Part shown: positions 1 to 64,000 of the stretch, one piece after another
How positions within the stretch are numbered: position 1 is the stretch's first letter
Layout: every line of letters begins with the position of its first letter
NCBI RefSeq assembly: GCF_012952295.1
Contig: NZ_JABBCH010000016.1
Span: 1-64,000 of the forward strand
Direction: 5' to 3'
Origin: Crystallibacter degradans
GTDB lineage: Bacteria; Actinomycetota; Actinomycetes; Actinomycetales; Micrococcaceae
Length of the DNA: 64,000 nucleotides
Translations under genes and position numbers: made by a program
Notes under the pieces: generated by a model
Told to the model about the DNA's origin: nothing
The model's database searches: none
Seen by the model: the letters and a program-made list of their open reading frames with translations, nothing else

Positions 1-217
1 TCCGGCCGATGTACGTGGTGAAGTAATCGCCCACGTTCGGGATCTGGCTCTCGTGCGCCAGGTAGACCCAGTTGCCCTCGAAGATGTGCTTCATCTCGAG
101 TTCAAAGATCTCCTCGTCCGTGAAGATGCTCCGCTTCGCCCGGTGGATCCCGTTCTCGTGATCCTCGATCAGGGCGTCCTCGAGGTGGGTGCGGATGCTG
201 TCCAGGGTTTCGGTCAT
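1..217 (-). CDS. benA: Aromatic-ring dioxygenase large subunit, BenA/AntA type (partial, N-terminus only)
   Basis: The first 72 codons of a Rieske non-heme iron ring-hydroxylating oxygenase alpha subunit; the rest lies beyond the left edge. The visible part reads [20 protein letters not shown] and continues to [15 protein letters not shown], the segment that precedes the Rieske domain in benzoate 1,2-dioxygenase and anthranilate dioxygenase large subunits. The Rieske CxH/CxxH motif and iron ligands are not in the window. The ATG at 217 is preceded by GGAGTG at good spacing. The benzoate transporter gene next door supports a benzoate rather than anthranilate substrate, but that is inference from context. 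In the family the enzyme converts the aromatic acid to a cis-diol carboxylate that enters the catechol pathway. Confidence 0.75.
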
Positions 218-328
218 GGTCACTCCATTCAACGTTGGGCGTCGTCGCCCGGCGGGCCTCTTGGCTGCCGGCCTAAATCCGATAACCCACCCTCGCAGTA
301 CTGTGACCTGCGTCGCACCAGACATTTG

Positions 329-344
329 CCTAGTCACGGCTAGG
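329..344. promoter_or_regulatory. Inverted repeat CCTAG-N6-CTAGG upstream of the dioxygenase gene
   Basis: CCTAG at 329-333 and CTAGG at 340-344 form a short dyad about 110 nt upstream of the dioxygenase start, in the 278-nt gap between that gene and the end of benE. It could be a regulator site. It is short and no regulator gene is visible nearby, so this is tentative. I see no gene in 218-495. Confidence 0.25.
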
Positions 345-495
345 GGGTCCAGCAAGACCCCTGACGTCCTAAAACCACCCTCGACTGTCTGAATCCTTTT
401 GCCCCGGATTTCCGCGGAAAACCGGGCGTATTTCCGCACCGGAAAGACAACGGACCCCGAGCGTCGAAGCTTCCGGGGCCCGCATCGTGATGTGC

Positions 496-1719
496 TCAGA
501 CCTGAACTTTGGCGCGCCCGCGCAGGACCAGATAGGACACCGTTCCGGCCAGGCAACCCCAGAACGGCGACACGATGCCCCACGGCGCAACGCCCGACGC
601 CGTCACCACCAGGGTGATCAGCGCAGCTTCCAGGACAGCCGGCGAGGCATGGTCAGCCGTCACGGTGTCCTTGAAGGATCCCTGCAGCGCACCGATCAGG
701 GCCACCCCTGCCAGGGCCGTGAGCATCTCCCCCGGGATCACGGCAAACAGCGCCACGATGGCCGTGCTGAAGGTGCCGAACGCCAGATAGAACAAGCCGC
801 AGAAAACCCCGGCGATGTAGCGGCGCCGCGGATCCGGGTGGGCCTCGGGACCGGCGCAAATACCGGCCGTGATGGCGGCGAGGTTGATGGCATGGGAGCC
901 GAACGGCGCGAACAGCACTGACGCCACCCCGGACGCGCCCAGCAACAGCTTGTCGTTCGGCTCGTAGCCGCTGGCGTGCATCATGGCCAGCCCCGGCCCG
1001 TTCTGGCCTGCCATGGTGACAATCAGCAGCGGTATCGAAATGCCCATGATCGCCGTCGCATTGAACGTCGGCATGGTCCACAACGGTCCGGCCAGCGAGA
1101 GGGACAGCTGCGGCGCAGCAAGCTCCCCGGTGGAGATGGCAAGAACGACGCCGGCAAACAGCGCCACGAAAACCGCATACCGCGGCAGGAAGCGCTTGCC
1201 CGCCAGGTAGGCAAGGACCAGACCGCCGGCTACTAACGGGGAGGCGATCACGGCCGAGGCCGCATTGACCACGAAGGGCAGCAGCACACCGGCGAGGACG
1301 CCGGCGAGGATGGGTTTCGGCACCGCGGCCAGCAGCTTGCCGAAGAGCCCGGTGACGCCGAGAACGGTGCCCAGGATGCCGGCGACGATGTAGGCGCCGA
1401 CGGCATCGGAGTAGGAGTAGTCGCCCAGCGCAGTCAGCAGCAGCGCGGCGCCGGGAACGGACCAGGCGACCATCACCGGCTGGCGCGTGAACAGGCTCAG
1501 CACCGTACACACCAGTCCGCTGGCAATGGAAACCGCCCAGACCCAGGAGATGGTCTGCTCGGGCGTCAGCTCCGCGCTTTTCGCCGCTTCGAGCACCACC
1601 AGCAGGGGCCCGGCATAGGATACGGCCACGGCGATCAGCCCGGCCAGCACGGCCGAGAACGACATCGCGGAGCGGTGGGTCAGGCGGGAAGAGTCAGTCT
1701 TAGTGTTAGCCAGCGCCAT
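496..1719 (-). CDS. benE: Benzoate/H+ symporter, BenE family
   Basis: A 407-residue polytopic membrane protein with about 12 hydrophobic segments, the usual size for BenE transporters. Recognisable stretches are the N-terminal [19 protein letters not shown], a [20 protein letters not shown] loop with [11 protein letters not shown], and [17 protein letters not shown] near the C-terminus; all are typical of the BenE (xanthine-permease-like) fold. It should import benzoate with protons across the cytoplasmic membrane. The ATG at 1719 starts [11 protein letters not shown]; an in-frame upstream extension is possible but adds an unlikely Arg-rich leader. It lies 278 nt from the dioxygenase gene on the same strand, so the two probably serve one catabolic pathway. 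Confidence 0.85.
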
Positions 1720-1795
1720 AATGTTGCAGACACTATCCGACGGCTGTGGCGCGGCCAACAACTGCCCGGCGGATCCTGCGGATCTGCGTAACAAC

Positions 1796-1812
1796 CTAGG
1801 CAATTGTCCTAG
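1796..1812. promoter_or_regulatory. Inverted repeat CTAGG-N7-CCTAG upstream of benE
   Basis: CTAGG at 1796-1800 and CCTAG at 1808-1812 flank CAATTGT, 77-93 nt upstream of the benE start and downstream of rbsD. It is a candidate operator or part of a terminator for the ribose operon. The arms are only five bases long. Confidence 0.25.
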
Positions 1813-1849
1813 CCAACCTGGACATTACGACGGCGGGCAGCGATCGCAG

Positions 1850-2230
1850 TTAGAACGGTACGCCGCAGCGCAGCACCACGTTGGCGTAGGGCGTGGCTTC
1901 CCCGGTGCGGATGATCAGGGCGGCCTGCGGGAGCAGGGCCTTCAGCTCCTCGTGGCCGATCAGGCCGGGCTTCAGTCCGCGCTCTTGCAGCCAGCCCAGC
2001 ACCTCCGGACCCGTTTCGGCGGCCGCAGTGCTTGCCTCGACTTCGAGCTCGGCCAGCACCGCGTCCAGGACCTCGGCGAACCTGGGAACCCCTTGCACCA
2101 GCGCGAGGTCAACCACGGGGCCGGCTGCGGGCAGGGGCAGCCCGCAGTCCGCGATCACTACCAGATGCCCGTGGCCCAGCCGGGACAACCCGGCATTGAG
2201 CTCCGGATTCAGGATGCCTGTCTTCTTCAC
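1850..2230 (-). CDS. rbsD: D-ribose pyranase RbsD
   Basis: A 126-residue protein beginning MKKTGILNPELNAGLSRLGH followed by HLVVIADCGLPLP, the diagnostic N-terminus of RbsD/FucU mutarotases. RbsD interconverts beta-pyranose and beta-furanose ribose so that ribokinase receives the furanose form. The catalytic His (in RLGHGH) and the Asp of the IADCG motif are present. Length is normal for the family (about 130). The start codon overlaps the stop of rbsK by four bases, so this last gene of the ribose operon is probably translationally coupled. Confidence 0.93.
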   Translation of the reverse strand: MKKTGILNPELNAGLSRLGHGHLVVIADCGLPLPAAGPVVDLALVQGVPRFAEVLDAVLAELEVEASTAAAETGPEVLGWLQERGLKPGLIGHEELKALLPQAALIIRTGEATPYANVVLRCGVPF

Positions 2231-3192
2231 CGTTGGTCCGCTCCTTCGGGTCCTTCGGGTTCAGTGCCTTGACTGATGGCCGGCAGCTCATCGGCCAGCG
2301 TCGGATACGAAGGTTGTGCCCCGGACGCCTGCACCGCGAAGGCGCCGACGCGCGCGGCGAAACGGGCGGCTGCCACAAGATCCTCGCCGCGGGACAGGGC
2401 AGCGGCAAGGGCACCGGTGAACGCGTCGCCGGCACCCGTCGTATCCACAGCCCTAACCTTTGGCGCCGGAACAGCGGTGACGGAAGCACCGCCGTCGTCC
2501 GTGGTTTCTCCGACCAAGGCACCCGCGGCACCCACGGTCATGACCACGGACCGCACCCCGGCGGCAAGGAGCCCGCGGACCAGGTCCTCGTCGCCGTTGC
2601 CCGCGGGCTGCCCGCCCAGGCCCGTCAGCGCGAGTTCGCCTTCGTGTTCGTTGACCACCAGCGGATCGGCGGCACGGACCACCGCCGGATCCAGCTCAAC
2701 CACGGGGGCCAGGTTCAGCATGACCCGCCCGGTGGCCAGTGCCGCCGCGGCCTCGATGCCGGCGCGCGGGATCTCCCCCTGCAGCAGCACGATCTCCGCC
2801 GAGGCGATCAGCTCGCGCTGGCTTTCGACGGCGGTCCTGTCCATGGTCCCGTTGGCACCGGGGATCACCACAATGGTGTTTTCGCCGTGCCTGTCCACCT
2901 CCACCAGGGCCACGCCAGTGGAGCCGTCCGGATACACCAGGCCCGTGAGGTTGACGCCGGCGGCGCGGAGTCCGGAGAGGGCAATGTCCGCATAGGCGTC
3001 ATTGCCCACGGCGCCTACCAGCGCCGTTGCCGCTCCCAGCTGGGCCGCGGCAACGGCCTGGTTGGCGCCTTTGCCGCCGGGCAGAACTGCCATCGATTCG
3101 CCCAGCAGCGTTTCGCCGGGATTCGGATGGCGGTCAAGGCGGATCAGCAGATCCGCGTTGATGGATCCCACGACGACGGTCAGGCCGCTCAC
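2227..3192 (-). CDS. rbsK: Ribokinase RbsK (PfkB family)
   Basis: A 321-residue PfkB-family sugar kinase. It has the N-terminal VVVGSINADLLIRLDRHPNPGET, the substrate-binding GGKGANQAVAAAQLG and the C-terminal signature VRAVDTTGAGDAFTGALAAAL, with the catalytic Asp in DTTGAGD. It phosphorylates D-ribose to ribose 5-phosphate with ATP in the cytoplasm. Both ends overlap neighbours by four bases (rbsB upstream, rbsD downstream), so it sits in the middle of a tightly coupled operon. Confidence 0.95.
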   Translation of the reverse strand: MSGLTVVVGSINADLLIRLDRHPNPGETLLGESMAVLPGGKGANQAVAAAQLGAATALVGAVGNDAYADIALSGLRAAGVNLTGLVYPDGSTGVALVEVDRHGENTIVVIPGANGTMDRTAVESQRELIASAEIVLLQGEIPRAGIEAAAALATGRVMLNLAPVVELDPAVVRAADPLVVNEHEGELALTGLGGQPAGNGDEDLVRGLLAAGVRSVVMTVGAAGALVGETTDDGGASVTAVPAPKVRAVDTTGAGDAFTGALAAALSRGEDLVAAARFAARVGAFAVQASGAQPSYPTLADELPAISQGTEPEGPEGADQR

Positions 3193-4130
3193 TTGATGAA
3201 TTCCTCCACATTTTCCTCGTTCACCGTGGTCACCGGGACCGGCACGTTGGATTCGACGGTTTCGCCGGCCAGCAGCTGCGCCATCAGTTCCACCGAGCGC
3301 TTGCCCAGCTCGGACGGTTGCTGGGCGATGGTTGCGGTCATGGTGCCGGCCTGGATCGCGGCGAGGGCGTCTTCGGTACCGTCGAAGCCGACCACGCTGA
3401 CCTCTGTGCCGGCCTTGTCGCCCAGGGCCTGGATGGCGCCGAGGGCCATCTCGTCATTCTCGGCGAAGATGCCGGTCACATCGGGGTTGGCCTGGAGCAG
3501 GTTGGTGGCCACGTCCAGTGCCTGTGCACGGTCGAAGTTGGCGGTCTGCTTGGCCACCACCTCGATGTCCGGGTAGGCCTTGATGCCCTCTTCGAAACCG
3601 GCGCCGCGGTCGCGGCTGGCGGAGGTTCCCGCCACGCCCTGCAGCACGATCACCTTGCCCTTTTCGCCCATGGCCTTGGCCAGCTCGTCAGCAGCCTGCT
3701 TGCCGCCGGCAACGTTGTCGCTGGAGACCAGGGAGGCGATTTCCGCGCCGTTAACCGCGCGGTCCACCGCGATGACGGGGATGTCGTTTTCCAGCAGCGG
3801 GCTGACTGCGGCGGCTGCCGAGTCCGAGTCCACAGGGTTGATGATGACGCCCTGCACGCCGCTGGTCGCGGCGGTGGCCAGCTGGTTGGTCTGGGTGGCC
3901 GAATCGTTCTGCGCGTCCACCACTTCCAGCGTCATGCCCGCGGCCTCGGCGGCCTCGGTGGCGCCGTCGCGCAGGTCGACGAAGAACGGGTTGTTAAGGG
4001 TGGAGACGGCCAGGGTGACCTTCTCGCCGGAGGCGCCCTCTTCGCCGCGGTTGCAGCCGGTGGCTCCCAGCGCCACCGTCAGGCCCAGGGCCAGCACGGC
4101 GGTGCTGCGCTTGAAAGACGTGAACTTCAT
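3189..4130 (-). CDS. rbsB: Ribose ABC transporter, substrate-binding lipoprotein RbsB
   Basis: A 313-residue periplasmic-binding-protein-like lipoprotein (Peripla_BP_4). The N-terminus has a basic n-region, a hydrophobic core and a lipobox ALGATGC with the lipidated Cys at about residue 26. The mature part carries VTLAVSTLNNPFFVDLRDGA and GVIINPVDSDSAAAAVSPLL, typical of ribose-binding proteins. It captures ribose outside the membrane and delivers it to RbsC/RbsA. ATG 4130 is chosen because an upstream extension would put an unlikely Arg/Trp-rich leader before the signal peptide. The stop overlaps rbsK by four bases; the gap to rbsC is 43 nt. Confidence 0.93.
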   Translation of the reverse strand: MKFTSFKRSTAVLALGLTVALGATGCNRGEEGASGEKVTLAVSTLNNPFFVDLRDGATEAAEAAGMTLEVVDAQNDSATQTNQLATAATSGVQGVIINPVDSDSAAAAVSPLLENDIPVIAVDRAVNGAEIASLVSSDNVAGGKQAADELAKAMGEKGKVIVLQGVAGTSASRDRGAGFEEGIKAYPDIEVVAKQTANFDRAQALDVATNLLQANPDVTGIFAENDEMALGAIQALGDKAGTEVSVVGFDGTEDALAAIQAGTMTATIAQQPSELGKRSVELMAQLLAGETVESNVPVPVTTVNEENVEEFIK

Positions 4131-4173
4131 TGTTTTGGATCCTTCTCTAGTGATTGTTCGGTTGGTTCGAGTG

Positions 4174-5145
4174 TCAGTGGATGGTGTTCTTGCGGCGCAG
4201 GACGTCGATGCCCACGGCCAGCGCAATGACCAGGCCGATTACCACCTGCTGCCAGAACGAGGAGACGTTGAGCAGGTTCAGGCCGTTGCGGATGACCACC
4301 AGGACCAGGGCGCCCACGAGCGTGCCGGAGATCCGGCCGACGCCGCCGGCCAGGGAGGCACCGCCAATAACGACGGCGGCGATTGCGTCGAGTTCGTAGC
4401 CCACCGCTGCCTGCGGCTGGGCCGAGTCGAGCCGGCCGGAGAGCAGCATGCCGGCCAGGCCGGCGAACAGTCCGGAAAGGGCGAAGACAATGACCAGCAC
4501 CTTCTGGACCGGGATGCCGGAGAGCCGCGCGGCTTCGGTGTTGCCGCCGACGGCGTACATGTAGCGTCCGATCACGGTGCGGTTGAGCAGGAACGAGGCA
4601 ACCAGCCCGGCGACCACCAGCACCACAATGGGCATCGGGATCGGCCCGAGGTTGCCGCCCAGGAACGAGACCTGATCAGCCGTCCGAACGGGCCGGCCGT
4701 CCGAAATCACCAGCGTCAGCCCGCGGGCCACGCTGAGCATGGCCAGCGTGGCGATGAAAGATGGCAGCCGGCCGTAAGCCGTGGCCATACCGCTGGCCGC
4801 ACCGGCGGCCGCTCCGGTCAGGAGCCCGCCCAGCAGCGCAACCCAGCCGTTCAAGCCGGCGGTGGTAAACATCGAAGCGGAGACCATCGCGGACAGCGCC
4901 GCCACCGATCCCACCGAGAGGTCGATCCCGGCCGCCACGATCACGAATGTCATGCCGAATGCCAGCACGGCAATCGTGGAGGCCTGGATGCCGATGTTGA
5001 GCATGTTCCCGGCGGTGAGGAAGTCCGGCGTCGCAATAAACAGCGCCAGGCAGAGCACCAGCAGCCCGACAAGCGCCCCATTGTTCGCCAGGAACTTCTT
5101 GATGTCCATGTGTTGGCGCTTCTCGGCCTTCACAGCAGTAGTCAT
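4174..5145 (-). CDS. rbsC: Ribose ABC transporter permease RbsC
   Basis: A 323-residue membrane permease of the BPD_transp_2 family. It has the FVIVAAGIDLSVGSVAALS segment and the VVIGGASLAGGVGRISGTLVGAL motif that contacts the ATPase, with 8-10 membrane segments. It forms the ribose channel with RbsA. It lies 12 nt downstream of rbsA and 43 nt upstream of rbsB, as expected for one transcript. Confidence 0.94.
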   Translation of the reverse strand: MTTAVKAEKRQHMDIKKFLANNGALVGLLVLCLALFIATPDFLTAGNMLNIGIQASTIAVLAFGMTFVIVAAGIDLSVGSVAALSAMVSASMFTTAGLNGWVALLGGLLTGAAAGAASGMATAYGRLPSFIATLAMLSVARGLTLVISDGRPVRTADQVSFLGGNLGPIPMPIVVLVVAGLVASFLLNRTVIGRYMYAVGGNTEAARLSGIPVQKVLVIVFALSGLFAGLAGMLLSGRLDSAQPQAAVGYELDAIAAVVIGGASLAGGVGRISGTLVGALVLVVIRNGLNLLNVSSFWQQVVIGLVIALAVGIDVLRRKNTIH

Positions 5146-5157
5146 GTTCTTAGTCCC

Positions 5158-6675
5158 TTAACTCTTGTCTTCCAAGTCCCGCACCACGTCCCGGACGGCC
5201 AGTGTCATGACCTTGTCCTGGGTGGCGTCTTCTGCTGCCAGTTCGCCGGAGAGATGCCCGCCGCTCATCACCAGGATCCTGTCGCTCATGCCGAGCACCT
5301 CCGGCAGTTCGCTGGAGACCATCAGCACCGCGCCGCCGGCGGCTGTAACGGAGTTGATCAGCTCGTAGATTTCCACCTTGGCGCCGACGTCGACGCCGCG
5401 GGTGGGCTCGTCGAGCAGGAGGACCTTGGCTCCGGCAGCGATCCAGCGGCCGAACACTGCCTTCTGCTGGTTGCCGCCGGAGAGTGAGCGCACCGTCTGG
5501 TCCAGCCCGCTCATCCGGATGCGCAGCTTTCCTGCCACATCCTGCGCCTTTTCCCGCTGGCCCTTGAAGTCCACCAGACCGGCCTTGGCAGTGCTGGCCA
5601 GGGTGGCGTAGCCGATGTTCTCGTTCACGGACGCGTCCAGCACCAGGCCCTGAACCTTGCGGTCTTCGGGCACATGCCCCAGTCCCGCCTTGATCCCGGC
5701 GCCGATGTTGTGCCGCGGGATTCTCCGCCCCCTGATGGTGACGCTGCCCGAGTCATACGGGTCCACGCCCGCGACGGCGCGGACTACTTCCGTCCGTCCC
5801 GCGCCCACCAGTCCGGCAAGGCCAACCACTTCGCCGGCGTGGACCGTGAAGCTCATGTTGTTGACCAGGCCCTTGATGGACAGCCCCTCTACGTGCAGCA
5901 GCGGCTCGGACGGCCCGGTGTATTCGCGGCGGCGCGGAAACTGCTGGCTGATGTCGCGGCCCACCATGAGGCGGACCAGTTCCGGCTCGGGCGTGTCCGC
6001 AGGCACTTCCGCCACGAACTTGCCGTCGCGCAGCACCGAGACGGAGTCGCCCACTTCGGCAATCTCATCGAGGTGGTGGCTGATGAACACCATGCCCACA
6101 CCGCGCTCGCGCAGATCGTGCACCACGCTGAACAGGGCGGCAATCTCGCGCCGGGTAAGGGCCGCCGTCGGCTCGTCCAGAATCAGCATGCGGGCATCGA
6201 GGCTGAGGGCCTTGGCGATCTCCACCAGCTGCTGCCGGGCGATGCCCAGCTCCCCCACCGGCTGGTCCGGGTCGATATCCAGGCCGATCAAGTCCAGGGC
6301 GGCGCGTGCCTGCTTGCGCAGCGCCGCGCGGTCCACCATGCCGAACCGCTTGGGGAAACGACCCATCATGATGTTCTCGGCCACCGACATAGTGGGCACG
6401 AGGTTCAGTTCCTGGTGGATCGTGGCGATACCGGCCGCTTCCGACGCGTTGGTGTCGCGGAACTTGACCGGCTTTCCGTCGAGCAGGATCCGTCCGCCGT
6501 CGGGCTGGTAGACACCGGCCATCATTTTGATCAGCGTGGATTTGCCGGCGCCGTTTTCGCCCAGCAGCACCTGGACCTTGCCCGGGTGGACGCTGACGGT
6601 CACCTCGTCGATGACCTGCACGGGCCCGAAGGATTTGCTGATTTTGTCCAGCGTCAGAATCGGCTGTCCGTTCAT
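5158..6675 (-). CDS. rbsA: Ribose ABC transporter ATP-binding protein RbsA (tandem ATPase)
   Basis: A 505-residue protein with two ABC ATPase modules, the usual RbsA layout. The first has Walker A GENGAGKST and Walker B MLILDEPTAALT with signature ELGIARQQLVEIAKAL. The second has the degenerate nucleotide site GLVGAGRTE, signature LSGGNQQK and VLLLDEPTRGVDVGAK. It powers ribose import. ATG 6675 overlaps the rbsR stop by four bases (ATGA), which fixes the start and suggests coupling to the regulator. A longer in-frame reading upstream lies inside rbsR and is not used. Confidence 0.94.
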   Translation of the reverse strand: MNGQPILTLDKISKSFGPVQVIDEVTVSVHPGKVQVLLGENGAGKSTLIKMMAGVYQPDGGRILLDGKPVKFRDTNASEAAGIATIHQELNLVPTMSVAENIMMGRFPKRFGMVDRAALRKQARAALDLIGLDIDPDQPVGELGIARQQLVEIAKALSLDARMLILDEPTAALTRREIAALFSVVHDLRERGVGMVFISHHLDEIAEVGDSVSVLRDGKFVAEVPADTPEPELVRLMVGRDISQQFPRRREYTGPSEPLLHVEGLSIKGLVNNMSFTVHAGEVVGLAGLVGAGRTEVVRAVAGVDPYDSGSVTIRGRRIPRHNIGAGIKAGLGHVPEDRKVQGLVLDASVNENIGYATLASTAKAGLVDFKGQREKAQDVAGKLRIRMSGLDQTVRSLSGGNQQKAVFGRWIAAGAKVLLLDEPTRGVDVGAKVEIYELINSVTAAGGAVLMVSSELPEVLGMSDRILVMSGGHLSGELAAEDATQDKVMTLAVRDVVRDLEDKS

Positions 6676-7688
6676 CGGTTGACTCCAGTCTTTACAGGTC
6701 CGGTTGATTTGCGCACCATCAGGCGGGTCGGCAGGACAACCGGCTCCGGCTTTTGTCCGGCGATTACCTGGTGCAGCAACCGGACGGCCGTGCGGCCCAT
6801 TTCGTCCGCGTCCTGCGCGATCAGCGTTAGTGCCGGACGCATGATGGCAAAGGCATCGATGTCGTCGTAGCCGACCAGGGAGAGGTCCTCGCCGATGCGA
6901 ATGCCCAGTTCCTGGCAGACTCTGACAGCCCCCATGGTCATCAGGCCGTCGGCGGCGATCAAGGCGGAAGGCGCGTTGGAGAGTTCCAGGAGCTGCCGGG
7001 CACCCGCCGCCCCGCTGCCGGCCTGGAAGTCGCCGAACACCACCAGTTCCGGATCCTGCTCCAGTCCGCACGCCAAGGTCGCGGCCTGGAACGCGGCAAA
7101 GCGCTCCCTGCCGGTGGAGGCGGACCGCGGCCCGGATATGTAGCCGATCCTGCGGTGCCCCAGCTCCGCCAAGTGCTGTACTGCCTCGCCCATGCCGCTG
7201 GAATTATCTGCGGTCACGCTGGGCAGGTCGATATTGTCAATCACCCGGTCCACGAATACGGCCGGCAGACCACTCGAAGCCAGCATCTCCACATTGGCAT
7301 TGTCGCCGCCCTGCGGCACCAGGATCAGTCCGTCGACCCGCTGCGCCAGCAGTACGTCCAGGTAGCGGTTCTGCTGCTCAACGCTTTCATTGGCATTGGC
7401 CAGCAGGGTGATCAGGCCAAGTTCAAGCGCCTGCTGCTCCGCGGCGTGGGCGAGGTCAGCGAAGAACGGATTCCGGACGTCGGAGATCAGCAGTCCGATG
7501 GTGCTGGTGCGGGTGGAGCGCAGCGAGCGTGCCTGTGCGTTCGGGCGAAAGCCGAGCTCTGCGACAGCCTGCTCCACGCGTTCCCGCGAAAGTGCGGAAG
7601 TTGCCGGATTGCCGGACAGGACGCGGGAGGCCGTGGCCGGAGATACCCCTGCACGGGCCGCGACATCGCGGATCGTCACACCCCGCAC
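6672..7688 (-). CDS. rbsR: LacI-family ribose operon repressor RbsR
   Basis: A 338-residue LacI/GalR regulator. The N-terminal helix-turn-helix reads VTIRDVAARAGVSPATASRVL with the hinge helix around RPNAQARSL, followed by a periplasmic-binding-like sensor domain containing GLLISDVRNPFFADLAHAAE. It is first in the ribose operon and overlaps rbsA by four bases, so it should repress its own transcript until ribose or a derivative binds. Two abutting palindromes 66-93 nt upstream are its probable operators. Confidence 0.9.
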   Translation of the reverse strand: MRGVTIRDVAARAGVSPATASRVLSGNPATSALSRERVEQAVAELGFRPNAQARSLRSTRTSTIGLLISDVRNPFFADLAHAAEQQALELGLITLLANANESVEQQNRYLDVLLAQRVDGLILVPQGGDNANVEMLASSGLPAVFVDRVIDNIDLPSVTADNSSGMGEAVQHLAELGHRRIGYISGPRSASTGRERFAAFQAATLACGLEQDPELVVFGDFQAGSGAAGARQLLELSNAPSALIAADGLMTMGAVRVCQELGIRIGEDLSLVGYDDIDAFAIMRPALTLIAQDADEMGRTAVRLLHQVIAGQKPEPVVLPTRLMVRKSTGPVKTGVNR

Positions 7689-7753
7689 CAGCAGCTCCCT
7701 TGCTTGTCAGTTCACGGAAAATACGGCAAGCGTGCGCCTCCACCACAAATCGG

Positions 7754-7781
7754 TGGAATCGATTCCATGAAATCGTTTCCA
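7754..7781. promoter_or_regulatory. Two abutting LacI-type operators in front of the rbs operon
   Basis: TGGAATCGATTCCA at 7754-7767 is a perfect 14-bp palindrome with the central CG typical of LacI-family sites. It is immediately followed by TGAAATCGTTTCCA at 7768-7781, an imperfect version. They lie upstream of rbsR and also between the divergent rbs operon and the amidohydrolase gene. Binding of RbsR is inferred from position and symmetry. Confidence 0.75.
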
Positions 7782-7956
7782 CGAGTATGAAACAGGTCAC
7801 CATCCGGTGTCAACCCTGAGGCTTGCAGCCTCCGTCCTCTTCGTACTTCCAACGACCGTTGGGCCCCGGCATCTCCTCAGCAGCAGAGAGACGTGGAACA
7901 CTGGGAGCGGTACCGGGAGTCAGGCAAGGATGCATTTTCAGCTATCGGAGGGGTCC

Positions 7957-9609
7957 ATGCTGTTCGACACACTCTTCATCAACGGGGTCATCCACACGCA
8001 GGACCCGTCCCGTCCCCGTGCCAGCGCGCTCGGCGTCCATGCCGGCCGGATCATCAGCCTCGACGACGAGCTCCCAGCCCCGTACTTCCGCAAGGTTTAC
8101 GACCTCGGCGGTGCCGCCGTCGTTCCCGGTTTTAATGATGCCCACTGCCACCTGTCCATGGTGGGGCTGGCCGAATTGCAGGTGGACTTGCGGCCGTCCG
8201 TTTGCCCGACAATGGAGGACCTGCTCGCCGCCGTTGGTGCTGCTTGCGCCGACGCTCCCGAGGGCGCCTGGGTCCAGGGCGCCGGCTACAACCAGAACTA
8301 TCTGGAGGGCCGGCACCCCATTGCGGAGCAGCTCGACGCCGTCAGCAACGGCCACCCGGTGTGGCTGATCCACAACTCCCGCCATATGGGCGTGGCCAAC
8401 ACTGCAGCTTTCGAAGCCGCCGGCTTCAGCGGTCGCCGGGGTGCAAAAGCGCCCGACGGCGGTGCCGTACCGATCGATGCAGACGGCCGTGCCGTCGGGC
8501 TGCTGCAGGAGACGGCACGTTCGCTGATCACGGACCACATTCCCATCCCGACCGTCGACGACGTCGCCGCGATGGTGGAAGCCGGCAGCCGCAAGGTGCT
8601 GTCGTTCGGCGTCACCAGCATCACCGAGCCGGGCCTCGGCGCTCCCGCACACATCGGCCAGAGCCCCACCGACATCGCTGGTTACCAGGCCGCGCGCGAC
8701 GCCGGGAAGCTGGGCGTGCGCGCCACGGTGATGCCCTACCTGACCACGCTGCATCCCTTGGATGGCTCAGGTGAAACCGGGGCTCCGTGGGGCCTGGATC
8801 TGGGCATCCGCAGCGGCCTGGGCGACGAGTGGCTGCGGATCGGGCCCACCAAGATCCTCTCCGACGGCTCGCTGATCGGCCGCAGCGCCTTCATGAGCCG
8901 CGACTATGCCCTCGACTCCCCTATAGAAAACGGCAACCGCGGACTGCTGCAGTTCCCGCAGGAGATGCTGCGGCAACGCATCATCGGTGCCCACTGCGCA
9001 GGCTGGCAGGTGGCTACCCACGCCATCGGCGACGCCGCCCTGGACGTGGTGATGGACATCTTCGAGGAAGCCCAGCGGCTCTTCCCCCGCGAGGACGCCA
9101 GACACCGGATCGAGCACGTGTCAGTAGCCAGCGACGCGCAGATCCGCCGGATCAAGGAGTTGGGCCTGATCCCGGTGCCGCAGGGCCGGTTTGTCTTCGA
9201 ACTGGGGGACGGCGCGGCCCAGGCCATGGGGCCGGAAAGGGTGAAGCTGACCTACCGGATCAAGGGCCTGCTTGATGCCGGCCTCGAGGTTCCGGCGAGC
9301 ACGGACGCCCCGGTGGTGGAGGTGAACCCGATCCTGAACATCCACGACATGGTCAACCGCAAGACGGCTTCCGGCGCGGACTTCGTTCCCGCCGAGCGGA
9401 TCACGGTGGCACAGGCGGTCCACGCCTACACTGTGGGCAGCGCCTATGCCGTCCACGAAGACCATGACAAGGGCACCCTGACGCACGGCAAGCTCGCCGA
9501 TTTCGTCGCCCTCTCCGAAGACCTGTACGCGGTCGCCCCGGAAAACATCAAGGATGTAGTAGTCACCGCCACCGTGGTCGGCGGCGCACTGGTCCACGGC
9601 AAACTTTGA
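7957..9609 (+). CDS. Amidohydrolase family protein (YtcJ-like, Amidohydro_3)
   Basis: A 550-residue metal-dependent hydrolase of the YtcJ type. The N-terminal strand domain reads LFINGVIHTQDPSRPRASAL, then the metal-site motif VVPGFNDAHCHLSMVG. Later come QVATHAIGDAALDVVMD, HRIEHVS and PASTDAPVVEVNP, which supply further metal ligands. The C-terminus has the usual KGTLTHGKLADFVALS. It should hydrolyse an amide or cyclic amide in the cytoplasm; the substrate cannot be read from sequence. ATG 7957 has GGAGGGG just upstream. It is divergent from the ribose operon and 129 nt ahead of an aldehyde dehydrogenase gene on the same strand. Confidence 0.85.
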   Translation: MLFDTLFINGVIHTQDPSRPRASALGVHAGRIISLDDELPAPYFRKVYDLGGAAVVPGFNDAHCHLSMVGLAELQVDLRPSVCPTMEDLLAAVGAACADAPEGAWVQGAGYNQNYLEGRHPIAEQLDAVSNGHPVWLIHNSRHMGVANTAAFEAAGFSGRRGAKAPDGGAVPIDADGRAVGLLQETARSLITDHIPIPTVDDVAAMVEAGSRKVLSFGVTSITEPGLGAPAHIGQSPTDIAGYQAARDAGKLGVRATVMPYLTTLHPLDGSGETGAPWGLDLGIRSGLGDEWLRIGPTKILSDGSLIGRSAFMSRDYALDSPIENGNRGLLQFPQEMLRQRIIGAHCAGWQVATHAIGDAALDVVMDIFEEAQRLFPREDARHRIEHVSVASDAQIRRIKELGLIPVPQGRFVFELGDGAAQAMGPERVKLTYRIKGLLDAGLEVPASTDAPVVEVNPILNIHDMVNRKTASGADFVPAERITVAQAVHAYTVGSAYAVHEDHDKGTLTHGKLADFVALSEDLYAVAPENIKDVVVTATVVGGALVHGKL

Positions 9610-9738
9610 GAAATCTGTGTGCCGCCCGCCACGCCCGAGCTTTCGAAGCCCACGGTAAATCCGTAAACTCGGACATTCAGGCGGTTGACGCCGCCGCACG
9701 GCCATCTTCCACGTCATCACCAACCAGCAGGAGAACAC

Positions 9739-11115
9739 ATGACTCTTTATGCCGTCACGAACCCGGCCACCGGTGAAACCGTCAAGGAATACCCCACGGC
9801 CACCGACGTCGAAATCCAGACAGCCTTGGACCGCACGGACAGGGCCTTCCGGCAGTGGACCCGGAGTCCGCTGGGAGAGCGCGTGAAACTGCTCAACCGC
9901 GTCGCCGAACTCTATGAAGAGCGCCGCGACGAGCTGGCCGCCGTCATCACCCGTGAGATGGGCAAGCCCATCCGCCAGGCCGGCTTCGAGGTGGACATCG
10001 TCGCATCGATCTACCGCTACTACGCCGAGAACGGCCCCAAGTTCCTGGAAGACGAAGAGCTCGACGTCGCTGCCGGCGGCAAGGCTGTAGTCCGCAGGGA
10101 AGGCCTCGGCGTCATCCTGGGCATCATGCCCTGGAACTACCCGTACTACCAGGTGGCCCGCTTCGCCGCGCCGAACCTGATGAACGGCAACACCATCCTG
10201 CTCAAGCACGCACCGCAATGCCCGGAGTCTGCCCTGGCCATGGAACAGATCTTCAAGGATGCCGGCGCGCCCGAGGGTTCCTACGTCAATATCTTCGCCA
10301 CCAACGAGCAGGTCGCAGACATCATCGCCGACCCGCGTGTACAGGGTGTGTCCCTGACCGGTTCCGAACGCGCCGGCGCTGCCGTGGCCGAAATCGCCGG
10401 CCGCAATCTGAAGAAGGTCGTGCTCGAGCTCGGCGGCTCGGACCCGTTCCTGCTGCTGGACACCAAGGACCTGGACAAGTCGGTCAAGACCGCTGTCTTC
10501 GGCCGCATGACGAACGGCGGCCAGGCCTGCAACGCCTCCAAGCGCTTCGTAGTAATGGATGACATCTACGACGAATTCGTCGAAAAGTTCACCACCGCCC
10601 TGTCCGCCATCGCCCCCGGTGACCCGACCGATCCCAAGACCTACCTGGGCCCGCTGTCCTCGCAGGCCGCGGCTGACAACCTCGCCAAGCAGGTGGACTC
10701 CGCGGTCGCTGAAGGCGCCGTTGTCAGGACCGGCGGCGGCAAGGTCAGCGACGATTCTGCGTTTTTCCAGCCAACCGTGCTGACTGATGTCACCCCGGAC
10801 ATGGCAGCATTCCGTGAAGAACTCTTCGGTCCCGTCGCCATGGTCTTCAAGGCGTCCTCCGAGGACGAAGCCATCCGGCTCGCCAACGATACGCCGTTCG
10901 GTCTCGGCGCCTCGATCCACACCAACGACGGCGAGAAGGCCCAGCGCATCGCCGAGCAGATCGAGGCCGGCATGGTTTACATCAACGAGCCGGGCGGCAC
11001 CGCGGCTGAACTGCCGTTCGGTGGCGTCAAGCGTTCCGGCGTCGGCCGTGAACTGGGCAAGTACGGCATGGACGAGTTCGTCAACAAGAAGCTGGTCCGC
11101 ACCTCGGCCCGCTAG
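9739..11115 (+). CDS. NAD(P)-dependent succinate-semialdehyde dehydrogenase family protein
   Basis: A 458-residue aldehyde dehydrogenase. The Rossmann and active-site landmarks are [16 protein letters not shown], the glutamate motif [16 protein letters not shown] and the cysteine motif [12 protein letters not shown]. Overall it resembles the GabD/SSADH branch (about 455 residues) found in actinobacteria. It would oxidise a small semialdehyde to the acid with NAD(P)+. ATG 9739 has CAGGAG 6-7 nt upstream. It may share a transcript with the amidohydrolase gene, and a strong hairpin follows it. Confidence 0.88.
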
Positions 11116-11146
11116 GACCCTCCTGCGGCTCAGGCTGCACAACGGC

Positions 11147-11183
11147 GAAGTGGCGGGAACCTGCGTGGGGTTCCCGCCACTTC
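11147..11183 (+). terminator. Strong hairpin terminator after the aldehyde dehydrogenase gene
   Basis: Two perfect 15-nt arms, GAAGTGGCGGGAACC (11147-11161) and its complement (11169-11183), flank a 7-nt loop, 31 nt after the stop. There is no clear T-run, as is common in actinobacteria. Confidence 0.75.
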
Positions 11184-11273
11184 ACTGCTTGCCCGAGGGC
11201 TGCGGCCGGTCTGAGTATCCGAACTTTGAGTTGCCAACGGTTGGCGGTCCCGTAGACGTGCTTTCCTTAATGC

Positions 11274-11462
11274 ATGGCTACCACGCCCGGTGATCACCGC
11301 CCGCTTGTACTCGTACATATGGCCGTTTCGCTCGATGGCTCCCTTTCCGGGGTGAAGAAGACGATCGCTGCTTCTAGGTCGCGAACTGCGGTACCGACGT
11401 TTTCGAGTTTGATGGGCATGCGTCACACGTTGCCAAGTCGCGGCGACCTGTTCAGGGCGTGA
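11274..11462 (+). pseudogene. Possible remnant of a RibD/dihydrofolate-reductase-like gene N-terminus
   Basis: The first ~30 codons include LVLVHMAVSLDGSLSG, which resembles the first beta strand of RibD C-terminal/dihydrofolate-reductase-like proteins (commonly VxxxMxVSLDG). After residue ~27 the reading becomes unrelated and stops at codon 63, while the opposite strand reads as the start of a VOC-family gene. This fits a recombination scar. No ribosome-binding site is evident. Confidence is low because the match is only about 12 residues. Confidence 0.3.
11294..11419 (-). pseudogene. Truncated VOC/glyoxalase-family gene (N-terminal fragment)
   Basis: From ATG 11419 the minus strand reads MPIKLENVGTAVRDLEAAIV then FF, which closely matches the first beta-alpha unit of vicinal-oxygen-chelate (glyoxalase/bleomycin-resistance) proteins. 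After about 23 codons the reading loses similarity and stops at codon 42. Such proteins are normally 120-150 residues, so this is a broken copy whose 3' part is missing. It abuts the RibD-like fragment on the other strand. Confidence 0.5.
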
Positions 11463-11681
11463 GCTGCCGGTTCGGCGCAGTTGAGATGCGCTGATTGTGG
11501 CAAACACCCCCGGGGATTCGCTTGCTTCGAGGTCCGTCCGCACTGTCTCCCTATGAATTCGTCGTCACGAGGATGAACCATGTGTCATTCCTGAAAAGTT
11601 CATGCGCCCATTCGCCGCATTCGTTATGTGCCCGGTCAATCGCACCGTGGATCGTTCCTGAGCGCTGACTGCAGTTTGAGC
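11420..11681. other. Gene-free stretch before the yidC unit
   Basis: About 260 bases with no convincing reading frame on either strand. It separates the broken VOC fragment from the small ORF ahead of yidC and has visibly lower G+C than the flanking housekeeping genes. Confidence 0.5.
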
Positions 11682-11693
11682 TAGGCTCCCGGT

Positions 11694-11792
11694 ATGAAAC
11701 CTTCTGTCGGTCATCGCGGACACCTGGAAAACCAGATCCGCAACTGGCTGCCTGGTCGAATGAAGAAGGCCGCGCTGCGGCCCGACGAGTAG
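11694..11792 (+). CDS. Small ORF (32 residues) immediately upstream of yidC
   Basis: A 32-codon frame starting MKPSVGHRGHLENQIRNWLP and ending ALRPDE. It is basic, has no membrane segment and is not recognised. TAGGCT at 11682-11687 lies 6 nt before the ATG, the spacing of a leaderless actinobacterial transcript, which favours real translation. Its stop is 9 nt from the yidC start, so it would be the first cistron of that unit. It could be a leader peptide or a small partner of the insertase. It lacks a hydrophobic stretch, so a MifM-like self-insertion sensor is not supported. Confidence 0.45.
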   Translation: MKPSVGHRGHLENQIRNWLPGRMKKAALRPDE

Positions 11793-11801
11793 GGATACTG
11801 C

Positions 11802-12773
11802 ATGGAATTCCTCGAAACAATCCTGTTTCCCTTCAAGTGGTTTGTATCGATCATCCTGGTGGGCTTCCATGAAGGGCTAAGCTTCATCGGCCTCCCTGCG
11901 GCTTCGGGCTGGACCTGGGCTCTGTCCATCATCGGCCTCGTGCTAGTGATCAGAGCGGCGCTCATTCCCATCTTCGTGAAACAAATTAAAGCGCAGCGCA
12001 GCATGCAACTGTTGCAACCTGACCTGAAGAAGCTGCAGGACAAGTACAAGGGCAAGACCGACCAACTGTCCCGCCAGGCCAGGGCACAGGAACAAATGGC
12101 CATGTACAAGAAGCACGGCACTAACCCATTCTCGGCGTGCTTGCCGATGCTGATTCAAATGCCGTTCTTCTTCGCCCTCTTTACTATGCTCGCCGGTGTC
12201 GCTAGCGCTTCCCAAGAGGGCAAGCGCATCGGGGCGATGAGCCACGAACAAGTCCAGCAGTTCGAAGAGTCTACAATTTTCGGCGCTCCACTATCGGCGA
12301 CGCTGCTGCACGGCGGCTTTGAGCACGTTGCGGTCACGGTCCTGACCATCGTAATGATCCTGGCGATGACGGGCTCGCAATTCATCACGCAGAAACAGAT
12401 CATGGCAAGAAACATGTCGGAAGAAGCCATGGCCAGCCCATTTATGCGCCAGCAAAAGATGATGCTTTACACCCTGCCCTTCGTCTTCGGCATCGGTGGC
12501 ATCAACTTCCCCATTGGCGTGCTCATCTACTGGACCACCACCAATCTCTGGACCATGGCGCAGCAGTTCTTCGTAATCCGTCGCATGCCGGCGCCTGGAT
12601 CCCCCGCAGCCAAGGCGCTCGAAGCACGCCGTGCTGCCAAAGGACTCCCGGCCCTTCCTAACCCGGGGAACAAAACGAGCGAAAGTAAGGCGGAGACGGC
12701 CGCTTCGACTGAAGATGCGCCAGCGAGGCTACAGCGCATCCAGCCCCAACGTAAGAAAAGGAAGAAGAAGTAA
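11802..12773 (+). CDS. yidC: YidC/Oxa1-family membrane protein insertase (accessory-type copy)
   Basis: A 323-residue YidC-type insertase. It has an N-terminal membrane segment, the conserved alpha-hairpin loop (QRSMQLLQPDLKKLQDKYKG, then MAMYKKHGTNPFSACLPMLIQMPFFFALF), and later IMARNMSEEAMASPFM and LPFVFGIGGINFPIGVLIYW. The hydrophilic-groove arginine lies in VLVIRAALIP. The tail is strongly basic (RKKRKKK), as in many Gram-positive homologues. It inserts membrane proteins with or without Sec. The main chromosomal yidC is normally next to rpmH/rnpA/jag; none of those are here, so this is probably a second copy. Codon use is less G+C-biased than in neighbouring operons. Confidence 0.88.
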   Translation: MEFLETILFPFKWFVSIILVGFHEGLSFIGLPAASGWTWALSIIGLVLVIRAALIPIFVKQIKAQRSMQLLQPDLKKLQDKYKGKTDQLSRQARAQEQMAMYKKHGTNPFSACLPMLIQMPFFFALFTMLAGVASASQEGKRIGAMSHEQVQQFEESTIFGAPLSATLLHGGFEHVAVTVLTIVMILAMTGSQFITQKQIMARNMSEEAMASPFMRQQKMMLYTLPFVFGIGGINFPIGVLIYWTTTNLWTMAQQFFVIRRMPAPGSPAAKALEARRAAKGLPALPNPGNKTSESKAETAASTEDAPARLQRIQPQRKKRKKK

Positions 12774-12874
12774 TCAGCCCGCCTGTGAAGTGTCGAGGTT
12801 GGAGGGTTTGCCACTTGCCAGAACACCCAAACCCAGTTCAAGCAGAGTCTTCGTACTTGATGGTGCGCCTACTT

Positions 12875-13261
12875 CTAGAGCGCTTCCTCCACGGGCACAT
12901 TAGCCTGATATTCTCGCCCTTCGGCCTCGCTAAACGCTGTCATTAGGTGCCCTTTTTCCAGTCCCAGTACCGTGCTTAAGGGGAAGTAGCCGGTAATAGT
13001 ATTCCCTGAATGCTCCACACCGCTGAGGTCAAAGTTCTCCTCGGTGCCGTCATGGCTGAAGCAGTAGAACGAGACAGCTTCGCCGTTAATAAACTCGATT
13101 CCCATTCTGCGCTGGTGGGAATGATCCGGGGTGGCAGCCACGAGGCCGACCACATAGGGCCCGGAGCCGGGAATGTTGCCGTCTATATCGAATTTCGCTA
13201 CCAACGTGGATTCCTTGGCTGCGATGGATACGTGCTTAAGAAGTGCGTTGTGGGAGCTCAT
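12875..13261 (-). CDS. Hypothetical protein, 128 residues
   Basis: Not recognised. A soluble, mildly acidic protein beginning MSSHNALLKHVSIAAKES, with LVAKFDIDGNIPGSGPYVVG and a C-terminal FPLSTVLGLEKGHLMTAFSE. There is no signal peptide or membrane segment. ATG 13261 is preferred over a GTG at 13297 because AGGA lies 8 nt before it. It is on the minus strand, convergent with yidC, in a segment with atypical composition. Confidence 0.6.
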   Translation of the reverse strand: MSSHNALLKHVSIAAKESTLVAKFDIDGNIPGSGPYVVGLVAATPDHSHQRRMGIEFINGEAVSFYCFSHDGTEENFDLSGVEHSGNTITGYFPLSTVLGLEKGHLMTAFSEAEGREYQANVPVEEAL

Positions 13262-13444
13262 GGCTCCATCCTGCTTTCTGCACTCTCTTTCGTCCACCCT
13301 TGAAAGAAGACCAACGTCCCCAGCAGCGCAACATCAGCCGTAGATGGAGGTTGAGCAACGGCGGGCAGGGCGGAAGGTGTCCGTTCAGATCGAGAAACAA
13401 CCCCGACAATTCATTAATCCGACGAGCCCTCGCGGTCAGCTGGA

Positions 13445-13894
13445 CTATTGGCCGATGACTGCGTTCTGTTTGGCGGCACGGCATAACTGCTCTTCGCGCT
13501 CTTCCGGCGAAAGTTCGTTCCACCTTGCTGCCTGTGCCTGTATTTCAGCATCGGGGCGCCCCATGGCCTTCATCACCTCAGGGGAAACAATCACGCTGTT
13601 CTCCGGGCCGATCATGTTCTGCCTGTCGAGATTAGAGCCTGGTCCATCGGCATAGTCCGTGGAGCATTCAATGAATGGCTCATAAACTCTCGCCTCGGGA
13701 TCATGCTGAACGTCTCGGGACTCAGATTCGAACGCGGAAGCAGAGGGCGTTCCGAGCGCAGCTGGCGAAGGAGACGAGGGCTCGATTACGGAAGCGGGGA
13801 GGCCGTACTCGCCGGAGAGTGTACTGATACCAAGAACCACGCCGGCTGCCAGCAATAAGACAGCAGTCATTCTTACGGACGGTTTCCTAGGCAA
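13445..13894 (-). CDS. Hypothetical secreted or membrane-anchored protein, 149 residues
   Basis: Not recognised. The N-terminus MPRKPSVRMTAVLLLAAGVV is a basic n-region and hydrophobic core, so it is probably exported or anchored. A Ser/Pro/Ala-rich linker follows (EPSSPSPAALGTPSASAF), then a soluble C-terminal part with NELSPEEREEQLCRAAKQ. Two cysteines (in FIECSTD and EEQLCRA) could form a disulfide outside the cell. The start is TTG 13894 with GGGGAAG a few bases upstream; an ATG at 13870 would remove the basic residues of the signal. Confidence 0.6.
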   Translation of the reverse strand: MPRKPSVRMTAVLLLAAGVVLGISTLSGEYGLPASVIEPSSPSPAALGTPSASAFESESRDVQHDPEARVYEPFIECSTDYADGPGSNLDRQNMIGPENSVIVSPEVMKAMGRPDAEIQAQAARWNELSPEEREEQLCRAAKQNAVIGQ

Positions 13895-14049
13895 TTACTT
13901 CCCCCATACTTCGTCTTCGCACCATAACCGGAGCGAATGGAACGCCCACCTCCACACACTATCGGCAGGCACGACGAAGCTTCGTACTGCTACTCCCGCC
14001 CATGGTTTCGAAGGCGGAGGGCCGAGCCTCACGTCGAGCCCGTCCCTGG

Positions 14050-14343
14050 TCAGTCGCCGTCGGCGTCTGCACTCCCGAACGCGTCGAGGCATGGACTTGG
14101 CCCGGACACTGCGATGCATGTCTGCCCGGAGTCCCCGCCCCGCATTGAGGCGAAGATCTTGTCGAGGTCGCGAGGGTCGGTCTCATCAGCGGCGTAGGCA
14201 CTGTCGTCGATGCCCGCCCCATCCGGCGCGTACGTGCAGAGCATGTCCGGCGGAATCCGTGCCGCTGAGTCAGCGTCAGCCTGATTCACAGCAACCACAC
14301 GGACGGGCATTGCCGCGCCGGTCCCATCTTCGCTGGCGTCCAC
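14050..14343 (-). CDS. Hypothetical protein, 97 residues
   Basis: Not recognised. The GTG at 14343 has a perfect GGAGG five bases upstream. The product is acidic, includes RIPPDMLCTYAPDGAGIDDS and DPRDLDKIFASMRGGDSG and has two cysteines, with no clear membrane segment. The ribosome-binding region lies inside a 33-bp tandem duplication, so a second GGAGG sits 33 nt further upstream. It precedes the 149-residue gene on the same strand by 155 nt. Existence is moderately supported; function is unknown. Confidence 0.42.
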   Translation of the reverse strand: MDASEDGTGAAMPVRVVAVNQADADSAARIPPDMLCTYAPDGAGIDDSAYAADETDPRDLDKIFASMRGGDSGQTCIAVSGPSPCLDAFGSADADGD

Positions 14344-14409
14344 GTCGACCTCCGGATGAAGTAGTTGCACAAGTATGTCGACCTCCGGATGAAGTAGTTG
14401 CACAAGTAT
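14344..14409. repeat. Perfect 33-bp tandem duplication
   Basis: Two identical 33-nt units, 14344-14376 and 14377-14409, each beginning GTCGACCTCCGGATGAAG. On the minus strand each unit carries GGAGG, so the leader of the 97-residue gene has two candidate ribosome sites. TATACT at the upstream end of the array (minus strand, 14405-14410) could be a -10 element. Confidence 0.9.
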
Positions 14410-14629
14410 AAGGGGAGGCTAAGCCGGTTCCATCGAATCCGACGGTTTGCCCCGCTGCAAGGAACCGATATCTCTGTCTGCTGTCCCGATCCCTCCAGGA
14501 CCTGGCAGATCAGGCACGAGCACTCCGACCGCGACAGTCGGCGGGGAATACCCAGCGGAAGGACCACGAGGCGCAACCTCGGCAAAGGAGCTTCTGGCGC
14601 CGGACGGGAGCGAGCCGGAGCCATTCCCA
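14410..14629. other. Gene-free stretch between divergent units
   Basis: About 220 bases with no supported gene between the tandem duplication and the promoter of the HicB-like gene. The plus-strand frame that runs through it has Pro/Ser-rich, non-homologous character and is not taken as coding. Confidence 0.4.
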
Positions 14630-14659
14630 TTGCAGATGACACCATCATGGCGTCATACT
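14630..14659 (+). promoter_or_regulatory. Promoter of a leaderless transcript for the HicB-like gene
   Basis: TTGCAG (14630-14635), an 18-nt spacer and CATACT (14654-14659). The GTG start of the next gene follows 6 nt later, so transcription would begin at or next to the start codon. Confidence 0.6.
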
Positions 14660-14665
14660 GATGCT

Positions 14666-15169
14666 GTGGATATTTCGCGACATGTACAAGACCTTCAGGA
14701 CCAGCTGGTGGAGACGACCGAACTTGCTGGCGAACAGGCGAGTGAAATCGCCAGTCAGTTGATCCGTTCGCTCGATGCATCGCTACGTCTGGTCATTCTC
14801 GAGGTCTTGTCTGAGGCAGCCAGTGACATCACGTCCGAGCTCGCGCCCGGCTCCGTTGATGTGCGGTTGCGTGGGCGGGATCCGGAATTCGTGGTGACAC
14901 CACCGATGTCACCTGACACCACGGAGACCGCGGTGGCTCAGGAGCCAGCGTCAGCCACCGACTACACCGTGGACGGGCGGACTACCCGTACCACGCTGCG
15001 CCTGCCGGAGAACCTCAAAACCAAAGCCGAGGCTGCCGCCGCTCGCGAAGGTCTCTCGGTCAACACCTGGCTGGTCAGAGCGGTCGCAACCGCTCTCACC
15101 GACCAGACCACTACCGCTCCGATGCCGCCCACCAACAGCGGCACCCGATTCACCGGCTGGGTCCGGTAA
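14666..15169 (+). CDS. HicB-antitoxin-like / ribbon-helix-helix protein, first gene of a DUF4097 operon
   Basis: A 167-residue protein starting (GTG) DISRHVQDLQDQLVETTEL. It has a helical N-terminal region with LDASLRLVILEVLSEAASD, then SVDVRLRGRDPEFVV. The C-terminus RTTLRLPENLKTKAEAAAA plus REGLSVNTWLVRAV is an RHH/HicB-type DNA-binding motif. Actinobacterial homologues are annotated as HicB-family antitoxins and precede a DUF4097 gene and often ABC transporter genes. GTG 14666 is chosen because homologues begin with the DISR motif and a promoter places the transcript start there. It is probably the operon's regulator; a toxin partner is not evident. Confidence 0.75.
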   Translation: MDISRHVQDLQDQLVETTELAGEQASEIASQLIRSLDASLRLVILEVLSEAASDITSELAPGSVDVRLRGRDPEFVVTPPMSPDTTETAVAQEPASATDYTVDGRTTRTTLRLPENLKTKAEAAAAREGLSVNTWLVRAVATALTDQTTTAPMPPTNSGTRFTGWVR

Positions 15170-15178
15170 GGAGTTTTC

Positions 15179-16045
15179 ATGCAGTACACCTACGCCGCCT
15201 CAAGCATTATCGAAGCCACAATCAACCTCGTGATGGGCGAGTTGATGGTCACCGCCGACGATGTCGACGAGATCACGGTCGACATCACGCCCACCCACGC
15301 GGATCGACCTGCCGACGTTCGCGCGGTGGAGAACACCGCCGTCGACTTCGCCGATGGCCGGCTGATGATCACGCAGAAGCGCGAGAACGTGCTGAGGACG
15401 TGGGTCAACAAGGGCTGGTCAATCGATGTGCATGTCCTCGTTCCCAAGCGATCCCGCTTCAAAGTGAAGTCGTCCTACGGCAATATCCGCGTCCGCGGGC
15501 CTATTGGGCCGTCTTCGCTCACCACCGCCTACGGCGACATCACAGCCGGTGATTGTGCCGAGCTGACCGCCAAGACCGCTCACGGTGAGGTCAGCCTTGA
15601 GCGGGTCAGCGGCACCACCGAGCTCACCGGGTCCAGCGTGCTCGTGGGCGAGGTGTATGGCAACACGACGGTGAAATCCTCGCATGGAAACGTCTCCGTT
15701 GGGCTCGTCATGGGACGGCTCGTAGCGATCAGTGGGTACGGGAACATCGACGTCCGCACCGTCATGGAAAATGTCGAAGCCCGCGCTGCGCACGGCAAAA
15801 TCCGGATCAGCGACGCGGTCAGCGGTACCGCCCGGCTCGTCGCGAGCTACGGCGACGTCGAGGTCGGTATCCGCCATGGCACTCTCACCTGGCTCGACTT
15901 GAACGCCAAGGGCGGCGCCGTCCGCAACGAACTTGACGTGGCCGAGCCCGAAATCCAGAACGACGACGGCACTGCCGATCGTCTCAAGGTCACTGCCCGC
16001 ACCAACTATGGCAGCGTTCGCGCGTTCCGCGCGGTGGTGCTCTAA
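15179..16045 (+). CDS. DUF4097 family beta-strand repeat protein
   Basis: A 288-residue protein made of short repeated beta units of the pattern SYGNIRV / AYGDITAG / AHGEVSLERV / VYGNTTVKSSHGNVSVG / GYGNIDVRT / AHGKIRISD / SYGDVEVG, about 20 residues each. This is the hallmark of DUF4097/adhesin-like beta-solenoids. There is no signal peptide, so it is probably cytoplasmic or membrane-peripheral. AAGGAG lies 5 nt before ATG 15179 and the gene begins 9 nt after the HicB-like gene. In related genomes an ABC transporter follows; here only a 13-codon stub remains. Confidence 0.85.
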   Translation: MQYTYAASSIIEATINLVMGELMVTADDVDEITVDITPTHADRPADVRAVENTAVDFADGRLMITQKRENVLRTWVNKGWSIDVHVLVPKRSRFKVKSSYGNIRVRGPIGPSSLTTAYGDITAGDCAELTAKTAHGEVSLERVSGTTELTGSSVLVGEVYGNTTVKSSHGNVSVGLVMGRLVAISGYGNIDVRTVMENVEARAAHGKIRISDAVSGTARLVASYGDVEVGIRHGTLTWLDLNAKGGAVRNELDVAEPEIQNDDGTADRLKVTARTNYGSVRAFRAVVL

Positions 16046-16056
16046 AGGGAACCAGC

Positions 16057-16098
16057 ATGAATGCCACCGCGTCTGGAGCCGGTGCTATGCCTCGGTAG
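16057..16098 (+). pseudogene. 13-codon stub where an ABC transporter ATPase gene is expected
   Basis: AAGGGA followed by ATG 16057 reads MNATASGAGAMPR and stops. The ribosome-binding site, spacing and MNATA start look like the beginning of a downstream cistron. In related operons the gene after DUF4097 is a DrrA-like ABC ATPase whose first residues are similar in style. The stub runs into the 3' end of the convergent monooxygenase gene, so the remainder was probably lost by deletion. The assignment to an ABC ATPase is inference from operon convention. Confidence 0.4.
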
Positions 16099-17590
16099 GC
16101 GCACCGAACCAGATGGTGAGCGCGTCGGGGAGCCCTGGGTCAGCCAGCTCTCCCACCCAAGCTACGTATCCATCGGGCCGGATCAATACGGCGGTGGGCG
16201 CAGTAACCGCCCCGATTGCAGGAAGATCCCATGCACCGATATGTTCCGCGTCGACCAACTGCACCCGATCTGCCCATGGCGTGATGTCGAAGCGGCCGGG
16301 TTCGCCGAGGTTGAGGAGCACGGGCTTGGCACTATGCAGCAAAGTGAACACACGTAGCGGACCATCGGCGGTGGCCAGGTCGAGATCGGGCATTCGGCGT
16401 CCGATGACCGGATGCCCATCGCCAAAGTCGTAGTGGACATCCAGGCCCGACATCATGGCTCCGAATTGCCTACGCGGCCCGTCCATGCTCAACAGCTCGG
16501 AGACGGTGTCGCGCAAGGCCGTGGTCCGGTCGTCGGGTCGGCGAAGCGCGACTTGCGCCATCGCGTTGCGTAGCACGCGGGCAGCAACCGGATGCCGCTC
16601 GGCGTGATAGGTGTCCAAGAGGCTTTCTGGGGATGTTCCCTTGATGACCTGGGCCAGCTTCCAGCCCAGATTCACCGCGTCCTGCACACCGATGTTGAGG
16701 CCTTGTCCGCCGTCCGGCGGGTGCACGTGTGCGGCGTCCCCGGCCAGCAGGACCCGCCTGTCCCGGTAAGCGGCGGCCTGCCGTGCCATGTCCGTAAACC
16801 GGGAAATCCAGGTTGGATTGTGGATTCCATAGTCCGTCCCGTAGACGGCGATGAGCGCTTCGCTGAGATCACGCAAAGTGGGTTCGTCCGTTCGATGGAG
16901 GTGCCCTTCGGTCACCATGACCCTTATAGGCCCGCCATCCAGGTAGACCACTTCGCCGTCGTGAATCTCGTACTCCAACTTTCCTAAGCCATGGAGACCG
17001 AGGGCATCGCGGCGGACGCCCAGTTCGGGCTCCTCAGCCATCTCGACCTCCGCGATCAGATTGCTGGTCGTCGGATCCCACCCGGGGAAGTCGATGCCGG
17101 CCACCTTACGGACCATGCTGCGCCCGCCGTCGCAGCCGACGAGATAATCCGCCCGCAGCTGCCGGCCATCGTCCAACTCGACGTCGACGCCGGTGCCGTC
17201 CTGGGCGAAACCTGTCACTTCGCGTCCACGATAGATCTTCACGTCCAGCTCGTTGACCCAGCCGGCCAGGATGCGCTCGATGTGGTTCTGCCACAACCCG
17301 AGCCCATAGTTGTGCCGGGTGGGGAAGTCGCTGATGTCCAAACTGCTGCCGCCGAACGCGGCGACCTGCGCCACCTGCCCCTCCGAGAGGAACCGGTCGG
17401 CGATCCCGCGCTGGTCCAAGACTTCGATGGTGCGCGCGTGCAAGCCACCTGCGCGGGCGCCGACGAGGTCTTGGCTGGGACGCCGCTCGACGATGGCGAC
17501 GTCGACCCTCGCCAACGCCAACTCGCCCGCCAGCATCAGCCCCGTGGGACCTCCTCCGACGATCACCACTGCATGCTCGGTCATCGACAT
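16085..17590 (-). CDS. FAD-dependent aromatic monooxygenase (PheA/TetX/Rox class A flavin hydroxylase)
   Basis: A 501-residue class A flavoprotein hydroxylase. It has the FAD-binding GGGPTGLMLAGELALARVDV, the DG motif LVGCDGGRSMVRKVAG and the GD motif VLLAGDAAHVHPPDGGQGLN, with a thioredoxin-like C-terminal domain expected in this size class. It would use NAD(P)H and O2 to hydroxylate an aromatic or polyketide-like substrate. The nearest described relatives by layout are Rox/RdmE-type enzymes that can inactivate drugs such as rifamycin, but the substrate is not readable. GGGAGT lies upstream of ATG 17590. Its 3' end overlaps the stub of the operon on the other strand. Confidence 0.85.
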   Translation of the reverse strand: MSMTEHAVVIVGGGPTGLMLAGELALARVDVAIVERRPSQDLVGARAGGLHARTIEVLDQRGIADRFLSEGQVAQVAAFGGSSLDISDFPTRHNYGLGLWQNHIERILAGWVNELDVKIYRGREVTGFAQDGTGVDVELDDGRQLRADYLVGCDGGRSMVRKVAGIDFPGWDPTTSNLIAEVEMAEEPELGVRRDALGLHGLGKLEYEIHDGEVVYLDGGPIRVMVTEGHLHRTDEPTLRDLSEALIAVYGTDYGIHNPTWISRFTDMARQAAAYRDRRVLLAGDAAHVHPPDGGQGLNIGVQDAVNLGWKLAQVIKGTSPESLLDTYHAERHPVAARVLRNAMAQVALRRPDDRTTALRDTVSELLSMDGPRRQFGAMMSGLDVHYDFGDGHPVIGRRMPDLDLATADGPLRVFTLLHSAKPVLLNLGEPGRFDITPWADRVQLVDAEHIGAWDLPAIGAVTAPTAVLIRPDGYVAWVGELADPGLPDALTIWFGAPTEA

Positions 17591-17633
17591 TTTGCCACTC
17601 CCATTCCCTGAGTTCCAGCATGCCGATTATGCG

Positions 17634-17670
17634 GCCCTACCGGGGGCTTGCGGCAAGCCCCCGGTAGGGC
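17634..17670 (-). terminator. Perfect 17-bp hairpin downstream of the PBP gene
   Basis: GCCCTACCGGGGGCTTG (17634-17650) and its exact complement (17654-17670) around a 3-nt loop. It lies 57 nt after the stop of the minus-strand PBP gene and before the monooxygenase start, with no T-run. An intrinsic terminator for the PBP transcript is the simplest reading. Confidence 0.65.
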
Positions 17671-17726
17671 GATAGATTGGAAATGGAAGGAATGGGTCGC
17701 AGACGAGCGCGCTGGCTCGGCAGGCA

Positions 17727-19793
17727 TCAATCCGCGTCGGGTAGCCGGACTTCCTTCTCGCCCTTGAGCGCGCCCTCGATGGTGTCTTGCCAGACCGGGC
17801 CGGCCACTTCGGAACCGGTCAGATCCCGGTAAGTGTTGCCGTAGGCCTCCACCCGCGTCAGCGGATACTGCGCCCCACCCCTCGGATCCCCCAGCCAGAC
17901 GGCAGCCACGAGTTGGGGAGTACCGCCGACAATCCAGTTGGCAGCGAAGTCGTTGGTGGTTCCCGTCTTGGCGCCCGCTTCCCGGCCTTCCGGGCGGAGC
18001 CGCGGGCCAAGGGTGCCGGTTCGTTTGAACGGTTCCTTGAGCACATCGGCCACGGTATCGGCTATATCCTTGTCAATCGCCTGATGGCAGTCAGGATCCG
18101 GGACCGGCAGCTCTTCCTTGGTGCCGGTACGCACCGCCTTGATGACCGTTACTGGCTGGCAGAGTACTCCTCCGCCCATGAAGGCGGAGTAGGCGTTGGC
18201 CATTTCCAGTGGGGACACTTCGTAGGCACCCAGAGCCAGCGAGGCTTCCCGCCCGACCAGCTGATCGACGGGGATGGACGTAATGCCCAATGTTTCGGCC
18301 ATCTCGGCCGCGTTGATAACCCCGACGCGTTCAATAAGGCGGACGAAATACACATTCACAGAGCTGCGGATGGCCTCGTAGGCATTGATCACGCCATAAT
18401 CGCGGTTACCGTAGTTGACATAACCGCCGCGCGGGTTATCGAGTTTCGACGAACGGTAGGGTCCGTCAGCGCGTAGCCGGGTGGAGGTCGGAATGCCTTG
18501 GTCCAGCGCCTCGGCCAGAATAATGGGTTTCATGGCAGACCCTACCTGGAAGGCGTTTCTGGCGTAGATCACTTCCGTCTTGCCTTTGCCCTCGCCCCAG
18601 TCCCGGTTCTGGACGATGGCCGCGATATGGCCCTTGCCCGGCACGATGATTGCGGTACCGAGGGCCGCGCGGTTGGTGTTGCCCAATGCTTTCTCGACCG
18701 CAGCCTGTGCAGCATCTGCCGCTTTCCGGTCCAACGTCGTCGTTAGCGTTAAACCGCCTAGGCGGAAGCGTTCCTGACGGATCTCGGGCGTCTTCCCGAA
18801 CGCCTTGTTCGTCAGGATTTCCTCGCGGACGAGCTCGCAGTAGAAGGGGTACTTGGATTCCCCGCAGCTGGATGGGGCCGAGCCGCGCTTCACGGCCAGC
18901 TCCGATTCCAGGGCGGCCTTTGCCTCTTCGGCAGTCAGGACACCTCGTTGCTCAAGCACCGTCAACACGGTGTTGCGCCGTTCCGTGGCACCTTCGGGGT
19001 TGGCGAAGGGGTCGAGGTCAACGGGTGCCTTGAGCATGCCGACCAGCAGCGCCGACTGGACATGGTTCAGCTTCGCCGCGGTCGTGCTGAAGTAGATACG
19101 GGCGGCCGACTGCACCCCGTAAGCGCCGTTGCCGAAGTAGACGGCGTTCATGTACTGGGTGAGGATCTCATCCTTGGACAGCTGCTTCTCCAGCGCAAGC
19201 GCGTATTTGGCCTCGCGGATCTTGGCGTTGTAGGTGACGCCTACAGCCACCTGCTCCTCGACTTCGTCACGCGCGTGGTTGACCAGCATGTTCTGGACCA
19301 GCTGCTGCGTGATGGTGGACGCCCCTTGGACGTTCTCGCTGGTCACATTGTTGATCAGCGCGCGGGTGACACCGAGGGGGTCCACGCCCCGATGCTCGTA
19401 GAAACGTGCGTCCTCGGTCGCGATCAGTGTTTCCTTGAATGCCTCGGACACCTGGTCCAGCTTCACATCTGTCCGGTTTTCACTGTAAATGCGGGCGAAT
19501 TCCTTGCCGTCCTTGTCCAGCAACACCGTGTGCTGCGGCAGCGGGCGATCCACCGGCAAGTCGGTCGGCAGCTCCTCCCACATGTCCAGAACGGTGTTGC
19601 CGGCGACAGACAAGCCCACCGCCGCCGGCGCCACGATCATGCCGACGCCCAAAGCTGCGACAGCCACGCTGGCCAGCCACAGGTCGATCCGCCCCTGACC
19701 GGCACGTCGCTTCGGGGTTCGGCCGGGGCGCGCCTCGGCCAGCAGCTCATCGAGATCGACCGGTTCCGGTTTATTGCGTCCCCATAGCCGCAT
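17727..19793 (-). CDS. Bifunctional class A penicillin-binding protein (transglycosylase/transpeptidase)
   Basis: A 688-residue peptidoglycan synthase. There is a short cytoplasmic tail and one membrane segment (about residues 38-68). The GT51 transglycosylase domain has the catalytic Glu at about 127 in IATEDARFYEHRG and the QLVQNMLV and LNHVQSALLVGMLKAP motifs. The transpeptidase domain has SAMK (about 419-422), SVN (about 478-480) and KTG (about 609-611). It polymerises glycan strands and cross-links stem peptides outside the membrane. The SxxK motif reads SAMK rather than the common STFK but keeps the catalytic Ser and Lys. Confidence 0.93.
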   Translation of the reverse strand: MRLWGRNKPEPVDLDELLAEARPGRTPKRRAGQGRIDLWLASVAVAALGVGMIVAPAAVGLSVAGNTVLDMWEELPTDLPVDRPLPQHTVLLDKDGKEFARIYSENRTDVKLDQVSEAFKETLIATEDARFYEHRGVDPLGVTRALINNVTSENVQGASTITQQLVQNMLVNHARDEVEEQVAVGVTYNAKIREAKYALALEKQLSKDEILTQYMNAVYFGNGAYGVQSAARIYFSTTAAKLNHVQSALLVGMLKAPVDLDPFANPEGATERRNTVLTVLEQRGVLTAEEAKAALESELAVKRGSAPSSCGESKYPFYCELVREEILTNKAFGKTPEIRQERFRLGGLTLTTTLDRKAADAAQAAVEKALGNTNRAALGTAIIVPGKGHIAAIVQNRDWGEGKGKTEVIYARNAFQVGSAMKPIILAEALDQGIPTSTRLRADGPYRSSKLDNPRGGYVNYGNRDYGVINAYEAIRSSVNVYFVRLIERVGVINAAEMAETLGITSIPVDQLVGREASLALGAYEVSPLEMANAYSAFMGGGVLCQPVTVIKAVRTGTKEELPVPDPDCHQAIDKDIADTVADVLKEPFKRTGTLGPRLRPEGREAGAKTGTTNDFAANWIVGGTPQLVAAVWLGDPRGGAQYPLTRVEAYGNTYRDLTGSEVAGPVWQDTIEGALKGEKEVRLPDAD

Positions 19794-19975
19794 GATGTTT
19801 CATGTGGAAATTCCGGTGCCAACTACACCTGGTGCGTAGCCGGCCGCTACCGCGCATTGTGAGGGGCCGTTGGGAAGGCACCCCTCGGGCGCCGCTGGTT
19901 TTCCCACACCCCTCCTTTACCAAGATGGAGCAGATAAGAAAACAGTAGAACCTCCGCCCGGCGTTGACTAGAGCG

Positions 19976-20806
19976 TCAGGCATAACTTCTGACGGCAATG
20001 TGCTCCGCCAGGAAGTCATCCCATGTCCTGCGGCCTACAGTGTGTTCGGGTACCAGATTGGCGCCGTCCCTGAACGCGCGTGCCGCCCCGCCTGGCATCC
20101 GAACCGGCACGATGAGTCGGCGGCGGCCGGTCGCGCGCAGGTAGCCTCGGATCAACTCCGCCAACGGGTGCACCTCCGGTCCTCCCATTTCGGGGACTAA
20201 GCCTGCCGGCTCGCCGAGGGCCAACTGAACCAAGCGCGCTGCTACTTCTGCAGCATCGACCGGCTGAATGTTAAAGCCGGCAGGCACAGGTATCACGGAA
20301 AGCTTGGCCATCCCCTGCGCCATCATCAGCACCAAGTCATGGAACTGGGTGGCTCGCAGAGTCGTGTAGGGCAGCCCGGAATTGGCGATGATCAGCTCTG
20401 CCGTCCGCTTGGCTCCGACGTAGCCGAACATCGCCCGGTCAACGCCGCTGGTGATCGGGGTGCGGTCCGCGCCGACCACCGAAATGTAAACAAGGTGCCG
20501 GACGTTGGCCACGGCCGCGGCCCGAACCAGATTATGGGCCTTTTCATCGTCACCTTTGCCGCTGCCCGCAGCGTGGACGATGGTTTCCACTCTTTCCACC
20601 GCCGCTTCGATGCCTTCCCCCGTGGCCAGATCACCGGTAACGAACTCGACACCCACCATCGGTTCGCGGCTGGTCCGGCTCAACACCCGCACGCGGCAGC
20701 CGGCTTCCAGCAGGCGCGGAACGAGATGCCGCCCCAGCGTTCCTGTCCCGCCTGTTATCAGCACGGGCGCCGTCGTGCTGTGCTCTTGATTGGTGTGCAA
20801 CTGCAT
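19976..20806 (-). CDS. NAD(P)-binding NmrA/SDR-like protein, ECF41-linked
   Basis: A 276-residue atypical short-chain dehydrogenase. The Rossmann glycine motif is ITGGTGTLGRHLVPRLLEAG near residue 16. VHAAGSGKGDDEKAHNLVRAA, HLVYISVVGADR and GLPYTTLRATQFHDL follow, typical of NmrA-like sugar-nucleotide/quinone-reductase relatives. The substrate is unknown. It is divergent from an ECF41 sigma gene. NAD(P)-binding oxidoreductases of this kind are common ECF41 neighbours, and a near-consensus ECF41 promoter drives it. Confidence 0.85.
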   Translation of the reverse strand: MQLHTNQEHSTTAPVLITGGTGTLGRHLVPRLLEAGCRVRVLSRTSREPMVGVEFVTGDLATGEGIEAAVERVETIVHAAGSGKGDDEKAHNLVRAAAVANVRHLVYISVVGADRTPITSGVDRAMFGYVGAKRTAELIIANSGLPYTTLRATQFHDLVLMMAQGMAKLSVIPVPAGFNIQPVDAAEVAARLVQLALGEPAGLVPEMGGPEVHPLAELIRGYLRATGRRRLIVPVRMPGGAARAFRDGANLVPEHTVGRRTWDDFLAEHIAVRSYA

Positions 20807-20854
20807 TGTTGTCCCCTCTCAGGATAGTTACTCGTTATCGTGGTTCACTGATAT

Positions 20855-20881
20855 GACACTTCCCGGCGGGAGAATGTGACA
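20855..20881 (-). promoter_or_regulatory. Probable ECF41-type promoter of the NmrA-like gene
   Basis: On the minus strand TGTCACA (20881-20875), 16 nt, then TGTC (20858-20855). The described ECF41 consensus is TGTCACA-N16-CGTC, so the upstream box is exact and the downstream box differs at one base. It is about 50 nt upstream of the NmrA-like start and touches the start region of the sigma gene. Confidence 0.7.
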
Positions 20882-20882
20882 G

Positions 20883-21758
20883 ATGGACGATCTTGAACAG
20901 CTGGCCGAGCAGTTCGAGCCGCACCGGGGCCGGCTCCGCGCCGTGGCCTACCGCATGCTCGGTTCGCTGAGCGAGACCGACGACGCCGTCCAGGAGACCT
21001 GGTTACGGCTCAGCGGCACGGATGCAAAAAGTGTCGAGAATCTTGGCGCCTGGCTGACAACCGTACTCGCAAGGGTGTGCCTGAACATGCTGCGCTCCCG
21101 CAGCACACGCGGGGAACAGCCGTTCGGGCTGCACATGCCGGACCCTGTGGTGAGCAGTGTCGAAGGGACTGATCCCGAGCAGGAGACGCTGCTGGCCGAC
21201 TCGATCGGGCTCGCCCTGCTGGTCGTGCTGGACACCTTGACTCCTGCCCAACGGCTGGCATTCGTGCTGCATGACATGTTCAGCGTTCCGTTCGACGAGA
21301 TCGCCACCGTTATCGGCGCCTCGCCGGCAGCAGCGCGGCAACTCGCCAGCCGTGCCCGCCGTCTGGTGGAGCAGGAATCCTATGTCCCCGACGCCGACCC
21401 CGTACGCCAGCGTGAAGCGGTGAACGCCTTTTTCGCAGCCTCCCGCAACGGCGACTTCGCTGCGCTCGTCGCGGTGCTGGACCCCGACGTCGTGCTCCGT
21501 TCCGACGGCGGACTGGCCCGTCCCGCTGCCACCACGGTCCTGCGCGGCGCTTCGACAGTGGCCGGACAAGCCGTTACTTACCAGCAGCTCGCACCGTTCG
21601 TGCGGCCGGCCCTGGTCAACGGAACCGCCGGAGCCGTGGTGGTTCCGCGCAAGCAGGCTATTTCAGTCATGGCTTTCACCGTCAGGAACGGAAAGATCGT
21701 GGCGATAGACGTGCTCGCCGATCCAGCGCGGCTCAACCAACTCTCCCTAGCCGTCTGA
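20883..21758 (+). CDS. ECF41-family RNA polymerase sigma factor with SnoaL-like extension
   Basis: A 291-residue ECF sigma factor of the SigJ/ECF41 type. Region 2 is at LRAVAYRMLGSLSETDDAVQETWLRL and region 4 at LDTLTPAQRLAFVLHDMFSVPF with HTH residues FDEIATVIGASPAAARQLAS. A C-terminal SnoaL-like domain of about 110 residues contains a SDGG motif and ends in ADPARLNQL, the counterparts of the DGGGK and NPDKL motifs described in ECF41. In this group the extension modulates activity in place of a classical anti-sigma factor. It directs polymerase to its own small regulon, probably the divergent NmrA-like gene. Confidence 0.92.
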   Translation: MDDLEQLAEQFEPHRGRLRAVAYRMLGSLSETDDAVQETWLRLSGTDAKSVENLGAWLTTVLARVCLNMLRSRSTRGEQPFGLHMPDPVVSSVEGTDPEQETLLADSIGLALLVVLDTLTPAQRLAFVLHDMFSVPFDEIATVIGASPAAARQLASRARRLVEQESYVPDADPVRQREAVNAFFAASRNGDFAALVAVLDPDVVLRSDGGLARPAATTVLRGASTVAGQAVTYQQLAPFVRPALVNGTAGAVVVPRKQAISVMAFTVRNGKIVAIDVLADPARLNQLSLAV

Positions 21759-21806
21759 CCGGAGCCCGTGTCCGCCGTCGTGGTTAGCGGGCACCCGCCC
21801 GGGAAA

Positions 21807-22487
21807 TCAGGCTTGATCCGCAGGTAGGGCTGCCGCGAGCGCGTCCAGGATCAGGTTGAGCCCGAACTCGAATTCATCGCCGAAGTCGTAACCGGGTTTC
21901 AGCACGTGCTCGGTGGCTATTTCCATGAGGTGGGGGTACTCGCCCTCGGCAAAGAGTTGCACTATCGGTTCGGCGACGATGGCAACGGTATCCGGACCGC
22001 TGAAAGGCAGCGCGGCTTCCTGCAGCGCGGAACCGTACACATACGCGTCGAGCAGGGCGTAGGCGTGGGCGGCCATCTTCACGGAGAAGCCCGCGGACCG
22101 CAGCGTGCCCAGGATTGCGTCGTGATGCCGCAAAGTCGCCGGCCCCGGCGTAGTGCGCGACTCCATCAGGGCGGTCGCCCACGGGTGTCGCTGCAATGCC
22201 TGCCGCGCCGAATCCGCCCGGCGACGTATCTCCACCCGCCAGTCCCCCGCCGAAGACGGCAGCTCGATCTCGCTGAAGACGAGGTCCACCACTCCATCGA
22301 GCATCTCGTCCTTGTTCGCCACGTAATGGTAGAGCGACATCGGCTTGGCTCCGAGCTCCTGCGCCAGCGAACGCATGGTGAGTGCCGCGAGGCCCTTTTC
22401 GTCGGCGAGGGCGATAGCTCCGCGCAGTACACGCTCCTTGCTTAAAGGAGAGCGCTCCTCGCTTGTTCCAATTGTTTCTTGAGGCAT
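21807..22487 (-). CDS. TetR-family transcriptional regulator (TetR_C_1 type)
   Basis: A 226-residue TetR regulator. The N-terminal HTH is VLRGAIALADEKGLAALTMR then SLAQELGAKPMSLYHYVANKDEML. The ligand domain is the longer TetR_C_1 form (YGSALQEAALPFSG). It is divergent from an NAD(P)H-quinone-reductase-like gene, with two matching palindromes in the gap, so it probably represses both. Confidence 0.88.
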   Translation of the reverse strand: MPQETIGTSEERSPLSKERVLRGAIALADEKGLAALTMRSLAQELGAKPMSLYHYVANKDEMLDGVVDLVFSEIELPSSAGDWRVEIRRRADSARQALQRHPWATALMESRTTPGPATLRHHDAILGTLRSAGFSVKMAAHAYALLDAYVYGSALQEAALPFSGPDTVAIVAEPIVQLFAEGEYPHLMEIATEHVLKPGYDFGDEFEFGLNLILDALAAALPADQA

Positions 22488-22498
22488 TTCACTTCAGC

Positions 22499-22546
22499 GT
22501 ATCGTATTTTCGTACACTGTACGATACTCTTTTCGTACTTAGTACG
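22499..22546. promoter_or_regulatory. Two palindromic TetR operators between tetR and the reductase gene
   Basis: CGTACACTGTACG at 22511-22523 and CGTACTTAGTACG at 22534-22546 share the form CGTAC-N3-GTACG, with centres 23 nt apart. The first is embedded in a larger dyad, GTATCGTA (22499-22506) with TACGATAC (22520-22527). Confidence 0.7.
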
Positions 22547-22652
22547 GCAGCTTTGCCGCACTTCATGAGTAAAGGAAACGGCCATGGCACCTCGTGCAGA
22601 GCATGTGGATAAGGGAACCCTGAAGAACGGCCCGGCCAAGGGGGAAGCCACC

Positions 22653-23621
22653 ATGCGCGCCATTGCTCAAAACGTCTACGGCTCCGCGGAAGTCCTGCAC
22701 CTTACGCAGATTCCACGCCCCGTTCCCGCGGAGCACGAAGTGCTTGTCCGGGTGCGGGCGGCCGGGCTGGACCGCGGCGTCTGGCATCTGACACGGGGAC
22801 TCCCTTACCTGGCCCGGCTGGCCTTCGGGCTCCGCAAACCGAAAAACCCAATACCCGGGATGGACCTCGCTGGCACTGTCGTGGCAGTCGGTCCGGCAGT
22901 AACCAGATTCGCCGTCGGCGACGAAGTCTTCGGAAGCGGTCGCGGCTCCTTTGCAGAATATGCGGTGGCACGCGCGGACCAGCTGGCCATCAAGCCGGCA
23001 AATCTGACTTTCGAGCAGGCCGCAGCCGTTCCGGTATCTGCGGTCACCGCTCTGCAGGGCCTGCGCGACGCCGGTCGGCTCGAGCCGGGGCAGAAAGTGC
23101 TCGTCATCGGCGCGTCCGGCGGCGTCGGATCCTTCGCGGTACAGCTGGCCAAGGCCTTCGGCGCGCAGGTCACAGGTGTGGCCAGTACCGCAAAGCTCGA
23201 CGCCGTTCGTTCCCTTGGTGCCGACCATGTCATCGATTACGCCCGGGAAGATTTTGCCGACGGCGCCAGCCAGTACGATCTGATCCTCGACATCGGCGGG
23301 AACCCCTCGCTCGCCCGGCTGCGCCGCGCGTTGAACCCGGCCGGAACTGCCGTCATCACCGGCGGGGAAGAAGGCGGAAATCTGACCGGCGGCATGAACC
23401 GGCAGCTGCGGGCAATGCTCCTGTCGCCCTTCGTAGGCCAGCGGCTGACCATGTTTATCGGCAAAGTGGGTTCCGCTGACCTTGAAGAGCTGAGCGGGCT
23501 CATCGAGGCAGGGAAGGTCGTGCCGAGGATCGACAGGACCTTCCCTCTGGCCGAGGTCCCCGACGCATTGCGCTATCTCGAAGCAGGCAAGGTCTGCGGG
23601 AAGGTTGCCATCACCATGTGA
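22653..23621 (+). CDS. Zinc-independent medium-chain dehydrogenase/quinone oxidoreductase
   Basis: A 322-residue MDR-family NAD(P)H-dependent reductase. The N-terminal catalytic domain runs from MRAIAQNVYGSAEVLHLTQI through VHL-like GLDRGVWHLTRGLPYL and PGMDLAGTVVAVG. The cofactor domain has QKVLVIGASGGVGSFAVQLA. The Cys/His zinc ligands of alcohol dehydrogenases are absent, fitting the quinone oxidoreductase branch. ATG 22653 matches the usual family start and has GGGGGAAG upstream; an in-frame ATG at 22584 with AAAGGA would add 23 residues. The divergent TetR probably controls it. Confidence 0.86.
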   Translation: MRAIAQNVYGSAEVLHLTQIPRPVPAEHEVLVRVRAAGLDRGVWHLTRGLPYLARLAFGLRKPKNPIPGMDLAGTVVAVGPAVTRFAVGDEVFGSGRGSFAEYAVARADQLAIKPANLTFEQAAAVPVSAVTALQGLRDAGRLEPGQKVLVIGASGGVGSFAVQLAKAFGAQVTGVASTAKLDAVRSLGADHVIDYAREDFADGASQYDLILDIGGNPSLARLRRALNPAGTAVITGGEEGGNLTGGMNRQLRAMLLSPFVGQRLTMFIGKVGSADLEELSGLIEAGKVVPRIDRTFPLAEVPDALRYLEAGKVCGKVAITM

Positions 23622-23698
23622 GCGGTCCACGGCCAAATGCCGGCCGGAGATTTCGCGATGCAGCGGCGCAGTGATGCGCGTTGGTGGAAGATGGAGCC

Positions 23699-24718
23699 AT
23701 GGATGCTGTCGACGCACTCAATGAGATTGCTTTCTGGCTCGAACGCGAGCTTGCTCCCAGCTTCAAGGTGCAGGCTTTCCGCAAGGCGGCCACCGCCATC
23801 CGGAGCCTGGACCCCGAGGAGCTCGCCGCGCGGGCCAGGGACGGCCGGCTCAAGAACATGAAGGGGATCGGCAGCAGAACGTTCGAGGTCATCAGCCAAG
23901 CGGTCTACGGCGAAGTGCCCGACTACCTCGCGAAGCTGCGGGATCGTTCGGCCAAGCCGCTGGCCGAAGGCGGGTCGGAGTTGAACGCGGCCCTCCGCGG
24001 CGATCTGCACAGCCACAGCAACTGGTCCGACGGCGGATCCCCCATCGAGACCATGGCTGACACAGCCCGGATGCTGGGACGGGCCTACCTGGCGCTGACC
24101 GACCACTCCCCCAATTTGACGATCGCCAATGGTCTCAGCGCCAAGCGGCTTACCGAGCAGCTGGACGTAGTCGCCGAGATCAACCAGGGGTCCGACGGCT
24201 TCCGCCTGCTGGCCGGGATCGAGGTCGACATCCTCGAAAACGGCACGCTGGACCAAACGCCCACAATGCTGCAGCAGCTGGACGTTGTGGTGGCCAGCGT
24301 GCATTCAAAACTCCGCTCCGATAAACGCACCATGACCAAGAGAATGCTCGGCGGCATCACCGATCCCCACACCAATGTGCTGGGCCACTGCACCGGACGC
24401 CTGGTCAAGGGGTCGAGGGGCACCCGCCCCGAATCGGAGTTCGACGCCGGCCGGGTGTTCGCCGCCTGCGCCGAAAACGATGTCGCAGTCGAGATCAATT
24501 CGCGTCCTGAAAGGCAGGACCCGCCGGACAACCTGATCCAGCTTGCCCTGGACGCAGGCTGCCTGTTCAGCATTGACAGCGATGCCCACGCGCCCGGCCA
24601 GCTCGACTTCCTCCAATACGGTGCCGAGCGCGCCGCTCGGAACGGTGTCCCGGCGGAACGGATCATTAATACGTGGCCGTTGGACCGGCTGCTGGAATGG
24701 ACGGGTGCGGGCAAATAA
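23699..24718 (+). CDS. PHP-domain phosphoesterase with helix-hairpin-helix N-terminus (PolX C-terminal-like)
   Basis: A 339-residue protein. The first ~80 residues resemble the helix-hairpin-helix region of family X DNA polymerases (FKVQAFRKAATAIRSLDPEE; KNMKGIGSRTFEVISQAV). The PHP domain has metal ligands in RGDLHSHSNWSDG, LALTDHSP, GIEVDIL, VVVASVHSKL, GHCTGR and SIDSDAHAP. It lacks the nucleotidyl-transferase domain of full PolX enzymes. Probable role: metal-dependent phosphoesterase or exonuclease, substrate unknown. ATG 23699 is preferred to TTG 23681 because GGAAG lies upstream. Confidence 0.85.
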   Translation: MDAVDALNEIAFWLERELAPSFKVQAFRKAATAIRSLDPEELAARARDGRLKNMKGIGSRTFEVISQAVYGEVPDYLAKLRDRSAKPLAEGGSELNAALRGDLHSHSNWSDGGSPIETMADTARMLGRAYLALTDHSPNLTIANGLSAKRLTEQLDVVAEINQGSDGFRLLAGIEVDILENGTLDQTPTMLQQLDVVVASVHSKLRSDKRTMTKRMLGGITDPHTNVLGHCTGRLVKGSRGTRPESEFDAGRVFAACAENDVAVEINSRPERQDPPDNLIQLALDAGCLFSIDSDAHAPGQLDFLQYGAERAARNGVPAERIINTWPLDRLLEWTGAGK

Positions 24719-24755
24719 GCGCACAAATGCGGCCCGCAGGAACCGGATTTTTTTG

Positions 24756-24787
24756 TTGACCTTGAAGTGGGCTCCAAGGTTTAAGCT
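24756..24787 (+). promoter_or_regulatory. MerR-type promoter/operator of the merR gene
   Basis: TTGACC (24756-24761) and TAAGCT (24782-24787) are separated by 20 nt, the over-long spacer of MerR-regulated promoters. The spacer region carries the dyad ACCTTGAAG-N4-CTCCAAGGT (24759-24780), close to the heavy-metal MerR operator. ATG 24794 follows the -10 box by 6 nt, so the transcript is probably leaderless. Confidence 0.8.
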
Positions 24788-24793
24788 GAAGTC

Positions 24794-25270
24794 ATGACTG
24801 GCTTACAGGCGCCTCACGCGCTGAAAGTTGGCGAATTGGCCAAGGCTGTCGGCGTCTCCACCGACGCGCTCCGCTACTACGAGCGCGCGGGGCTGCTTCC
24901 GCCCCCGGACCGGTCCCCCGCCGGCTACCGGCTGTATCCGCCGAGTGCCGCGGACCGCGTGCACTTCATCCAAGGCTGCCAGCGGCTGGGCCTGCGGCTG
25001 GCAGAGATAGCCGACCTGCTCGACGTCCGGGACACAGGCCAGTGCCCGTGCGAACCGGCCGAGTCATTGCTCCGCCGGCGGATCGTCGAACTCGACCGGG
25101 AGCTGGACCGCCTCACCCGGTTGCGCTCCGACCTGCAGGCCATGGCCGACCAGCTACACGGCGCCGATTGCCCGGATCCGGATCCCGGCACCTGGTGTCC
25201 GCCCGGTTCGAAAAATATGAAGGAGGTGACCGATGATGGACATCAAAAGGGCCTGCCCCTGCTGCGATGA
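24794..25270 (+). CDS. MerR-family heavy-metal-responsive regulator
   Basis: A 158-residue MerR regulator. The winged HTH is KVGELAKAVGVSTDALRYYE then RAGLLPPPDRSPAGYRLYPP. A long dimerisation helix follows. Cysteines at about 84 and 86 (CPC), 126 and 135 lie where ZntR/CueR-type proteins bind metal, so it probably senses Zn, Cd, Pb or Cu-group ions. It should activate its own promoter by untwisting the 20-nt spacer. The expected efflux pump gene is absent; instead a 26-residue Cys-rich peptide overlaps its 3' end. Confidence 0.88.
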   Translation: MTGLQAPHALKVGELAKAVGVSTDALRYYERAGLLPPPDRSPAGYRLYPPSAADRVHFIQGCQRLGLRLAEIADLLDVRDTGQCPCEPAESLLRRRIVELDRELDRLTRLRSDLQAMADQLHGADCPDPDPGTWCPPGSKNMKEVTDDGHQKGLPLLR

Positions 25271-25313
25271 CCCTGCCTGTGACGGAAGCTGCTGCGGCGG
25301 CGGTTGCTGCTGA
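25233..25313 (+). CDS. 26-residue cysteine-rich peptide, candidate mini-metallothionein
   Basis: Starts ATG 25233 (a second ATG follows directly) and reads MMDIKRACPCCDDPACDGS then CCGGGCC. Eight of 26 residues are Cys, arranged CxCC, C, CC and a terminal CC. AGGAGGTGA at 25221-25229 is a near-perfect ribosome-binding site, 3 nt before the first ATG and 6 nt before the second. The first 38 nt overlap the merR 3' end in another frame, so it would be co-expressed with the metal sensor. It is probably a metal-binding or metal-buffering peptide; this is inference from composition and context, and I recognise no family. Confidence 0.65.
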   Translation: MMDIKRACPCCDDPACDGSCCGGGCC

Positions 25314-25328
25314 CCACGTACGGCCTCC

Positions 25329-26027
25329 TTACGGCAGGCCGGGCTGCGCTTGGACGCGCTGTGTTCCGCTTGCTGCAGGGCGCAGCGCCGTCCATGCCAC
25401 CCAGCCTCCGGCGACCGCCGTCAGCAGCGCCCCAATGGGCTGCGTGGGCAAACTGCTGCCGGTGGTGGCCCGCGCCAGCACCACCCCAAGGATGTAGAAG
25501 ATCAGGGCCGCAGCGATCCACAGGGCTCCCGTCCACCGCGGCAGGAAACCCGACCGCCACATCGCCACGCCAAGCAGCATGTTGCCCACGAAAGCAAGCA
25601 GCAGGCCCAGCATAAAGCTGGCCGTCATGGCAGGCGGGAACTCTACTTGCATGACGCCGTCGATGCCCTCCAGGTAGGCCGTTCCAATAGCTGGCGTGGT
25701 GAAGGTGGAGATTGCTGCCGGCACCATAAGCAGGAGGTGTCCGGCGACTGTTATCACCATGGCTGCCAAGGCCAGGCGTCCTGGCCGCCTGCCGTGCAGA
25801 TAGACTCCGAGCGCGAAGATCCCGAAAACCGCCAAGATGGTACCGCCCGTGCTCCCGATCAGATGGCTTACAAGATAGGAATCCGAGCTGACGAAGCGCG
25901 CCCACGCTTCCGGGTCGGTGGTCTGATCTGGCTGAGGATCGAGCGTTGCCCAGACGGTCAGCAAACCGTACACCGGCAGGGCAAGCAGGCCGGCACGAAT
26001 CCAGTTGGTTGCGCTTTGGCTGTTCAT
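25329..26027 (-). CDS. Hypothetical membrane protein, 232 residues
   Basis: A polytopic membrane protein with 6-7 hydrophobic segments, beginning MNSQSATNWIRAGLLALPVY. Later stretches such as AWARFVSSDSYLVSHLIGS and SFMLGLLLAFVGNMLLGVAM resemble DUF4386-like proteins but I cannot name a family with confidence. ATG 26027 has GGAAGGA 6 nt upstream. It is convergent with the merR/peptide unit, whose last base lies only 15 nt away. Confidence 0.7.
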   Translation of the reverse strand: MNSQSATNWIRAGLLALPVYGLLTVWATLDPQPDQTTDPEAWARFVSSDSYLVSHLIGSTGGTILAVFGIFALGVYLHGRRPGRLALAAMVITVAGHLLLMVPAAISTFTTPAIGTAYLEGIDGVMQVEFPPAMTASFMLGLLLAFVGNMLLGVAMWRSGFLPRWTGALWIAAALIFYILGVVLARATTGSSLPTQPIGALLTAVAGGWVAWTALRPAASGTQRVQAQPGLP

Positions 26028-26157
26028 GCCGATCCTTCCGCGGTGGACCGGGGCCGGCAGCAGAGACAACTTCACCGGGACTGTCCTGTTCTTTAGTAGA
26101 CGCCCGCCGCCGCCGATCGGCAACCTATTTTTCCTTTCAACAACGACGACGACACCC

Positions 26158-26181
26158 CCGGTGGGATTTTCCTCCCACCGG
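26158..26181 (-). terminator. Hairpin terminator of the phosphodiesterase gene
   Basis: CCGGTGGGA (26158-26166) and TCCCACCGG (26173-26181) around a 6-nt loop, 31 nt after the stop of the minus-strand GDPD gene. Confidence 0.6.
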
Positions 26182-26211
26182 AAGTGCCGGCGTCGTACGT
26201 AGTTAGACTCT

Positions 26212-27486
26212 TCAGTTGGCGAAGACGTCCTGCAGCTGGCCCTGCGGGGTCCACAGCGCCACGGAGTCGCCGCCGTTGTTCAGCACCGAAGCGGTGCCAT
26301 CGTTATAGAAGCTCTCCGCGGTGTTGGTGCCGGGGCCGGTGTAGACACGCAGTTCGGCGCCCGGGGCCAGGACGTATCCGTCACCGATGGCGAGGATGTT
26401 GTTCGCCGCGTCGCGGATGATGCTGCCGCTGACATCAATGCTGCGATCGGTGGTGTTGCGCAGGAGCACGTGCTCGCCGGTTTCCGCCTGGACGTCGCTG
26501 CCGGCCGGGTTGTTGACCGAGTCCACGATTTCGACGCCGTTCGCCGAGGGGAAGGGCTTTCCGCCGTCGAGGTAGCGGGCAGTCTGGATCGGGAAGTCGC
26601 CGGTGACGGCGTCGACGCCGAGGTCGATGGAGTGCTGGACGGCCTCGGGGGAATTGGCGGTGTAGACGCCGATGACCAGACCGGCGGCCTTGACGTCGGC
26701 GACGTTCTGCGCGGTCAGCGTGCGGTAGTTGGTGCCCACGGAATCGGCGAACTCGGCCCACTGGGCCAGGGTTTCCGGTCCGGGAACGGTGCTGGAGAGC
26801 TGCTGCAGCTCGATCTCCGGGGCGATCGAGGCGAAGGTCCGGTTGGAGGCCTCGTCGAAGCTGAGCACCTGGATCTTGTCCGCGGCTACCAGTTTCTGCC
26901 ACTTCTTATCCGTGCGCAGCTCATCGGCGACCAGCTGCTCGATGCCCGGCGAGTTCTTCGGGGACTTGATCTCGATGTACACGCCGGTCTCGGTGGTGGC
27001 GACCTTGGCTGCGTCGTCCAGGTGCGGGATGCGTTCGCCGGCGAATTCCTCGCCGAAGTAGGCGCCGGCATCCAGCTGCTGAAGCTCCGCCCAGGTGAAG
27101 GACGTGATCGGATCGTTGGCGCGGTCAGGGAAGACCCCCTCGACGTTGGTGGTGCGGGCCGGAGTGTCGTCGTGGAAGAGGAACGGCACGCCGTCGGCGC
27201 TGAGCTGGACGTCGATCTCGAAGAAGTCCGCACCGGAGGCCCGGCCATCCTTGAACGCAGCGACGGTATTCTCCGGTGCCGTGCCGGCGGCACCGCGGTG
27301 CCCGATGAGCAGCGGCGCTTCGGCCTGGCTGCCGGCCGCGGTGTCCTTCGCGGCTGCGTCGGCGGTGTTGGCTGTGCCAGGCTGCGGCGCAGTCTGCTGG
27401 GCATCGGCGGCGGGCGCCGCGAGCAGGGACAGCGCGACGGTGGCCGCGGCTGACCCGGTCAGAAGCGTGGTGATGCGTGATGCCAT
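26212..27486 (-). CDS. Secreted glycerophosphodiester phosphodiesterase with C-terminal lamin-tail domain
   Basis: A 424-residue exported protein. The signal peptide is MASRITTLLTGSAAATVALS continuing LLAAPAADA. The GDPD TIM-barrel has the catalytic LLIGHRGAAGTAPENTVAAF and FFEIDVQLSADGVPFLFHDD motifs, with later YIEIKSPKN and VIGVYTANSPEAVQHSIDLG. After about residue 320 a lamin-tail-like (LTD) beta-sandwich follows (GEHVLLRNTTDRSIDVSG; PGAELRVYTGPG; GDSVALWTPQGQ). It hydrolyses glycerophosphodiesters to glycerol 3-phosphate plus alcohol outside the cell. ATG 27486 has GAAGGAAG upstream. Confidence 0.88.
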   Translation of the reverse strand: MASRITTLLTGSAAATVALSLLAAPAADAQQTAPQPGTANTADAAAKDTAAGSQAEAPLLIGHRGAAGTAPENTVAAFKDGRASGADFFEIDVQLSADGVPFLFHDDTPARTTNVEGVFPDRANDPITSFTWAELQQLDAGAYFGEEFAGERIPHLDDAAKVATTETGVYIEIKSPKNSPGIEQLVADELRTDKKWQKLVAADKIQVLSFDEASNRTFASIAPEIELQQLSSTVPGPETLAQWAEFADSVGTNYRTLTAQNVADVKAAGLVIGVYTANSPEAVQHSIDLGVDAVTGDFPIQTARYLDGGKPFPSANGVEIVDSVNNPAGSDVQAETGEHVLLRNTTDRSIDVSGSIIRDAANNILAIGDGYVLAPGAELRVYTGPGTNTAESFYNDGTASVLNNGGDSVALWTPQGQLQDVFAN

Positions 27487-27631
27487 AAGAATTGAACTTC
27501 CTTCATCCTGGTGGTCGATATCCCCTTGATCGATGCTGGCGCGTGGTTGCATCCGGCACGCCAACGCTGAACCCGGAATGAAGGGCGGGAAAAGGTGGAC
27601 GCGGAGTGCCGGCCGCCACTAGATTACGAGC

Positions 27632-28267
27632 ATGTCTCAAGATGGGGGAACCAACGATCCTGCCGCTGCCGGTGGCCGGACAGATCCTACCGGTCCGGCA
27701 CGGCACGATCCTTCGCCGCCGGGACGGCCGCAAAGACCGCAGTTGTCCGACCGGACGCCGCCGCCAATAGGGCAGACACTGCCACCCACCGGCATGGTAA
27801 AGGCGGCGAGATCGTTGTGGCTGTTGAGCTTCCTGCTCGGCGCGGTGGCCATCGCCTTTGCCTACCTATCCAGCGACGACCGGCTGGAACGGCTCCGCGA
27901 GATCGTGACCGAGGTTGACCCCGCCCAGGACGAAGCGTCGGTCGACGCGGTGGCTGCCCTGGTGCACTGGGGCAGCCTGGGCGCACTGGCACTCATCATT
28001 GTGGTCGAGGCGCTCCTGCTGCGCGGGCTGATGCACCGGCGGGGCTCGGTCCGGTGGGTGCAGCTGGTGGTCCTCCTGCTCCACGCCGGAGCGGCGGTCC
28101 TGGCGGACGCGTTCCTCGTGGCTCCCGGCGAGGGCGAAGTGTACCTCCGCTGGATGCTGGTAGCGCAGGTGGTGCTAGCCTGTGCGGCGCTGCTGGTCAG
28201 TCTGCTGCCCGGCGCCGACGCCTGGTTCCGCGCCAAGCACGAGACGTACGGTAGGCCGCGGGGCTGA
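27632..28267 (+). CDS. Hypothetical membrane protein with Pro-rich N-terminus, 211 residues
   Basis: Not recognised. About 50 residues of Pro/Gly/Arg-rich cytoplasmic tail (RTDPTGPARHDPSPPGRPQR) precede four membrane segments. One follows VKAARSLWLLSFLLGAVAIA; others are at LGALALIIVVEALLL, WVQLVVLLLHAGAAVLADAF and LVAQVVLACAALLVSLL. TAGATT (27620-27625) is 6 nt before the ATG, suggesting a leaderless transcript. Its last 93 nt overlap the 3' end of the convergent dynamin gene. Confidence 0.72.
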   Translation: MSQDGGTNDPAAAGGRTDPTGPARHDPSPPGRPQRPQLSDRTPPPIGQTLPPTGMVKAARSLWLLSFLLGAVAIAFAYLSSDDRLERLREIVTEVDPAQDEASVDAVAALVHWGSLGALALIIVVEALLLRGLMHRRGSVRWVQLVVLLLHAGAAVLADAFLVAPGEGEVYLRWMLVAQVVLACAALLVSLLPGADAWFRAKHETYGRPRG

Positions 28268-29818
28268 GCCGTCCGGCAGCCTGGCGAGGACCGCCTCGCA
28301 GCTGCGGACCACAATCTGGCAGGCTTCCGCGGCACTGCGGTCGGTCATCGGGTTCTCGGCCAGTGTGCGCCAGCGGCGCAGGCAGGCCAGGGCTTCGCCC
28401 CGCAGTGCCTCCGACGACGTGCCGTCGGGCAGGCCGAGCCGGAGTGCGGGCAATATCCCCCGGCCGCCGATCAGGCGTTCGGCCTCTGACGCCAACTCCT
28501 TGGGCAGGTCCAGGCCCGTGGTCCGAGCGGTAGCCAGCAGGCGCAGCTCCCGGAATTCATGGGCACCGGCCTGGATCCGTTCGAGCAATGCTGCCACCCG
28601 CTCCGTTCCGGCCCGGGGCCGCTCGCGGAGAAGGGCCTCCACAGCGGCCAAGGCGGTCCGCGCCTTGAGCTGTGTGGCGCGGGCCTGGAACTGGCCGGAC
28701 ATCAGATGAAGCAGGTCATCCAGTCCGCTGCGGCGGGCGAGCTCGTGCGCCAGCGCCGTCGGTTCGCCGATGCCGCCCCGGATAAGAGCCGTTGACATCC
28801 GGATTCCGAACAGGCCAAACCGTTCCAACAGGGCTGCCCGGACCTCGGGACCGGCTTCCAGCCCTTCGGCGGGACGGGCAAACCTGTCGGCAGAGAGCAG
28901 CATACGTTCGCGTTCCGACCGGTCCAGCCGGGCCAGTTCCAGCAACGCAGTGAACTCCGCTTGACGCAGGGTACGCGCACTTTGGGCCAGCAGGCCAGCG
29001 ATGGGCACGACGCCCAGGGCCAGTGAGCGCAGGGTGCCGTCGCGCCGGTAGCGTTCGGCGATCTCGCCTGCCGAAAGCAGTGAGTCGATCCGTCCGGCGC
29101 CGATCTCATCTGCGCGCGAGAGTACTGCGAGCGCGTTGACTGTCCCCGACTGGCCTGCCGCAGTGTCCTTGAAGGCCTCCAAGAACCTCAGGTCGGCGGC
29201 ATGCAGGTGGCGCATCAGGTAGACCATGGCGTCGGCTTCGGAGGGCGTATCCCGGGGCGTGAGGAAATCTGTGGAACGCGCGGACACCTCGCCCGAGAGC
29301 GAAGCTATGCCCGGGGTGTCGATCAGGGTCAGCTCCCGCAGTCCCTTGGCTGGCCAGTCCACCACCAGCCGGTCGACCTCCTCGGCGCGGGTGGCGCCCA
29401 TGTCGAAGACCAGCCTGCCCTCAACTCTTCTGATGGGCAGTGTTCGAGGTTCAGTTGCAGGTCCGCCTGGTCCGCCGAGCGCCGGGTACAACGTGATCCG
29501 CGGGGTGTCCCGGAAGCGGTACCAGGTCACCACGCGGGTGCACTCGGCGGTGTCGGTGGGCGCGATCTCCTCCCCGATGATGGCGTTGAGCAGTGTGGAC
29601 TTCCCGGCCTTCACCATGCCGGCGATCGCCACCCGCAATGGTTCGGCAAGCCGGCGCTGGTACCCCTCGAGCGCGCGCCGCGTATCCGGATCATCCGCGT
29701 ACGCCTCGATGGCCTGCCGCAGGAGATCCGGAACGGCGTCGATGGCGGAACCGTTCGCGCTGGAGCCGTTCACCCCGGAGCCGTTCACCCCGGTGCCGTT
29801 CACCCCGGTGCCGTTCAC
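28175..29818 (-). CDS. Dynamin-like GTPase, second of a tandem pair (IniC-like)
   Basis: A 547-residue dynamin-family GTPase. The P-loop is GMVKAGKST (about 67-75), switch residues lie in the TDTAECTR region, G3 is LIDTPG followed by IASLSGE, and G4 is the degenerate SRAD in VLSRADEIG. A long helical stalk-like C-terminal part has no obvious membrane segment. The N-terminus is a 15-bp repeat coding VNGTG/VNGSG. The GTG start overlaps the stop of the first dynamin gene by four bases, so the two are probably made as a pair that may assemble together, as proposed for IniA/IniC. It is last in the Hsp70-LuxR-IniB-dynamin cassette. Confidence 0.85.
   Translation of the reverse strand: MNGTGVNGTGVNGSGVNGSSANGSAIDAVPDLLRQAIEAYADDPDTRRALEGYQRRLAEPLRVAIAGMVKAGKSTLLNAIIGEEIAPTDTAECTRVVTWYRFRDTPRITLYPALGGPGGPATEPRTLPIRRVEGRLVFDMGATRAEEVDRLVVDWPAKGLRELTLIDTPGIASLSGEVSARSTDFLTPRDTPSEADAMVYLMRHLHAADLRFLEAFKDTAAGQSGTVNALAVLSRADEIGAGRIDSLLSAGEIAERYRRDGTLRSLALGVVPIAGLLAQSARTLRQAEFTALLELARLDRSERERMLLSADRFARPAEGLEAGPEVRAALLERFGLFGIRMSTALIRGGIGEPTALAHELARRSGLDDLLHLMSGQFQARATQLKARTALAAVEALLRERPRAGTERVAALLERIQAGAHEFRELRLLATARTTGLDLPKELASEAERLIGGRGILPALRLGLPDGTSSEALRGEALACLRRWRTLAENPMTDRSAAEACQIVVRSCEAVLARLPDGSAPRPTVRLVLGAEPGVGAGQQTDQQRRTG
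29768..29818. repeat. 15-bp tandem repeat at the junction of the two dynamin genes
   Basis: Three full units (29768-29782, 29783-29797, 29798-29812) plus six bases of GTTCACCCCGGTGCC, with one A/T difference in the first. On the minus strand each unit supplies GTGAAC, so there are several in-frame GTG codons, and the upstream gene's stop lies in the first one. Confidence 0.85.
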
Positions 29819-31644
29819 ACCTTGCCTGCCAGGGCCGGCTCGCTGTCCAACTGCTGGGCATGTCTGCGCAGGGTGTCGACGCGCTTAAGCACGGCCTTGA
29901 TCTCCCGGATACGCTGTTCACGTTCGAGCGTGTAGCTGGCCGCGGCTTTTTGCGCGGCGAGCACGGAGTCCGACAGGGAGCGGTGGTGTTCCTCGGCGAT
30001 TTCGGTGAAGTGGTCGCGCGTTCCGCGCTGGACCAGCCGGAGCCGGTCTTTGAGCTGTTTGCCGACTTGGAAGACGACTTCGTCAATTTGCCGGCGCACC
30101 AGTGTCTTCGCTTCGTTTTGGCGCCGTTTGAGTCGGGCTTCCTTGTCTTCGCGGTAGGCTTTCCCGCCGAGCAGCAGACCTGCGCCGACGGAGAGCGGGT
30201 TGATCAGCGACATGCCGACGATGCCGGTGAGCAGGCCGAACATCAGCACGCCGCCGTAGGAGCCGCGCATGCCAATGAGGATTTTCTGCAAGGGGCTGAG
30301 CCGGCCGGGGTCCAGCGCCGGGACGGGGACAACCGGGTCGAGCACGTCGTCTGTGTCATCGACCTGGAGGACCGGCAGGGGCACTTCGTCCTGGGCGAAG
30401 TGTTCGGCGACCTGTCCGGAGAGCCATTGTGCGCGTTCGTTGGTCCAGACGAAGGTGTCCGAGACGGCGGACGCAACGCGTTGTTCCAGCCACTCGGTGA
30501 ACTGTTCCCAGACCGGTCCCGGGTCTGCTGCGTCGATGGCCTGTTCGGCATCACGCTGGATGCTGCGCAGCCGGTCGCGCAGGTCGTGTTCCATGTCGGC
30601 GATGAGGTCGCTGACGCCGTCGTTGAGCGTCGTCTGCCAGCGTGCGGAACGCTGGCGCTGCACGTCGGCGCGTTCCTTGGCCGCTTCCAGCCCGGCGATC
30701 ATCTGCGGGGTGCCTTCCGGGTTTTGAAGCGCACTGAGTTCGGATTGCAGCGACAGGCGCAGGTGTTCGGTGCTGGAGAGCAGGTCGTGGGCGACGGAGC
30801 GGCGCTGGAGCCGTTCGGCCTGGCCGAGGACTTCCTGGCGCAGGTAGGTCACGAGCGCGGGAAAGCCGGATTCGGCGTTGAGTTCGTTGTCGTTATGACG
30901 GGCTGCGTGCAGGCGCAGTTCGGAAGAGACCGGCAGCAGCGGGATGTCCGGGCCGACATTATCCAGGTGGCCCCGGTCCAGTTCCGCGACCTGCCGCCAC
31001 TGCGGGTACAGGTCTGTTTTGGAGAGTACGCAGGCCACGTTGGGGCAGATTCGCATGGCTTGGCGCAGGAACCGGATCTCTGGCTCCGTGTACTCCTGTG
31101 AGGCGTCGGAGACCAGCAGCATGGCATCCGCCGTCGGCAGAGCGGTCAGGGTGGTGAACGAATGGGTCGAATTCAGGCCGCCGACCCCGGGAGAGTCCAC
31201 CAGGGTCAGCCCGCCGGAGAGGAGCTTCCGCGGCAGGGAGACTTCAGCGGCGGCAAGGCGGCGGCGGTTGCCGGGATTGCCGTTCTCGGACACGTAGGCG
31301 GCGAGGTCCTCGATGGGCACCTGGCGGCGCTCGAGTTCCGGTTCGCCGTCGCCGTCCTGGCTGCCCTCCCGGGGAACCATGATGGTGGCGGAGGCCGGGT
31401 CCCCGTGCCGGACCACGGTTGGCACGGAGGTGGCGATATCGTCGTCGACCGGGCAGACAGGGGCGTTGACGAGCGCGTTGATCAACTTGCTCTTGCCCTG
31501 CTTGAACTCACCGACCACGATCACGCGGACATTCGGATCGAGCACCCGCCGGCGGGTTTGCTCCAGCCTGCGGCGCAGATCCGCCCGATCGGCATCCGCC
31601 GCCAGTTCGATGCTCTGCTCCACGAGCTTGACCAGTTCTGCCAT
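29815..31644 (-). CDS. Dynamin-like GTPase, first of a tandem pair (IniA-like)
   Basis: A 609-residue bacterial dynamin. G1 is VVGEFKQGKSKLINALV (P-loop about 45-52), G3 is LVDSPGVGGLN (about 150-153) and G4 is LSKTD (about 208-211). A hydrophobic hairpin at about 462-495 (GGVLMFGLLTGIVGMSLINP) is the likely membrane-binding paddle, as in IniA, and a charged helical tail follows. It should bind and remodel the inner leaflet of the membrane in a GTP-dependent way. It lies 107 nt after the iniB-like gene, with a hairpin in the gap, and overlaps the second dynamin by four bases. Confidence 0.88.
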   Translation of the reverse strand: MAELVKLVEQSIELAADADRADLRRRLEQTRRRVLDPNVRVIVVGEFKQGKSKLINALVNAPVCPVDDDIATSVPTVVRHGDPASATIMVPREGSQDGDGEPELERRQVPIEDLAAYVSENGNPGNRRRLAAAEVSLPRKLLSGGLTLVDSPGVGGLNSTHSFTTLTALPTADAMLLVSDASQEYTEPEIRFLRQAMRICPNVACVLSKTDLYPQWRQVAELDRGHLDNVGPDIPLLPVSSELRLHAARHNDNELNAESGFPALVTYLRQEVLGQAERLQRRSVAHDLLSSTEHLRLSLQSELSALQNPEGTPQMIAGLEAAKERADVQRQRSARWQTTLNDGVSDLIADMEHDLRDRLRSIQRDAEQAIDAADPGPVWEQFTEWLEQRVASAVSDTFVWTNERAQWLSGQVAEHFAQDEVPLPVLQVDDTDDVLDPVVPVPALDPGRLSPLQKILIGMRGSYGGVLMFGLLTGIVGMSLINPLSVGAGLLLGGKAYREDKEARLKRRQNEAKTLVRRQIDEVVFQVGKQLKDRLRLVQRGTRDHFTEIAEEHHRSLSDSVLAAQKAAASYTLEREQRIREIKAVLKRVDTLRRHAQQLDSEPALAGKV

Positions 31645-31686
31645 ACCTGCCTCCTCCTGGGTGCCAACGGCCTAACGCACAGACCT

Positions 31687-31720
31687 GCCCGGCAGGATCC
31701 CCCTTCCCTTCCTGCCGGGC
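31687..31720 (-). terminator. Hairpin between the iniB-like and dynamin genes (possible partial terminator)
   Basis: GCCCGGCAGGA (31687-31697) and TCCTGCCGGGC (31710-31720) around a 12-nt loop, 32 nt after the iniB-like stop and 43 nt before the first dynamin gene. No T-run follows, so partial read-through or mRNA 3'-end protection is likely. Confidence 0.55.
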
Positions 31721-31751
31721 CGGCTGTGCACCGTTGAGTCTGAGTCGATGA

Positions 31752-32987
31752 TCAGTCTTGGACTACGACTGCACTTTCCTCGACCTCGTTGCCTGCAACG
31801 ACGAAGTTGTCTTCGACGTTGGTCGACTCTTCGTTGAAGGACTCTTCGAACTCGACCTCGAGGTCGGTGTTCTGGGAGTTGTCCTGGAACGAATCGTTGA
31901 TCAACGTGTTCTCGGAGTTGTCTGTGAATTCGTCGTTGTCCTCGAACTCGAACTCCGTGGTGGTTTCATTGCCGACATTATCGAGGTTGTTTTCTTCATT
32001 GCCGACGTCGTTGCGGTTGCCATCGATGCCGTCGTTGTCTTCGCTGTTGTCCTCGTTGCCAACGATGTTGTTGTTGCCGTCAATGCCGTCGTTGTCCTGG
32101 AAGGAGTCCTCGATCTCGACATCAACTTCGGTCTTGTCGACGTCAACGTCGTTGTTGTTGCCGTCGATGCCGTCGTTGTCCTCGTTGCCGACTTCGTTGC
32201 GGTTGCCGTCAATCCCGTCGTTGTCTTCGCTGTTGTCCTCGTTGAAGGATTCGTCGATGTCGACTTCCTTATTGAAGGAGTCCGTGACGGTGGTGTCCTC
32301 ACTGCCGATTTCGACGTCGGCGTTGCCCTCTGCCTCAATGTCGATGTTGGTGGAGTTGTCTTCGGAGTTGTCCTGGTCAACATCGTCGCCGGCAGCGATG
32401 GAATCATCACCGTTGGCTACATTCGCGTCCTTGCCGGCGGCAACCGAGTCGTCACCGGACGCGATGACCGCGTCGTTGTCGAAGATCTGGGTGACGTCGC
32501 CATCGGCCCAGATGTTCTGGTTCACGGACTGGTCGTTGATGGTATCCCGGTCATCCACGGTGGAGGTGTAGGAGTACTCGTTGACGATGTGGGTCAGCTG
32601 CTGGACCGCGTGGCCGTGGTCGTCGTCGTCGCGGTGTCCGTGGTCATCGTCGTCCCGGCCACGGTCCTCGTCGCGGTCCCAGTCGCGGCCGCCGCCCCCG
32701 CCGCCGCCGTCGTCGTTGTTATTTCCCCCGTCGCTGTCCGGATTGTTGTGGTCGATCCGCGAGGAGTTGTCCCCCGTGTTGTACTCGCGGTCGAAGGAAG
32801 CACCGACGCCAACCGGGGCGAAGTCGAGCACTACCGGCATGACCGCGTCGACATCGTCCGAGCAGACGTCGCTGAGGCCGGCGTGCTCCAGCTCCCGCTC
32901 GGGGTCCTCGCGGAAGGCGTGGGCCGCCTCGGGATCCCGGAGCAGGTTCATGATGAATTCAAGAAGGGTGTTCGCAAGTGTAGGCAT
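31752..32987 (-). CDS. IniB N-terminal-domain protein with extremely acidic Asn/Asp repeat region
   Basis: A 411-residue protein. The first ~60 residues (ANTLLEFIMNLLRDPEAAHA then FREDPERELEHAGLSDVC) match the IniB N-terminal domain. A Gly/Asp/His low-complexity section follows (GGGGGGGRDWDRDEDRGRDD, then two DDDDHGH). The rest is a D/E/N/S-rich array with recurring NDGIDGNRNEVGN, NDGIDGNNN and EDNSEDN units and GDDSIAAGDD segments, almost without basic residues. IniB in mycobacteria is a Gly-rich cell-wall-stress protein of unknown structure. The repeats here could bind cations or form a disordered or fibrous layer; that is speculation. No signal peptide is visible. Confidence 0.85.
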   Translation of the reverse strand: MPTLANTLLEFIMNLLRDPEAAHAFREDPERELEHAGLSDVCSDDVDAVMPVVLDFAPVGVGASFDREYNTGDNSSRIDHNNPDSDGGNNNDDGGGGGGGRDWDRDEDRGRDDDDHGHRDDDDHGHAVQQLTHIVNEYSYTSTVDDRDTINDQSVNQNIWADGDVTQIFDNDAVIASGDDSVAAGKDANVANGDDSIAAGDDVDQDNSEDNSTNIDIEAEGNADVEIGSEDTTVTDSFNKEVDIDESFNEDNSEDNDGIDGNRNEVGNEDNDGIDGNNNDVDVDKTEVDVEIEDSFQDNDGIDGNNNIVGNEDNSEDNDGIDGNRNDVGNEENNLDNVGNETTTEFEFEDNDEFTDNSENTLINDSFQDNSQNTDLEVEFEESFNEESTNVEDNFVVAGNEVEESAVVVQD

Positions 32988-33084
32988 GGTATTCCCTCAA
33001 TCTGAAAGGTGTGTGAACTTGGTTTCGCCGAGCTGGTTGCCTGGCTTGCTTCAAACGTAGGTCCGGGGTGGCGGGGCCTGCATC

Positions 33085-33129
33085 GGGGTTATCTCCCCCT
33101 GTGCGGCTACCCCCAATAGGGGTTTGGAC
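33085..33129 (-). promoter_or_regulatory. Candidate LuxR-regulator site upstream of the iniB-like gene
   Basis: AGGGGTTTGGAC at 33118-33129 (plus strand) is identical to 38017-38028 upstream of the Hsp70 gene. Next to it are two G/C dyads, CCCCAATAGGGG (33111-33122) and GGGGTTATCTCCCC (33085-33098). It lies 98-142 nt upstream of the start, in the 153-nt gap after the luxR stop, so the iniB-like gene can have its own promoter. Confidence 0.55.
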
Positions 33130-33140
33130 GTCCCCCAGCA

Positions 33141-35750
33141 TTAGGGAGGACCGGATGCTTCCTCGCCCAGCGATAGGCGCAGTTGCGCCAGCAGCTCCGA
33201 GCGTGTGGCGGCCCCCAGCCGGCGGCGGATCCTGGCGATGTGGTGCTCGGCAGTGCGAGGCGAGATGAAGATCGCGGCGCCGATTTCGCGGTACGTCTTG
33301 CCTTCCAGCACCAGCCGGGCGACCTCACGCTCTCGGGGACTCAGGACCGCACCCTCCGAGCCGGCGTCGGCCGGCTGTCCTGCCGAAGGCCTAACGGTGG
33401 TACGGACCGCCGGCAGCGTTGGAACGGGCTCGGTTTCCGCGCTGACGGAGACCACGGATCCGGGATGAAGGTCCCGGGCGCAGGCGAGCAGCCTGGCCAT
33501 GTCCTTGCGCTCGTCGGCGCGCGGGGCGGCATGGCCGGCCAACCGGGAGCCGTCCCAGGTCATCCCGACCGCGGCCAGCCCGCGTGCCGCAGCTTCAACC
33601 GCGTCGACGTCGATATGGCCGGCAAGGACTGCTACCCAGGACCGGCCGGCGGCCGCCAGGACGGAGGCCAGATGGTTATTCCCGGAGGCACGGACCAGCG
33701 CCGATGCATGGGGCGCAAGGTCCGACGGCCGCTCCGCCAGGATGGCGGCCTGGACCGCGTGCCAGCGCAGCGGAATCGACCACAGCGGAGGATCACCGAG
33801 ACGCTCCAGCAACGCCCAGGCCTCGGCGAGCTGCGGCTCCAGCCGGGCCGAATCACGCAGCCGCGCGGCCGCGACGGCCAGTTCACCGAACGGCAGCAGG
33901 CTGTAGAGGTCCACCGAGACGTGCAGGATGCGCTCGCGGGCGCGCTGCCAGGCGTGGACGAGGGCAGCGGTGTCATCGGTCCGGCGAGCCAGGCCTACTT
34001 CCAGCGCGTCGAACAGCAGCTCGTCCCGGGGCGCGAGCCCGCCCTCGCAGGCGCCGGCTTCGGTGATGGCCGCACGGGCCCGGTCCGGGCGGTCCAGCTG
34101 CATGGCCGTCCAGGCGCGCAGCAGCAACAACCTGGGACGCGCCGCCGGGCCGGCCTGCTCTCCGGCCAAGGCATCGTCCAGAACGGAGTCGGCCACGGCC
34201 GGTTCGCCGCTGTGCAGGGCCACCAGCGCAGCCAGCGCCGCCGGGACTTCCGGGAGCGGAATGCTGCTGCCGGACGCCGTCATCATGTCCGATGCCCGGA
34301 TCAGGGCGGGCAGGGCATGGGTTGGTTGCGCCGCAATGGACGCGCTGATCCCCTCCCCCATAAGTCCGACGGCGACAGCGGCGAGCGTGGGCGAGCCGCT
34401 TGGCCCCGGGGCCTTGAGCATGGTTTCGGCGCCTTCGCGGTCGCCAATGCCGATCATTGCGACGGCGGCTAGCGAAGCCGAGGGGCCGGTCCTGTCCGCT
34501 CCCAGCCACCGGTAGACTTCCGCACTGCGTACCAGCATGCCGCGCTGTGCCCAGGTGGCCGCGGCTACGTCCACCCCGCGGAGGAGGTCGGGGGCACCTT
34601 CGCTAGAGAGCAGGTTGTCCAAAATCCGGCCGGCGCCGTCAAGGTCGCCCACGGCGGAGGCGGCCTGGGCCCGGCGGGCCGCGGTAGTGAGTTCGTCGGA
34701 GCCGGCGGCGCCCGCTTCATCATAGAGGGCTGAGGCGAGCGCGGGCCGTTCGGCCAGCACGTTGTCGCCTTCGCGCTCCAAGGCCCGGGCGATCCGCGGG
34801 TCCCTTAATCCGCCGCGCGCGAGTCCGCGGGCGACGTCGCCGAGTGAACGTCCCTCCGCGGTGAAGGCATCCACCAGCGCCCGCTGCGCCTCGCGGACCC
34901 GGTACGGCGGTGTCGCGGCCAGCACGGCCTGGCGCACCAGCGGGACCAGCCTTCCGTCCGCGCGCAGCAGCCCCGCGGCCCGCGCCCTGGTGACCAGGTG
35001 GTCGAGGCTTTCCGCGGCCTGGTCCAAGGCTGGCGGCATTTGCCCGGCGAGGTCGAAACCGACGCTCAGGGCGAGCAGCAGGTCGGACAGTCCGCCGTCG
35101 ATCTTTTCGAGTTCGTAGCCAAGCTGGTCCATCAGACCACGCGAACGGTGCGGTTCAGCCAGGACACTGCTGCCATGCCGGCCGATCGCTTCCACCACCA
35201 GGTGCACCAGCCAGGGCATGCCGGCGGTAGCCTCCGCCAACTTGTCCACGAGCGACGCCGTGGGGGCAGCTTCCAGCACTTCCGCAGCCCGCGCGTGGAT
35301 CTCCTCGCGGGACAGCGGCCCGAGGATCACCGGGGCGTGATGCTGCTCCAAGACGTCGGAGAGACGTCTCAATGCGCCCGGCTGCGGCCAGGGCCGGTAC
35401 GCAACCACGAGGTTTACGTCCCGCTCCTCGACCACCGAAGCGAGCTGGGCCAAGGCCCTATCGCTGAGTCCATGAGCGTCATCGATCAGCACCGCACCGC
35501 GTGCATTGACCGTGCAGAGATCGAGATCCGTGGCGCTGAGGTCCACGCAATTGCGCAGAACATGGAGGCCCATGGCGCTGTACTGTGCTTCAAGATCGTC
35601 CAGCAAAACGGTCTTCCCTGTTCCGCCGGCACCAACGATACCGGCCAGCAACCGCGATTCCGGAGCGGCCGCTACCTCGGCCAGGAAAGAGGCAGCAACG
35701 GTGGGGCGGAGCGGGCGCGATCCGATCCCCGCGAAACTTGTCTCCACCAT
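33141..35750 (-). CDS. Large LuxR-family regulator with AAA/STAND ATPase domain
   Basis: An 869-residue MalT/LAL-type regulator. The N-terminal ATPase has Walker A GIVGAGGTGKTVLLDDL (about 37-53) and Walker B AVLIDDAHGLSD. A long alpha-helical, Ala-rich TPR-like sensor region occupies about 200-790. The C-terminal LuxR HTH is LSPREREVARLVLEGKTYRE with IGAAIFISPRTAEHHIARIR. Such proteins are ATP-dependent switches that oligomerise and activate transcription on ligand binding. The ATG is one base after the Hsp70 stop, so the two are coupled. By position it is the probable regulator of the cassette, as IniR is reported to be for iniBAC in mycobacteria. Confidence 0.88.
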   Translation of the reverse strand: MVETSFAGIGSRPLRPTVAASFLAEVAAAPESRLLAGIVGAGGTGKTVLLDDLEAQYSAMGLHVLRNCVDLSATDLDLCTVNARGAVLIDDAHGLSDRALAQLASVVEERDVNLVVAYRPWPQPGALRRLSDVLEQHHAPVILGPLSREEIHARAAEVLEAAPTASLVDKLAEATAGMPWLVHLVVEAIGRHGSSVLAEPHRSRGLMDQLGYELEKIDGGLSDLLLALSVGFDLAGQMPPALDQAAESLDHLVTRARAAGLLRADGRLVPLVRQAVLAATPPYRVREAQRALVDAFTAEGRSLGDVARGLARGGLRDPRIARALEREGDNVLAERPALASALYDEAGAAGSDELTTAARRAQAASAVGDLDGAGRILDNLLSSEGAPDLLRGVDVAAATWAQRGMLVRSAEVYRWLGADRTGPSASLAAVAMIGIGDREGAETMLKAPGPSGSPTLAAVAVGLMGEGISASIAAQPTHALPALIRASDMMTASGSSIPLPEVPAALAALVALHSGEPAVADSVLDDALAGEQAGPAARPRLLLLRAWTAMQLDRPDRARAAITEAGACEGGLAPRDELLFDALEVGLARRTDDTAALVHAWQRARERILHVSVDLYSLLPFGELAVAAARLRDSARLEPQLAEAWALLERLGDPPLWSIPLRWHAVQAAILAERPSDLAPHASALVRASGNNHLASVLAAAGRSWVAVLAGHIDVDAVEAAARGLAAVGMTWDGSRLAGHAAPRADERKDMARLLACARDLHPGSVVSVSAETEPVPTLPAVRTTVRPSAGQPADAGSEGAVLSPREREVARLVLEGKTYREIGAAIFISPRTAEHHIARIRRRLGAATRSELLAQLRLSLGEEASGPP

Positions 35751-35751
35751 G

Positions 35752-37758
35752 TCACCCTTCCGGTGCAGGAGCCGGTGCGGTCGCGGGCACTTCCGGAGCG
35801 GGCGCGGACGGCACCGGGTCAGCAGCCGGTTCCGTGGCCGCGGGCGCTGGCGGCGCGGGTTCAGGCGGCGCAGGTTCAGGCGGTGCGGGGGCGGGCGGGT
35901 CGGAGGCGGGAGCCGTCTGTTCCGGGGCAGGTGGCTCGGGCGCCGGCGTCTGCGGGATGTCGGGAGCAGGCGTCACCGGCGGCTCCGCTGTGGTCGGCGG
36001 CTGTGTGGCCGGGGGTTGGGCGGGCGTCGTCGGTGCGGGACCGGTTGCCGGCGGCTCCGGCTGTGGCGCCGGGGCGGTCGACTCTTGTGCGGGCTGGCTC
36101 GTTCCCTTTGTTGTCGGCTTCGGCGTGCTCGACGAAGAGTCCGGGCGGCGTGCGTTTGTGCCTGCGGTAGAGCCCTTCGGCGGTGTGGCCTTGCCGCCGT
36201 CGTTATTTCCTGCCCCCGCAGTCCCGTCCGCGGGCGCTGTCCCGGCGGCCGGACTGCCGTCTGCATCCACCGCCTGCCAATTATCAGTAATCGGGGTCTC
36301 GCCGCTGCCGTCCAAGGCCTGTATTCCTGCCGGTCCACCCGCGCCTGATCCCTGCGGTCCGGCAGCGCCGCCGGGCGGCGGAGCCGTCCCCGCTGCGCCT
36401 TCCTCTTCCGAAGCCTGTGCCCCCGCTGCCCCCGCCGCCAACGGATTCATCTCCGCCGGGCTCTGTGCCGCTGTGGCGGTCAGGATGGTGAGCGTGGCGA
36501 CGACGGCTGCTACCGCCGTCATCCGGGCACCCGTCCGGGGGTGCGCCGGTTTAGCGGAAGCCACGGGCGCGCTCGTCCCGATGTCAGTCCCGAAACGGTG
36601 ACCGTGACTGTGAAGGTCCGCCTCCTCAGACGCGGCCGGACTGGCCGGAGCAGCCTGCGCTCCGGCAGTTACCGGAGCCAGCATGGCCGCGGCGGAGAAC
36701 GCCGCGCCCAGCGAGATGGAGGCCTTGGGATCGGCGTCGATAGCGATCGGCCGGTTGAACTCCGCCGAGAGCAACTGGGCCACGAGCGGGATGCGCGAAG
36801 AGCCGCCGATCAGGAGGATGGCGCTTAGGTCCCCGGCATCGGTGTCTGCCGCCTGCAGCGCACGCTTGAGCGCCTCGATGGTCTGCTGGACGCCGTCGCC
36901 GATCATGCCTTCGAACTCCGAGCGCACCAAACGAATCTGGCTTTGGCCGCCCGGAAGAAGTACGGGAATGGAGGCCTCCGAATCCGTGGACAGGGCTTCC
37001 TTCGCCTCCGTGCATTCCCGGCGGAGCCGCACAAGCGCCATCAGCACTCCCGGGTCACTGGTATCGAGGCCGGTCAGAGCGTCTGCCGCGCAGGCAGCAA
37101 CGTGGCGGAAGACGGCGTCGTCGAAATCGGCGCCGCCGAGGCGTTCAATTCCCTCGGGACGCCCGAGCGTGCGGAAAGTCTCCGCACTGCTTTTCTGCAG
37201 TACGGCCGCGTCGAAGGTCCCGCCGCCGAGGTCGTAGACCGCGATGGTGCTGCCCTCATCAACCCGTTCCTGCGAGGCATAGTGCACCGCTGCAGCCTCC
37301 GGCTCGCTGACCAGCGTTACCTCGGCAAGCCCGACGCCGGCCAGGGCTTGCCGGACCAGGTCTTTTTTATAGCCTCCCCAGCTGGCCGGATGCGCGATGG
37401 CGATGGCGGCAGGCGGCTCCCCCTCGCGCTCCTGGGCACGGTCGACCACCCAACGTGCCATGGTGGCGACAATATCCTCGGGCGCCACAGACAGGTCGCC
37501 GACGACGATGGGGACGGCATCGCCCACACGACGTTTGAATTCACGTACCAACCGGTCCGGGTGCGTTGTTCCGCGGCGTTCGGCCGCCTCGCCCACCAAG
37601 ACCTGCCCGTCTTCGCCGAGGAAGATCACCGATGGCACCGCGCCGCCGCGTACACCCAGGTTCAGGACCTGCGGCGCCGGATGTCCTGCACTGTCCAAAC
37701 GCGCAACGGCCGCAGCGGAAAAGCTCGTGCCAATATCAATACCAAGTACAAAGGCCAT
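35752..37758 (-). CDS. Hsp70-family protein with single membrane segment and Pro/Ala-rich tail
   Basis: A 668-residue DnaK-like protein. The ATPase domain (about 1-345) has phosphate-1 VLGIDIGTSFSAAAVARL, phosphate-2 AVYDLGGGTFDAAVLQ and adenosine motif ILLIGGSSRIPLVAQLL. There is no recognisable substrate-binding beta-sandwich. A membrane segment (MTAVAAVVATLTILTATAAQ, about 410-430) is followed by roughly 230 residues rich in Pro, Ala, Gly and Glu that would lie outside the membrane. It is therefore an anchored actin-fold ATPase rather than a classical chaperone. ATG 37758 has GGGGGAG upstream. It is first in the cassette and coupled to the LuxR gene. Confidence 0.87.
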   Translation of the reverse strand: MAFVLGIDIGTSFSAAAVARLDSAGHPAPQVLNLGVRGGAVPSVIFLGEDGQVLVGEAAERRGTTHPDRLVREFKRRVGDAVPIVVGDLSVAPEDIVATMARWVVDRAQEREGEPPAAIAIAHPASWGGYKKDLVRQALAGVGLAEVTLVSEPEAAAVHYASQERVDEGSTIAVYDLGGGTFDAAVLQKSSAETFRTLGRPEGIERLGGADFDDAVFRHVAACAADALTGLDTSDPGVLMALVRLRRECTEAKEALSTDSEASIPVLLPGGQSQIRLVRSEFEGMIGDGVQQTIEALKRALQAADTDAGDLSAILLIGGSSRIPLVAQLLSAEFNRPIAIDADPKASISLGAAFSAAAMLAPVTAGAQAAPASPAASEEADLHSHGHRFGTDIGTSAPVASAKPAHPRTGARMTAVAAVVATLTILTATAAQSPAEMNPLAAGAAGAQASEEEGAAGTAPPPGGAAGPQGSGAGGPAGIQALDGSGETPITDNWQAVDADGSPAAGTAPADGTAGAGNNDGGKATPPKGSTAGTNARRPDSSSSTPKPTTKGTSQPAQESTAPAPQPEPPATGPAPTTPAQPPATQPPTTAEPPVTPAPDIPQTPAPEPPAPEQTAPASDPPAPAPPEPAPPEPAPPAPAATEPAADPVPSAPAPEVPATAPAPAPEG

Positions 37759-38257
37759 GGACTCCCCCAACAATGCGCGATCGACCTCGGTCGTCCCCAC
37801 CCGTGAACGGGCTTTCAGTCAGAGCAGTGCGATGCTCCCCAATAAGCCAGGCAAAGATCCATGCCATGGATGCGGCATGTCAGCGGACCTCATTACCTCC
37901 GCTGCGGTGACGCTCAAAGGTGCTTCAGTGATGATCGCCGGTTCCCAGCCGGCCCACTCGTTGTCTTTGCCTGACCCCAACTCCTTCAGGTTAGGAGCCC
38001 TTCTGTTGGAATAGCAAGGGGTTTGGACCCCGTAATCCCGCGGGAAAACACCTTTGTCCGTGGTTAATGGATTAGGTAGGCCTATACGTCTTGAATGGTG
38101 CAATCCCTGGGGCTGACGGGCGGGCTATCGATCTCATCCTTCGGACTGATGCCGCCCGCCGTGCGGGAAATCTAGACTCTCAAACGGGGGTTGGAAAAAT
38201 CGTGGCCGACCGGAAACTGGCTGGCACTGCACCCCGGATGGACCGAGGGAACGGGGG
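37759..38257. other. Long gene-free control region upstream of the Hsp70 cassette
   Basis: About 500 bases without a supported gene. Short frames on both strands lack homology or ribosome sites. The region includes the shared 12-nt motif at 38017-38028 within GGGGTTTGGACCCC (38018-38031), itself a dyad. It is A+T-richer around 38040-38100 and probably carries the divergent promoters of the cassette and the small membrane protein gene. Confidence 0.5.
38017..38031 (-). promoter_or_regulatory. Candidate LuxR-regulator site upstream of the Hsp70 gene
   Basis: AGGGGTTTGGAC (38017-38028) repeats the site in front of the iniB-like gene exactly. With the following bases it forms the dyad GGGG-TTTGGA-CCCC. 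It lies about 260 nt upstream of the Hsp70 start. Confidence 0.55.
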
Positions 38258-38482
38258 ATGCGCGTGGAGTATGTCCAGTTGATGTGGCTTGATTGTGCCG
38301 GCCCTTTTGCCCTCTGCCTCAACGCAGGAGCGCTGGTCAGCGTCCTCCGCAGCACCTTCTCTGCGGCAGCCAAAACCGCCTGGGCCTGTGTGGTCCTCCT
38401 CGTCCCGGTCCTTGGCGCCTCCTTCTGGTTGGCAGCACATCGCACTCTCCGTAAGAACCAGCGGGGAGATGTCCATTCGTGA
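38258..38482 (+). CDS. Small membrane protein, PLDc_N-like, 74 residues
   Basis: Has a hydrophobic N-terminal segment (MWLDCAGPFALCLNAGALVS) and a second one in KTAWACVVLLVPVLGASFWL, with a basic end (AAHRTLRKNQRG). The second segment has the W-x4-LLVPxLGxxxWL pattern of phospholipase D nuclease N-terminal (PLDc_N) small membrane proteins. It begins ATG 38258 after a G-rich stretch. Function unknown; the family is often linked to envelope proteins. Confidence 0.55.
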   Translation: MRVEYVQLMWLDCAGPFALCLNAGALVSVLRSTFSAAAKTAWACVVLLVPVLGASFWLAAHRTLRKNQRGDVHS

Positions 38483-38544
38483 TGGAATAACCAAAGGCAG
38501 CCCGACAAACCGGTTATAGGGGCTGACCAGAATCGAGGCGTCCA

Positions 38545-39641
38545 TTGGCAACCGCACGCCGCAGCACTTCTGTGCGGGTGGGAATCCTGGTTTTCGACGG
38601 CGTGAAACTGCTCGACGTCGCCGGCCCGGCGGAGGCATTCGCCGAGGCAAACCTGCTCGGTGCTTCCTATGAACTTGTCCTCCTGTCACCGGATGGGAAC
38701 GACGTTGTTTCTTCTGTGGGCATGCGGCTGTGTCGGTTGATGGCACGGCGGTCGAGGCGGCGGGCTTTCACACCGTCCTGGTGGCCGGCGGAGATGCCCT
38801 GCCCAGGAAACAGGTTTCCGCCGGGCTGGTCGCCGCCGCCGAACACCTGGCCCGGAACACCCAACGTATGTCCTCCATCTGCACGGGTGCCTTCGTTCTT
38901 GCCGCGGCGGGGTTGCTCGAGGGCCGCCGTGCCACTACACACTGGAAACACACCCAGGAGCTGGCGCTGCGTCACCCGACAACGCACGTGGAGCCTGACG
39001 CCATCTTTATCAGTGATGGCCACATCCACACCTCGGCCGGCGTCACCGCGGGAATCGACCTTGCCCTGGCGCTAATCGAAGACGACCACGGCCCGGATCT
39101 GGCCCGGGCGGTAGCCCGTTCCCTGGTGGTGTACATGCAGCGTTCGGGCGGCCAGTCGCAATTCTCTGCCCCGCTACAGGGGGATCCGCCCAAGTCCTCG
39201 CCGCTGCGCCCGGTGCTCGACGCCGTTCAGGCTGATCCAGCGGCGGAGCACTCCGTTCCGGCACTTGCCCGCAACGCCAACCTGAGCGTGCGGCACCTGA
39301 CACGGCTCTTCCGCGAGGAGCTGCAGACCACCCCCTCGAAATATGTGGAGCTCGTCCGCTTCGACACCGCCAAGGCCCTGCTGGACGCGGGCTACAGCGT
39401 CACGGAAGCGGCCGAACGCTCCGGATTCGGCAATTCCGAAGCGCTGCGGCGGACCTTCATCGCGAGGATCGGCGTGCCGCCGTCGAAATACCACAGCTTT
39501 TTCGGTCGACGGCGAAAAACGGCTGAAAGTCACCGAACGCCATGGCCGAATCTGAGGGAATGTCGTCCTTCGCGACGGGGCCTGTCCCAGCCCCGCCGGA
39601 CAGTATGGAAAGTGGGTACATTCCCGTGCCCCAGTATTTAA
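38545..39641 (+). pseudogene. GlxA-type AraC regulator (DJ-1/PfpI domain plus HTH), frameshifted
   Basis: The N-terminal part (TTG 38545) reads VGILVFDGVKLLDVAGPAEA then FAEANLLG and LSPDGNDVVSSVGMRL. The matching continuation SVDGTAVEAAGFHTVLVAGG, then SSICTGAFVLAAAGLLEGRR and AraC HTH motifs (SVPALARNANLSVRHLTRLF; VTEAAERSGFGNSEALRRTF), is in another frame. Removing TG from GCTGTGTCGG at about 38728-38733 would restore M-R-L-S-V-D-G. So it is a natural pseudogene or a sequence error in a TG slip site. It lies just before an HD-domain gene it may have controlled. Confidence 0.8.
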
Positions 39642-39651
39642 GGAGACATTC

Positions 39652-40290
39652 ATGGCGGAAGTCATTGCCGGCATTACGGTTCCGGACACCGAACTCGTGC
39701 GGAACGCAACCGAACTGGTCCGCGGTACCACCGACGACTTATTGTTCGACCATTCCCGGCGGGTGTTCCTCTTCGGCGCGCTCCAGGGCCGGCGCCTCGG
39801 CCTCGATGTCGACCACGAACTGCTCTATGTAGGCGCCCTCTTCCACGACCTGGGCCTGACGGATAAGTACGGCACGGACAAGCTGCGCTTCGAGGTCGAC
39901 GGCGCCAACGCCGCCAAGACATTCCTGCTGGACCACGGACGCTCGGAGGCTGACGCGACCAAGGTGTGGACCGCCGTCGCACTCCACACCACCCCTGGCG
40001 TGCCCGAATTCATGGATCCGGAAATCGCGCTGGTGACCGCCGGCGTGGAGACCGATGTCCTGGGTATCGGATACCAGGACCTTGAGCGGACCGACATCGA
40101 CGCCGTCACCGCCGCGCACCCGCGGCCGGACTTCAAGCGTCAGATCCTGGCAGCCTTCACGGAGGGCAACAGGCACCGCCCGGAGACCACTTTCGGCAAC
40201 GTCAACGCCGATGTGCTCGAGCACTTCAGCCCTGGTTTCCGCCGCACGGACTTCGTGGAGATCATCCAGAACTCTGCCTGGCCCGAGTAA
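39652..40290 (+). CDS. HD-domain hydrolase, cyanamide-hydratase-like
   Basis: A 212-residue HD-superfamily protein. The metal ligands are in FDHSRRVFLFG, VGALFHDLGLTDKYG and ALHTTPG. The layout (FEVDGANAAKTFLLDHG, MDPEIALVTAGVETDVLG) matches HD proteins related to fungal cyanamide hydratase. The bacterial substrate is unknown. AAGGAGA lies 6 nt before the ATG. GlxA/AraC regulators are frequent neighbours of this family, so the broken gene upstream was probably its regulator. Confidence 0.85.
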   Translation: MAEVIAGITVPDTELVRNATELVRGTTDDLLFDHSRRVFLFGALQGRRLGLDVDHELLYVGALFHDLGLTDKYGTDKLRFEVDGANAAKTFLLDHGRSEADATKVWTAVALHTTPGVPEFMDPEIALVTAGVETDVLGIGYQDLERTDIDAVTAAHPRPDFKRQILAAFTEGNRHRPETTFGNVNADVLEHFSPGFRRTDFVEIIQNSAWPE

Positions 40291-40395
40291 GTCCCGCCTT
40301 CCGCGGTCCGGTTCGCCTCAGTGTTAGCGAGGACCTGTTGCCGTTAGGATCGGAACAGGAGCCCGTAAAGGGGCAGCAACGGGGAGGGGCATACA

Positions 40396-41469
40396 GTGGC
40401 ATCGTCACCAGCTGCTGCCGGCCTCCCCGGCCCAAAATCCCCGGGGCTCGCCCTCGCCCGGGTCAGCCTTGAAGCAGGCGGCGTTGCCCTTGTCCCCCAC
40501 AGGCCCCGCGCTCCGCGGCCCGACGAGGTGGAGCTCAAGGTGACGCTGTGCGGACTCTCCGGCGCCGACGTCGTTGTTTATCATGCCGATCCGGCCTTCG
40601 ACTGGGTCCGTCCGGGCACGGTGCTCGGGCACGAAGCCGTGGGAGTGGTATCTGCCGTCGGCCTGCTGGTGCCGGAATGGCCGGCCCCGGGGACGCGCGT
40701 TGTTCCCGTATCCACGCTCAGCTGCGGCGGCTGCGAAGAATGCCTGGCCGACCGGCCGCAGCAGTGCATTCGGCCCAGCACCCTAGGACTCAACCGTGAC
40801 GGAACGGCAGCGCGGACCGCCCTGGTTCCGTGGCAGAACCTGCTGGCGGTGCCGGAGGGTCTCCCGGATACGACGGCGGTGCTCGCCGAGCCCACGTCCG
40901 TCGCCTGGCGCGCCGCCGCCACCGTGGGACAGATCCGTCCCGGCGACCGCGTGGCGGTTTCGACCACGCGGGCCGTTGGGCTGCTTGCTGCCCTGATTGC
41001 CCGGAACCTGGGCGCCGACGTCGTAATGGTGGGACGGCCCGGCCCCCACCATCAGCAACGCCAGGAACTTGCCGCGAGCCTCGGCCTGCGCAACACCACC
41101 GCGCCCGAGCCGGAGAGCGTTGATGTCTGGATCGAGGCGTCCGGTTCGGGCAAGCAGCTGGCTTCCGCCGTGGAGGTGCTCCGACCGGGCGGCAAGCTTG
41201 TACTGGTAGCCATGTACGCCACGGGTGCGCGGCAAACGGTGAACACGGTGGTCGGCAAGGAGCTGACCGTGCTGACCAGTTATGCTTCCACCCGCTCGGA
41301 CTTTGACGACGCGCTGGCGTTCCTGACCACCATGCCGGACCTCGGCGAGCGCCTGATTACCGTCTACCCAATAGGGCAGGCCGTGGAGGCGCTGCGGCTG
41401 ACGGCCGAAGGCGCCCCGGCCGACGATGGCCGCCCGCTGGTCAAAGCGGTGCTCCGGCCGAACGGCTGA
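40396..41469 (+). CDS. Zinc-binding medium-chain dehydrogenase
   Basis: A 357-residue MDR-family dehydrogenase. The catalytic zinc site is CGLSGADVV and GHEAVGVV, and the structural zinc cluster region is LSCGGCEECLADRPQQC. The cofactor domain is GDRVAVSTTRAVGLLAALIA, with a less canonical glycine motif than usual. It probably oxidises a sugar alcohol or secondary alcohol with NAD(P)+. The start is GTG 40396 with GGGGAGGGG upstream. It precedes the asparagine operon by about 100 nt and may be separate. Confidence 0.82.
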   Translation: MASSPAAAGLPGPKSPGLALARVSLEAGGVALVPHRPRAPRPDEVELKVTLCGLSGADVVVYHADPAFDWVRPGTVLGHEAVGVVSAVGLLVPEWPAPGTRVVPVSTLSCGGCEECLADRPQQCIRPSTLGLNRDGTAARTALVPWQNLLAVPEGLPDTTAVLAEPTSVAWRAAATVGQIRPGDRVAVSTTRAVGLLAALIARNLGADVVMVGRPGPHHQQRQELAASLGLRNTTAPEPESVDVWIEASGSGKQLASAVEVLRPGGKLVLVAMYATGARQTVNTVVGKELTVLTSYASTRSDFDDALAFLTTMPDLGERLITVYPIGQAVEALRLTAEGAPADDGRPLVKAVLRPNG

Positions 41470-41532
41470 CTCCGCTGGCTCACCGGCTGACCGGACGAAT
41501 CCGCTGGTCAGGCAGCTGACCCTTGGGTCAAA

Positions 41533-41562
41533 TTGACACATGCGTGTGACCCGTGACATATT
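41533..41562 (+). promoter_or_regulatory. Consensus promoter of the asparagine-use operon
   Basis: Perfect -35 TTGACA (41533-41538), an 18-nt spacer and -10 CATATT (41557-41562). The GTG at 41570 follows by 7 nt, so the regulator gene is probably leaderless and an ATG at 41540, inside the promoter, is not the start. Confidence 0.75.
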
Positions 41563-41569
41563 TCTCTGC

Positions 41570-42268
41570 GTGAACCTGTCAGACAGCTGGACAGCAGGAC
41601 AGCCCATTGTCCGCGTCGGTGCCGCCGAGGCCGTACTGCGCTCCCTCCGCGCCGCCATCGAAGAAGGCAAGCTCCCGGTCGGCACTAAGCTCAGCTCGGA
41701 GGCCGCGCTCGCCCAGCAGTACGCCGTGAGCCGCTCCGTGATCCGCGAGGCGCTGCGGTCCTGCGCGTCCCTGGGGCTGACGGTGACGCGGACCGGCAAG
41801 GGCACCTTCGTCATTTCGGACCGCGTGGCCTCGGACCTCACCCTCGGCCAGTACTCCGCCCGGGAACTGACCGAGGCCCGCCCGCACATCGAAGTTCCGG
41901 CCGCCGGGCTGGCCGCCGAACGCCGGAGCGACGAGGAGCTCGCGTTCCTGCGGGACGTCGTCCAGGCAATGTGCACCGAGGACGATCCGGAAGCCTGGGT
42001 CAGCCTCGACGCCAGCTTCCATTCCGCTATCGCCCGGGCCAGCGGCAACCGCGTGTTCGAGTCGGTGGTGGCGGACATCCGCGACGCGCTGGCGCATCAG
42101 TCCGAGACGCTGAACATGGTGGCAGGCCGCCAGCAGAAATCCGATGTGGAACACCGCCGCATCGTCGACGCCATTGAGGCCGGTTCCGCCGCTGAAGCCA
42201 GCGCCGCCATGCGCGACCATCTGGCCGCGGTGGGCGTGGCCCTGGACCGCCTGCTGAACGCCAGCTGA
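41570..42268 (+). CDS. FadR/GntR-type (FCD) regulator of the asparagine-use operon
   Basis: A 232-residue GntR-family regulator. The winged HTH is AVLRSLRAAIEEGKLPVGTK then LSSEAALAQQYAVSRSVIRE, with LGLTVTRTGKGTFV as the wing. The FCD ligand domain has the metal-site residues in SLDASFHSAIARASGN, EHRRIVDAIEAG and MRDHLAAVG. By position it controls the asparaginase, aspartase and permease genes, perhaps sensing aspartate or fumarate; the ligand is inference. Confidence 0.85.
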   Translation: MNLSDSWTAGQPIVRVGAAEAVLRSLRAAIEEGKLPVGTKLSSEAALAQQYAVSRSVIREALRSCASLGLTVTRTGKGTFVISDRVASDLTLGQYSARELTEARPHIEVPAAGLAAERRSDEELAFLRDVVQAMCTEDDPEAWVSLDASFHSAIARASGNRVFESVVADIRDALAHQSETLNMVAGRQQKSDVEHRRIVDAIEAGSAAEASAAMRDHLAAVGVALDRLLNAS

Positions 42269-42327
42269 TTCATCCAGGCGCCTTCCGCCTCGCTCCTTTT
42301 TGACCGCATTCCCAACAGAAAGCCGCC

Positions 42328-43338
42328 ATGCTGCCCTTGATATCCCAGGCTGAACCCGGCCAGCCCTGCGCCGTGCCCCGGCCGAACCATGTCCCGCTCG
42401 CCGAGCAGACCCGCGACGGCCTGGTGGAAAGCGTCCACTACGGTTCCGTCATCGCCTTGGATTACGACGGCGGCACCCGGCTTTCCGCCGGCCACCCCCT
42501 GGCGCTGTTCTACCCCCGTTCCTCGCTCAAGCCGCTGCAGGCCGTGGCCATGGTCCGCGCCGGCCTGGACCTGCCGCCGGACCTGCTGGCCCTGGCCGCG
42601 GCGAGCCACTCCGGCTCCAGCGGACACCAGGACGGAGCGATGCGCATTCTCCAATTACACGGTCTCACCGAAGCGGTGCTCGAGAACACGGTTGACCTGC
42701 CGTATGGCGATGCGGAACGGCAGAGCTGGCTCCGCGCCGGCGGCGAAGCGTCGCAGCTGGCCCAGAACTGCTCGGGCAAGCACGCCGCCATGACGGCTAC
42801 CTGCGTGATCAACGGCTGGCCGGTAGCCGGGTATCTCAATCCGGAACATCCGCTGCAGGCGGCGATTGCCGCCGTCGTTCTTGAGCTGACCGGCGAGGAA
42901 TCCCCGCTGGCCAGCACGGACGGTTGCGGCACGCCGCTCTTTGCCCTGAGCCTGCTTGCAATGGCCCGCGCGTTTGGCCGGATTGCCTCCGCCGCGCCGG
43001 GCACGGCAGAGGCCGCCGTGGCCAACGCAATGATGGCGCATCCCGAACAGGTCGCCGGTGCCGGCCGGGATGTCACCGCGCTGATGCGGCTGGTTCCCGG
43101 CCTGCTGGCTAAGGACGGTTTTGAGGGCCTGCAGCTGGTGGGGCTCCGCGATGGCCGCGCCGTTGCAGTCAAGATCTCGGACGGTTCAGACCGCGCCCGG
43201 CTGCCGGTCACCCTCCACGCACTGGCAGCCCTCGGCCTCGACCCCGGCCTGCTGCAAACTCTTGCCCCTGCACCCATCCTGGGCGGCGGGCGTCCGGTGG
43301 GAGAGCTCCGCGCCATCGATTTCAGCACCTCGAACTAA
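42328..43338 (+). CDS. L-asparaginase, class 3 (Rhizobium etli ReAV-like)
   Basis: A 336-residue enzyme. The SSLK motif (about 65-68) and SHSGSSG (about 93-99) carry the Ser/Lys tandems described for class 3 asparaginases. C148 and K151 in NCSGKH and C200 in DGCGTP correspond to the zinc ligands C135/K138/C189 of ReAV. It hydrolyses L-asparagine to L-aspartate and ammonia in the cytoplasm. It lies 59 nt after the regulator and 15 nt before aspA. Confidence 0.9.
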   Translation: MLPLISQAEPGQPCAVPRPNHVPLAEQTRDGLVESVHYGSVIALDYDGGTRLSAGHPLALFYPRSSLKPLQAVAMVRAGLDLPPDLLALAAASHSGSSGHQDGAMRILQLHGLTEAVLENTVDLPYGDAERQSWLRAGGEASQLAQNCSGKHAAMTATCVINGWPVAGYLNPEHPLQAAIAAVVLELTGEESPLASTDGCGTPLFALSLLAMARAFGRIASAAPGTAEAAVANAMMAHPEQVAGAGRDVTALMRLVPGLLAKDGFEGLQLVGLRDGRAVAVKISDGSDRARLPVTLHALAALGLDPGLLQTLAPAPILGGGRPVGELRAIDFSTSN

Positions 43339-43353
43339 GGAATAAGAACACCA

Positions 43354-44757
43354 ATGACAGCTTCGTCATTCCGTACCGACCACGATCTGCTGGGCTACCG
43401 GGACATTCCCGCGGACGCCTACTGGGGCGTCCACAGCCTGCGGGCGCTGGAGAACTTCCCCATCACCGGCCAGCCGCTCTCAAGCAATGCCCACCTGGTC
43501 AAGGGCCTGGCGGCCGTGAAACTCGCGGCAGCGCGCACCAACGAAGAACTGGGTCTGCTCGACTCCGTCCGCGCCAACGCCATTGCCCAGGCCTGCCAGG
43601 AAATCATCGACGGCAAGCTGCACGAGCAGTTCGTCGTCGACGTTGTACAGGGCGGTGCCGGCACGTCCTCGAACATGAATGCCAACGAGGTCATCGCCAA
43701 CCGGGCGCTGGAGATCCTCGGCCAGGCCAAGGGAGACTACTCCAAACTGCACCCCAACGACCATGTAAACCTGAGCCAGTCCACCAACGATGTCTATCCC
43801 ACTGCGGTCCGCGTGGCTACCATCAACAGCGTGCGCAGCCTGCTGGATGCCCTGGCCACCATGGAAGAAGCCTTCGCCGACAAGGCCGCGGAATTCCGCA
43901 CCGTGGTCAAGATGGGCCGCACCCAACTGCAGGATGCCGTGCCCATGACCCTGGGCCAGGAATTCGGCACCTACGCCGTGACCGTGGGCGAAGACCGGGA
44001 ACGGCTCGCCGAAGCTACGCTGCTGATCCACGAGATCAACCTCGGCGCCACCGCGATCGGCACCGGCCTGAACGCCCCGGCCGGCTACAGCGAAGCAGCC
44101 TGCCGCCATCTGGCAGAGGTGACCGGTCTGCCCCTGGTCACCTCGGTGGACCTGATCGAGGCGACCCAGGACGTGGGCGCCTTTGTCCATCTCTCCGGCG
44201 TGCTCAAGCGGGTGGCCGTGAAGCTGTCGAAGATCTGCAACGATCTGCGGCTGCTCTCCTCAGGCCCGCGCGCCGGGTTCGGTGAAATCAACCTGCCGGC
44301 GGTGCAGTCCGGCTCGTCCATCATGCCCGGCAAGATCAACCCGGTGATTCCCGAGGTGGTCAGCCAGGTGGCGTACGAGGTGGTCGGCAACGACGTCACC
44401 ATCACGATGGCCGCCGAATCCGGCCAGTTGCAGCTCAACGCGTTCGAGCCCATCATCGTGCATAGCCTGGACAAGAGCATTTCCCACCTCGAGGCCGCCT
44501 GCCGGACCCTGACCGAGCGCTGCATCCGCGGCATCACGGCCAATACCGAACGCCTCCGGCTCACCGTGCAGCAGTCCATCGGCCTGGTCACGGCGCTGAA
44601 CCCGCGGCTCGGCTACGCCGCCGCTACCGCCATCGCCCAGGAAGCGCAGGCCACCGGCCGCGGCGTGGCCGAACTGGTCCTTGAGCACCAGTTGCTTACC
44701 GGTGCCGAACTGGATGAGCTGCTCTCGCCCGAGCGGCTCGCCAACCTCAGCAACTAA
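43354..44757 (+). CDS. aspA: Aspartate ammonia-lyase AspA
   Basis: A 467-residue aspartase/fumarase superfamily enzyme. It has GGAGTSSNMNANEVIANRA, SQSTNDVYPTAVRVA and the signature loop GSSIMPGKINPVIPEVV. It converts the aspartate made by the asparaginase to fumarate and ammonia, feeding the TCA cycle. Fumarate hydratases share the fold; the operon partners and Rhizobium/Bacillus-like AspA features favour aspartase. The gap to the asparaginase gene is 15 nt. Confidence 0.9.
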   Translation: MTASSFRTDHDLLGYRDIPADAYWGVHSLRALENFPITGQPLSSNAHLVKGLAAVKLAAARTNEELGLLDSVRANAIAQACQEIIDGKLHEQFVVDVVQGGAGTSSNMNANEVIANRALEILGQAKGDYSKLHPNDHVNLSQSTNDVYPTAVRVATINSVRSLLDALATMEEAFADKAAEFRTVVKMGRTQLQDAVPMTLGQEFGTYAVTVGEDRERLAEATLLIHEINLGATAIGTGLNAPAGYSEAACRHLAEVTGLPLVTSVDLIEATQDVGAFVHLSGVLKRVAVKLSKICNDLRLLSSGPRAGFGEINLPAVQSGSSIMPGKINPVIPEVVSQVAYEVVGNDVTITMAAESGQLQLNAFEPIIVHSLDKSISHLEAACRTLTERCIRGITANTERLRLTVQQSIGLVTALNPRLGYAAATAIAQEAQATGRGVAELVLEHQLLTGAELDELLSPERLANLSN

Positions 44758-44814
44758 GTCCCCTCCCCCGCAATCCGCAACAGCAATCCAGGTCCCCCAC
44801 CCAGAAGGACAACC

Positions 44815-46329
44815 ATGACTCCCCCACCCCAGGGACTCCAGAACGCCAAACCCGTTCACACCGACCACCCCTCCGACACCGCACTGCATGCCGAAGACCA
44901 GGGCTACCACAAGGGCCTCAAACCCCGGCAGATCCAGATGATCGCCATTGGCGGCGCCATCGGCACCGGTCTGTTCATGGGTGCCGGCGGCCGGCTGGCA
45001 GACGCCGGCCCCGCCCTGGTACTGATCTACGCCATCTGCGGCTTCTTCGCCTTCCTGATCCTGCGGGCCCTGGGCGAACTGATCATGCACCGGCCGTCGT
45101 CGGGCTCCTTTGTCTCCTACGCCCGCGAATTTTTCGGCGAAAAGGCGGCCTTCGCAACCGGCTGGCTGTACTGGCTCAACTGGGTCATGACGGCCATTGT
45201 CGATGTGACGGCCGTGGCCCTGTACATGAACTTCTTCGCCAAATACTGGGCACCCATCGGCGACGTGCCGCAGTGGGTCTTCGCCCTCGGCGCCCTGGTG
45301 CTGGTGCTGGGCCTGAACCTGGTTTCCGTCAAGGTCTTCGGCGAGCTGGAATTCTGGTTCGCGCTGATCAAGGTCGTCTCCCTGGTCGCCTTCCTCTTGG
45401 TGGGCATCTACTTCGTCATCTTCGGCACTCCGCTGGAAGGCCATGAGGTCGGCTTCAGCCTGATCTCCGGCAACGGCGGCATCTTCCCCAACGGCGTGAT
45501 GCCGGCCATCGTGGTCATCCAGGGCGTGGTCTTTGCCTACGCCTCGATCGAGCTCATCGGCACCGCCGCCGGCGAGACCAAGAACCCCGAAAAGGTCATC
45601 CCGCGGGCCATCAACACCGTGATCCTGCGCATCGCTGTCTTCTACGTCGGCTCGCTGGTGCTGCTGTCCCTGCTGCTGCCGTACACCGCCTACAAGGCCG
45701 GTGAAAGCCCGTTCGTGACGTTCTTCGGCACCATCGGCGTGGCCGGTGTCGACGCCATCATGAACCTCGTGGTGCTCACCGCCGCGCTCTCCTCGCTGAA
45801 CGCCGGCCTCTACTCCACCGGCCGCATCATGCGCTCCATGTCCGTCTCCGGTTCCGCCCCCAAGTTCGCCGGGCGGATGAACAAGTCCGGCGTGCCGTAC
45901 GGCGGCATCGCCCTCACCGCTGTCGTCGCTCTCCTGGGTGTCGCGCTGAACGCGATCGTGCCGGCGAAGGCCTTCGAGATCGTCCTCAACGCCGCTGCCA
46001 TCGGCATCATCAGCGCCTGGGGCATGATCATTCTGTGCCAGCTGAAACTGGGCCACTGGGCGAAGAAGGGTCTGCTGACCCGGCCGGCCTTCCGGCTGCC
46101 CGGCGCCCCGTTCACCGGCTACCTGACGCTGGCCTTCCTCGCCGCGGTACTGGTACTGATGGCCTTCGATACCCCGGTGGGCACCTGGACCGTGGCCTCG
46201 CTGGCCATCATCATCCCGGCGCTCATGTTCGGCTGGTACCGCTGCCGCGACAACATCTACGCCATCGCCGCACGGCGCGAGGCAGAAGAGGCGCGGACAC
46301 AGGCCGAGTACGTTTCTTCCGACGTCTGA
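44815..46329 (+). CDS. ansP: Amino-acid permease, probable L-asparagine permease (AnsP-like)
   Basis: A 504-residue APC-superfamily permease with 12 membrane segments. It begins [20 protein letters not shown] then [10 protein letters not shown], with AsnP/GABA-permease-type motifs ([40 protein letters not shown]). It should import asparagine (or aspartate/GABA) with protons; operon position favours asparagine. It is the last gene of the operon and is followed by a long hairpin. Confidence 0.85.
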
Positions 46330-46347
46330 CGCCTGCCCCTCTGCGGA

Positions 46348-46397
46348 GCGAAGGTCCGGCAGCGGTGCCCATCCGGGTACGGCTACCGGACCTTCGC
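46348..46397 (+). terminator. Long hairpin terminator of the asparagine operon
   Basis: GCGAAGGTCCGG (46348-46359) pairs exactly with CCGGACCTTCGC (46386-46397). The interval also folds (AGCGGTGCCC with GGGTACGGCT, 8 of 10), giving one extended stem about 19 nt after the permease stop. Confidence 0.7.
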
Positions 46398-46472
46398 CTT
46401 GGAACGCGCGATAATCGAGAGATGCGGCCGGAAACCGGCCGGGTGTGCCGGCTGGAATCTGCGGGAGGGCCT

Positions 46473-47675
46473 TTGCGCGAGAAACTGTGGACCAGGAATT
46501 TCGTGCTGGCTATCGGCACTAACCTGTTCATCTACATGGTTTTCTACCTGCTGATGACCTCGATGGCGCTGTACGCGCTGGAACGGTTCCAGGCGGCGGA
46601 CAGCGCCGCCGGCTTTGCCTCGAGCGCGTTCATTGTCGGCGCCCTGGTGTCACGGTTCTTCGCCGGCATCCTGCTGGACAAGGTGGGGCGGCGCCGGATC
46701 CTGCTGCTGGCCCTGTTGGTGTTCGTCGCCGTGTCCGTGCTCTACATCCCTGCCGGATCGCTCGAGTTGCTGCTTGTGCTGCGTCTGGTCCACGGTGCCG
46801 CCTTCGGGCTGGCGCACACCGCCGTGACCACCGGGGCGCAGGCACTGATCCCGCAGGCACGGCGCAGCGAGGGCACCGGCTACTTCGCGTCCTCGACAAC
46901 CATCGCTACCGCCCTGGGCCCGTTCCTCGCCGTGCTGCTGGCCAACGGCGCGGATTTCCAGGCCGTGTTCTGGTTCAGCGCCGGCTGCTCGGCCGCCGCC
47001 TTCGCCGTCGCCCTTGCCTTGCGCCTGCCCGAGAACGACGACGACGAGGGTCCCATTGATGGCGAAGCGGAACCGGAGGGGCGCGCAGCCCGCGTGCTGG
47101 CCGCCGTCATCGAACCTCGGGCCCTGCCGGTGGCCAGCATCGTGCTGGTGGCGGGCTTGGCTTACTCAGGCGTGCTGTCCTTCCTGACCTCGTACGCGGC
47201 AGCGAGCGGCGACCCCTCAGCCGCTGGCCTTTATTTCCTGGTCTTCGCCGCGGCGGTGCTGGTCTCGCGGCTGTCCGTGGGGCGGCTCCATGACCGCAGG
47301 GGCGACAACGTTGTCATGTATCCGTCGCTGCTGATCTTCGCCGTCGGGCTGGCAGTGCTGGCGGCCGGGTCCTCGCCGGCGACGGTTACCGTGGCCGGCA
47401 TCCTGACCGGTTTCGGCTTCGGTACCCTGGTTCCGTGCAGCCAGGCGATCGTGGTCAACGCCGTGCAGGCACGGCGGCTGGGCACCGCCATCGCCACCTA
47501 TTACCTGATGTTCGACGTCGGCACCGGCTTCGGCCCGGTCCTGCTGGGCCTGCTGATTCCGCTCGCCGGATACCAGGGCATGTACGTTGCCACGGGTGTC
47601 CTCATGATCGCCTGCATCGGGCTCTACTTCGCAGTGCACGGCCGCAGGACTCCGAGCGAAACGACCCGTGTGTAG
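46473..47675 (+). CDS. MFS transporter, 12 membrane segments
   Basis: A 400-residue major facilitator. It has an MFS motif A-like loop GILLDKVGRRRILLLALLVF, a second-half equivalent SVGRLHDRRGDNVVMYPSLL, and HGAAFGLAHTAVTTGAQALI typical of drug/sugar exporters in the YfiS/staphyloferrin-like groups. The substrate is unknown. TTG 46473 is chosen because GGGAGGG lies 5 nt upstream and it starts with REKLWTRNF, the usual family N-terminus; ATG 46422 is an alternative. Confidence 0.82.
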   Translation: MREKLWTRNFVLAIGTNLFIYMVFYLLMTSMALYALERFQAADSAAGFASSAFIVGALVSRFFAGILLDKVGRRRILLLALLVFVAVSVLYIPAGSLELLLVLRLVHGAAFGLAHTAVTTGAQALIPQARRSEGTGYFASSTTIATALGPFLAVLLANGADFQAVFWFSAGCSAAAFAVALALRLPENDDDEGPIDGEAEPEGRAARVLAAVIEPRALPVASIVLVAGLAYSGVLSFLTSYAAASGDPSAAGLYFLVFAAAVLVSRLSVGRLHDRRGDNVVMYPSLLIFAVGLAVLAAGSSPATVTVAGILTGFGFGTLVPCSQAIVVNAVQARRLGTAIATYYLMFDVGTGFGPVLLGLLIPLAGYQGMYVATGVLMIACIGLYFAVHGRRTPSETTRV

Positions 47676-47744
47676 CCAGCGTCTCCGTTCGCTGATCGCA
47701 GGATGCATTCTCCCTGACAGTGGCCCGGCGTAAAGTCTGAAGAC

Positions 47745-48398
47745 ATGAGCGAACATGTTGGCCATAACCATGGCGAAACGGAAGTGCCGGACGATTTTTG
47801 GGAATCCTTCTACGCCGAACGGGACCAGATCTGGAGCGGCAACCCGAACGCGATGCTGGTCCGCGAGGCCTCAGACCTGCAGCCCGGCAATGCCTTGGAA
47901 TTGGGCTGCGGAGAAGGTGCGGATGCCATTTGGTTAGCCACGCAGGGCTGGCAGGTTACCGGCATCGACGTCTCGGAGCTCGCCTTGGAGCGGGCGGCGA
48001 AGCATGCCGAGGACGCCGGCGTGGCGGAGAAGATCCAGTGGCTGAAGCGGGATCTGTCCAGTTGGGAGCCGACAACCCAGTACGATCTGGTTTCGGCCCA
48101 GTTCCTGCATTCACCGATCGAGCTGCCCCGCAACAGCATCCTCGCGGCGGCAGCGCGGGCGGTTGCCCCCGGCGGCGCTTTGCTGGTGGTCGGGCACGAG
48201 TCCTTCCCGTCCTGGTCCAAACATCCCGAACCGCACGAACCGTTGCCCACCGCCGCGGAGCTTGCGGTGGAACTCGGGCTCAACGCCCCCGACTGGTCGC
48301 TGGAAACGGTCGACTCGGTGGTCCGCGATATCACCGGGCCGGAGGGACAGACCGGCACGCTGACAGACAGCGTGCTGCTGGCCCGCCGCGCCGGATAA
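47745..48398 (+). CDS. Class I SAM-dependent methyltransferase
   Basis: A 217-residue methyltransferase. Motif I is ALELGCGEGADAIWLATQGW, motif II VTGIDVSELALERAA and motif III VAPGGALLVVGHESF. The N-terminus WESFYAERDQIWSGNPNAML is characteristic of the tellurite-resistance/thiopurine-like small methyltransferases common in actinobacteria. The acceptor is unknown. TAAAGT lies 8 nt before the ATG, with no Shine-Dalgarno sequence, so the transcript may be leaderless. Confidence 0.85.
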   Translation: MSEHVGHNHGETEVPDDFWESFYAERDQIWSGNPNAMLVREASDLQPGNALELGCGEGADAIWLATQGWQVTGIDVSELALERAAKHAEDAGVAEKIQWLKRDLSSWEPTTQYDLVSAQFLHSPIELPRNSILAAAARAVAPGGALLVVGHESFPSWSKHPEPHEPLPTAAELAVELGLNAPDWSLETVDSVVRDITGPEGQTGTLTDSVLLARRAG

Positions 48399-48415
48399 GA
48401 CACCTCCTTAACGAC

Positions 48416-48457
48416 AGCGGCACCCGGCCAGGTTCTTACCCTTGGCCGGGTGCCGCT
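48416..48457. terminator. Bidirectional hairpin terminator between convergent genes
   Basis: Perfect 15-nt arms AGCGGCACCCGGCCA (48416-48430) and complement (48443-48457) with a 12-nt loop, 18 nt from the methyltransferase stop and 17 nt from the transporter stop. Confidence 0.8.
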
Positions 48458-48473
48458 CATCAGTTGCTGAGGC

Positions 48474-50000
48474 TTAGCCCCACGGGATGGCGCCGAGCAG
48501 GATGCCCACGGCGAGCATCACCAGCGAGACCACTGCGGCACGCCAGAGGACCTTCTTGTGGTGGTCGCCCAGCTCGACACTGGCCAGTGAAACCAGCAGC
48601 AGGATCGCCGGAACCAGCGGGCTCTGCATGTGCACCGGCTGCCCGGTGATCGATGCGCGGGCCATTTCCGCCGGGGTGATGCCGAAGTGGCCGGCGGTCT
48701 CGCTCAGCACCGGCAGCACACCGAAGTAGAACGCGTCATTGCTCATGAAGAACGTCATCGGGATGCTCAGCAGTCCGGTGATCACGGCCATGAACGGGCC
48801 CATCGAGTCCGGGATGATGTCGACCAGCCAGGCGGACATGGCGTCCACCATGCCGGTGCCGTTCAGCACGCCGGTCAGTACGCCTGCGGCCATAACCATG
48901 GACACCACGGCCAGCACGCTCTGGGCATGGGCCACCAGCTGCGTCGCCTGGTCCTTGACCTTGGGGAAGTTCACCAGCAGGGCAATAGCGGCGCCGACCA
49001 TGAAGACGAAGGCCAGCGGCACGATGTCCAGCACGAGCACCACCATGACGGTGGCGGTCAGCGCCAGGTTGAACCAGAACAGCTTGGGGCGCAGCGTGGC
49101 GCGGTTGGGATCCAGTGCGGAATCCACCAGTGCCGAGTCCGCGTCGATGACCGGCTCCCGCGCGTCCAGCACCGCTACGGAACCGCCGCCGCCCTGGCCG
49201 TTCGAAGAACCAACGACGGCGGTGCCTCCGTTGCCGCCGAAGCCGCCGCGGCCGTTGCCGGCACCCGTGCCCGCCGAAGCGGAACCGCCGTCAACAGAAC
49301 CGGCCGCAGCGCCGCCGTCGTTGTTGGCACTGCCGTTTGCACTGCCCTTGGCGTTGCCGCCGTCGTTCCAGAACTCCGGCTTGGCGTTGGCGAGGCGCTT
49401 GCGCTCGTGCAGGCCCAGGGTCCAGGCGAAGACCATCACGATGATCATGCCGGCGATCAGGGACGGGATCATGGGGACAAAAACGTCGGTGGGCGAGACG
49501 TCCAGGGCAGCGGCGGCGCGTGCCGTGGGACCGCCCCAAGGGACGATGTTCATGGTCCCGTTGGCCAGACCCGCCACACAGGTCAGCACTACCGGGCTCA
49601 GGCCCAGGCGCAGGTAGATCGGCAGCATCGCCGCGGTGGTGAGGATGAAGGTGGTGGAACCGTCGCCGTCCAGCGACACGACGGCGGCCAGCACGGCCGT
49701 CCCCATGACCACCTTGGCCGGGTCGTTGCCCAGCGTGCGCAGGATAAAGCGCACCAGCGGGTCGAACAGCCCGACGTCGATCATCAGGCCGAAAAAGATG
49801 ATGGCGAACATCAGCAGGGCGGCCGTGGAAGTCAGGGACTTCATCGATTCCAGGACCATCTCGCCGATGCCGAGGCCGGCGCCAGCGAAGAGGCCAAAGA
49901 TAGTGGGGACCAGAATGAGCGCCAACACCGGTGTCAGCTTCTTGGTCATGATCAGTGCCATAAAGACCGCGATCATCGCGAATCCGAGAAATACCAGCAC
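48474..50000 (-). CDS. CitMHS-family citrate-metal/H+ symporter with Gly/Asn-rich loop insert
   Basis: A 508-residue transporter of the CitMHS family (B. subtilis CitM/CitH are about 430). It begins VFLGFAMIAVFMALIMTKKL, has AAVVSLDGDGSTTFILTTAA, and NGTMNIVPWGGPTARAAAAL, the conserved substrate loop. Between membrane halves, at about 225-300, is an insert rich in Gly, Asn, Ser and Ala that accounts for the extra length. It takes up citrate complexed with a divalent metal. It is divergent from a CitA/CitB-like two-component system that should activate it. Confidence 0.88.
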   Translation of the reverse strand: MLVFLGFAMIAVFMALIMTKKLTPVLALILVPTIFGLFAGAGLGIGEMVLESMKSLTSTAALLMFAIIFFGLMIDVGLFDPLVRFILRTLGNDPAKVVMGTAVLAAVVSLDGDGSTTFILTTAAMLPIYLRLGLSPVVLTCVAGLANGTMNIVPWGGPTARAAAALDVSPTDVFVPMIPSLIAGMIIVMVFAWTLGLHERKRLANAKPEFWNDGGNAKGSANGSANNDGGAAAGSVDGGSASAGTGAGNGRGGFGGNGGTAVVGSSNGQGGGGSVAVLDAREPVIDADSALVDSALDPNRATLRPKLFWFNLALTATVMVVLVLDIVPLAFVFMVGAAIALLVNFPKVKDQATQLVAHAQSVLAVVSMVMAAGVLTGVLNGTGMVDAMSAWLVDIIPDSMGPFMAVITGLLSIPMTFFMSNDAFYFGVLPVLSETAGHFGITPAEMARASITGQPVHMQSPLVPAILLLVSLASVELGDHHKKVLWRAAVVSLVMLAVGILLGAIPWG

Positions 50001-50040
50001 AACAACTCCTTAAAACAGCAGGCCGGGTGCGTGTGACCGG

Positions 50041-50057
50041 CCTTACAAACTGTAAGG
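50041..50057. promoter_or_regulatory. Palindrome CCTTACA-AAC-TGTAAGG in the citrate transporter promoter region
   Basis: Perfect 7-bp arms around AAC, 41-57 nt upstream of the transporter start and within the 195-nt gap shared with the histidine kinase gene. It is a candidate operator; the binding protein is unknown. Confidence 0.45.
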
Positions 50058-50195
50058 TGGGCCGGATCACGGATGGCGGTTTAGCCCACTTGAGGTGCAT
50101 ACTGCTTATTGCGCACGTTTTGCTCATTTAGCTCACAGGCCTGCCGATCTGCCGGATCCGCGGGCGTAACATCCGCCGGATCCCCAGGAGGAATG

Positions 50196-52028
50196 ATGGA
50201 ATCCTCCCAATCACGTACCCCGCGGCCGGGCTTTTCGGCCCGCATGCTGCTGATGCAACTGGGCGTGGTGGCGCTGGTGGTGCTGCTCTCGGCCGTGGTC
50301 TACGGCTGGCTGACGTATGAGCGGCTCGGCGACGAAGCCGAAGACCAGGCGCTGGCGGTTGCCCGGACGGTGGCGGCGTCCGGTGATGTGCGCTCGGAGG
50401 TTTCCGCCTTGGCCGATGCCGGCTCCGAGGAACTAGCCGCCGAGGCGCTGGCCGACGGGGAGCTGCAGCCGCTGGCCGAGGACGTGCGGCTGCGGACCGG
50501 CGCGCTGTTCGTGGTGATTACCGACGACGCCGGGCTGCGGCTCTCGCACCCGGATCCTGACCTGCTGGGCCAGCGGGTCAGCACCGATCCGAGCGAGGCC
50601 TTGAGCGGACGCGAAGTCACGGTGCAGGAGCAGGGCACGCTGGGCCATTCCGCCCGGGCCAAGGTGCCGGTCTACGCGCCGGGCAGCTCCTCCCGGGTGG
50701 TCGGAGAGGTCAGCGTGGGCTTCTCCAGCAAGGACATTCTCGAAGGCCTCGGCGGCAGCATCCTGCCGATCGCCCTCACCGCCGCCGGTGCGCTGGGTCT
50801 GGGCACCCTGGCTTCGCTCTGGCTGGGGCGGCGGCTGAAGCGGCTGACCCTGGGCCTGGAGCCGGAGGAGATCGCTGCCCTGACGCAGGATCAGGAGGCG
50901 GTGCTGCGCGGCGTGGACGAAGGGGTCATCGGCGTCTCCGCGGAACGCCGCATCACGGTGTTCAACCGCGAGGCCAAGCGGCTGCTCGGGATGGACATCG
51001 CTACCGAAATCGTCGGCTTGCCGCTGGACAAAGCCAGCCTCCCGCCGTCGTTCTCCGCGCTGTTGGACGCGGCAACACCGCAGTCCCCCACGGTGGAACA
51101 GGTGGTCGGGTCCCGGGTGCTGATCCTGACCGCGCGCGCCGTACAGCCCAGCCGAAAACCGGGCCGCCGCGGCTACCGCCCGTGGGCCGCCGCAGAAGAG
51201 CCCGCCGCCGAGAGGGCCGCCGCACCGGAGCTCGGCTGGGTGATCATGCTGCGCGACCGGACCGAGCTGCAGTCGCTCACCCGCCAGCTCGACGCCGTCG
51301 GCGCGCTCACCACGGCCCTGCGCGCGCAGCGGCACGAATTCGCCAACCGACTGCACACCGTCTCGGGCCTGCTGGGCATCGGCGACTACGCCGCGGCGCA
51401 GAACTACATGGGCACGATCATGAAAACCGGTCCGCTGAATTACCCGGCCGAGCAGTCCGAGCTGCTGCGGGACCCGTACCTGCAGGCGTTCATCGGGGCC
51501 AAGAGCGTGGAGGCGGCCGAACGCGGCGTCACGCTGCGGATTGGCCCGGAGACCCTGATCCGCGGCCGCATCACCGACCCGCAGGACGTGACCACGGTGA
51601 TCGGCAACCTGATCGACAACGCCGTGCGGGCGGCGGTGCACGGCAGCAATCCCGAGCGCTGGGCCGAGGTCGAACTGCTGGACGAACTCACCGAGGACGG
51701 CGGCGTGCTGCATCTGGTGGTGGCCGACTCGGGCGACGGACTGGCGCGGCTGGCCCAGGAAACCGGGTCAAACAACGACGGCGGCGACCCGGCCTTCGAG
51801 CGCATCTTCAGCGAGGGATTCTCCACCGCCGAAACCGGGGGAGACAGCCTGCAGGATGTGCACGGCCAGGGCTTCGGCCTGCCGCTGAGCAGGCAACTGG
51901 CCCGCCGCCGCGGCGGCGATGTCTGGGTGGCCGAACCCGGCCAGCCCGGCGGCCCCGGCGCGGTCTTCTGCGCCAGGCTGCCCGGAACAGTTGCCCCAAA
52001 GGAACCAGGAGAGATGCATGACGAATGA
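50196..52028 (+). CDS. Sensor histidine kinase, CitA/DcuS/DpiB type
   Basis: A 610-residue kinase. An N-terminal membrane segment (ARMLLMQLGVVALVVLLSAV) is followed by an extracellular PAS-like/sCache sensor (TGALFVVITDDAGLRLSHPD; FSSKDILEG) and a second membrane segment at about 185-205. A cytoplasmic PAS follows (VLRGVDEGVIGVSAERRITV). The Spo0B-like phosphoacceptor helix is LRAQRHEFANRLHTVSGLLG, and the HATPase has GNLIDNAVRAAV and GQGFGLPL. It should sense citrate or a similar acid outside the cell. Two adjacent ATGs occur; the second (50196) has better spacing to AGGAGG. The stop overlaps the regulator gene by 11 nt. Confidence 0.88.
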   Translation: MESSQSRTPRPGFSARMLLMQLGVVALVVLLSAVVYGWLTYERLGDEAEDQALAVARTVAASGDVRSEVSALADAGSEELAAEALADGELQPLAEDVRLRTGALFVVITDDAGLRLSHPDPDLLGQRVSTDPSEALSGREVTVQEQGTLGHSARAKVPVYAPGSSSRVVGEVSVGFSSKDILEGLGGSILPIALTAAGALGLGTLASLWLGRRLKRLTLGLEPEEIAALTQDQEAVLRGVDEGVIGVSAERRITVFNREAKRLLGMDIATEIVGLPLDKASLPPSFSALLDAATPQSPTVEQVVGSRVLILTARAVQPSRKPGRRGYRPWAAAEEPAAERAAAPELGWVIMLRDRTELQSLTRQLDAVGALTTALRAQRHEFANRLHTVSGLLGIGDYAAAQNYMGTIMKTGPLNYPAEQSELLRDPYLQAFIGAKSVEAAERGVTLRIGPETLIRGRITDPQDVTTVIGNLIDNAVRAAVHGSNPERWAEVELLDELTEDGGVLHLVVADSGDGLARLAQETGSNNDGGDPAFERIFSEGFSTAETGGDSLQDVHGQGFGLPLSRQLARRRGGDVWVAEPGQPGGPGAVFCARLPGTVAPKEPGEMHDE

Positions 52029-52680
52029 CCTGCAGGTGCTCATTGTCGACGACGACTTCCACGTTGGCCGCCTGCACGCCAGCTACGTCGAGGCCGTCCC
52101 CGGCTTCACCGCACTGCCGCCGGCCGGCACCGCGGAGCAGGCGCTGCGCGTGGTGCACGCCCGGGAACCGGACCTCATCCTGCTGGACGTGTATCTGCCC
52201 GACGCCCTCGGCCTGGACCTGCTGCGGACCCTGGATGTTGACGTCATCATGCTGACGGCCGCCGCCGATGCAGCCTCGGTCCGCAAGGCCCTGCGCCGCG
52301 GCGCGCTCGGCTACCTGATCAAACCCTTCGCCGCCGACCAGCTGACCCGGAAGCTGCGCGCCTATGCCCGCTACCGCCGGCTGCTCGCCAACCAAAGTGC
52401 TGTGGACCAGGACACGGTGGAACGCGCCCTGCACGCTCTCCACCCAGGGGAGGCCCCGGGGTCGGGCCGTGCCCGTTCGGCCACAGAGACGTCGGTACTG
52501 GAAGCGCTGGAGCCCGGAACACAGAAATCCGCCGCGGACGTGGCCCGGCAGGTCGGCATCTCGCGGGCTACCGCCCAACGCTACCTGTCGGCACTGGCCG
52601 ACGATGGCGTCGTCGAAATCCATCTTCGCTACGGCAGCACCGGTCGTCCCGAACACCGCTACGGGCCGGTGGGACCGTAG
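52018..52680 (+). CDS. CitB/DcuR/DpiA-type response regulator
   Basis: A 220-residue response regulator. The receiver has the acidic pair in VLIVDDDFHVG, phospho-acceptor D57 in LLDVYLPD, T in MLTAAAD and K in YLIKPF. The C-terminal HTH (KSAADVARQVGISRATAQRY) is of the CitB type. It is translated from an ATG overlapping the kinase gene, so the two are coupled. It probably activates the divergent citrate transporter gene. Confidence 0.9.
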   Translation: MTNDLQVLIVDDDFHVGRLHASYVEAVPGFTALPPAGTAEQALRVVHAREPDLILLDVYLPDALGLDLLRTLDVDVIMLTAAADAASVRKALRRGALGYLIKPFAADQLTRKLRAYARYRRLLANQSAVDQDTVERALHALHPGEAPGSGRARSATETSVLEALEPGTQKSAADVARQVGISRATAQRYLSALADDGVVEIHLRYGSTGRPEHRYGPVGP

Positions 52681-52734
52681 CCCGAACCGCCGGCCGGCGC
52701 TTTCTGGGCGCCGAGCCTTCCGGTTCACGGCACA

Positions 52735-52780
52735 CAGCGAGGCCCCCTGCCGGTAGTGGCAGGAGGCCTCGCTGTTTTTT
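52735..52780 (+). terminator. Rho-independent terminator of the two-component operon
   Basis: CAGCGAGGCC...GGCCTCGCTG with an additional CCTGCC/GGCAGG stem and a T6 run at 52775-52780, about 55 nt after the regulator stop. It is the clearest T-run terminator in the window. Confidence 0.85.
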
Positions 52781-52797
52781 GTTTGGTCAGATCCGGA

Positions 52798-55700
52798 TCA
52801 GAGGATGTTGTTCATCATGTTCCAGCCCCAGCCGATCTTCTTCTTCGGTGCCATGCGGCCCTCACCATCGCCTACGTAGAGGAACAGGTCCCCTGCACGG
52901 TCCCGGGTCACCAGGTCAGTCTTGCCGTCGCCGCTGAAGTCGCCGGGTCCGACAATCATGGTCATGCTGTTCCAGCCTCCCCAGCCGATCTTCCGCTTCG
53001 GTGCGTAGCTGCTGTTGCCGTCGCCTTCGTAGAGGAACAGGTCCCCTGCACGGTCCCGGGTCACCAGGTCAGCGTCGCCGTCGCGGTTGAAGTCGCCCGG
53101 CCCGACAATCATGGTCATGCTGTTCCAACCCCAGCCGATCTTCTGCTTGGGGGCGTACCAGCCGTTACCGTGGCCGGCGTACAGCCACAGATCGCCTGCC
53201 TTGTCACGGGCAACCAGATCGTTCTTGTCGTCGCCGTTGAAGTCGCCGGGTCCGACGATGCTGGTCATGATGTTCCAGCCCCAGCCGATCTGTTTCTTCG
53301 GTGCGAACCAGCCGGTTCCCTTGCCCGCGTAGTGCCAGAGCTTGCCGGCCGTGTCGCGGGCCACCAGGTCAGCCTTGCCATCACCGTCGGTATCGCCGGT
53401 GCTGACCAGGCTGGTCATGCTGTTCCAGCCCCAGCCGATCTGCTTCCGCGGTTCGTAGCCGCCGTTGTTCTTGCCCACGTAGAGCCAGAGCTTGCCGGAG
53501 CGGTCCGTGGTGATGAGGTCAGCCTTGGAGTCACCGGTGAAATCATTGCTCGACTTCTCTGGAGCGGGTTCCTCCTCAACCGGTGTCTCCGAGTCAACCG
53601 GCGGTTCCTCCGTGTCTACCGGCGGTTCCTCGGTCGCCGCAGTGGTGGTCCAGGCGCCGATCGCACTGGTGTTGCCGGCAGCATCGATCGCTACGGCCCG
53701 CAGCGTCTGGCCTGCGGCGAGCTGCACCGGTGCCGTATAGGGCGTGCTAGCGGCAGTAGGGTCTGCACCGTTGAGAGTGAAGAAGATGGACGCACCCTCT
53801 TCGGCCGACAGGGTCACAGCGGTGTCCGCGGGGACCTCGCCTGCTTCAACATTGGCGGTCAGAGCCGGCGCCGTCAGATCCAGGTTGTAGGTCTGAGTCA
53901 CGATTTCCGATGGAACACCGCCGTTGTAAGCGACGAACTTCAGGGTAGTCGTTCCCTCAGCCGCAATCTCGATGGCCCCGGTATACGGTGTGCTCTCAGT
54001 GTCCGGATCCGCCCCGTCAAGGGTGTAGAAGATCAGGGCATCGGCAGGCGTGGCTGCCAGTTCCACGGCCTGCACTGCATTGAACGTGCCGCCTGCCACG
54101 TTGGCCGTCACCGCCGGCGCCTCCGGCGGGGTTGCTCCCGTAATCTTGCCCTGGACCACGAACTCTTCGGTCTCGCCCAGCACCTCCGGTGTCGACAGCT
54201 CGTCGCCGTCGGCCTCGGTCACCTGCTCGACCTTGAAGAAGTTCGTATCGTAGGGACTGCCGACGACGGCGTGCGGCGTGTTGCCGTCGCCGAGGTAGCC
54301 TGCCGGAGCGCCCTCGTCCCACCGCAGGAACGGCCCGATCTTGGCCTCCAGCAGATGGGAGAAGTCGCCGGTGCCGTTCAGCGCGCCGAGGTCCTCGGTG
54401 TAGTTGAGGTTGCCGTCGACGTCAGCCACGAGCTCCACTGCACCGTAGGGATGCGTGATCTTATAGGTGGCACCCGGCTCGAAGACGCCGTCGCCGCGGA
54501 CCCTGATCCGGCCGAAGGCCACCTGGTCCCCGTCCCGCACCATGTCGGCCCCGAAGGCTGCTTCCGATGCCAACGTCAGCTGGACCTCTTCGCCCCCGAC
54601 ATCGATGACCGACTCAGAGGCGAACCAGAAGGCCTCACCCGGGAAGTTGTCCGGGAAAGAGGTTGGCTCCAGCGGATTCGGCCGTTCCTCGACGACCGGG
54701 CACAGCGGGTCTTCCAGGCACAGGTCCAGCTGGACCGGTTCCTGGCCTTCCCAGCCGTTGTCCCGCAACCATTCCGGGAAGCCATGGTCGCCATTCGGGC
54801 CGACCGCCTGCAGATTGTGGACCTTGAACGGGAAGGACCGGATTTCGCCGGCGGTCCCCGTAGCAGGGTCCACGGCGACGGCGCGGAGGTTGGTCGAAGT
54901 CCCGATCTGCATCGGTTCCGTGTATTCCCAGGTATTGCCGAGCGGCTCCCCGTCCACAGAGAACTCCGGTGTGGAGCCGTCCGTGGTGTAGTAGATGTCC
55001 GGCGCAACAGCGGGATCGTTGGTATTTCCGCTCAACGTCACCATCTGCGGCCCGGCCAGCGGGCCGACGGCGGCATCGGGTGTTGCATCCAGCCAGGGCC
55101 GGGTGGCGTCCAGCTCGTACACTTCGGTGTAGATCTCGGTGGACTCATTGGTTGCCGGATCGATCGAAATGTACTTCAGCGTGTTGGTCCCGGGGGTCGC
55201 CAATTCCACGGCTACTTCCGAGATGTCCGCCCCGGCTGCCGGCACGAACTCGGTACCGTTGACTGTCCCGTCCGCGTTGACGGCGGGATCCGTCCCATCC
55301 ACGGTGTAGATGATCTTGCCTTCAGGGAAGGACGAATGGATCTTCACCGTCTGTGCCGAGTTGTAAAGGCCGCCAGGCTTGTCCACGCCTGCTTCGACCG
55401 TCGCGATCTTGCCTTGGACGGCGAAGAGGTTTGTCTCTGCTGTGCTGCCGGACGGCCCCGAAACCCGGAAGAAGTTCGTATCGTGAGGGCTGCCCACAAC
55501 CTCGTGTTCCACGTTCGGGTCGCCGATGAAGCCGTCTGGCGCGGCGGGAAGAACGTCCGGGGCCCAACGCAGGAACGGGCCAATGCGGCCCTCCGACGAC
55601 TCCTCCCAGGTGCAGGGCTGCTGCATGCAGCCGATGTCCTCGGTGAAGCGGATCCGGCCACGGTCATCGGCCGTCAGGACGTCCACACCGTACGGGTGCG

Positions 55701-56280
55701 TGAAGGTGTACTGCTGGCCCGGTTCGCCGTCTTCGAGCCGGATGCGCAGCCGGGCGAAGCCGTTTTGCTGGCCGTCTGCCACCTCTCCGGCTCCGCTGAA
55801 GGCTGCTTCCTGGGCCATGATCAGCCGGGCCTCGGCCCCGTCGGGCATGGTCAGGGACGCTTCGCCGGACCACCAGAAGGACTCTTCCGGGAAGTTGCCC
55901 GGAACCGTCAGCGGCTGTGTCGGGTCGTAGTCGGTACCGATGACCGGACAGGCCACGGCGTCCACGCACAGTTCCAGCCGGACGGGAGCGAGTCCGCGCT
56001 CCGGATCGCCGCCGTCGCCGTACCAGTACGGATAGCCATTGTCCGGATTGACCGGGCCCACCCCGGTCGGACCGGTCGGCAAGGCAGCCGGAAGCATCCC
56101 CGCCAGCGCGGACTGCGACAGCCCTGCACCGCCTGCGGGAAGCGAGGCCGCCGACGCCGGCGGCAGAACGGACAGGCCCGAAAGCAGGACTGCACCTGCC
56201 GCCGCCATCCCCACCGCCCGCCGTCGTTGTTTCCTTCGGCCGTTGGGCGGCCTTAGCTGGATTTCAGGATCGGATGTCAT
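52798..56280 (-). CDS. Secreted FG-GAP/VCBS beta-propeller protein with chitobiase C-terminal-type repeats, 1160 residues
   Basis: A large exported protein with a signal peptide (RRKQRRRAVGMAAAGAVLLS then GLSVLPPASA). Two related ~210-residue modules follow (YPYWYGDGGDPERGLAPVRL; FPEWLRDNGWEGQEPVQLDL), each with LCxxxxxCPV, THPYG and VGSPxDTNFF signatures. Four Fn3-like CHB_HEX_C repeats have the IxYTxDGxDP pattern (IIYTVDGTDP, IYYTTDGSTP, IFYTLDGADP, IFFTLNGADP). After a Glu/Pro linker there are five ~55-residue FG-GAP/VCBS repeats with GDFNGDDKNDLVARDKAGDL and KIGWGWNSM. It probably acts as an extracellular carbohydrate-binding or surface protein; no catalytic domain is recognised. ATG 56280 has AGGGGGA upstream. 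Confidence 0.82.
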   Translation of the reverse strand: MTSDPEIQLRPPNGRRKQRRRAVGMAAAGAVLLSGLSVLPPASAASLPAGGAGLSQSALAGMLPAALPTGPTGVGPVNPDNGYPYWYGDGGDPERGLAPVRLELCVDAVACPVIGTDYDPTQPLTVPGNFPEESFWWSGEASLTMPDGAEARLIMAQEAAFSGAGEVADGQQNGFARLRIRLEDGEPGQQYTFTHPYGVDVLTADDRGRIRFTEDIGCMQQPCTWEESSEGRIGPFLRWAPDVLPAAPDGFIGDPNVEHEVVGSPHDTNFFRVSGPSGSTAETNLFAVQGKIATVEAGVDKPGGLYNSAQTVKIHSSFPEGKIIYTVDGTDPAVNADGTVNGTEFVPAAGADISEVAVELATPGTNTLKYISIDPATNESTEIYTEVYELDATRPWLDATPDAAVGPLAGPQMVTLSGNTNDPAVAPDIYYTTDGSTPEFSVDGEPLGNTWEYTEPMQIGTSTNLRAVAVDPATGTAGEIRSFPFKVHNLQAVGPNGDHGFPEWLRDNGWEGQEPVQLDLCLEDPLCPVVEERPNPLEPTSFPDNFPGEAFWFASESVIDVGGEEVQLTLASEAAFGADMVRDGDQVAFGRIRVRGDGVFEPGATYKITHPYGAVELVADVDGNLNYTEDLGALNGTGDFSHLLEAKIGPFLRWDEGAPAGYLGDGNTPHAVVGSPYDTNFFKVEQVTEADGDELSTPEVLGETEEFVVQGKITGATPPEAPAVTANVAGGTFNAVQAVELAATPADALIFYTLDGADPDTESTPYTGAIEIAAEGTTTLKFVAYNGGVPSEIVTQTYNLDLTAPALTANVEAGEVPADTAVTLSAEEGASIFFTLNGADPTAASTPYTAPVQLAAGQTLRAVAIDAAGNTSAIGAWTTTAATEEPPVDTEEPPVDSETPVEEEPAPEKSSNDFTGDSKADLITTDRSGKLWLYVGKNNGGYEPRKQIGWGWNSMTSLVSTGDTDGDGKADLVARDTAGKLWHYAGKGTGWFAPKKQIGWGWNIMTSIVGPGDFNGDDKNDLVARDKAGDLWLYAGHGNGWYAPKQKIGWGWNSMTMIVGPGDFNRDGDADLVTRDRAGDLFLYEGDGNSSYAPKRKIGWGGWNSMTMIVGPGDFSGDGKTDLVTRDRAGDLFLYVGDGEGRMAPKKKIGWGWNMMNNIL
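52840..53560. repeat. Coding tandem repeats of about 160 bp (FG-GAP/VCBS units)
   Basis: Five units in the 3' part of the secreted-protein gene, recognised by recurrent GTTCCAGCCCCAGCCGATCT and GTCGCCGGGTCCGACAATCA-like segments on the plus strand. High nucleotide identity between units suggests recent duplication or homogenisation. Confidence 0.75.
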
Positions 56281-56380
56281 GAGTTCCCCCTCGTGCACAG
56301 TTTCCTCGTCAAAGGCGCGATGTCAGTGCGTGCCCCGCAACCAGCTTCCGGTTTGGGCGTTGGGAAAAACCTATGAACGG

Positions 56381-58168
56381 TTAACCTTCTGACTCACGCA
56401 GGGCCAGGGCGGCCTGGACCAGCGCCGCGTGGGTCAGGGCCTGCGGGAAGTTCCCCAGCTGGGCGTGCGTCTGCGGATCCATTTCTTCGGCGAAGAGCCC
56501 CAAATCATTCGCCAGCCCGAGCATCTCCTCGAACAGCTCCGCAGCTTCGGCACGGCGGCCCGTTTCGGCGAGCGCCTGCACCAGCCAGAAGGAACAGGGC
56601 AGGAAGGCGCCCTCCGTCCCGGGCAGGCCGTCGCGTCCGGGCGGGTAGCGGTAGAGCAGTGGTCCACCGGCGGACAGCTTTCGGCGGATGGCGTCCACGG
56701 TACCCCGGGTCCGTTCCGAATCACGCTCCTCGATGCCCAGCAGCGGCAGGATAAGCACGGCCGCGTCGAGGTCGGCGGATCCGTAGCTGCGGGTATATGT
56801 GTTCCCCTCCGGATCGAAGCCCCTGAGCCTGATTTCGGCGGCAAGCGCTTCCCGGGCCTTGAGCCACCGCTGCCGCTGCCGCGGCGAGACGCGGTGGGTC
56901 CGCCCGATGTTCAGCGCGCGGTCGAGGGCGAGCCAGCCCATCATTTTGGAGTGCACGTGGTGCGCGGCGTCGTCGCGGATCTCCCAGATGCCCGCGTCGG
57001 GCTCCTGCCACCGGCGGGCCACCAGATCGGCGAATCCGCGCATGGCCCGCCAGGTCTCCGAGTAGAGCTTGTGCCCTGCTTCCACCAGCACCCAGGCCCC
57101 ATCGAGGACCCAGCCGTAACCGTCCAGTTGGTGCTGCGTGGCGGCGCCGTTGCCCACGCGGACCGGCGTGCTTTCGGCGTATCCCGGCCATCCCGCCAAG
57201 GTGCGTTCCGGCGGAACATGCCTGCCGGTCAGCGTGAGCATCGCGGGCAGGCGCGGCCGCTCCAACCGGCTGGCGTGCAGCAGCCAGCGCAGGAAACTGC
57301 GGGCTTCGGCGGCCTTGCCGACACCGAGGAACGCCCCGACCCCGATGCTGGCGTCCCGGGGCCAGGCGTAGCGGTAGTCCCAGTTGCGGATTCCGCCCGG
57401 GAACTCAGGCAGGGAGGTTGTCGGAGCGGCCACCGGAGCCCCGGAGGGTGAATAGGTCAGCAGCCGCAGCGTCAGCAGGCTGCGCACCACCGCGTCCCGG
57501 TACGGTGTTCCGCCGTCGATCTCCGCTGCCCACGCCCGCCACAACTCCTCGTCCGCCGCCAGCAACTCCCCTGCCGCCTTCGGCTCCACGTGCACCAGCG
57601 GTTCCCCGTATGCCACCCCCAGCACCAGGGTGACGGGATGGCCCGGGGTTACCAAGAACGACGCCGGTTTGCCGGGTTCGATCGACAGTTCCGCATCGCT
57701 GTCCAGACTTAGCGCCAGCTGGCCCCACACGCAGACCAGGCTCGACCCGGAACGGACCCGTGGCCGGACATGCCGTTCACCCAGACGCGGATCGAACTCC
57801 ACCACGGCCTCCACCGGCTGGCCCACGGCCGTCAGCCGCCGCACCAGCAGCGTGGCGGGCAGCAGCTGGCCGCGGACTTCGGCCACCATCGCGTCAGTGA
57901 GGATTAGCGTGCCCTCGCCGACGGGCCAGGTGGTTTCCAGCGTCGCCGTCTCCGGCCGGTAGCGGCGCTCCCTGGGCGCAGCCGGCGCGGCAGGGCCCAG
58001 GCGGAAAGTTCCCGCTTCAGGCCCGCCGACCAGTCGCCCGAACACTGGTTCGCCGTCGAAACTTGGCACGCACATCCAGTCGATCGCGCCGGCGCCGGAG
58101 ACGAGCGCGGCGGTACGGGTGTCGCCGATCAGCCCGTAGTCCCCGATGTCCGGCAGTCCCGCATCCAT
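56381..58168 (-). CDS. Glycoside hydrolase family 15 protein (trehalase/glucoamylase-like)
   Basis: A 595-residue GH15 enzyme with an N-terminal beta-sandwich and alpha/alpha barrel. Landmarks are IGDYGLIGDTRTAALVSGAG then AIDWMCVPSFD, NWDYRYAWPRDASIGVGAFL, GIWEIRDDAAHHVHSKMMGW and LFAEEMDPQTHAQLGNFPQA. Actinobacterial members of this exact layout include trehalases; glucoamylase or other alpha-glucosidase activity is also possible. There is no signal peptide, so it is probably cytoplasmic. The ATG overlaps the stop of the upstream membrane protein gene by one base. Confidence 0.88.
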   Translation of the reverse strand: MDAGLPDIGDYGLIGDTRTAALVSGAGAIDWMCVPSFDGEPVFGRLVGGPEAGTFRLGPAAPAAPRERRYRPETATLETTWPVGEGTLILTDAMVAEVRGQLLPATLLVRRLTAVGQPVEAVVEFDPRLGERHVRPRVRSGSSLVCVWGQLALSLDSDAELSIEPGKPASFLVTPGHPVTLVLGVAYGEPLVHVEPKAAGELLAADEELWRAWAAEIDGGTPYRDAVVRSLLTLRLLTYSPSGAPVAAPTTSLPEFPGGIRNWDYRYAWPRDASIGVGAFLGVGKAAEARSFLRWLLHASRLERPRLPAMLTLTGRHVPPERTLAGWPGYAESTPVRVGNGAATQHQLDGYGWVLDGAWVLVEAGHKLYSETWRAMRGFADLVARRWQEPDAGIWEIRDDAAHHVHSKMMGWLALDRALNIGRTHRVSPRQRQRWLKAREALAAEIRLRGFDPEGNTYTRSYGSADLDAAVLILPLLGIEERDSERTRGTVDAIRRKLSAGGPLLYRYPPGRDGLPGTEGAFLPCSFWLVQALAETGRRAEAAELFEEMLGLANDLGLFAEEMDPQTHAQLGNFPQALTHAALVQAALALRESEG

Positions 58169-58644
58169 CAGCGGACCTGGAAAAGCAGCCCGAGCATGAC
58201 GCCGTAAACCAGGTGCGCGGCCACCGCCACGGCCGGAGTCTGGATACCGTAGTTCAAAGCCAGCAAGCCCGGCGGTTCCAGTGCGGCGCGGTTCGAGGGT
58301 CCTGCCCGGTGCGAGGCCATCCGCGGGTGGACGCCGGGCAGCAGCGGCAGCACCACGGTCAGGGCAACCGCCACATGCAGCAGGCCCAGCAGTCCCCCGA
58401 GCCACCAGGTCGCCTGGCCCAGCAGCGCGAACGTGGCCGCGTAGCCCAACGCGAAGATCTGACCGGCAGCAAGATGGATGAAGAAGCCTGCCACCCGCGC
58501 GTGGTCGGGATCGGGCGTGACCAGTGTGCCCAGGACCAGTGGCAGGTCGAGCCGGGTCAGTCCGGCCATCTGCGCGGCGATCATGACCATGGTCAGTGCA
58601 CCCGTTGCGAGCAGTCCGAACACTGCCCAGCCTGCCCAGTCCAT
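58168..58644 (-). CDS. Hypothetical polytopic membrane protein, 158 residues
   Basis: Four membrane segments starting MDWAGWAVFGLLATGALTMV. Others are VAGFFIHLAAGQIFALGYAA, WWLGGLLGLLHVAVALTVVL and VAVAAHLVYGVMLGLLFQV. LGTLVTPDPDHARVAGFFIH and the C-terminal AHLVYGVMLG resemble small envelope proteins found beside GH15 genes, but I cannot name a family. ATG 58644 is chosen for its GGAG spacing; an ATG at 58662 is possible. Its stop overlaps the GH15 start, so the pair is coupled. Confidence 0.7.
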   Translation of the reverse strand: MDWAGWAVFGLLATGALTMVMIAAQMAGLTRLDLPLVLGTLVTPDPDHARVAGFFIHLAAGQIFALGYAATFALLGQATWWLGGLLGLLHVAVALTVVLPLLPGVHPRMASHRAGPSNRAALEPPGLLALNYGIQTPAVAVAAHLVYGVMLGLLFQVR

Positions 58645-58873
58645 TCCGTCTCCGCTCCCCATTCCGCCGGTTTGCCCGGCGGCGTCCTGCCGACACGCCT
58701 GTTTCCCCGCCGGCAGATACCGAAGAGGATTCTGGTGGAAGTGTGCGCGGCGGGGCTTGTGGAAAGACTATGGCCACCCGTCGGCTACGGCAACAGGCCG
58801 GCGGCCACGCTACGGCCAGCGGCGGAACCTCCATTCAGGAAGTCCCGCCGGAGAGGCCGCAAAGAGGACGCCG

Positions 58874-59398
58874 CTATTGCCCGCCGTCAAAAACACGGAC
58901 CGGAAGACCGCCCCTGCGGAGAGGCGACGAGGCCTTCCGCCGTCTGCGGAGTGCCTTGAAAGAGGGCAAGGCCACGGCGGCAGCGGCGATGAACACCAAT
59001 TGCATCAGCGTTCGCGGCAGCAGCGCTGTGGCGGGTTCCCCGCCGAAGTCGATCCCGGCAACCGCCGCGTAGACGTTGGCCGGGAACATGAGCACCAGCA
59101 GCAGCGTCAATCCGGCAGCCGCCCAAGGAGCTGTCCGGCGGTGTAGCAGGCCTAGGGCAGCAGCCAGTTCCAGCACGCCGGTCAGCGTGACCAGAAGCCC
59201 GGGGTAAGGAAGCACCGGCGGCACCATCTCGATGAGGTCCGCACGCATTCCGTTGAAGTGGGCCGTTCCGGTCAGGACCAGCATGGCGGCCAACCCGCCG
59301 CGCAGGCTCACCTGCCAGGATCGGAGCGGCTTGAGGCCGAGAGTCCCGGCCAGCCGCAGCAGCAGCGTTACTGCCAACAGGGTGATGAGGGGTGCCAT
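58874..59398 (-). CDS. DoxX-like membrane protein, 174 residues
   Basis: Four membrane segments with the DoxX-type pattern GGLAAMLVLTGTAHFNGMRA then DLIEMVPPVLPYPGLLVTLT and GVLELAAALGLLHRR. The C-terminal tail is basic. DoxX-like proteins are linked to quinone or redox functions in the membrane; the role here is unknown. ATG 59398 has GGAAGGA upstream. It is divergent from a TetR gene, with a good promoter overlapping two direct-repeat operators. Confidence 0.78.
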   Translation of the reverse strand: MAPLITLLAVTLLLRLAGTLGLKPLRSWQVSLRGGLAAMLVLTGTAHFNGMRADLIEMVPPVLPYPGLLVTLTGVLELAAALGLLHRRTAPWAAAGLTLLLVLMFPANVYAAVAGIDFGGEPATALLPRTLMQLVFIAAAAVALPSFKALRRRRKASSPLRRGGLPVRVFDGGQ

Positions 59399-59430
59399 GA
59401 GAAGTCCTTCCATTGGACATCGTATTTATC

Positions 59431-59479
59431 TTGACACTGACTAGATTACTCGGATAGACGAACTTGTCAATGACTAGAT
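59431..59479. promoter_or_regulatory. Direct-repeat operator and divergent promoters between doxX-like and tetR genes
   Basis: TTGACACTGACTAGAT (59431-59446) and TTGTCAATGACTAGAT (59464-59479) match at 14 of 16 bases and are 33 nt apart (three helical turns). On the minus strand TTGACA (59470-59465), 16 nt and TAATCT (59448-59443) form a strong promoter for the doxX-like gene inside the repeats. Confidence 0.7.
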
Positions 59480-59497
59480 AGCGGCTACTCTAAGAGG

Positions 59498-60082
59498 ATG
59501 GAAACCTCGAACTACCACCATGGAGATCTGCGCCGCGCCATCATCGATGCGGCGCTGGAGGCGATCAGCGAGTCCGGCCCCGCAGCGGTCAGCCTCCGCG
59601 ATCTGGCCCGGCGCGCCGGCGTCTCCCATGCCGCCCCGGCACATCATTTCGGCGACAAAGCCGGCCTGTTGACCGCCGTCGCCGTGCAGGGGTTTGGCCT
59701 GCTCGGCGATGTCCTGCAAAAGGCAGCGGGCCAGCCCGACGGGTACCTGGCTGTCGGCGTCGCCTACGTAGGATTCGCCGTTGAACACCGCGCCCACTTC
59801 GAGGTGATGTTCCGGCCTGAGCTCTACCATGCGGACGATCCGGAACTGCTCGCGGCCCAGGCCAGGACATCGCGGATGCTTTACGAGGGTGCCGCGCCGT
59901 ACGCGCAGGACGGTGGCACCCAGACCCAGGACGCTGCACTGGCTGCCTGGTCACTGGTGCATGGATTCGCTTCCCTCTGGCTCAGCGGGAACCTGCCCGC
60001 GGATCTGCCGGACGATCCCCAGGATGCAGCCCGGCAAGTGGCGCGGGTCTTGTTCCCTCACAAGGCGGGCGATATCGCCTGA
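59498..60082 (+). CDS. TetR/AcrR-family regulator (WHG-type C-terminal domain)
   Basis: A 194-residue TetR regulator. The HTH is LRRAIIDAALEAISESGPAA then VSLRDLARRAGVSHAAPAHH with FGDKAGLLTAVA. The C-terminal part (AVEHRAHFEVMFRPELYHAD; AAWSLVHGFASLWLSGNL) is of the WHG type. TACTCT ends 6 nt before the ATG, so the transcript is probably leaderless. It likely represses itself and the divergent DoxX-like gene through the shared direct repeats. Confidence 0.86.
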   Translation: METSNYHHGDLRRAIIDAALEAISESGPAAVSLRDLARRAGVSHAAPAHHFGDKAGLLTAVAVQGFGLLGDVLQKAAGQPDGYLAVGVAYVGFAVEHRAHFEVMFRPELYHADDPELLAAQARTSRMLYEGAAPYAQDGGTQTQDAALAAWSLVHGFASLWLSGNLPADLPDDPQDAARQVARVLFPHKAGDIA

Positions 60083-60123
60083 GTCGCGGCCCGGCGTCGT
60101 ACTTAGGCATTAGTCTGGGCAGC

Positions 60124-61128
60124 ATGGAATTCAGATACCTGGGCAACAGCGGCCTGAAAATATCCGAAATCACCTACGGCAACTGGCTCACGCACGGCTC
60201 GCAGGTGGAAAACGACACGGCAACCCAGTGCGTGCGGGCGGCGTTGGACGCCGGCATCACCACCTTCGACACCGCGGACGTCTACGCCAACACCGCCGCG
60301 GAGGAAGTCCTTGGCGCAGCGTTGAAGGGCGAGCGGCGGCAATCGCTGGAGATCTTCACCAAGGTCTACTTCCCCACCGGACCCAAGGGGCACAATGACA
60401 CCGGGCTGTCGCGCAAGCACATCATGGAGTCGATCGATGGTTCGCTGCGCCGGCTGCAGACGGACTATGTGGACCTCTACCAGGCCCACCGTTACGACGT
60501 CGAGACCCCGCTCGAGGAGACCATGCAGGCCTTCGCCGACGTGGTCCGCGCGGGCAAGGCACTCTACATCGGTGTCAGCGAGTGGGACGCCCGGCAGTTG
60601 CGCGCCGGACACGCGCTGGCCAGGGAACTGGGCATCCAGCTGATCTCCAACCAACCGCAGTACTCCATGCTCTGGCGGGTCATTGAAGGTGAGGTCATCC
60701 CCGCCTCCGAAGAGCTGGGCATCTCGCAGATCGTCTGGTCTCCGATGGCCCAGGGCGTGCTCAGCGGCAAGTACCTGCCGGGCGCCGAACCGCCCGCCGG
60801 CAGCCGTGCCACGGACGAGAAGGGCGGTGCCCAGATGATCGAGCGCTGGATGTCCGACGACGTGCTCGAAGGCGTCCAGCAACTGGCGCCGCTGGCCGAG
60901 GAAGCCGGGCTGACCATGGCCCAGCTCGCCATCGCCTGGGTCCTGCAGAATCCGAACGTCGCCTCCGCAATCATCGGGGCGTCCCGGCCGGAGCAGGTGG
61001 TCTCCAATGTCGCCGCTGCGGGCGTGCGGCTGGACGAAGCGGTGATGGGCAAGATCGATGACGTCATCGGCGGCCTCGCGGAACGGGACCCGGCCAAGAC
61101 GCGGGCCCCGAAGGAGCGGCTGGCCTGA
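60124..61128 (+). CDS. Aldo/keto reductase (Kv-beta-like)
   Basis: A 334-residue AKR. It begins MEFRYLGNSGLKISEITYGN. The catalytic tetrad residues are in FDTADVYANTAAEEVLG (Asp/Tyr), IFTKVYFP (Lys) and YQAHRYD (His). NADPH-site residues lie in SPMAQGVLSGKYLPG and AIIGASRPEQV. It reduces aldehydes or ketones with NADPH; the close layout is to voltage-gated potassium channel beta-subunit-like AKRs common in soil actinobacteria. TAGTCT lies 7 nt before the ATG, so it may be leaderless. Confidence 0.9.
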   Translation: MEFRYLGNSGLKISEITYGNWLTHGSQVENDTATQCVRAALDAGITTFDTADVYANTAAEEVLGAALKGERRQSLEIFTKVYFPTGPKGHNDTGLSRKHIMESIDGSLRRLQTDYVDLYQAHRYDVETPLEETMQAFADVVRAGKALYIGVSEWDARQLRAGHALARELGIQLISNQPQYSMLWRVIEGEVIPASEELGISQIVWSPMAQGVLSGKYLPGAEPPAGSRATDEKGGAQMIERWMSDDVLEGVQQLAPLAEEAGLTMAQLAIAWVLQNPNVASAIIGASRPEQVVSNVAAAGVRLDEAVMGKIDDVIGGLAERDPAKTRAPKERLA

Positions 61129-61134
61129 CCGCCC

Positions 61135-62196
61135 CTAGCGCTGCTGGTTCTGCCGGTGGACCTCCTCGATAATCCTGACGACGGCGAGTGACTCCGCCGG
61201 GTCCACCGGCACCGGTGCGCCGGCGGTGATGCTTGCCGCCAACTGCCGGTAGAACTCCGGGTACGCCCCGCGCTCGGCCTTGACTGGCCGCACATCGCCG
61301 GGCACCCCAGTGGTCCCCCATGTCTCTTCCGGCTCCTCGCCGTACCCTGCCGCGGATGGCAGCACGCCGCCGTCGAGCGCTGCCTCCTGCCCGTCCATGC
61401 CCCACTTCGTAAAGGCACCCTTGGAACCAAGCACGTGGAAGCGCGGGGCCGGCAGCGCGGAGATCAGGTTCATGGAGAGCCGCGAGCGCACCCCTGATTC
61501 ATGCAGCAGGGACACAAACGCGTCCTCATCCGCTTCCGAAGCACTCGCGTCAGTGTGCCGGGCCGTCTCGCCGTAGACCGTGGCCACGGGACCGAACAGC
61601 TGCAGCGCCTGGTCGATCAGATGCGAACCGAGGTCGGAGAGGATTCCGCCGCCCTCGGCTAGCCCGGCCGTCGCCTTCCAGGCGCGCAGGCCGGCCGGCT
61701 TCCACCGTTCGAAACGCGACTCAAAGATATGAACCTGGCCGAGTCCGCCGTCGTCAATCAGTTTTTTCAGCGTGAGGAAATCCGAGTCCCAGCGCCGGTT
61801 CTGGAAGACCGAAAGTACGACGCCGTTCTGCCCCGCCTTCTCGATCAGCGCCTCGCCTTCTGCGGACGTGGGGACAAACGGCTTGTCCACCACCACGTTG
61901 AGCCCGAGTTCCAGCGCGGTGTCTGCGAGCGCGAAGTGGCTTGCCGGCGGGGTCCCGATGACCACCAGGTCCAGTTCGGCGGCGCGGCCGAAGAGCTCCT
62001 GCGTACTGGCGAGGACTTCCGCCTCCGGATAGGTTGCCCTGGCCAGGGAGGCGCGCTCGGGATTGCCGGTAACAATGAAGTCCAGCGAGAAGTCGCTGCT
62101 GGCTTCGAGGAATGGCGCATGGAAGACCCGGCCGGAAAGGCCGAATCCGATGACGGCGGTGCGGAGTGGTTTAGCGTCGGTCACGAGCGCCATCAT
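61135..62196 (-). CDS. Gfo/Idh/MocA-family oxidoreductase
   Basis: A 353-residue NAD(P)-dependent oxidoreductase. The Rossmann motif is TAVIGFGLSGRVFHAPFLEA, then VIGTPPASHFALADTALELG and the EKP-like catalytic NVVVDKPFVPTSAEG. The C-terminal alpha/beta domain has GLAEGGGILSDLGSHLIDQA. It probably oxidises a sugar or inositol-like substrate. It is convergent with the aldo/keto reductase gene, 6 nt apart. The start has two adjacent ATGs and no clear ribosome site. Confidence 0.88.
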   Translation of the reverse strand: MMALVTDAKPLRTAVIGFGLSGRVFHAPFLEASSDFSLDFIVTGNPERASLARATYPEAEVLASTQELFGRAAELDLVVIGTPPASHFALADTALELGLNVVVDKPFVPTSAEGEALIEKAGQNGVVLSVFQNRRWDSDFLTLKKLIDDGGLGQVHIFESRFERWKPAGLRAWKATAGLAEGGGILSDLGSHLIDQALQLFGPVATVYGETARHTDASASEADEDAFVSLLHESGVRSRLSMNLISALPAPRFHVLGSKGAFTKWGMDGQEAALDGGVLPSAAGYGEEPEETWGTTGVPGDVRPVKAERGAYPEFYRQLAASITAGAPVPVDPAESLAVVRIIEEVHRQNQQR

Positions 62197-62214
62197 ACGG
62201 GGAGCCCGTGTCTG

Positions 62215-62904
62215 TTAGCTCGGTTTCCGGGCCGTTGTGTAGGAGGGCTCGCGCAGGGTCCTGGTCCACCGGTAGATGCCCGCGCCGGGCAGCGGGTGCA
62301 GCAGCGGATCGAAACGCCGGTCCGTGTCCTGTTGGTTGGGATCAAGTGTCAGGGACAGGGTGGCGAACCGGATCCAATCTCCGCGGAGTGCCGAATGGTA
62401 GAGCCCCAGCGTCCAGACGCGGTCCCCGAGTGCCTGCCGGAAATCCTCCGTTTTGGCGGGGAGCCTGGGCGCGGAGTCCAGCGGCCGGGCAGCCAGCAGG
62501 ACCGGACCTCGGCTGCCTTGGTACGGCATCAAGGTGGTGAAAGCTGCCTCTGAAGCGGATCTGTGCGGAATCAGAATGAAACGGCTGGCTCCGGACATCC
62601 CAGTGGACGCGAGCAGCACATCGAAGGAAGCTGAGCCGGCCGGGATCCGCAGCGCCAGCCCCACGATGTCGGGCAGCGGTCCGGGCAAGCCGATCGATCG
62701 CGACAGCCGGGCTTGGACCTGAACCTGACCTGGAGTATCAACCCAGGAGATACCGCTTCGCTGTGTGGGCGGAAGCTTGTCGACCGACCCGGTGAGGCTG
62801 ACGCCCTCCGGGTGGATCGGGCGCTCGGGCCGGAGGGCTTTAATTCCGCGGAACAGAAGCGCAAAGCCGCGTCCCGCCGTCGTACTAATCTGTTCCAACT
62901 CCAA
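62215..62904 (-). CDS. Uncharacterised protein, 229 residues
   Basis: A soluble protein found in actinobacteria, with no function I can assign. The core VQARLSRSIGLPGPLPDIVG then LALRIP has a R-L-S...D-x-x-G-x-A-x-R pattern recalling the RFS...DxRGFAxK region of catalase-fold proteins, but the heme His and Tyr motifs are not evident. Later parts include SASEAAFTTLMPYQGSRGPV and LGLYHSALRGDWIRFATLSL. The start is TTG 62904 with AAGGAG upstream. It precedes the Gfo/Idh/MocA gene by 18 nt on the same strand and is probably co-transcribed with it. Confidence 0.7.
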   Translation of the reverse strand: MELEQISTTAGRGFALLFRGIKALRPERPIHPEGVSLTGSVDKLPPTQRSGISWVDTPGQVQVQARLSRSIGLPGPLPDIVGLALRIPAGSASFDVLLASTGMSGASRFILIPHRSASEAAFTTLMPYQGSRGPVLLAARPLDSAPRLPAKTEDFRQALGDRVWTLGLYHSALRGDWIRFATLSLTLDPNQQDTDRRFDPLLHPLPGAGIYRWTRTLREPSYTTARKPS

Positions 62905-63156
62905 CTCCAGCTCCTTCCACTACCCCGGCGAATTGCACCGGTCCCGCCGGCACGGTGGTCGGGCGGCCCTATCGAAACTTCCATTGGGAGGAATATACGC
63001 CGGCAGGTGCCCTGGGCGGCATCCACAACCTACATCAGCCCCTTGCCAAATACGGACGGCTGGCTAGGCTGAAGGTCAGAGGGAAGCGCAGCGAGACGCT
63101 CCCCGCTCCGGCTGATCGGATCTCTGCGGCCCGGCCGCACGATCCAGGAAGGTGGC
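62905..63156. other. Intergenic region between divergent genes
   Basis: About 250 bases. Apart from the ribosome-binding sites at its ends I see no gene or clear repeat. It should hold divergent promoters. Confidence 0.4.
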
Positions 63157-63648
63157 TTGCTGGTGGAGACCCATGCCCCGGTAACCGCACGCGACATCAT
63201 GACAACGCCGGTCATCAGCGTTGCCGCGGAAGCACTGGTCGAAGACGTCGTCCAGATGCTGGGCAAACACCGCATCAGCGCCGTGCCGGTAGTGGACAAT
63301 GAGCAGCATGTGGTCGGCCTGGTCAGCGAGTACGATCTGCTGGCGACACCGGGCGTCACGGCGGCGCAGGTCATGACCAGCTCCGTGATCAGCGTGACCA
63401 CGGAGACCGCCATTTCCGACATCCGGCAGTTGCTGGTCAACCAGTGGATCGCGCGCGTTCCGGTCCTGGAGAACGGGCGCCTGGTCGGGATCGTCAGCCG
63501 CGCGGACATCGTGGCGCTGCTGGCTACCGAGTGGGTCTGCGGTGCCTGCGGCGAACCGGTGCGGGGCGAACACCCGCCCAAGGCCTGCCCCAAATGCGGG
63601 GCGGACAGCGAGAGGTTCGTTCTGCACGAGCAGCCGCCGGGTCCTTGA
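63157..63648 (+). CDS. CBS-domain pair protein with C-terminal rubredoxin-like zinc ribbon
   Basis: A 163-residue protein with two CBS domains (ARDIMTTPVISVAAEALVED; HRISAVPVVDNEQHVVGLVS; AAQVMTSSVISVTTETAISD; WIARVPVLENGRLVGIVSRA). A C-terminal C-x2-C...C-x2-C ribbon (CGACGEP and CPKCG) follows. CBS pairs bind adenosine nucleotides; the ribbon resembles those of rubrerythrins. Both suggest an energy/redox-sensing regulatory protein. The start is TTG 63157 with AGGAAGG upstream; GTG 63163 is an alternative. It lies 43 nt ahead of the E1 alpha gene on the same strand. Confidence 0.8.
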   Translation: MLVETHAPVTARDIMTTPVISVAAEALVEDVVQMLGKHRISAVPVVDNEQHVVGLVSEYDLLATPGVTAAQVMTSSVISVTTETAISDIRQLLVNQWIARVPVLENGRLVGIVSRADIVALLATEWVCGACGEPVRGEHPPKACPKCGADSERFVLHEQPPGP

Positions 63649-63691
63649 CCGGTCCATAAGCTGAACCAGATCCAGGAGATGGAGGTAAGCG

Positions 63692-64000
63692 ATGACTGAC
63701 CAGGCAGCCCCGGTGACAGCAGGGTCCCAGGCGGCAGGATCATTCCCTGGGAATGAACCGCCAGAGGTGCTCATCGGGTACTACCGCGAGATGGTTCTGA
63801 TCCGGAAGTTCGAGCTCACCGCGGACCAAATGTACAAGCGGGCTAAAATCGGCGGTTACTGCCACCTCAACCTCGGTGAAGAAGCCACCGTGGTTGGGCT
63901 GATGGCGGCACTGCAGGAGAAGGACTACCTGTTCACCAACTACCGGGACCACGGCTATGCGCTCTCCCGCGGGATGGATCCGGGGCGCGTCATGGCCGAG
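63692..64000 (+). CDS. Thiamine-diphosphate-dependent dehydrogenase E1 alpha subunit (pyruvate/branched-chain type), partial
   Basis: The first 103 codons of an E1 alpha subunit, cut by the right edge. It reads YYREMVLIRKFELTADQMYK, GGYCHLNLGEEATVVGLMAA and FTNYRDHGYALSRGMDPGRV, the N-terminal signature of PdhA/AcoA. Pyruvate or acetoin dehydrogenase cannot be separated yet because the ThDP-binding GDG motif is beyond the window. GGAGGT lies 7 nt before ATG 63692. The upstream CBS/zinc-ribbon gene may be in the same transcript. Confidence 0.85.
   Translation, partial: MTDQAAPVTAGSQAAGSFPGNEPPEVLIGYYREMVLIRKFELTADQMYKRAKIGGYCHLNLGEEATVVGLMAALQEKDYLFTNYRDHGYALSRGMDPGRVMAE

Follow-up and report, generated by a model that had tools for sequence, protein, structure and literature searches.

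The iniBAC operon of mycobacteria is well known for its induction by drugs, and in M. tuberculosis this response occurs although we know of no Hsp70 gene at its iniR. IniR activates iniBAC in mycobacteria, with an IniR ChIP peak directly upstream of the operon (PMC5760070), and mycobacterial IniA cuts membranes in vitro (PMC6715688). The iniR, iniB* and iniBAC genes of Mycobacterium tuberculosis and M. marinum (PMC5760070) share with the locus described here an IniR-type regulator, an IniB N-domain protein and a pair of IniA and IniC-like dynamins. Since IniR is already known as their activator, the core of the cassette is a known system. New here are a near-constant Hsp70-like member, a four-TM gene, a bipartite promoter element and an uneven loss of the IniR NTPase domain and of Hsp70 catalytic residues. 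A DnaK-related gene adjoins iniR in M. smegmatis as well, mentioned in one sentence of PMC5760070 and not characterised in that paper; in the loci analysed here, one Hsp70 gene usually lies upstream of iniR and encodes a membrane segment and tail in place of the substrate-binding domain.

An Hsp70-headed iniBAC-type cassette

The window, a stretch of 64,000 nucleotides of Crystallibacter degradans contig NZ_JABBCH010000016.1, contains a cassette of five minus-strand genes and a facing plus-strand gene, with the following features:

27632..28267, plus strand: four-TM gene, 211 aa, four predicted TM helices, tail-to-tail with iniC with overlapping 3' ends
28175..29818, minus strand: iniC-like second dynamin gene, 547 aa, overlapping iniA by 4 nt
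29815..31644, minus strand: iniA orthologue (dynamin-like), 609 aa, 502.4 bits to M. smegmatis IniA 6j72 over residues 2-595
31752..32987, minus strand: iniB homologue, 411 aa, IniB N-domain (helical) with a conserved DQSVNQNIWADGDV block and then acidic D/N repeats of predicted disorder
33054..33059, minus strand: -10-like hexamer TACGTT, 25 nt past the CCCC arm, read from the sequence
33080..33145, minus strand: putative IniR operator before iniB, CCTAAT ... CCCCTATTGGGGG ... GGGGG-N6-CCCCGATGC
33141..35750, minus strand: iniR homologue, 869 aa, N-terminal NTPase with Walker A/B, extended middle region, C-terminal LuxR-type HTH
35752..37800, minus strand: Hsp70-like gene, 682 aa, GTG start, ATPase domain at about 1-375, predicted TM at about 427-445, Pro/Ala-rich tail
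37988..37993, minus strand: -10-like hexamer TAACCT, 24 nt past the CCCC arm, read from the sequence
38018..38076, minus strand: second copy of the bipartite element, upstream of the Hsp70-iniR unit, CCTAAT-N-GGGG-N6-CCCC

A preliminary description of this DNA had listed five minus-strand genes in a row, and all five were found in the ORF list, including the 869-residue LuxR/AAA gene (35750..33141), with the reported 1-nt spacing between the Hsp70 and luxR genes and the 4-nt overlap of the dynamins. Its interval of 28175-38031 reaches the promoter-like element at 38018-38076, but the Hsp70 open frame starts at 37818, short of 38031. Likewise, its five members stand, but it had missed a sixth conserved gene, the four-TM gene, which starts outside that interval. 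A homologue of this gene adjoins the second dynamin in 76 of the 80 named loci (best 80 of 550; see below); Pfam and NCBIfam searches returned no match for its product.

The suggested relationship to iniBAC was borne out. The first dynamin is an orthologue of IniA, and its partner is IniC-like, matching the second dynamin of mycobacterial-type ini loci (358 bits in L063, for example). The acidic repeat protein indeed carries an IniB N-terminal domain (NF038175, 75.3 bits, above the curated cut-off of 40). No known fold was assigned to IniB: its model, with a mean pLDDT of 52, shows structure only at residues 1-56 and in a further helix at 121-137, and a Pfam YadA_head match was not significant. 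The iniR product matched NF038181 with 475.8 bits over positions 3-823 of 827 and, because this lies below the curated 750-bit cut-off, we name it an IniR homologue and not an equivalog. Among the features of MalT-type STAND/LuxR proteins, it carries Walker A (GAGGTGKT), Walker B and a C-terminal LuxR HTH; Pfam detected the HTH and matched AAA/STAND models only under their cut-offs, and the HTH was also the only part to match in a sequence comparison with solved structures. Compared with iniBAC of M. tuberculosis and M. marinum, the window cassette differs in that its iniR, iniB and dynamin genes share a single strand and are headed by the Hsp70 gene, in its acidic, D/N-rich IniB, in an IniR below the NCBI cut-off and in the added four-TM gene.

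In the Hsp70-like protein, residues 18-372 align to profile positions 1-374 of 599 of Pfam HSP70, and because the match ends there the substrate-binding part is absent; the Pfam search detected none, and the aligned region is followed by a hydrophobic stretch from residue 427 (KD19 1.88) and a 237-residue tail with 25% Pro and 23% Ala. This is the architecture that had been proposed for it, a DnaK-type ATPase with a predicted membrane segment and a Pro/Ala tail. The best PDB match of its AF2 model was DnaK, with the predicted TM helix weakly modelled (pLDDT about 30). All catalytic-site positions checked, whose names we take to be those of DnaK, are conserved. By its architecture, as read from the sequence, the protein is not a chaperone, and the label 'chaperone' finds no support, also in view of the ATPase residues lost in mycobacterial-type relatives. 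The ATPase domain is probably cytosolic and the tail outside. Besides DnaK, the only Hsp70 genes in this genome are the two in ini loci. In two congeners the gene is either disrupted or mis-assembled: the Hsp70 match of G003 contains three TGA stops, and G009 has no more than remnants of the gene, on a contig of 3 kb.

Conservation of the gene set and of the two ATPases

The named loci are the best 80 of 550 confirmed IniA-anchored stretches and come mostly from close relatives. Separation of the five genes in relatives had been set beforehand as one of two outcomes that would refute the cassette, and it was not observed. All five families were present in 60/60 of the loci with complete 10-kb flanks (best 80 of 550), which argues that their grouping is not due to chance, and in 70/80 overall, the other 10 being shortened by contig ends. 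In all 70 named loci with both genes (best 80 of 550), the Hsp70 gene preceded iniR in the same orientation, including 22 with the dynamins on the opposite strand; of 46 Hsp70-iniR gaps measured to the nearest possible iniR start (best 80 of 550), 44 fell between -4 and +10 nt. Among the 69 Hsp70s above 200 bits in these named loci (best 80 of 550), 64 have a predicted TM (KD19 of at least 1.6) and 65 a Pro-rich tail. The module is patchy within the class, a strong IniA occurring in 37 of 394 genomes. In a class-wide sample, an Hsp70 above 100 bits was found in the locus of 36/38 strong IniA places and in 36/38 loci found via IniR; of the 22 weaker IniA places (two G355 pieces aside), 12 were covered. 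The Hsp70-like gene is therefore a near-constant member of the cassette. Two loci depart from this: no Hsp70 was found near the iniR of L077, and L081, whose iniR copies stand where a contig begins, gave an Hsp70 match of just 57 bits. An apparent Hsp70-IniR fusion in L130, a frame of about 1380 residues, was rejected, since it reads as if the frame shifts within the low-complexity tail and then continues into the iniR start.

Conservation of the ATPases is uneven. Many Arthrobacter relatives have an IniR without the NTPase domain, and 34 of 105 loci encode an Hsp70 with missing or changed catalytic residues, indicating that ATP hydrolysis by Hsp70 is not generally needed; in mycobacterial-type relatives these residues are gone while TM and tail are retained. 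At least one intact ATPase, in Hsp70 or IniR, is kept in 101 of the 105 loci. The count of 105 leaves out truncated loci (L089, L097, L100, L101, L102, L109, L110, L117), duplicates (L090, L096, L103, L106) and loci without a qualifying Hsp70 or IniR match. A strict rule of one ATPase or the other was rejected, given the four loci without either and an independent-pair tree test (104 loci, L191 also left out) with 7 and 8 changes and a median p of 1, and complementary loss between Hsp70 and IniR is only a suggestion.

Bipartite promoter elements

The pattern CCTAAT-N25..55-GGGG-N6-CCCC has exactly two matches in the 4.96-Mb genome, one before each presumed transcription unit of the cassette. 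Across 10 congeneric genomes, the iniB form of the element has nine matches, all of which precede an iniB. Upstream regions of the named loci (best 80 of 550) contain a CCCTA-type element before 62/79 iniB genes, compared with 0/80 for iniC, 2/80 for iniA, 1/76 for iniR and 8/72 for Hsp70. The layout before iniB is shared with mycobacterial-type iniB promoters, CCCCTAA repeats and the GGG(G)-N6-CCCCG inverted repeat each occurring in 13/14 of them (three of the inverted repeats by a looser pattern) and in 0/18 iniA upstreams; three of 25 opposite-strand loci with short upstream sequence were left out of this comparison. An EM motif was built from 71 of 79 iniB upstreams (best 80 of 550), near-duplicates or short ones being left out, and its match count is partly circular because of this origin. 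The congener scan, the mycobacterial-type promoters, the per-gene upstream counts and the own-genome pattern count are independent of it. Before the Hsp70-iniR unit, a general IniR site was rejected: the bipartite pattern occurs there in the own clade (4/10 congeners) and not generally, GGGG-N6-CCCC preceding Hsp70 in only 10/72 loci (best 80 of 550).

IniR is the putative binder of the element before iniB in this strain. HpoR, another regulator, binds the mycobacterial iniBAC promoter at a different palindrome (PMC13413693), and, as other regulators bind there, IniR is a candidate rather than the proven binder of the element. The conserved element offers a ready reporter.

Possible roles of the membrane-anchored Hsp70-fold protein

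Gene content, order, conservation, domain architecture and conservation of the promoter element were observed, and on this basis we propose, with moderate confidence, that the cassette is an IniR-controlled, iniBAC-type membrane or envelope-stress module of an Arthrobacter-type soil bacterium, in which a membrane-anchored Hsp70-fold protein is the partner or sensor of IniR. It probably comprises two transcription units in the same orientation, one of Hsp70 and iniR and one of iniB, iniA and iniC, with the four-TM gene facing them; the product of the latter, like the Hsp70-fold protein, may contribute to stress sensing. The Hsp70-fold protein would sit in the membrane, with the ATPase domain on the cytosolic side and the Pro-rich tail reaching into the cell wall, and would be co-produced with IniR, which it may hold or prime. 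Envelope damage, the presumed signal, would change the state of the pair; IniR would then bind the element upstream of iniB (within this clade, also the copy upstream of its own unit), IniB, IniA and IniC would be made abundantly, and the dynamins could cut or reseal damaged membrane. To our knowledge the host lineage lacks mycolic acids, and a signal from trehalose mycolates could therefore hardly be the same here. Such gating would work like the E. coli activator MalT with its partner MalK, a model of mode of action only, in which a membrane-bound ATPase partner holds a STAND/LuxR activator, with no membership claimed. MalT, an activator of the STAND type, binds the maltose transporter (PMC5760070), whereas the partner proposed here would be an Hsp70-fold protein, not an ABC ATPase, in a putative interaction.

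A more specific version, which we offer tentatively, is that the Hsp70-fold protein is a transmembrane receptor that directly gates IniR, with a Pro-rich tail that spans the wall (in f32 relatives the outer part has 252 residues and is not rich in Pro) and an actin-fold ATPase on the inner side. It would supply the ATP-driven switch where IniR of Arthrobacter relatives lacks the NTPase domain, and would be a pseudo-ATPase scaffold in mycobacterial types, where IniR keeps its own. If true, this would supply the iniBAC response with its missing sensor and put the Hsp70 fold to a new use, as receptor and not chaperone. More broadly, the partner-or-sensor proposal would make the Hsp70 fold a transmembrane signalling or scaffold part, and since dozens of soil actinobacteria encode this conserved protein alongside IniR, the question of the IniR signal becomes testable outside pathogens. 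IniR overexpression sufficed to induce a reporter in M. smegmatis, a species that itself has the dnaK-like gene (PMC5760070). This observation and the M. tuberculosis response noted at the outset count against the proposal.

A possible but rather doubtful alternative places the Hsp70-fold protein on the effector side, as membrane anchor or as a factor that uses ATP to assemble or take apart the machinery of IniB and the dynamins, its adjacency to iniR reflecting only operon economy. Two f32 loci (L205, L209) hold Hsp70 and the dynamin pair without IniR, which also counts against an exclusive Hsp70-to-IniR role; the sole Hsp70 adjoins the second dynamin in the mycobacterial-type loci L075 and L078, two Hsp70 genes adjoin dynamins in L098, and in 10 of 18 mycobacterial-type loci a further Hsp70 lies next to the second dynamin or behind iniR (downstream of iniR in 5/18). 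In five f31 loci (L082, L083, L084, L089, L097), Hsp70 is divergent from iniB and does not adjoin iniR, which counts against the Hsp70-IniR pairing. Against the effector-side role, however, Hsp70 stays with iniR in 70/70 loci even with the dynamins on the opposite strand (best 80 of 550), and the more distant dynamin pairs L211-L216 have Hsp70 in 0/6 loci.

That the protein is a genuine foldase or holdase for IniB or the dynamins is improbable: the DnaK-type nucleotide-binding domain of the protein encoded in the window, with the checked catalytic residues present, would fit, but Pfam finds no substrate-binding domain, and catalytic residues are lost or altered in the 34 loci counted above, with TM and tail kept in the mycobacterial-type ones.

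Dynamins, a STAND-type regulator and an Hsp70 reduced to its nucleotide-binding domain could also form an anti-phage or conflict system, and PADLOC matched the first dynamin to LeoBC (55.6 bits) and the second to LeoA (39.1 bits). Some actinobacterial and firmicute conflict neighbourhoods centred on GTPases, among them those of GAP1-N2, likewise hold an Hsp70 domain without the peptide-binding domain near the GTPase genes (PMC7159879); dynamin, IniB and IniR have no occurrence in the main text of that paper. We consider a defence role very improbable and rejected this identity, as the Leo matches are weak and the best match of the first dynamin is IniA, near full length and at 502 bits far over LeoBC; PADLOC aligned just 45 residues of the switch and 64 of the Hsp70, and gene order and promoter element are conserved.

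Finally, that the five genes are neighbours by descent with no shared function is hardly credible: most of the best 80 of 550 loci are close relatives and therefore not independent, but order and strand are rearranged between clades with linkage kept, mycobacterial-type, f31 and f58 loci also retain the set, the flanking GDPD gene recurs in just 4 of 87 loci and the flanking AraC gene in 3, and none of the 60 complete loci (best 80 of 550) has its genes separated.

Identity and extent of the cassette

The preliminary description of this region had proposed a relative of iniBAC made up of five minus-strand genes, for an Hsp70-like protein, a LuxR/AAA protein, an acidic protein and two dynamins, and their order, strand and spacings were all borne out. 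The LuxR/AAA protein matched the NCBIfam model of IniR with 475.8 bits over positions 3-823 of 827, below the curated cut-off of 750, and the acidic protein carries an IniB N-terminal domain scoring 75.3 bits, above the NCBIfam cut-off of 40. The first dynamin, which matched M. smegmatis IniA with 502.4 bits over residues 2-595, is by its sequence an IniA orthologue. In the Hsp70-like protein the catalytic residues are intact; its Pfam HSP70 match was limited to the nucleotide-binding part, which AlphaFold modelled with high confidence and the remainder with low confidence, and a Foldseek search with this model returned DnaK as the best match. The five-gene extent proved incomplete, as a conserved sixth gene of the module had been missed:

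27632-28267, plus strand, gene product of 211 aa, predicted to have four TM helices

This four-TM protein gave no family match in Pfam or NCBIfam. A homologue adjoins the second dynamin in antiparallel orientation in 76 of the 80 named loci (best 80 of 550), and among 80 collected sequences of the family four helices were predicted in 73 and three in 7. In Microbacterium-type loci (L170 and L195, for example) the gene follows iniB and shares its strand. Its profile found no match in mycobacterial-type g59, f31 or f32 loci, nor beside the cassette copy on contig C34 of the own genome; in L218, an f22 locus, a weak 35-bit match occurred in the same place.

IniR control of iniBAC (PMC5760070) and membrane fission by IniA (PMC6715688) are already published. 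An Hsp70 component of IniR/iniBAC is mentioned in only one sentence, in the available text of PMC5760070, within a searched literature that was mostly open and included few preprints. As far as these searches show, the cassette is an iniBAC-type module that includes two parts unstudied in that literature, namely the Hsp70-fold partner, a predicted transmembrane protein, and the four-TM protein.

Conservation, distribution and gene order

The named loci were collected from the genome collection with IniA as sole anchor and, because they are the best 80 of 550, represent close relatives; the closest one listed among them is Arthrobacter sp. VKM Ac-2550 (IniA identity 99%). All five families occurred together in 70 of these best 80 of 550 and in all 60 of those with complete flanks, so that the co-occurrence check proposed in the preliminary description found the set kept together. 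In the class-wide sample of 394 genomes, IniR-like matches above 200 bits were found in 38 genomes, most of the others matching IniR solely via the common HTH, and 36 of the 38 IniR-found loci had an Hsp70 match above 100 bits (exceptions L077 and L081). IniA matches above 700 bits marked 38 places in 37 genomes of the same sample, and a cassette-type Hsp70 was present in the fetched neighbourhoods of 36 of them; in G172 it sits on a neighbouring contig end, and in the fetched neighbourhood of G393 (L077) none was found. Weaker IniA relatives served as control, 12 of 22 places being fetched: a cassette-type Hsp70 lay beside the dynamins in 2/12, both f32 loci, and L206 held a 22-bit Hsp70 fragment at the locus end. 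A search for Hsp70 in the dynamin-pair loci L211-L216 found it in 0/6. The own genome has DnaK and two Hsp70 genes in ini loci, and no others. Altogether, the case for an iniBAC-type module in the window is strong.

The distribution of the module is patchy. The IniB domain scored above cut-off in 8/59 relatives, all of them congeners or the own genome, and the Hsp70 match contains stop codons in one genus member (G003) and is a remnant in another (G009). Two f22 genomes encode a true DnaK with a substrate-binding domain (L207 2977-4875; L218 10861-12768) about 2.6 and 5.8 kb, respectively, from the second dynamin; a search of gene neighbourhoods for a dnaK-like gene might be misled by them.

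Wherever a named locus has both genes (70 of 70, among the best 80 of 550), Hsp70 precedes iniR and shares its strand. Within these 70, all genes point in one direction, as in the window, in 48 (including L152, where frames are split), and the dynamins are on the opposite strand in 22, mainly from Microbacterium and relatives. In most mycobacterial-type loci, Hsp70-iniR and iniB*-iniB-iniA-iniC point away from each other, and 10/18 have a second Hsp70; in five f31 loci it is Hsp70 and iniB that point away from each other, with iniR located apart. Neighbours outside the cassette are not conserved (GDPD 4/87 and AraC 3/87 related loci); the window GDPD gene (26212..27564, minus strand) codes for a fusion of glycerophosphodiester phosphodiesterase with a lamin-tail domain. 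On contig C34 of the own genome (G000; L004 2495-12334 and L109 8757-10091) the five-gene cassette recurs in divergent form, with a 57% identical Hsp70 and iniR split into two overlapping frames, and there is also a third iniB, preceded by a promoter element of its own.

A putative promoter element before iniB

An EM motif derived from 71 iniB upstreams of named loci (best 80 of 550) is an inverted repeat, GGGG-N6/7-CCCGATGC, which in several Microbacterium-type loci is almost palindromic (GCATCGGG...CCCGATGC). When 1.586 Mb of loci were scanned, 73 of 110 matches above 13 bits lay before iniB, a partly circular count. Opposite-strand dynamin-unit upstreams were kept out of motif building. In these loci a second D/N-repeat gene comes first in the dynamin unit (D/N-rich frame in 21/22, with the DQSV block common to IniB in 16/22), and the motif occurred upstream of it with at least 13 bits in 15/22, compared with 54/880 shuffles (all among the best 80 of 550). 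Examples of this acidic D/N/S-repeat gene upstream of the first dynamin are found in L170, L183, L188 and L192.

Further upstream than the inverted repeat, a CCCTA-type element was present in 62/79 iniB upstreams of named loci, compared with 2/80 for iniA, 0/80 for iniC, 1/76 for iniR and 8/72 for Hsp70 (best 80 of 550 throughout). When it was combined with the iniB half-site and searched for in 10 congeneric genomes, each of the 9 matches lay before an iniB, and the own genome accounted for three; the reversed control pattern gave 1. G006 has iniB, yet the combined pattern gave no match there. The pattern CCTAAT-N25..55-GGGG-N6-CCCC matched exactly twice in the own genome, with one site preceding iniB and the other the Hsp70-iniR unit, and each followed by a TAnnnT hexamer 24-25 nt on; across the 10 genomes it matched 9 times, 7 in the cassette and 2 elsewhere (reversed pattern, 1). 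Of 14 mycobacterial-type iniB upstreams, 13 contained the inverted repeat, 3 of these when the pattern was relaxed, and 13 contained CCCCTAA repeats. Neither was found before iniA in 18 mycobacterial-type loci, and upstream of iniB* single CCCTAA words occurred in 18/18, with the inverted repeat absent. For M. tuberculosis, the available text of PMC5760070 reports an IniR ChIP peak directly 5' of iniBAC, and that of PMC13413693 describes another regulator, HpoR, binding a different palindrome at the iniBAC promoter. We infer that the putative element before iniB may be bound by IniR.

The Hsp70-fold protein and the IniR NTPase

Among the 69 Hsp70s of the named loci (best 80 of 550), 64 have a TM-like stretch and 65 a Pro-rich tail. 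In 105 loci, both the Hsp70 and IniR ATPases were intact in 33; Hsp70 was intact in a further 36 with IniR lacking the NTPase domain and in 2 with a degenerate IniR Walker A, the IniR Walker A was present with Hsp70 residues lost or altered in 30, and both were lost or altered in 4. This reciprocity was not significant after taking the tree into account. In 39/105 loci (e.g. L124 and L145) the IniR homologue lacks its N-terminal NTPase domain. This lack is real in Arthrobacter, Pseudarthrobacter and Paenarthrobacter relatives, because a possible iniR start lies few bases past the Hsp70 stop and leaves no space for the domain.

In f32 Hsp70s the outside part comprises about 252 residues and is not Pro-rich, and the Hsp70 outer part is therefore exchangeable, as in receptors. 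The Hsp70 may gate the module, the possibility raised in the preliminary description; in view of these f32 loci, it may instead have an effector-side role. L205 (5434-7581) and L209 (6533-8761) encode an Hsp70 ATPase domain, a TM segment and an outer part of about 252 residues; the gene adjoins the dynamin pair, with a protein with a possibly amphipathic helix at its start encoded in between, and these loci had no IniR or IniB_N match. In L088 (10997-15319), the Hsp70-like protein reaches 1440 residues, and a very long acidic/Arg-rich stretch separates its ATPase domain from the TM segment.
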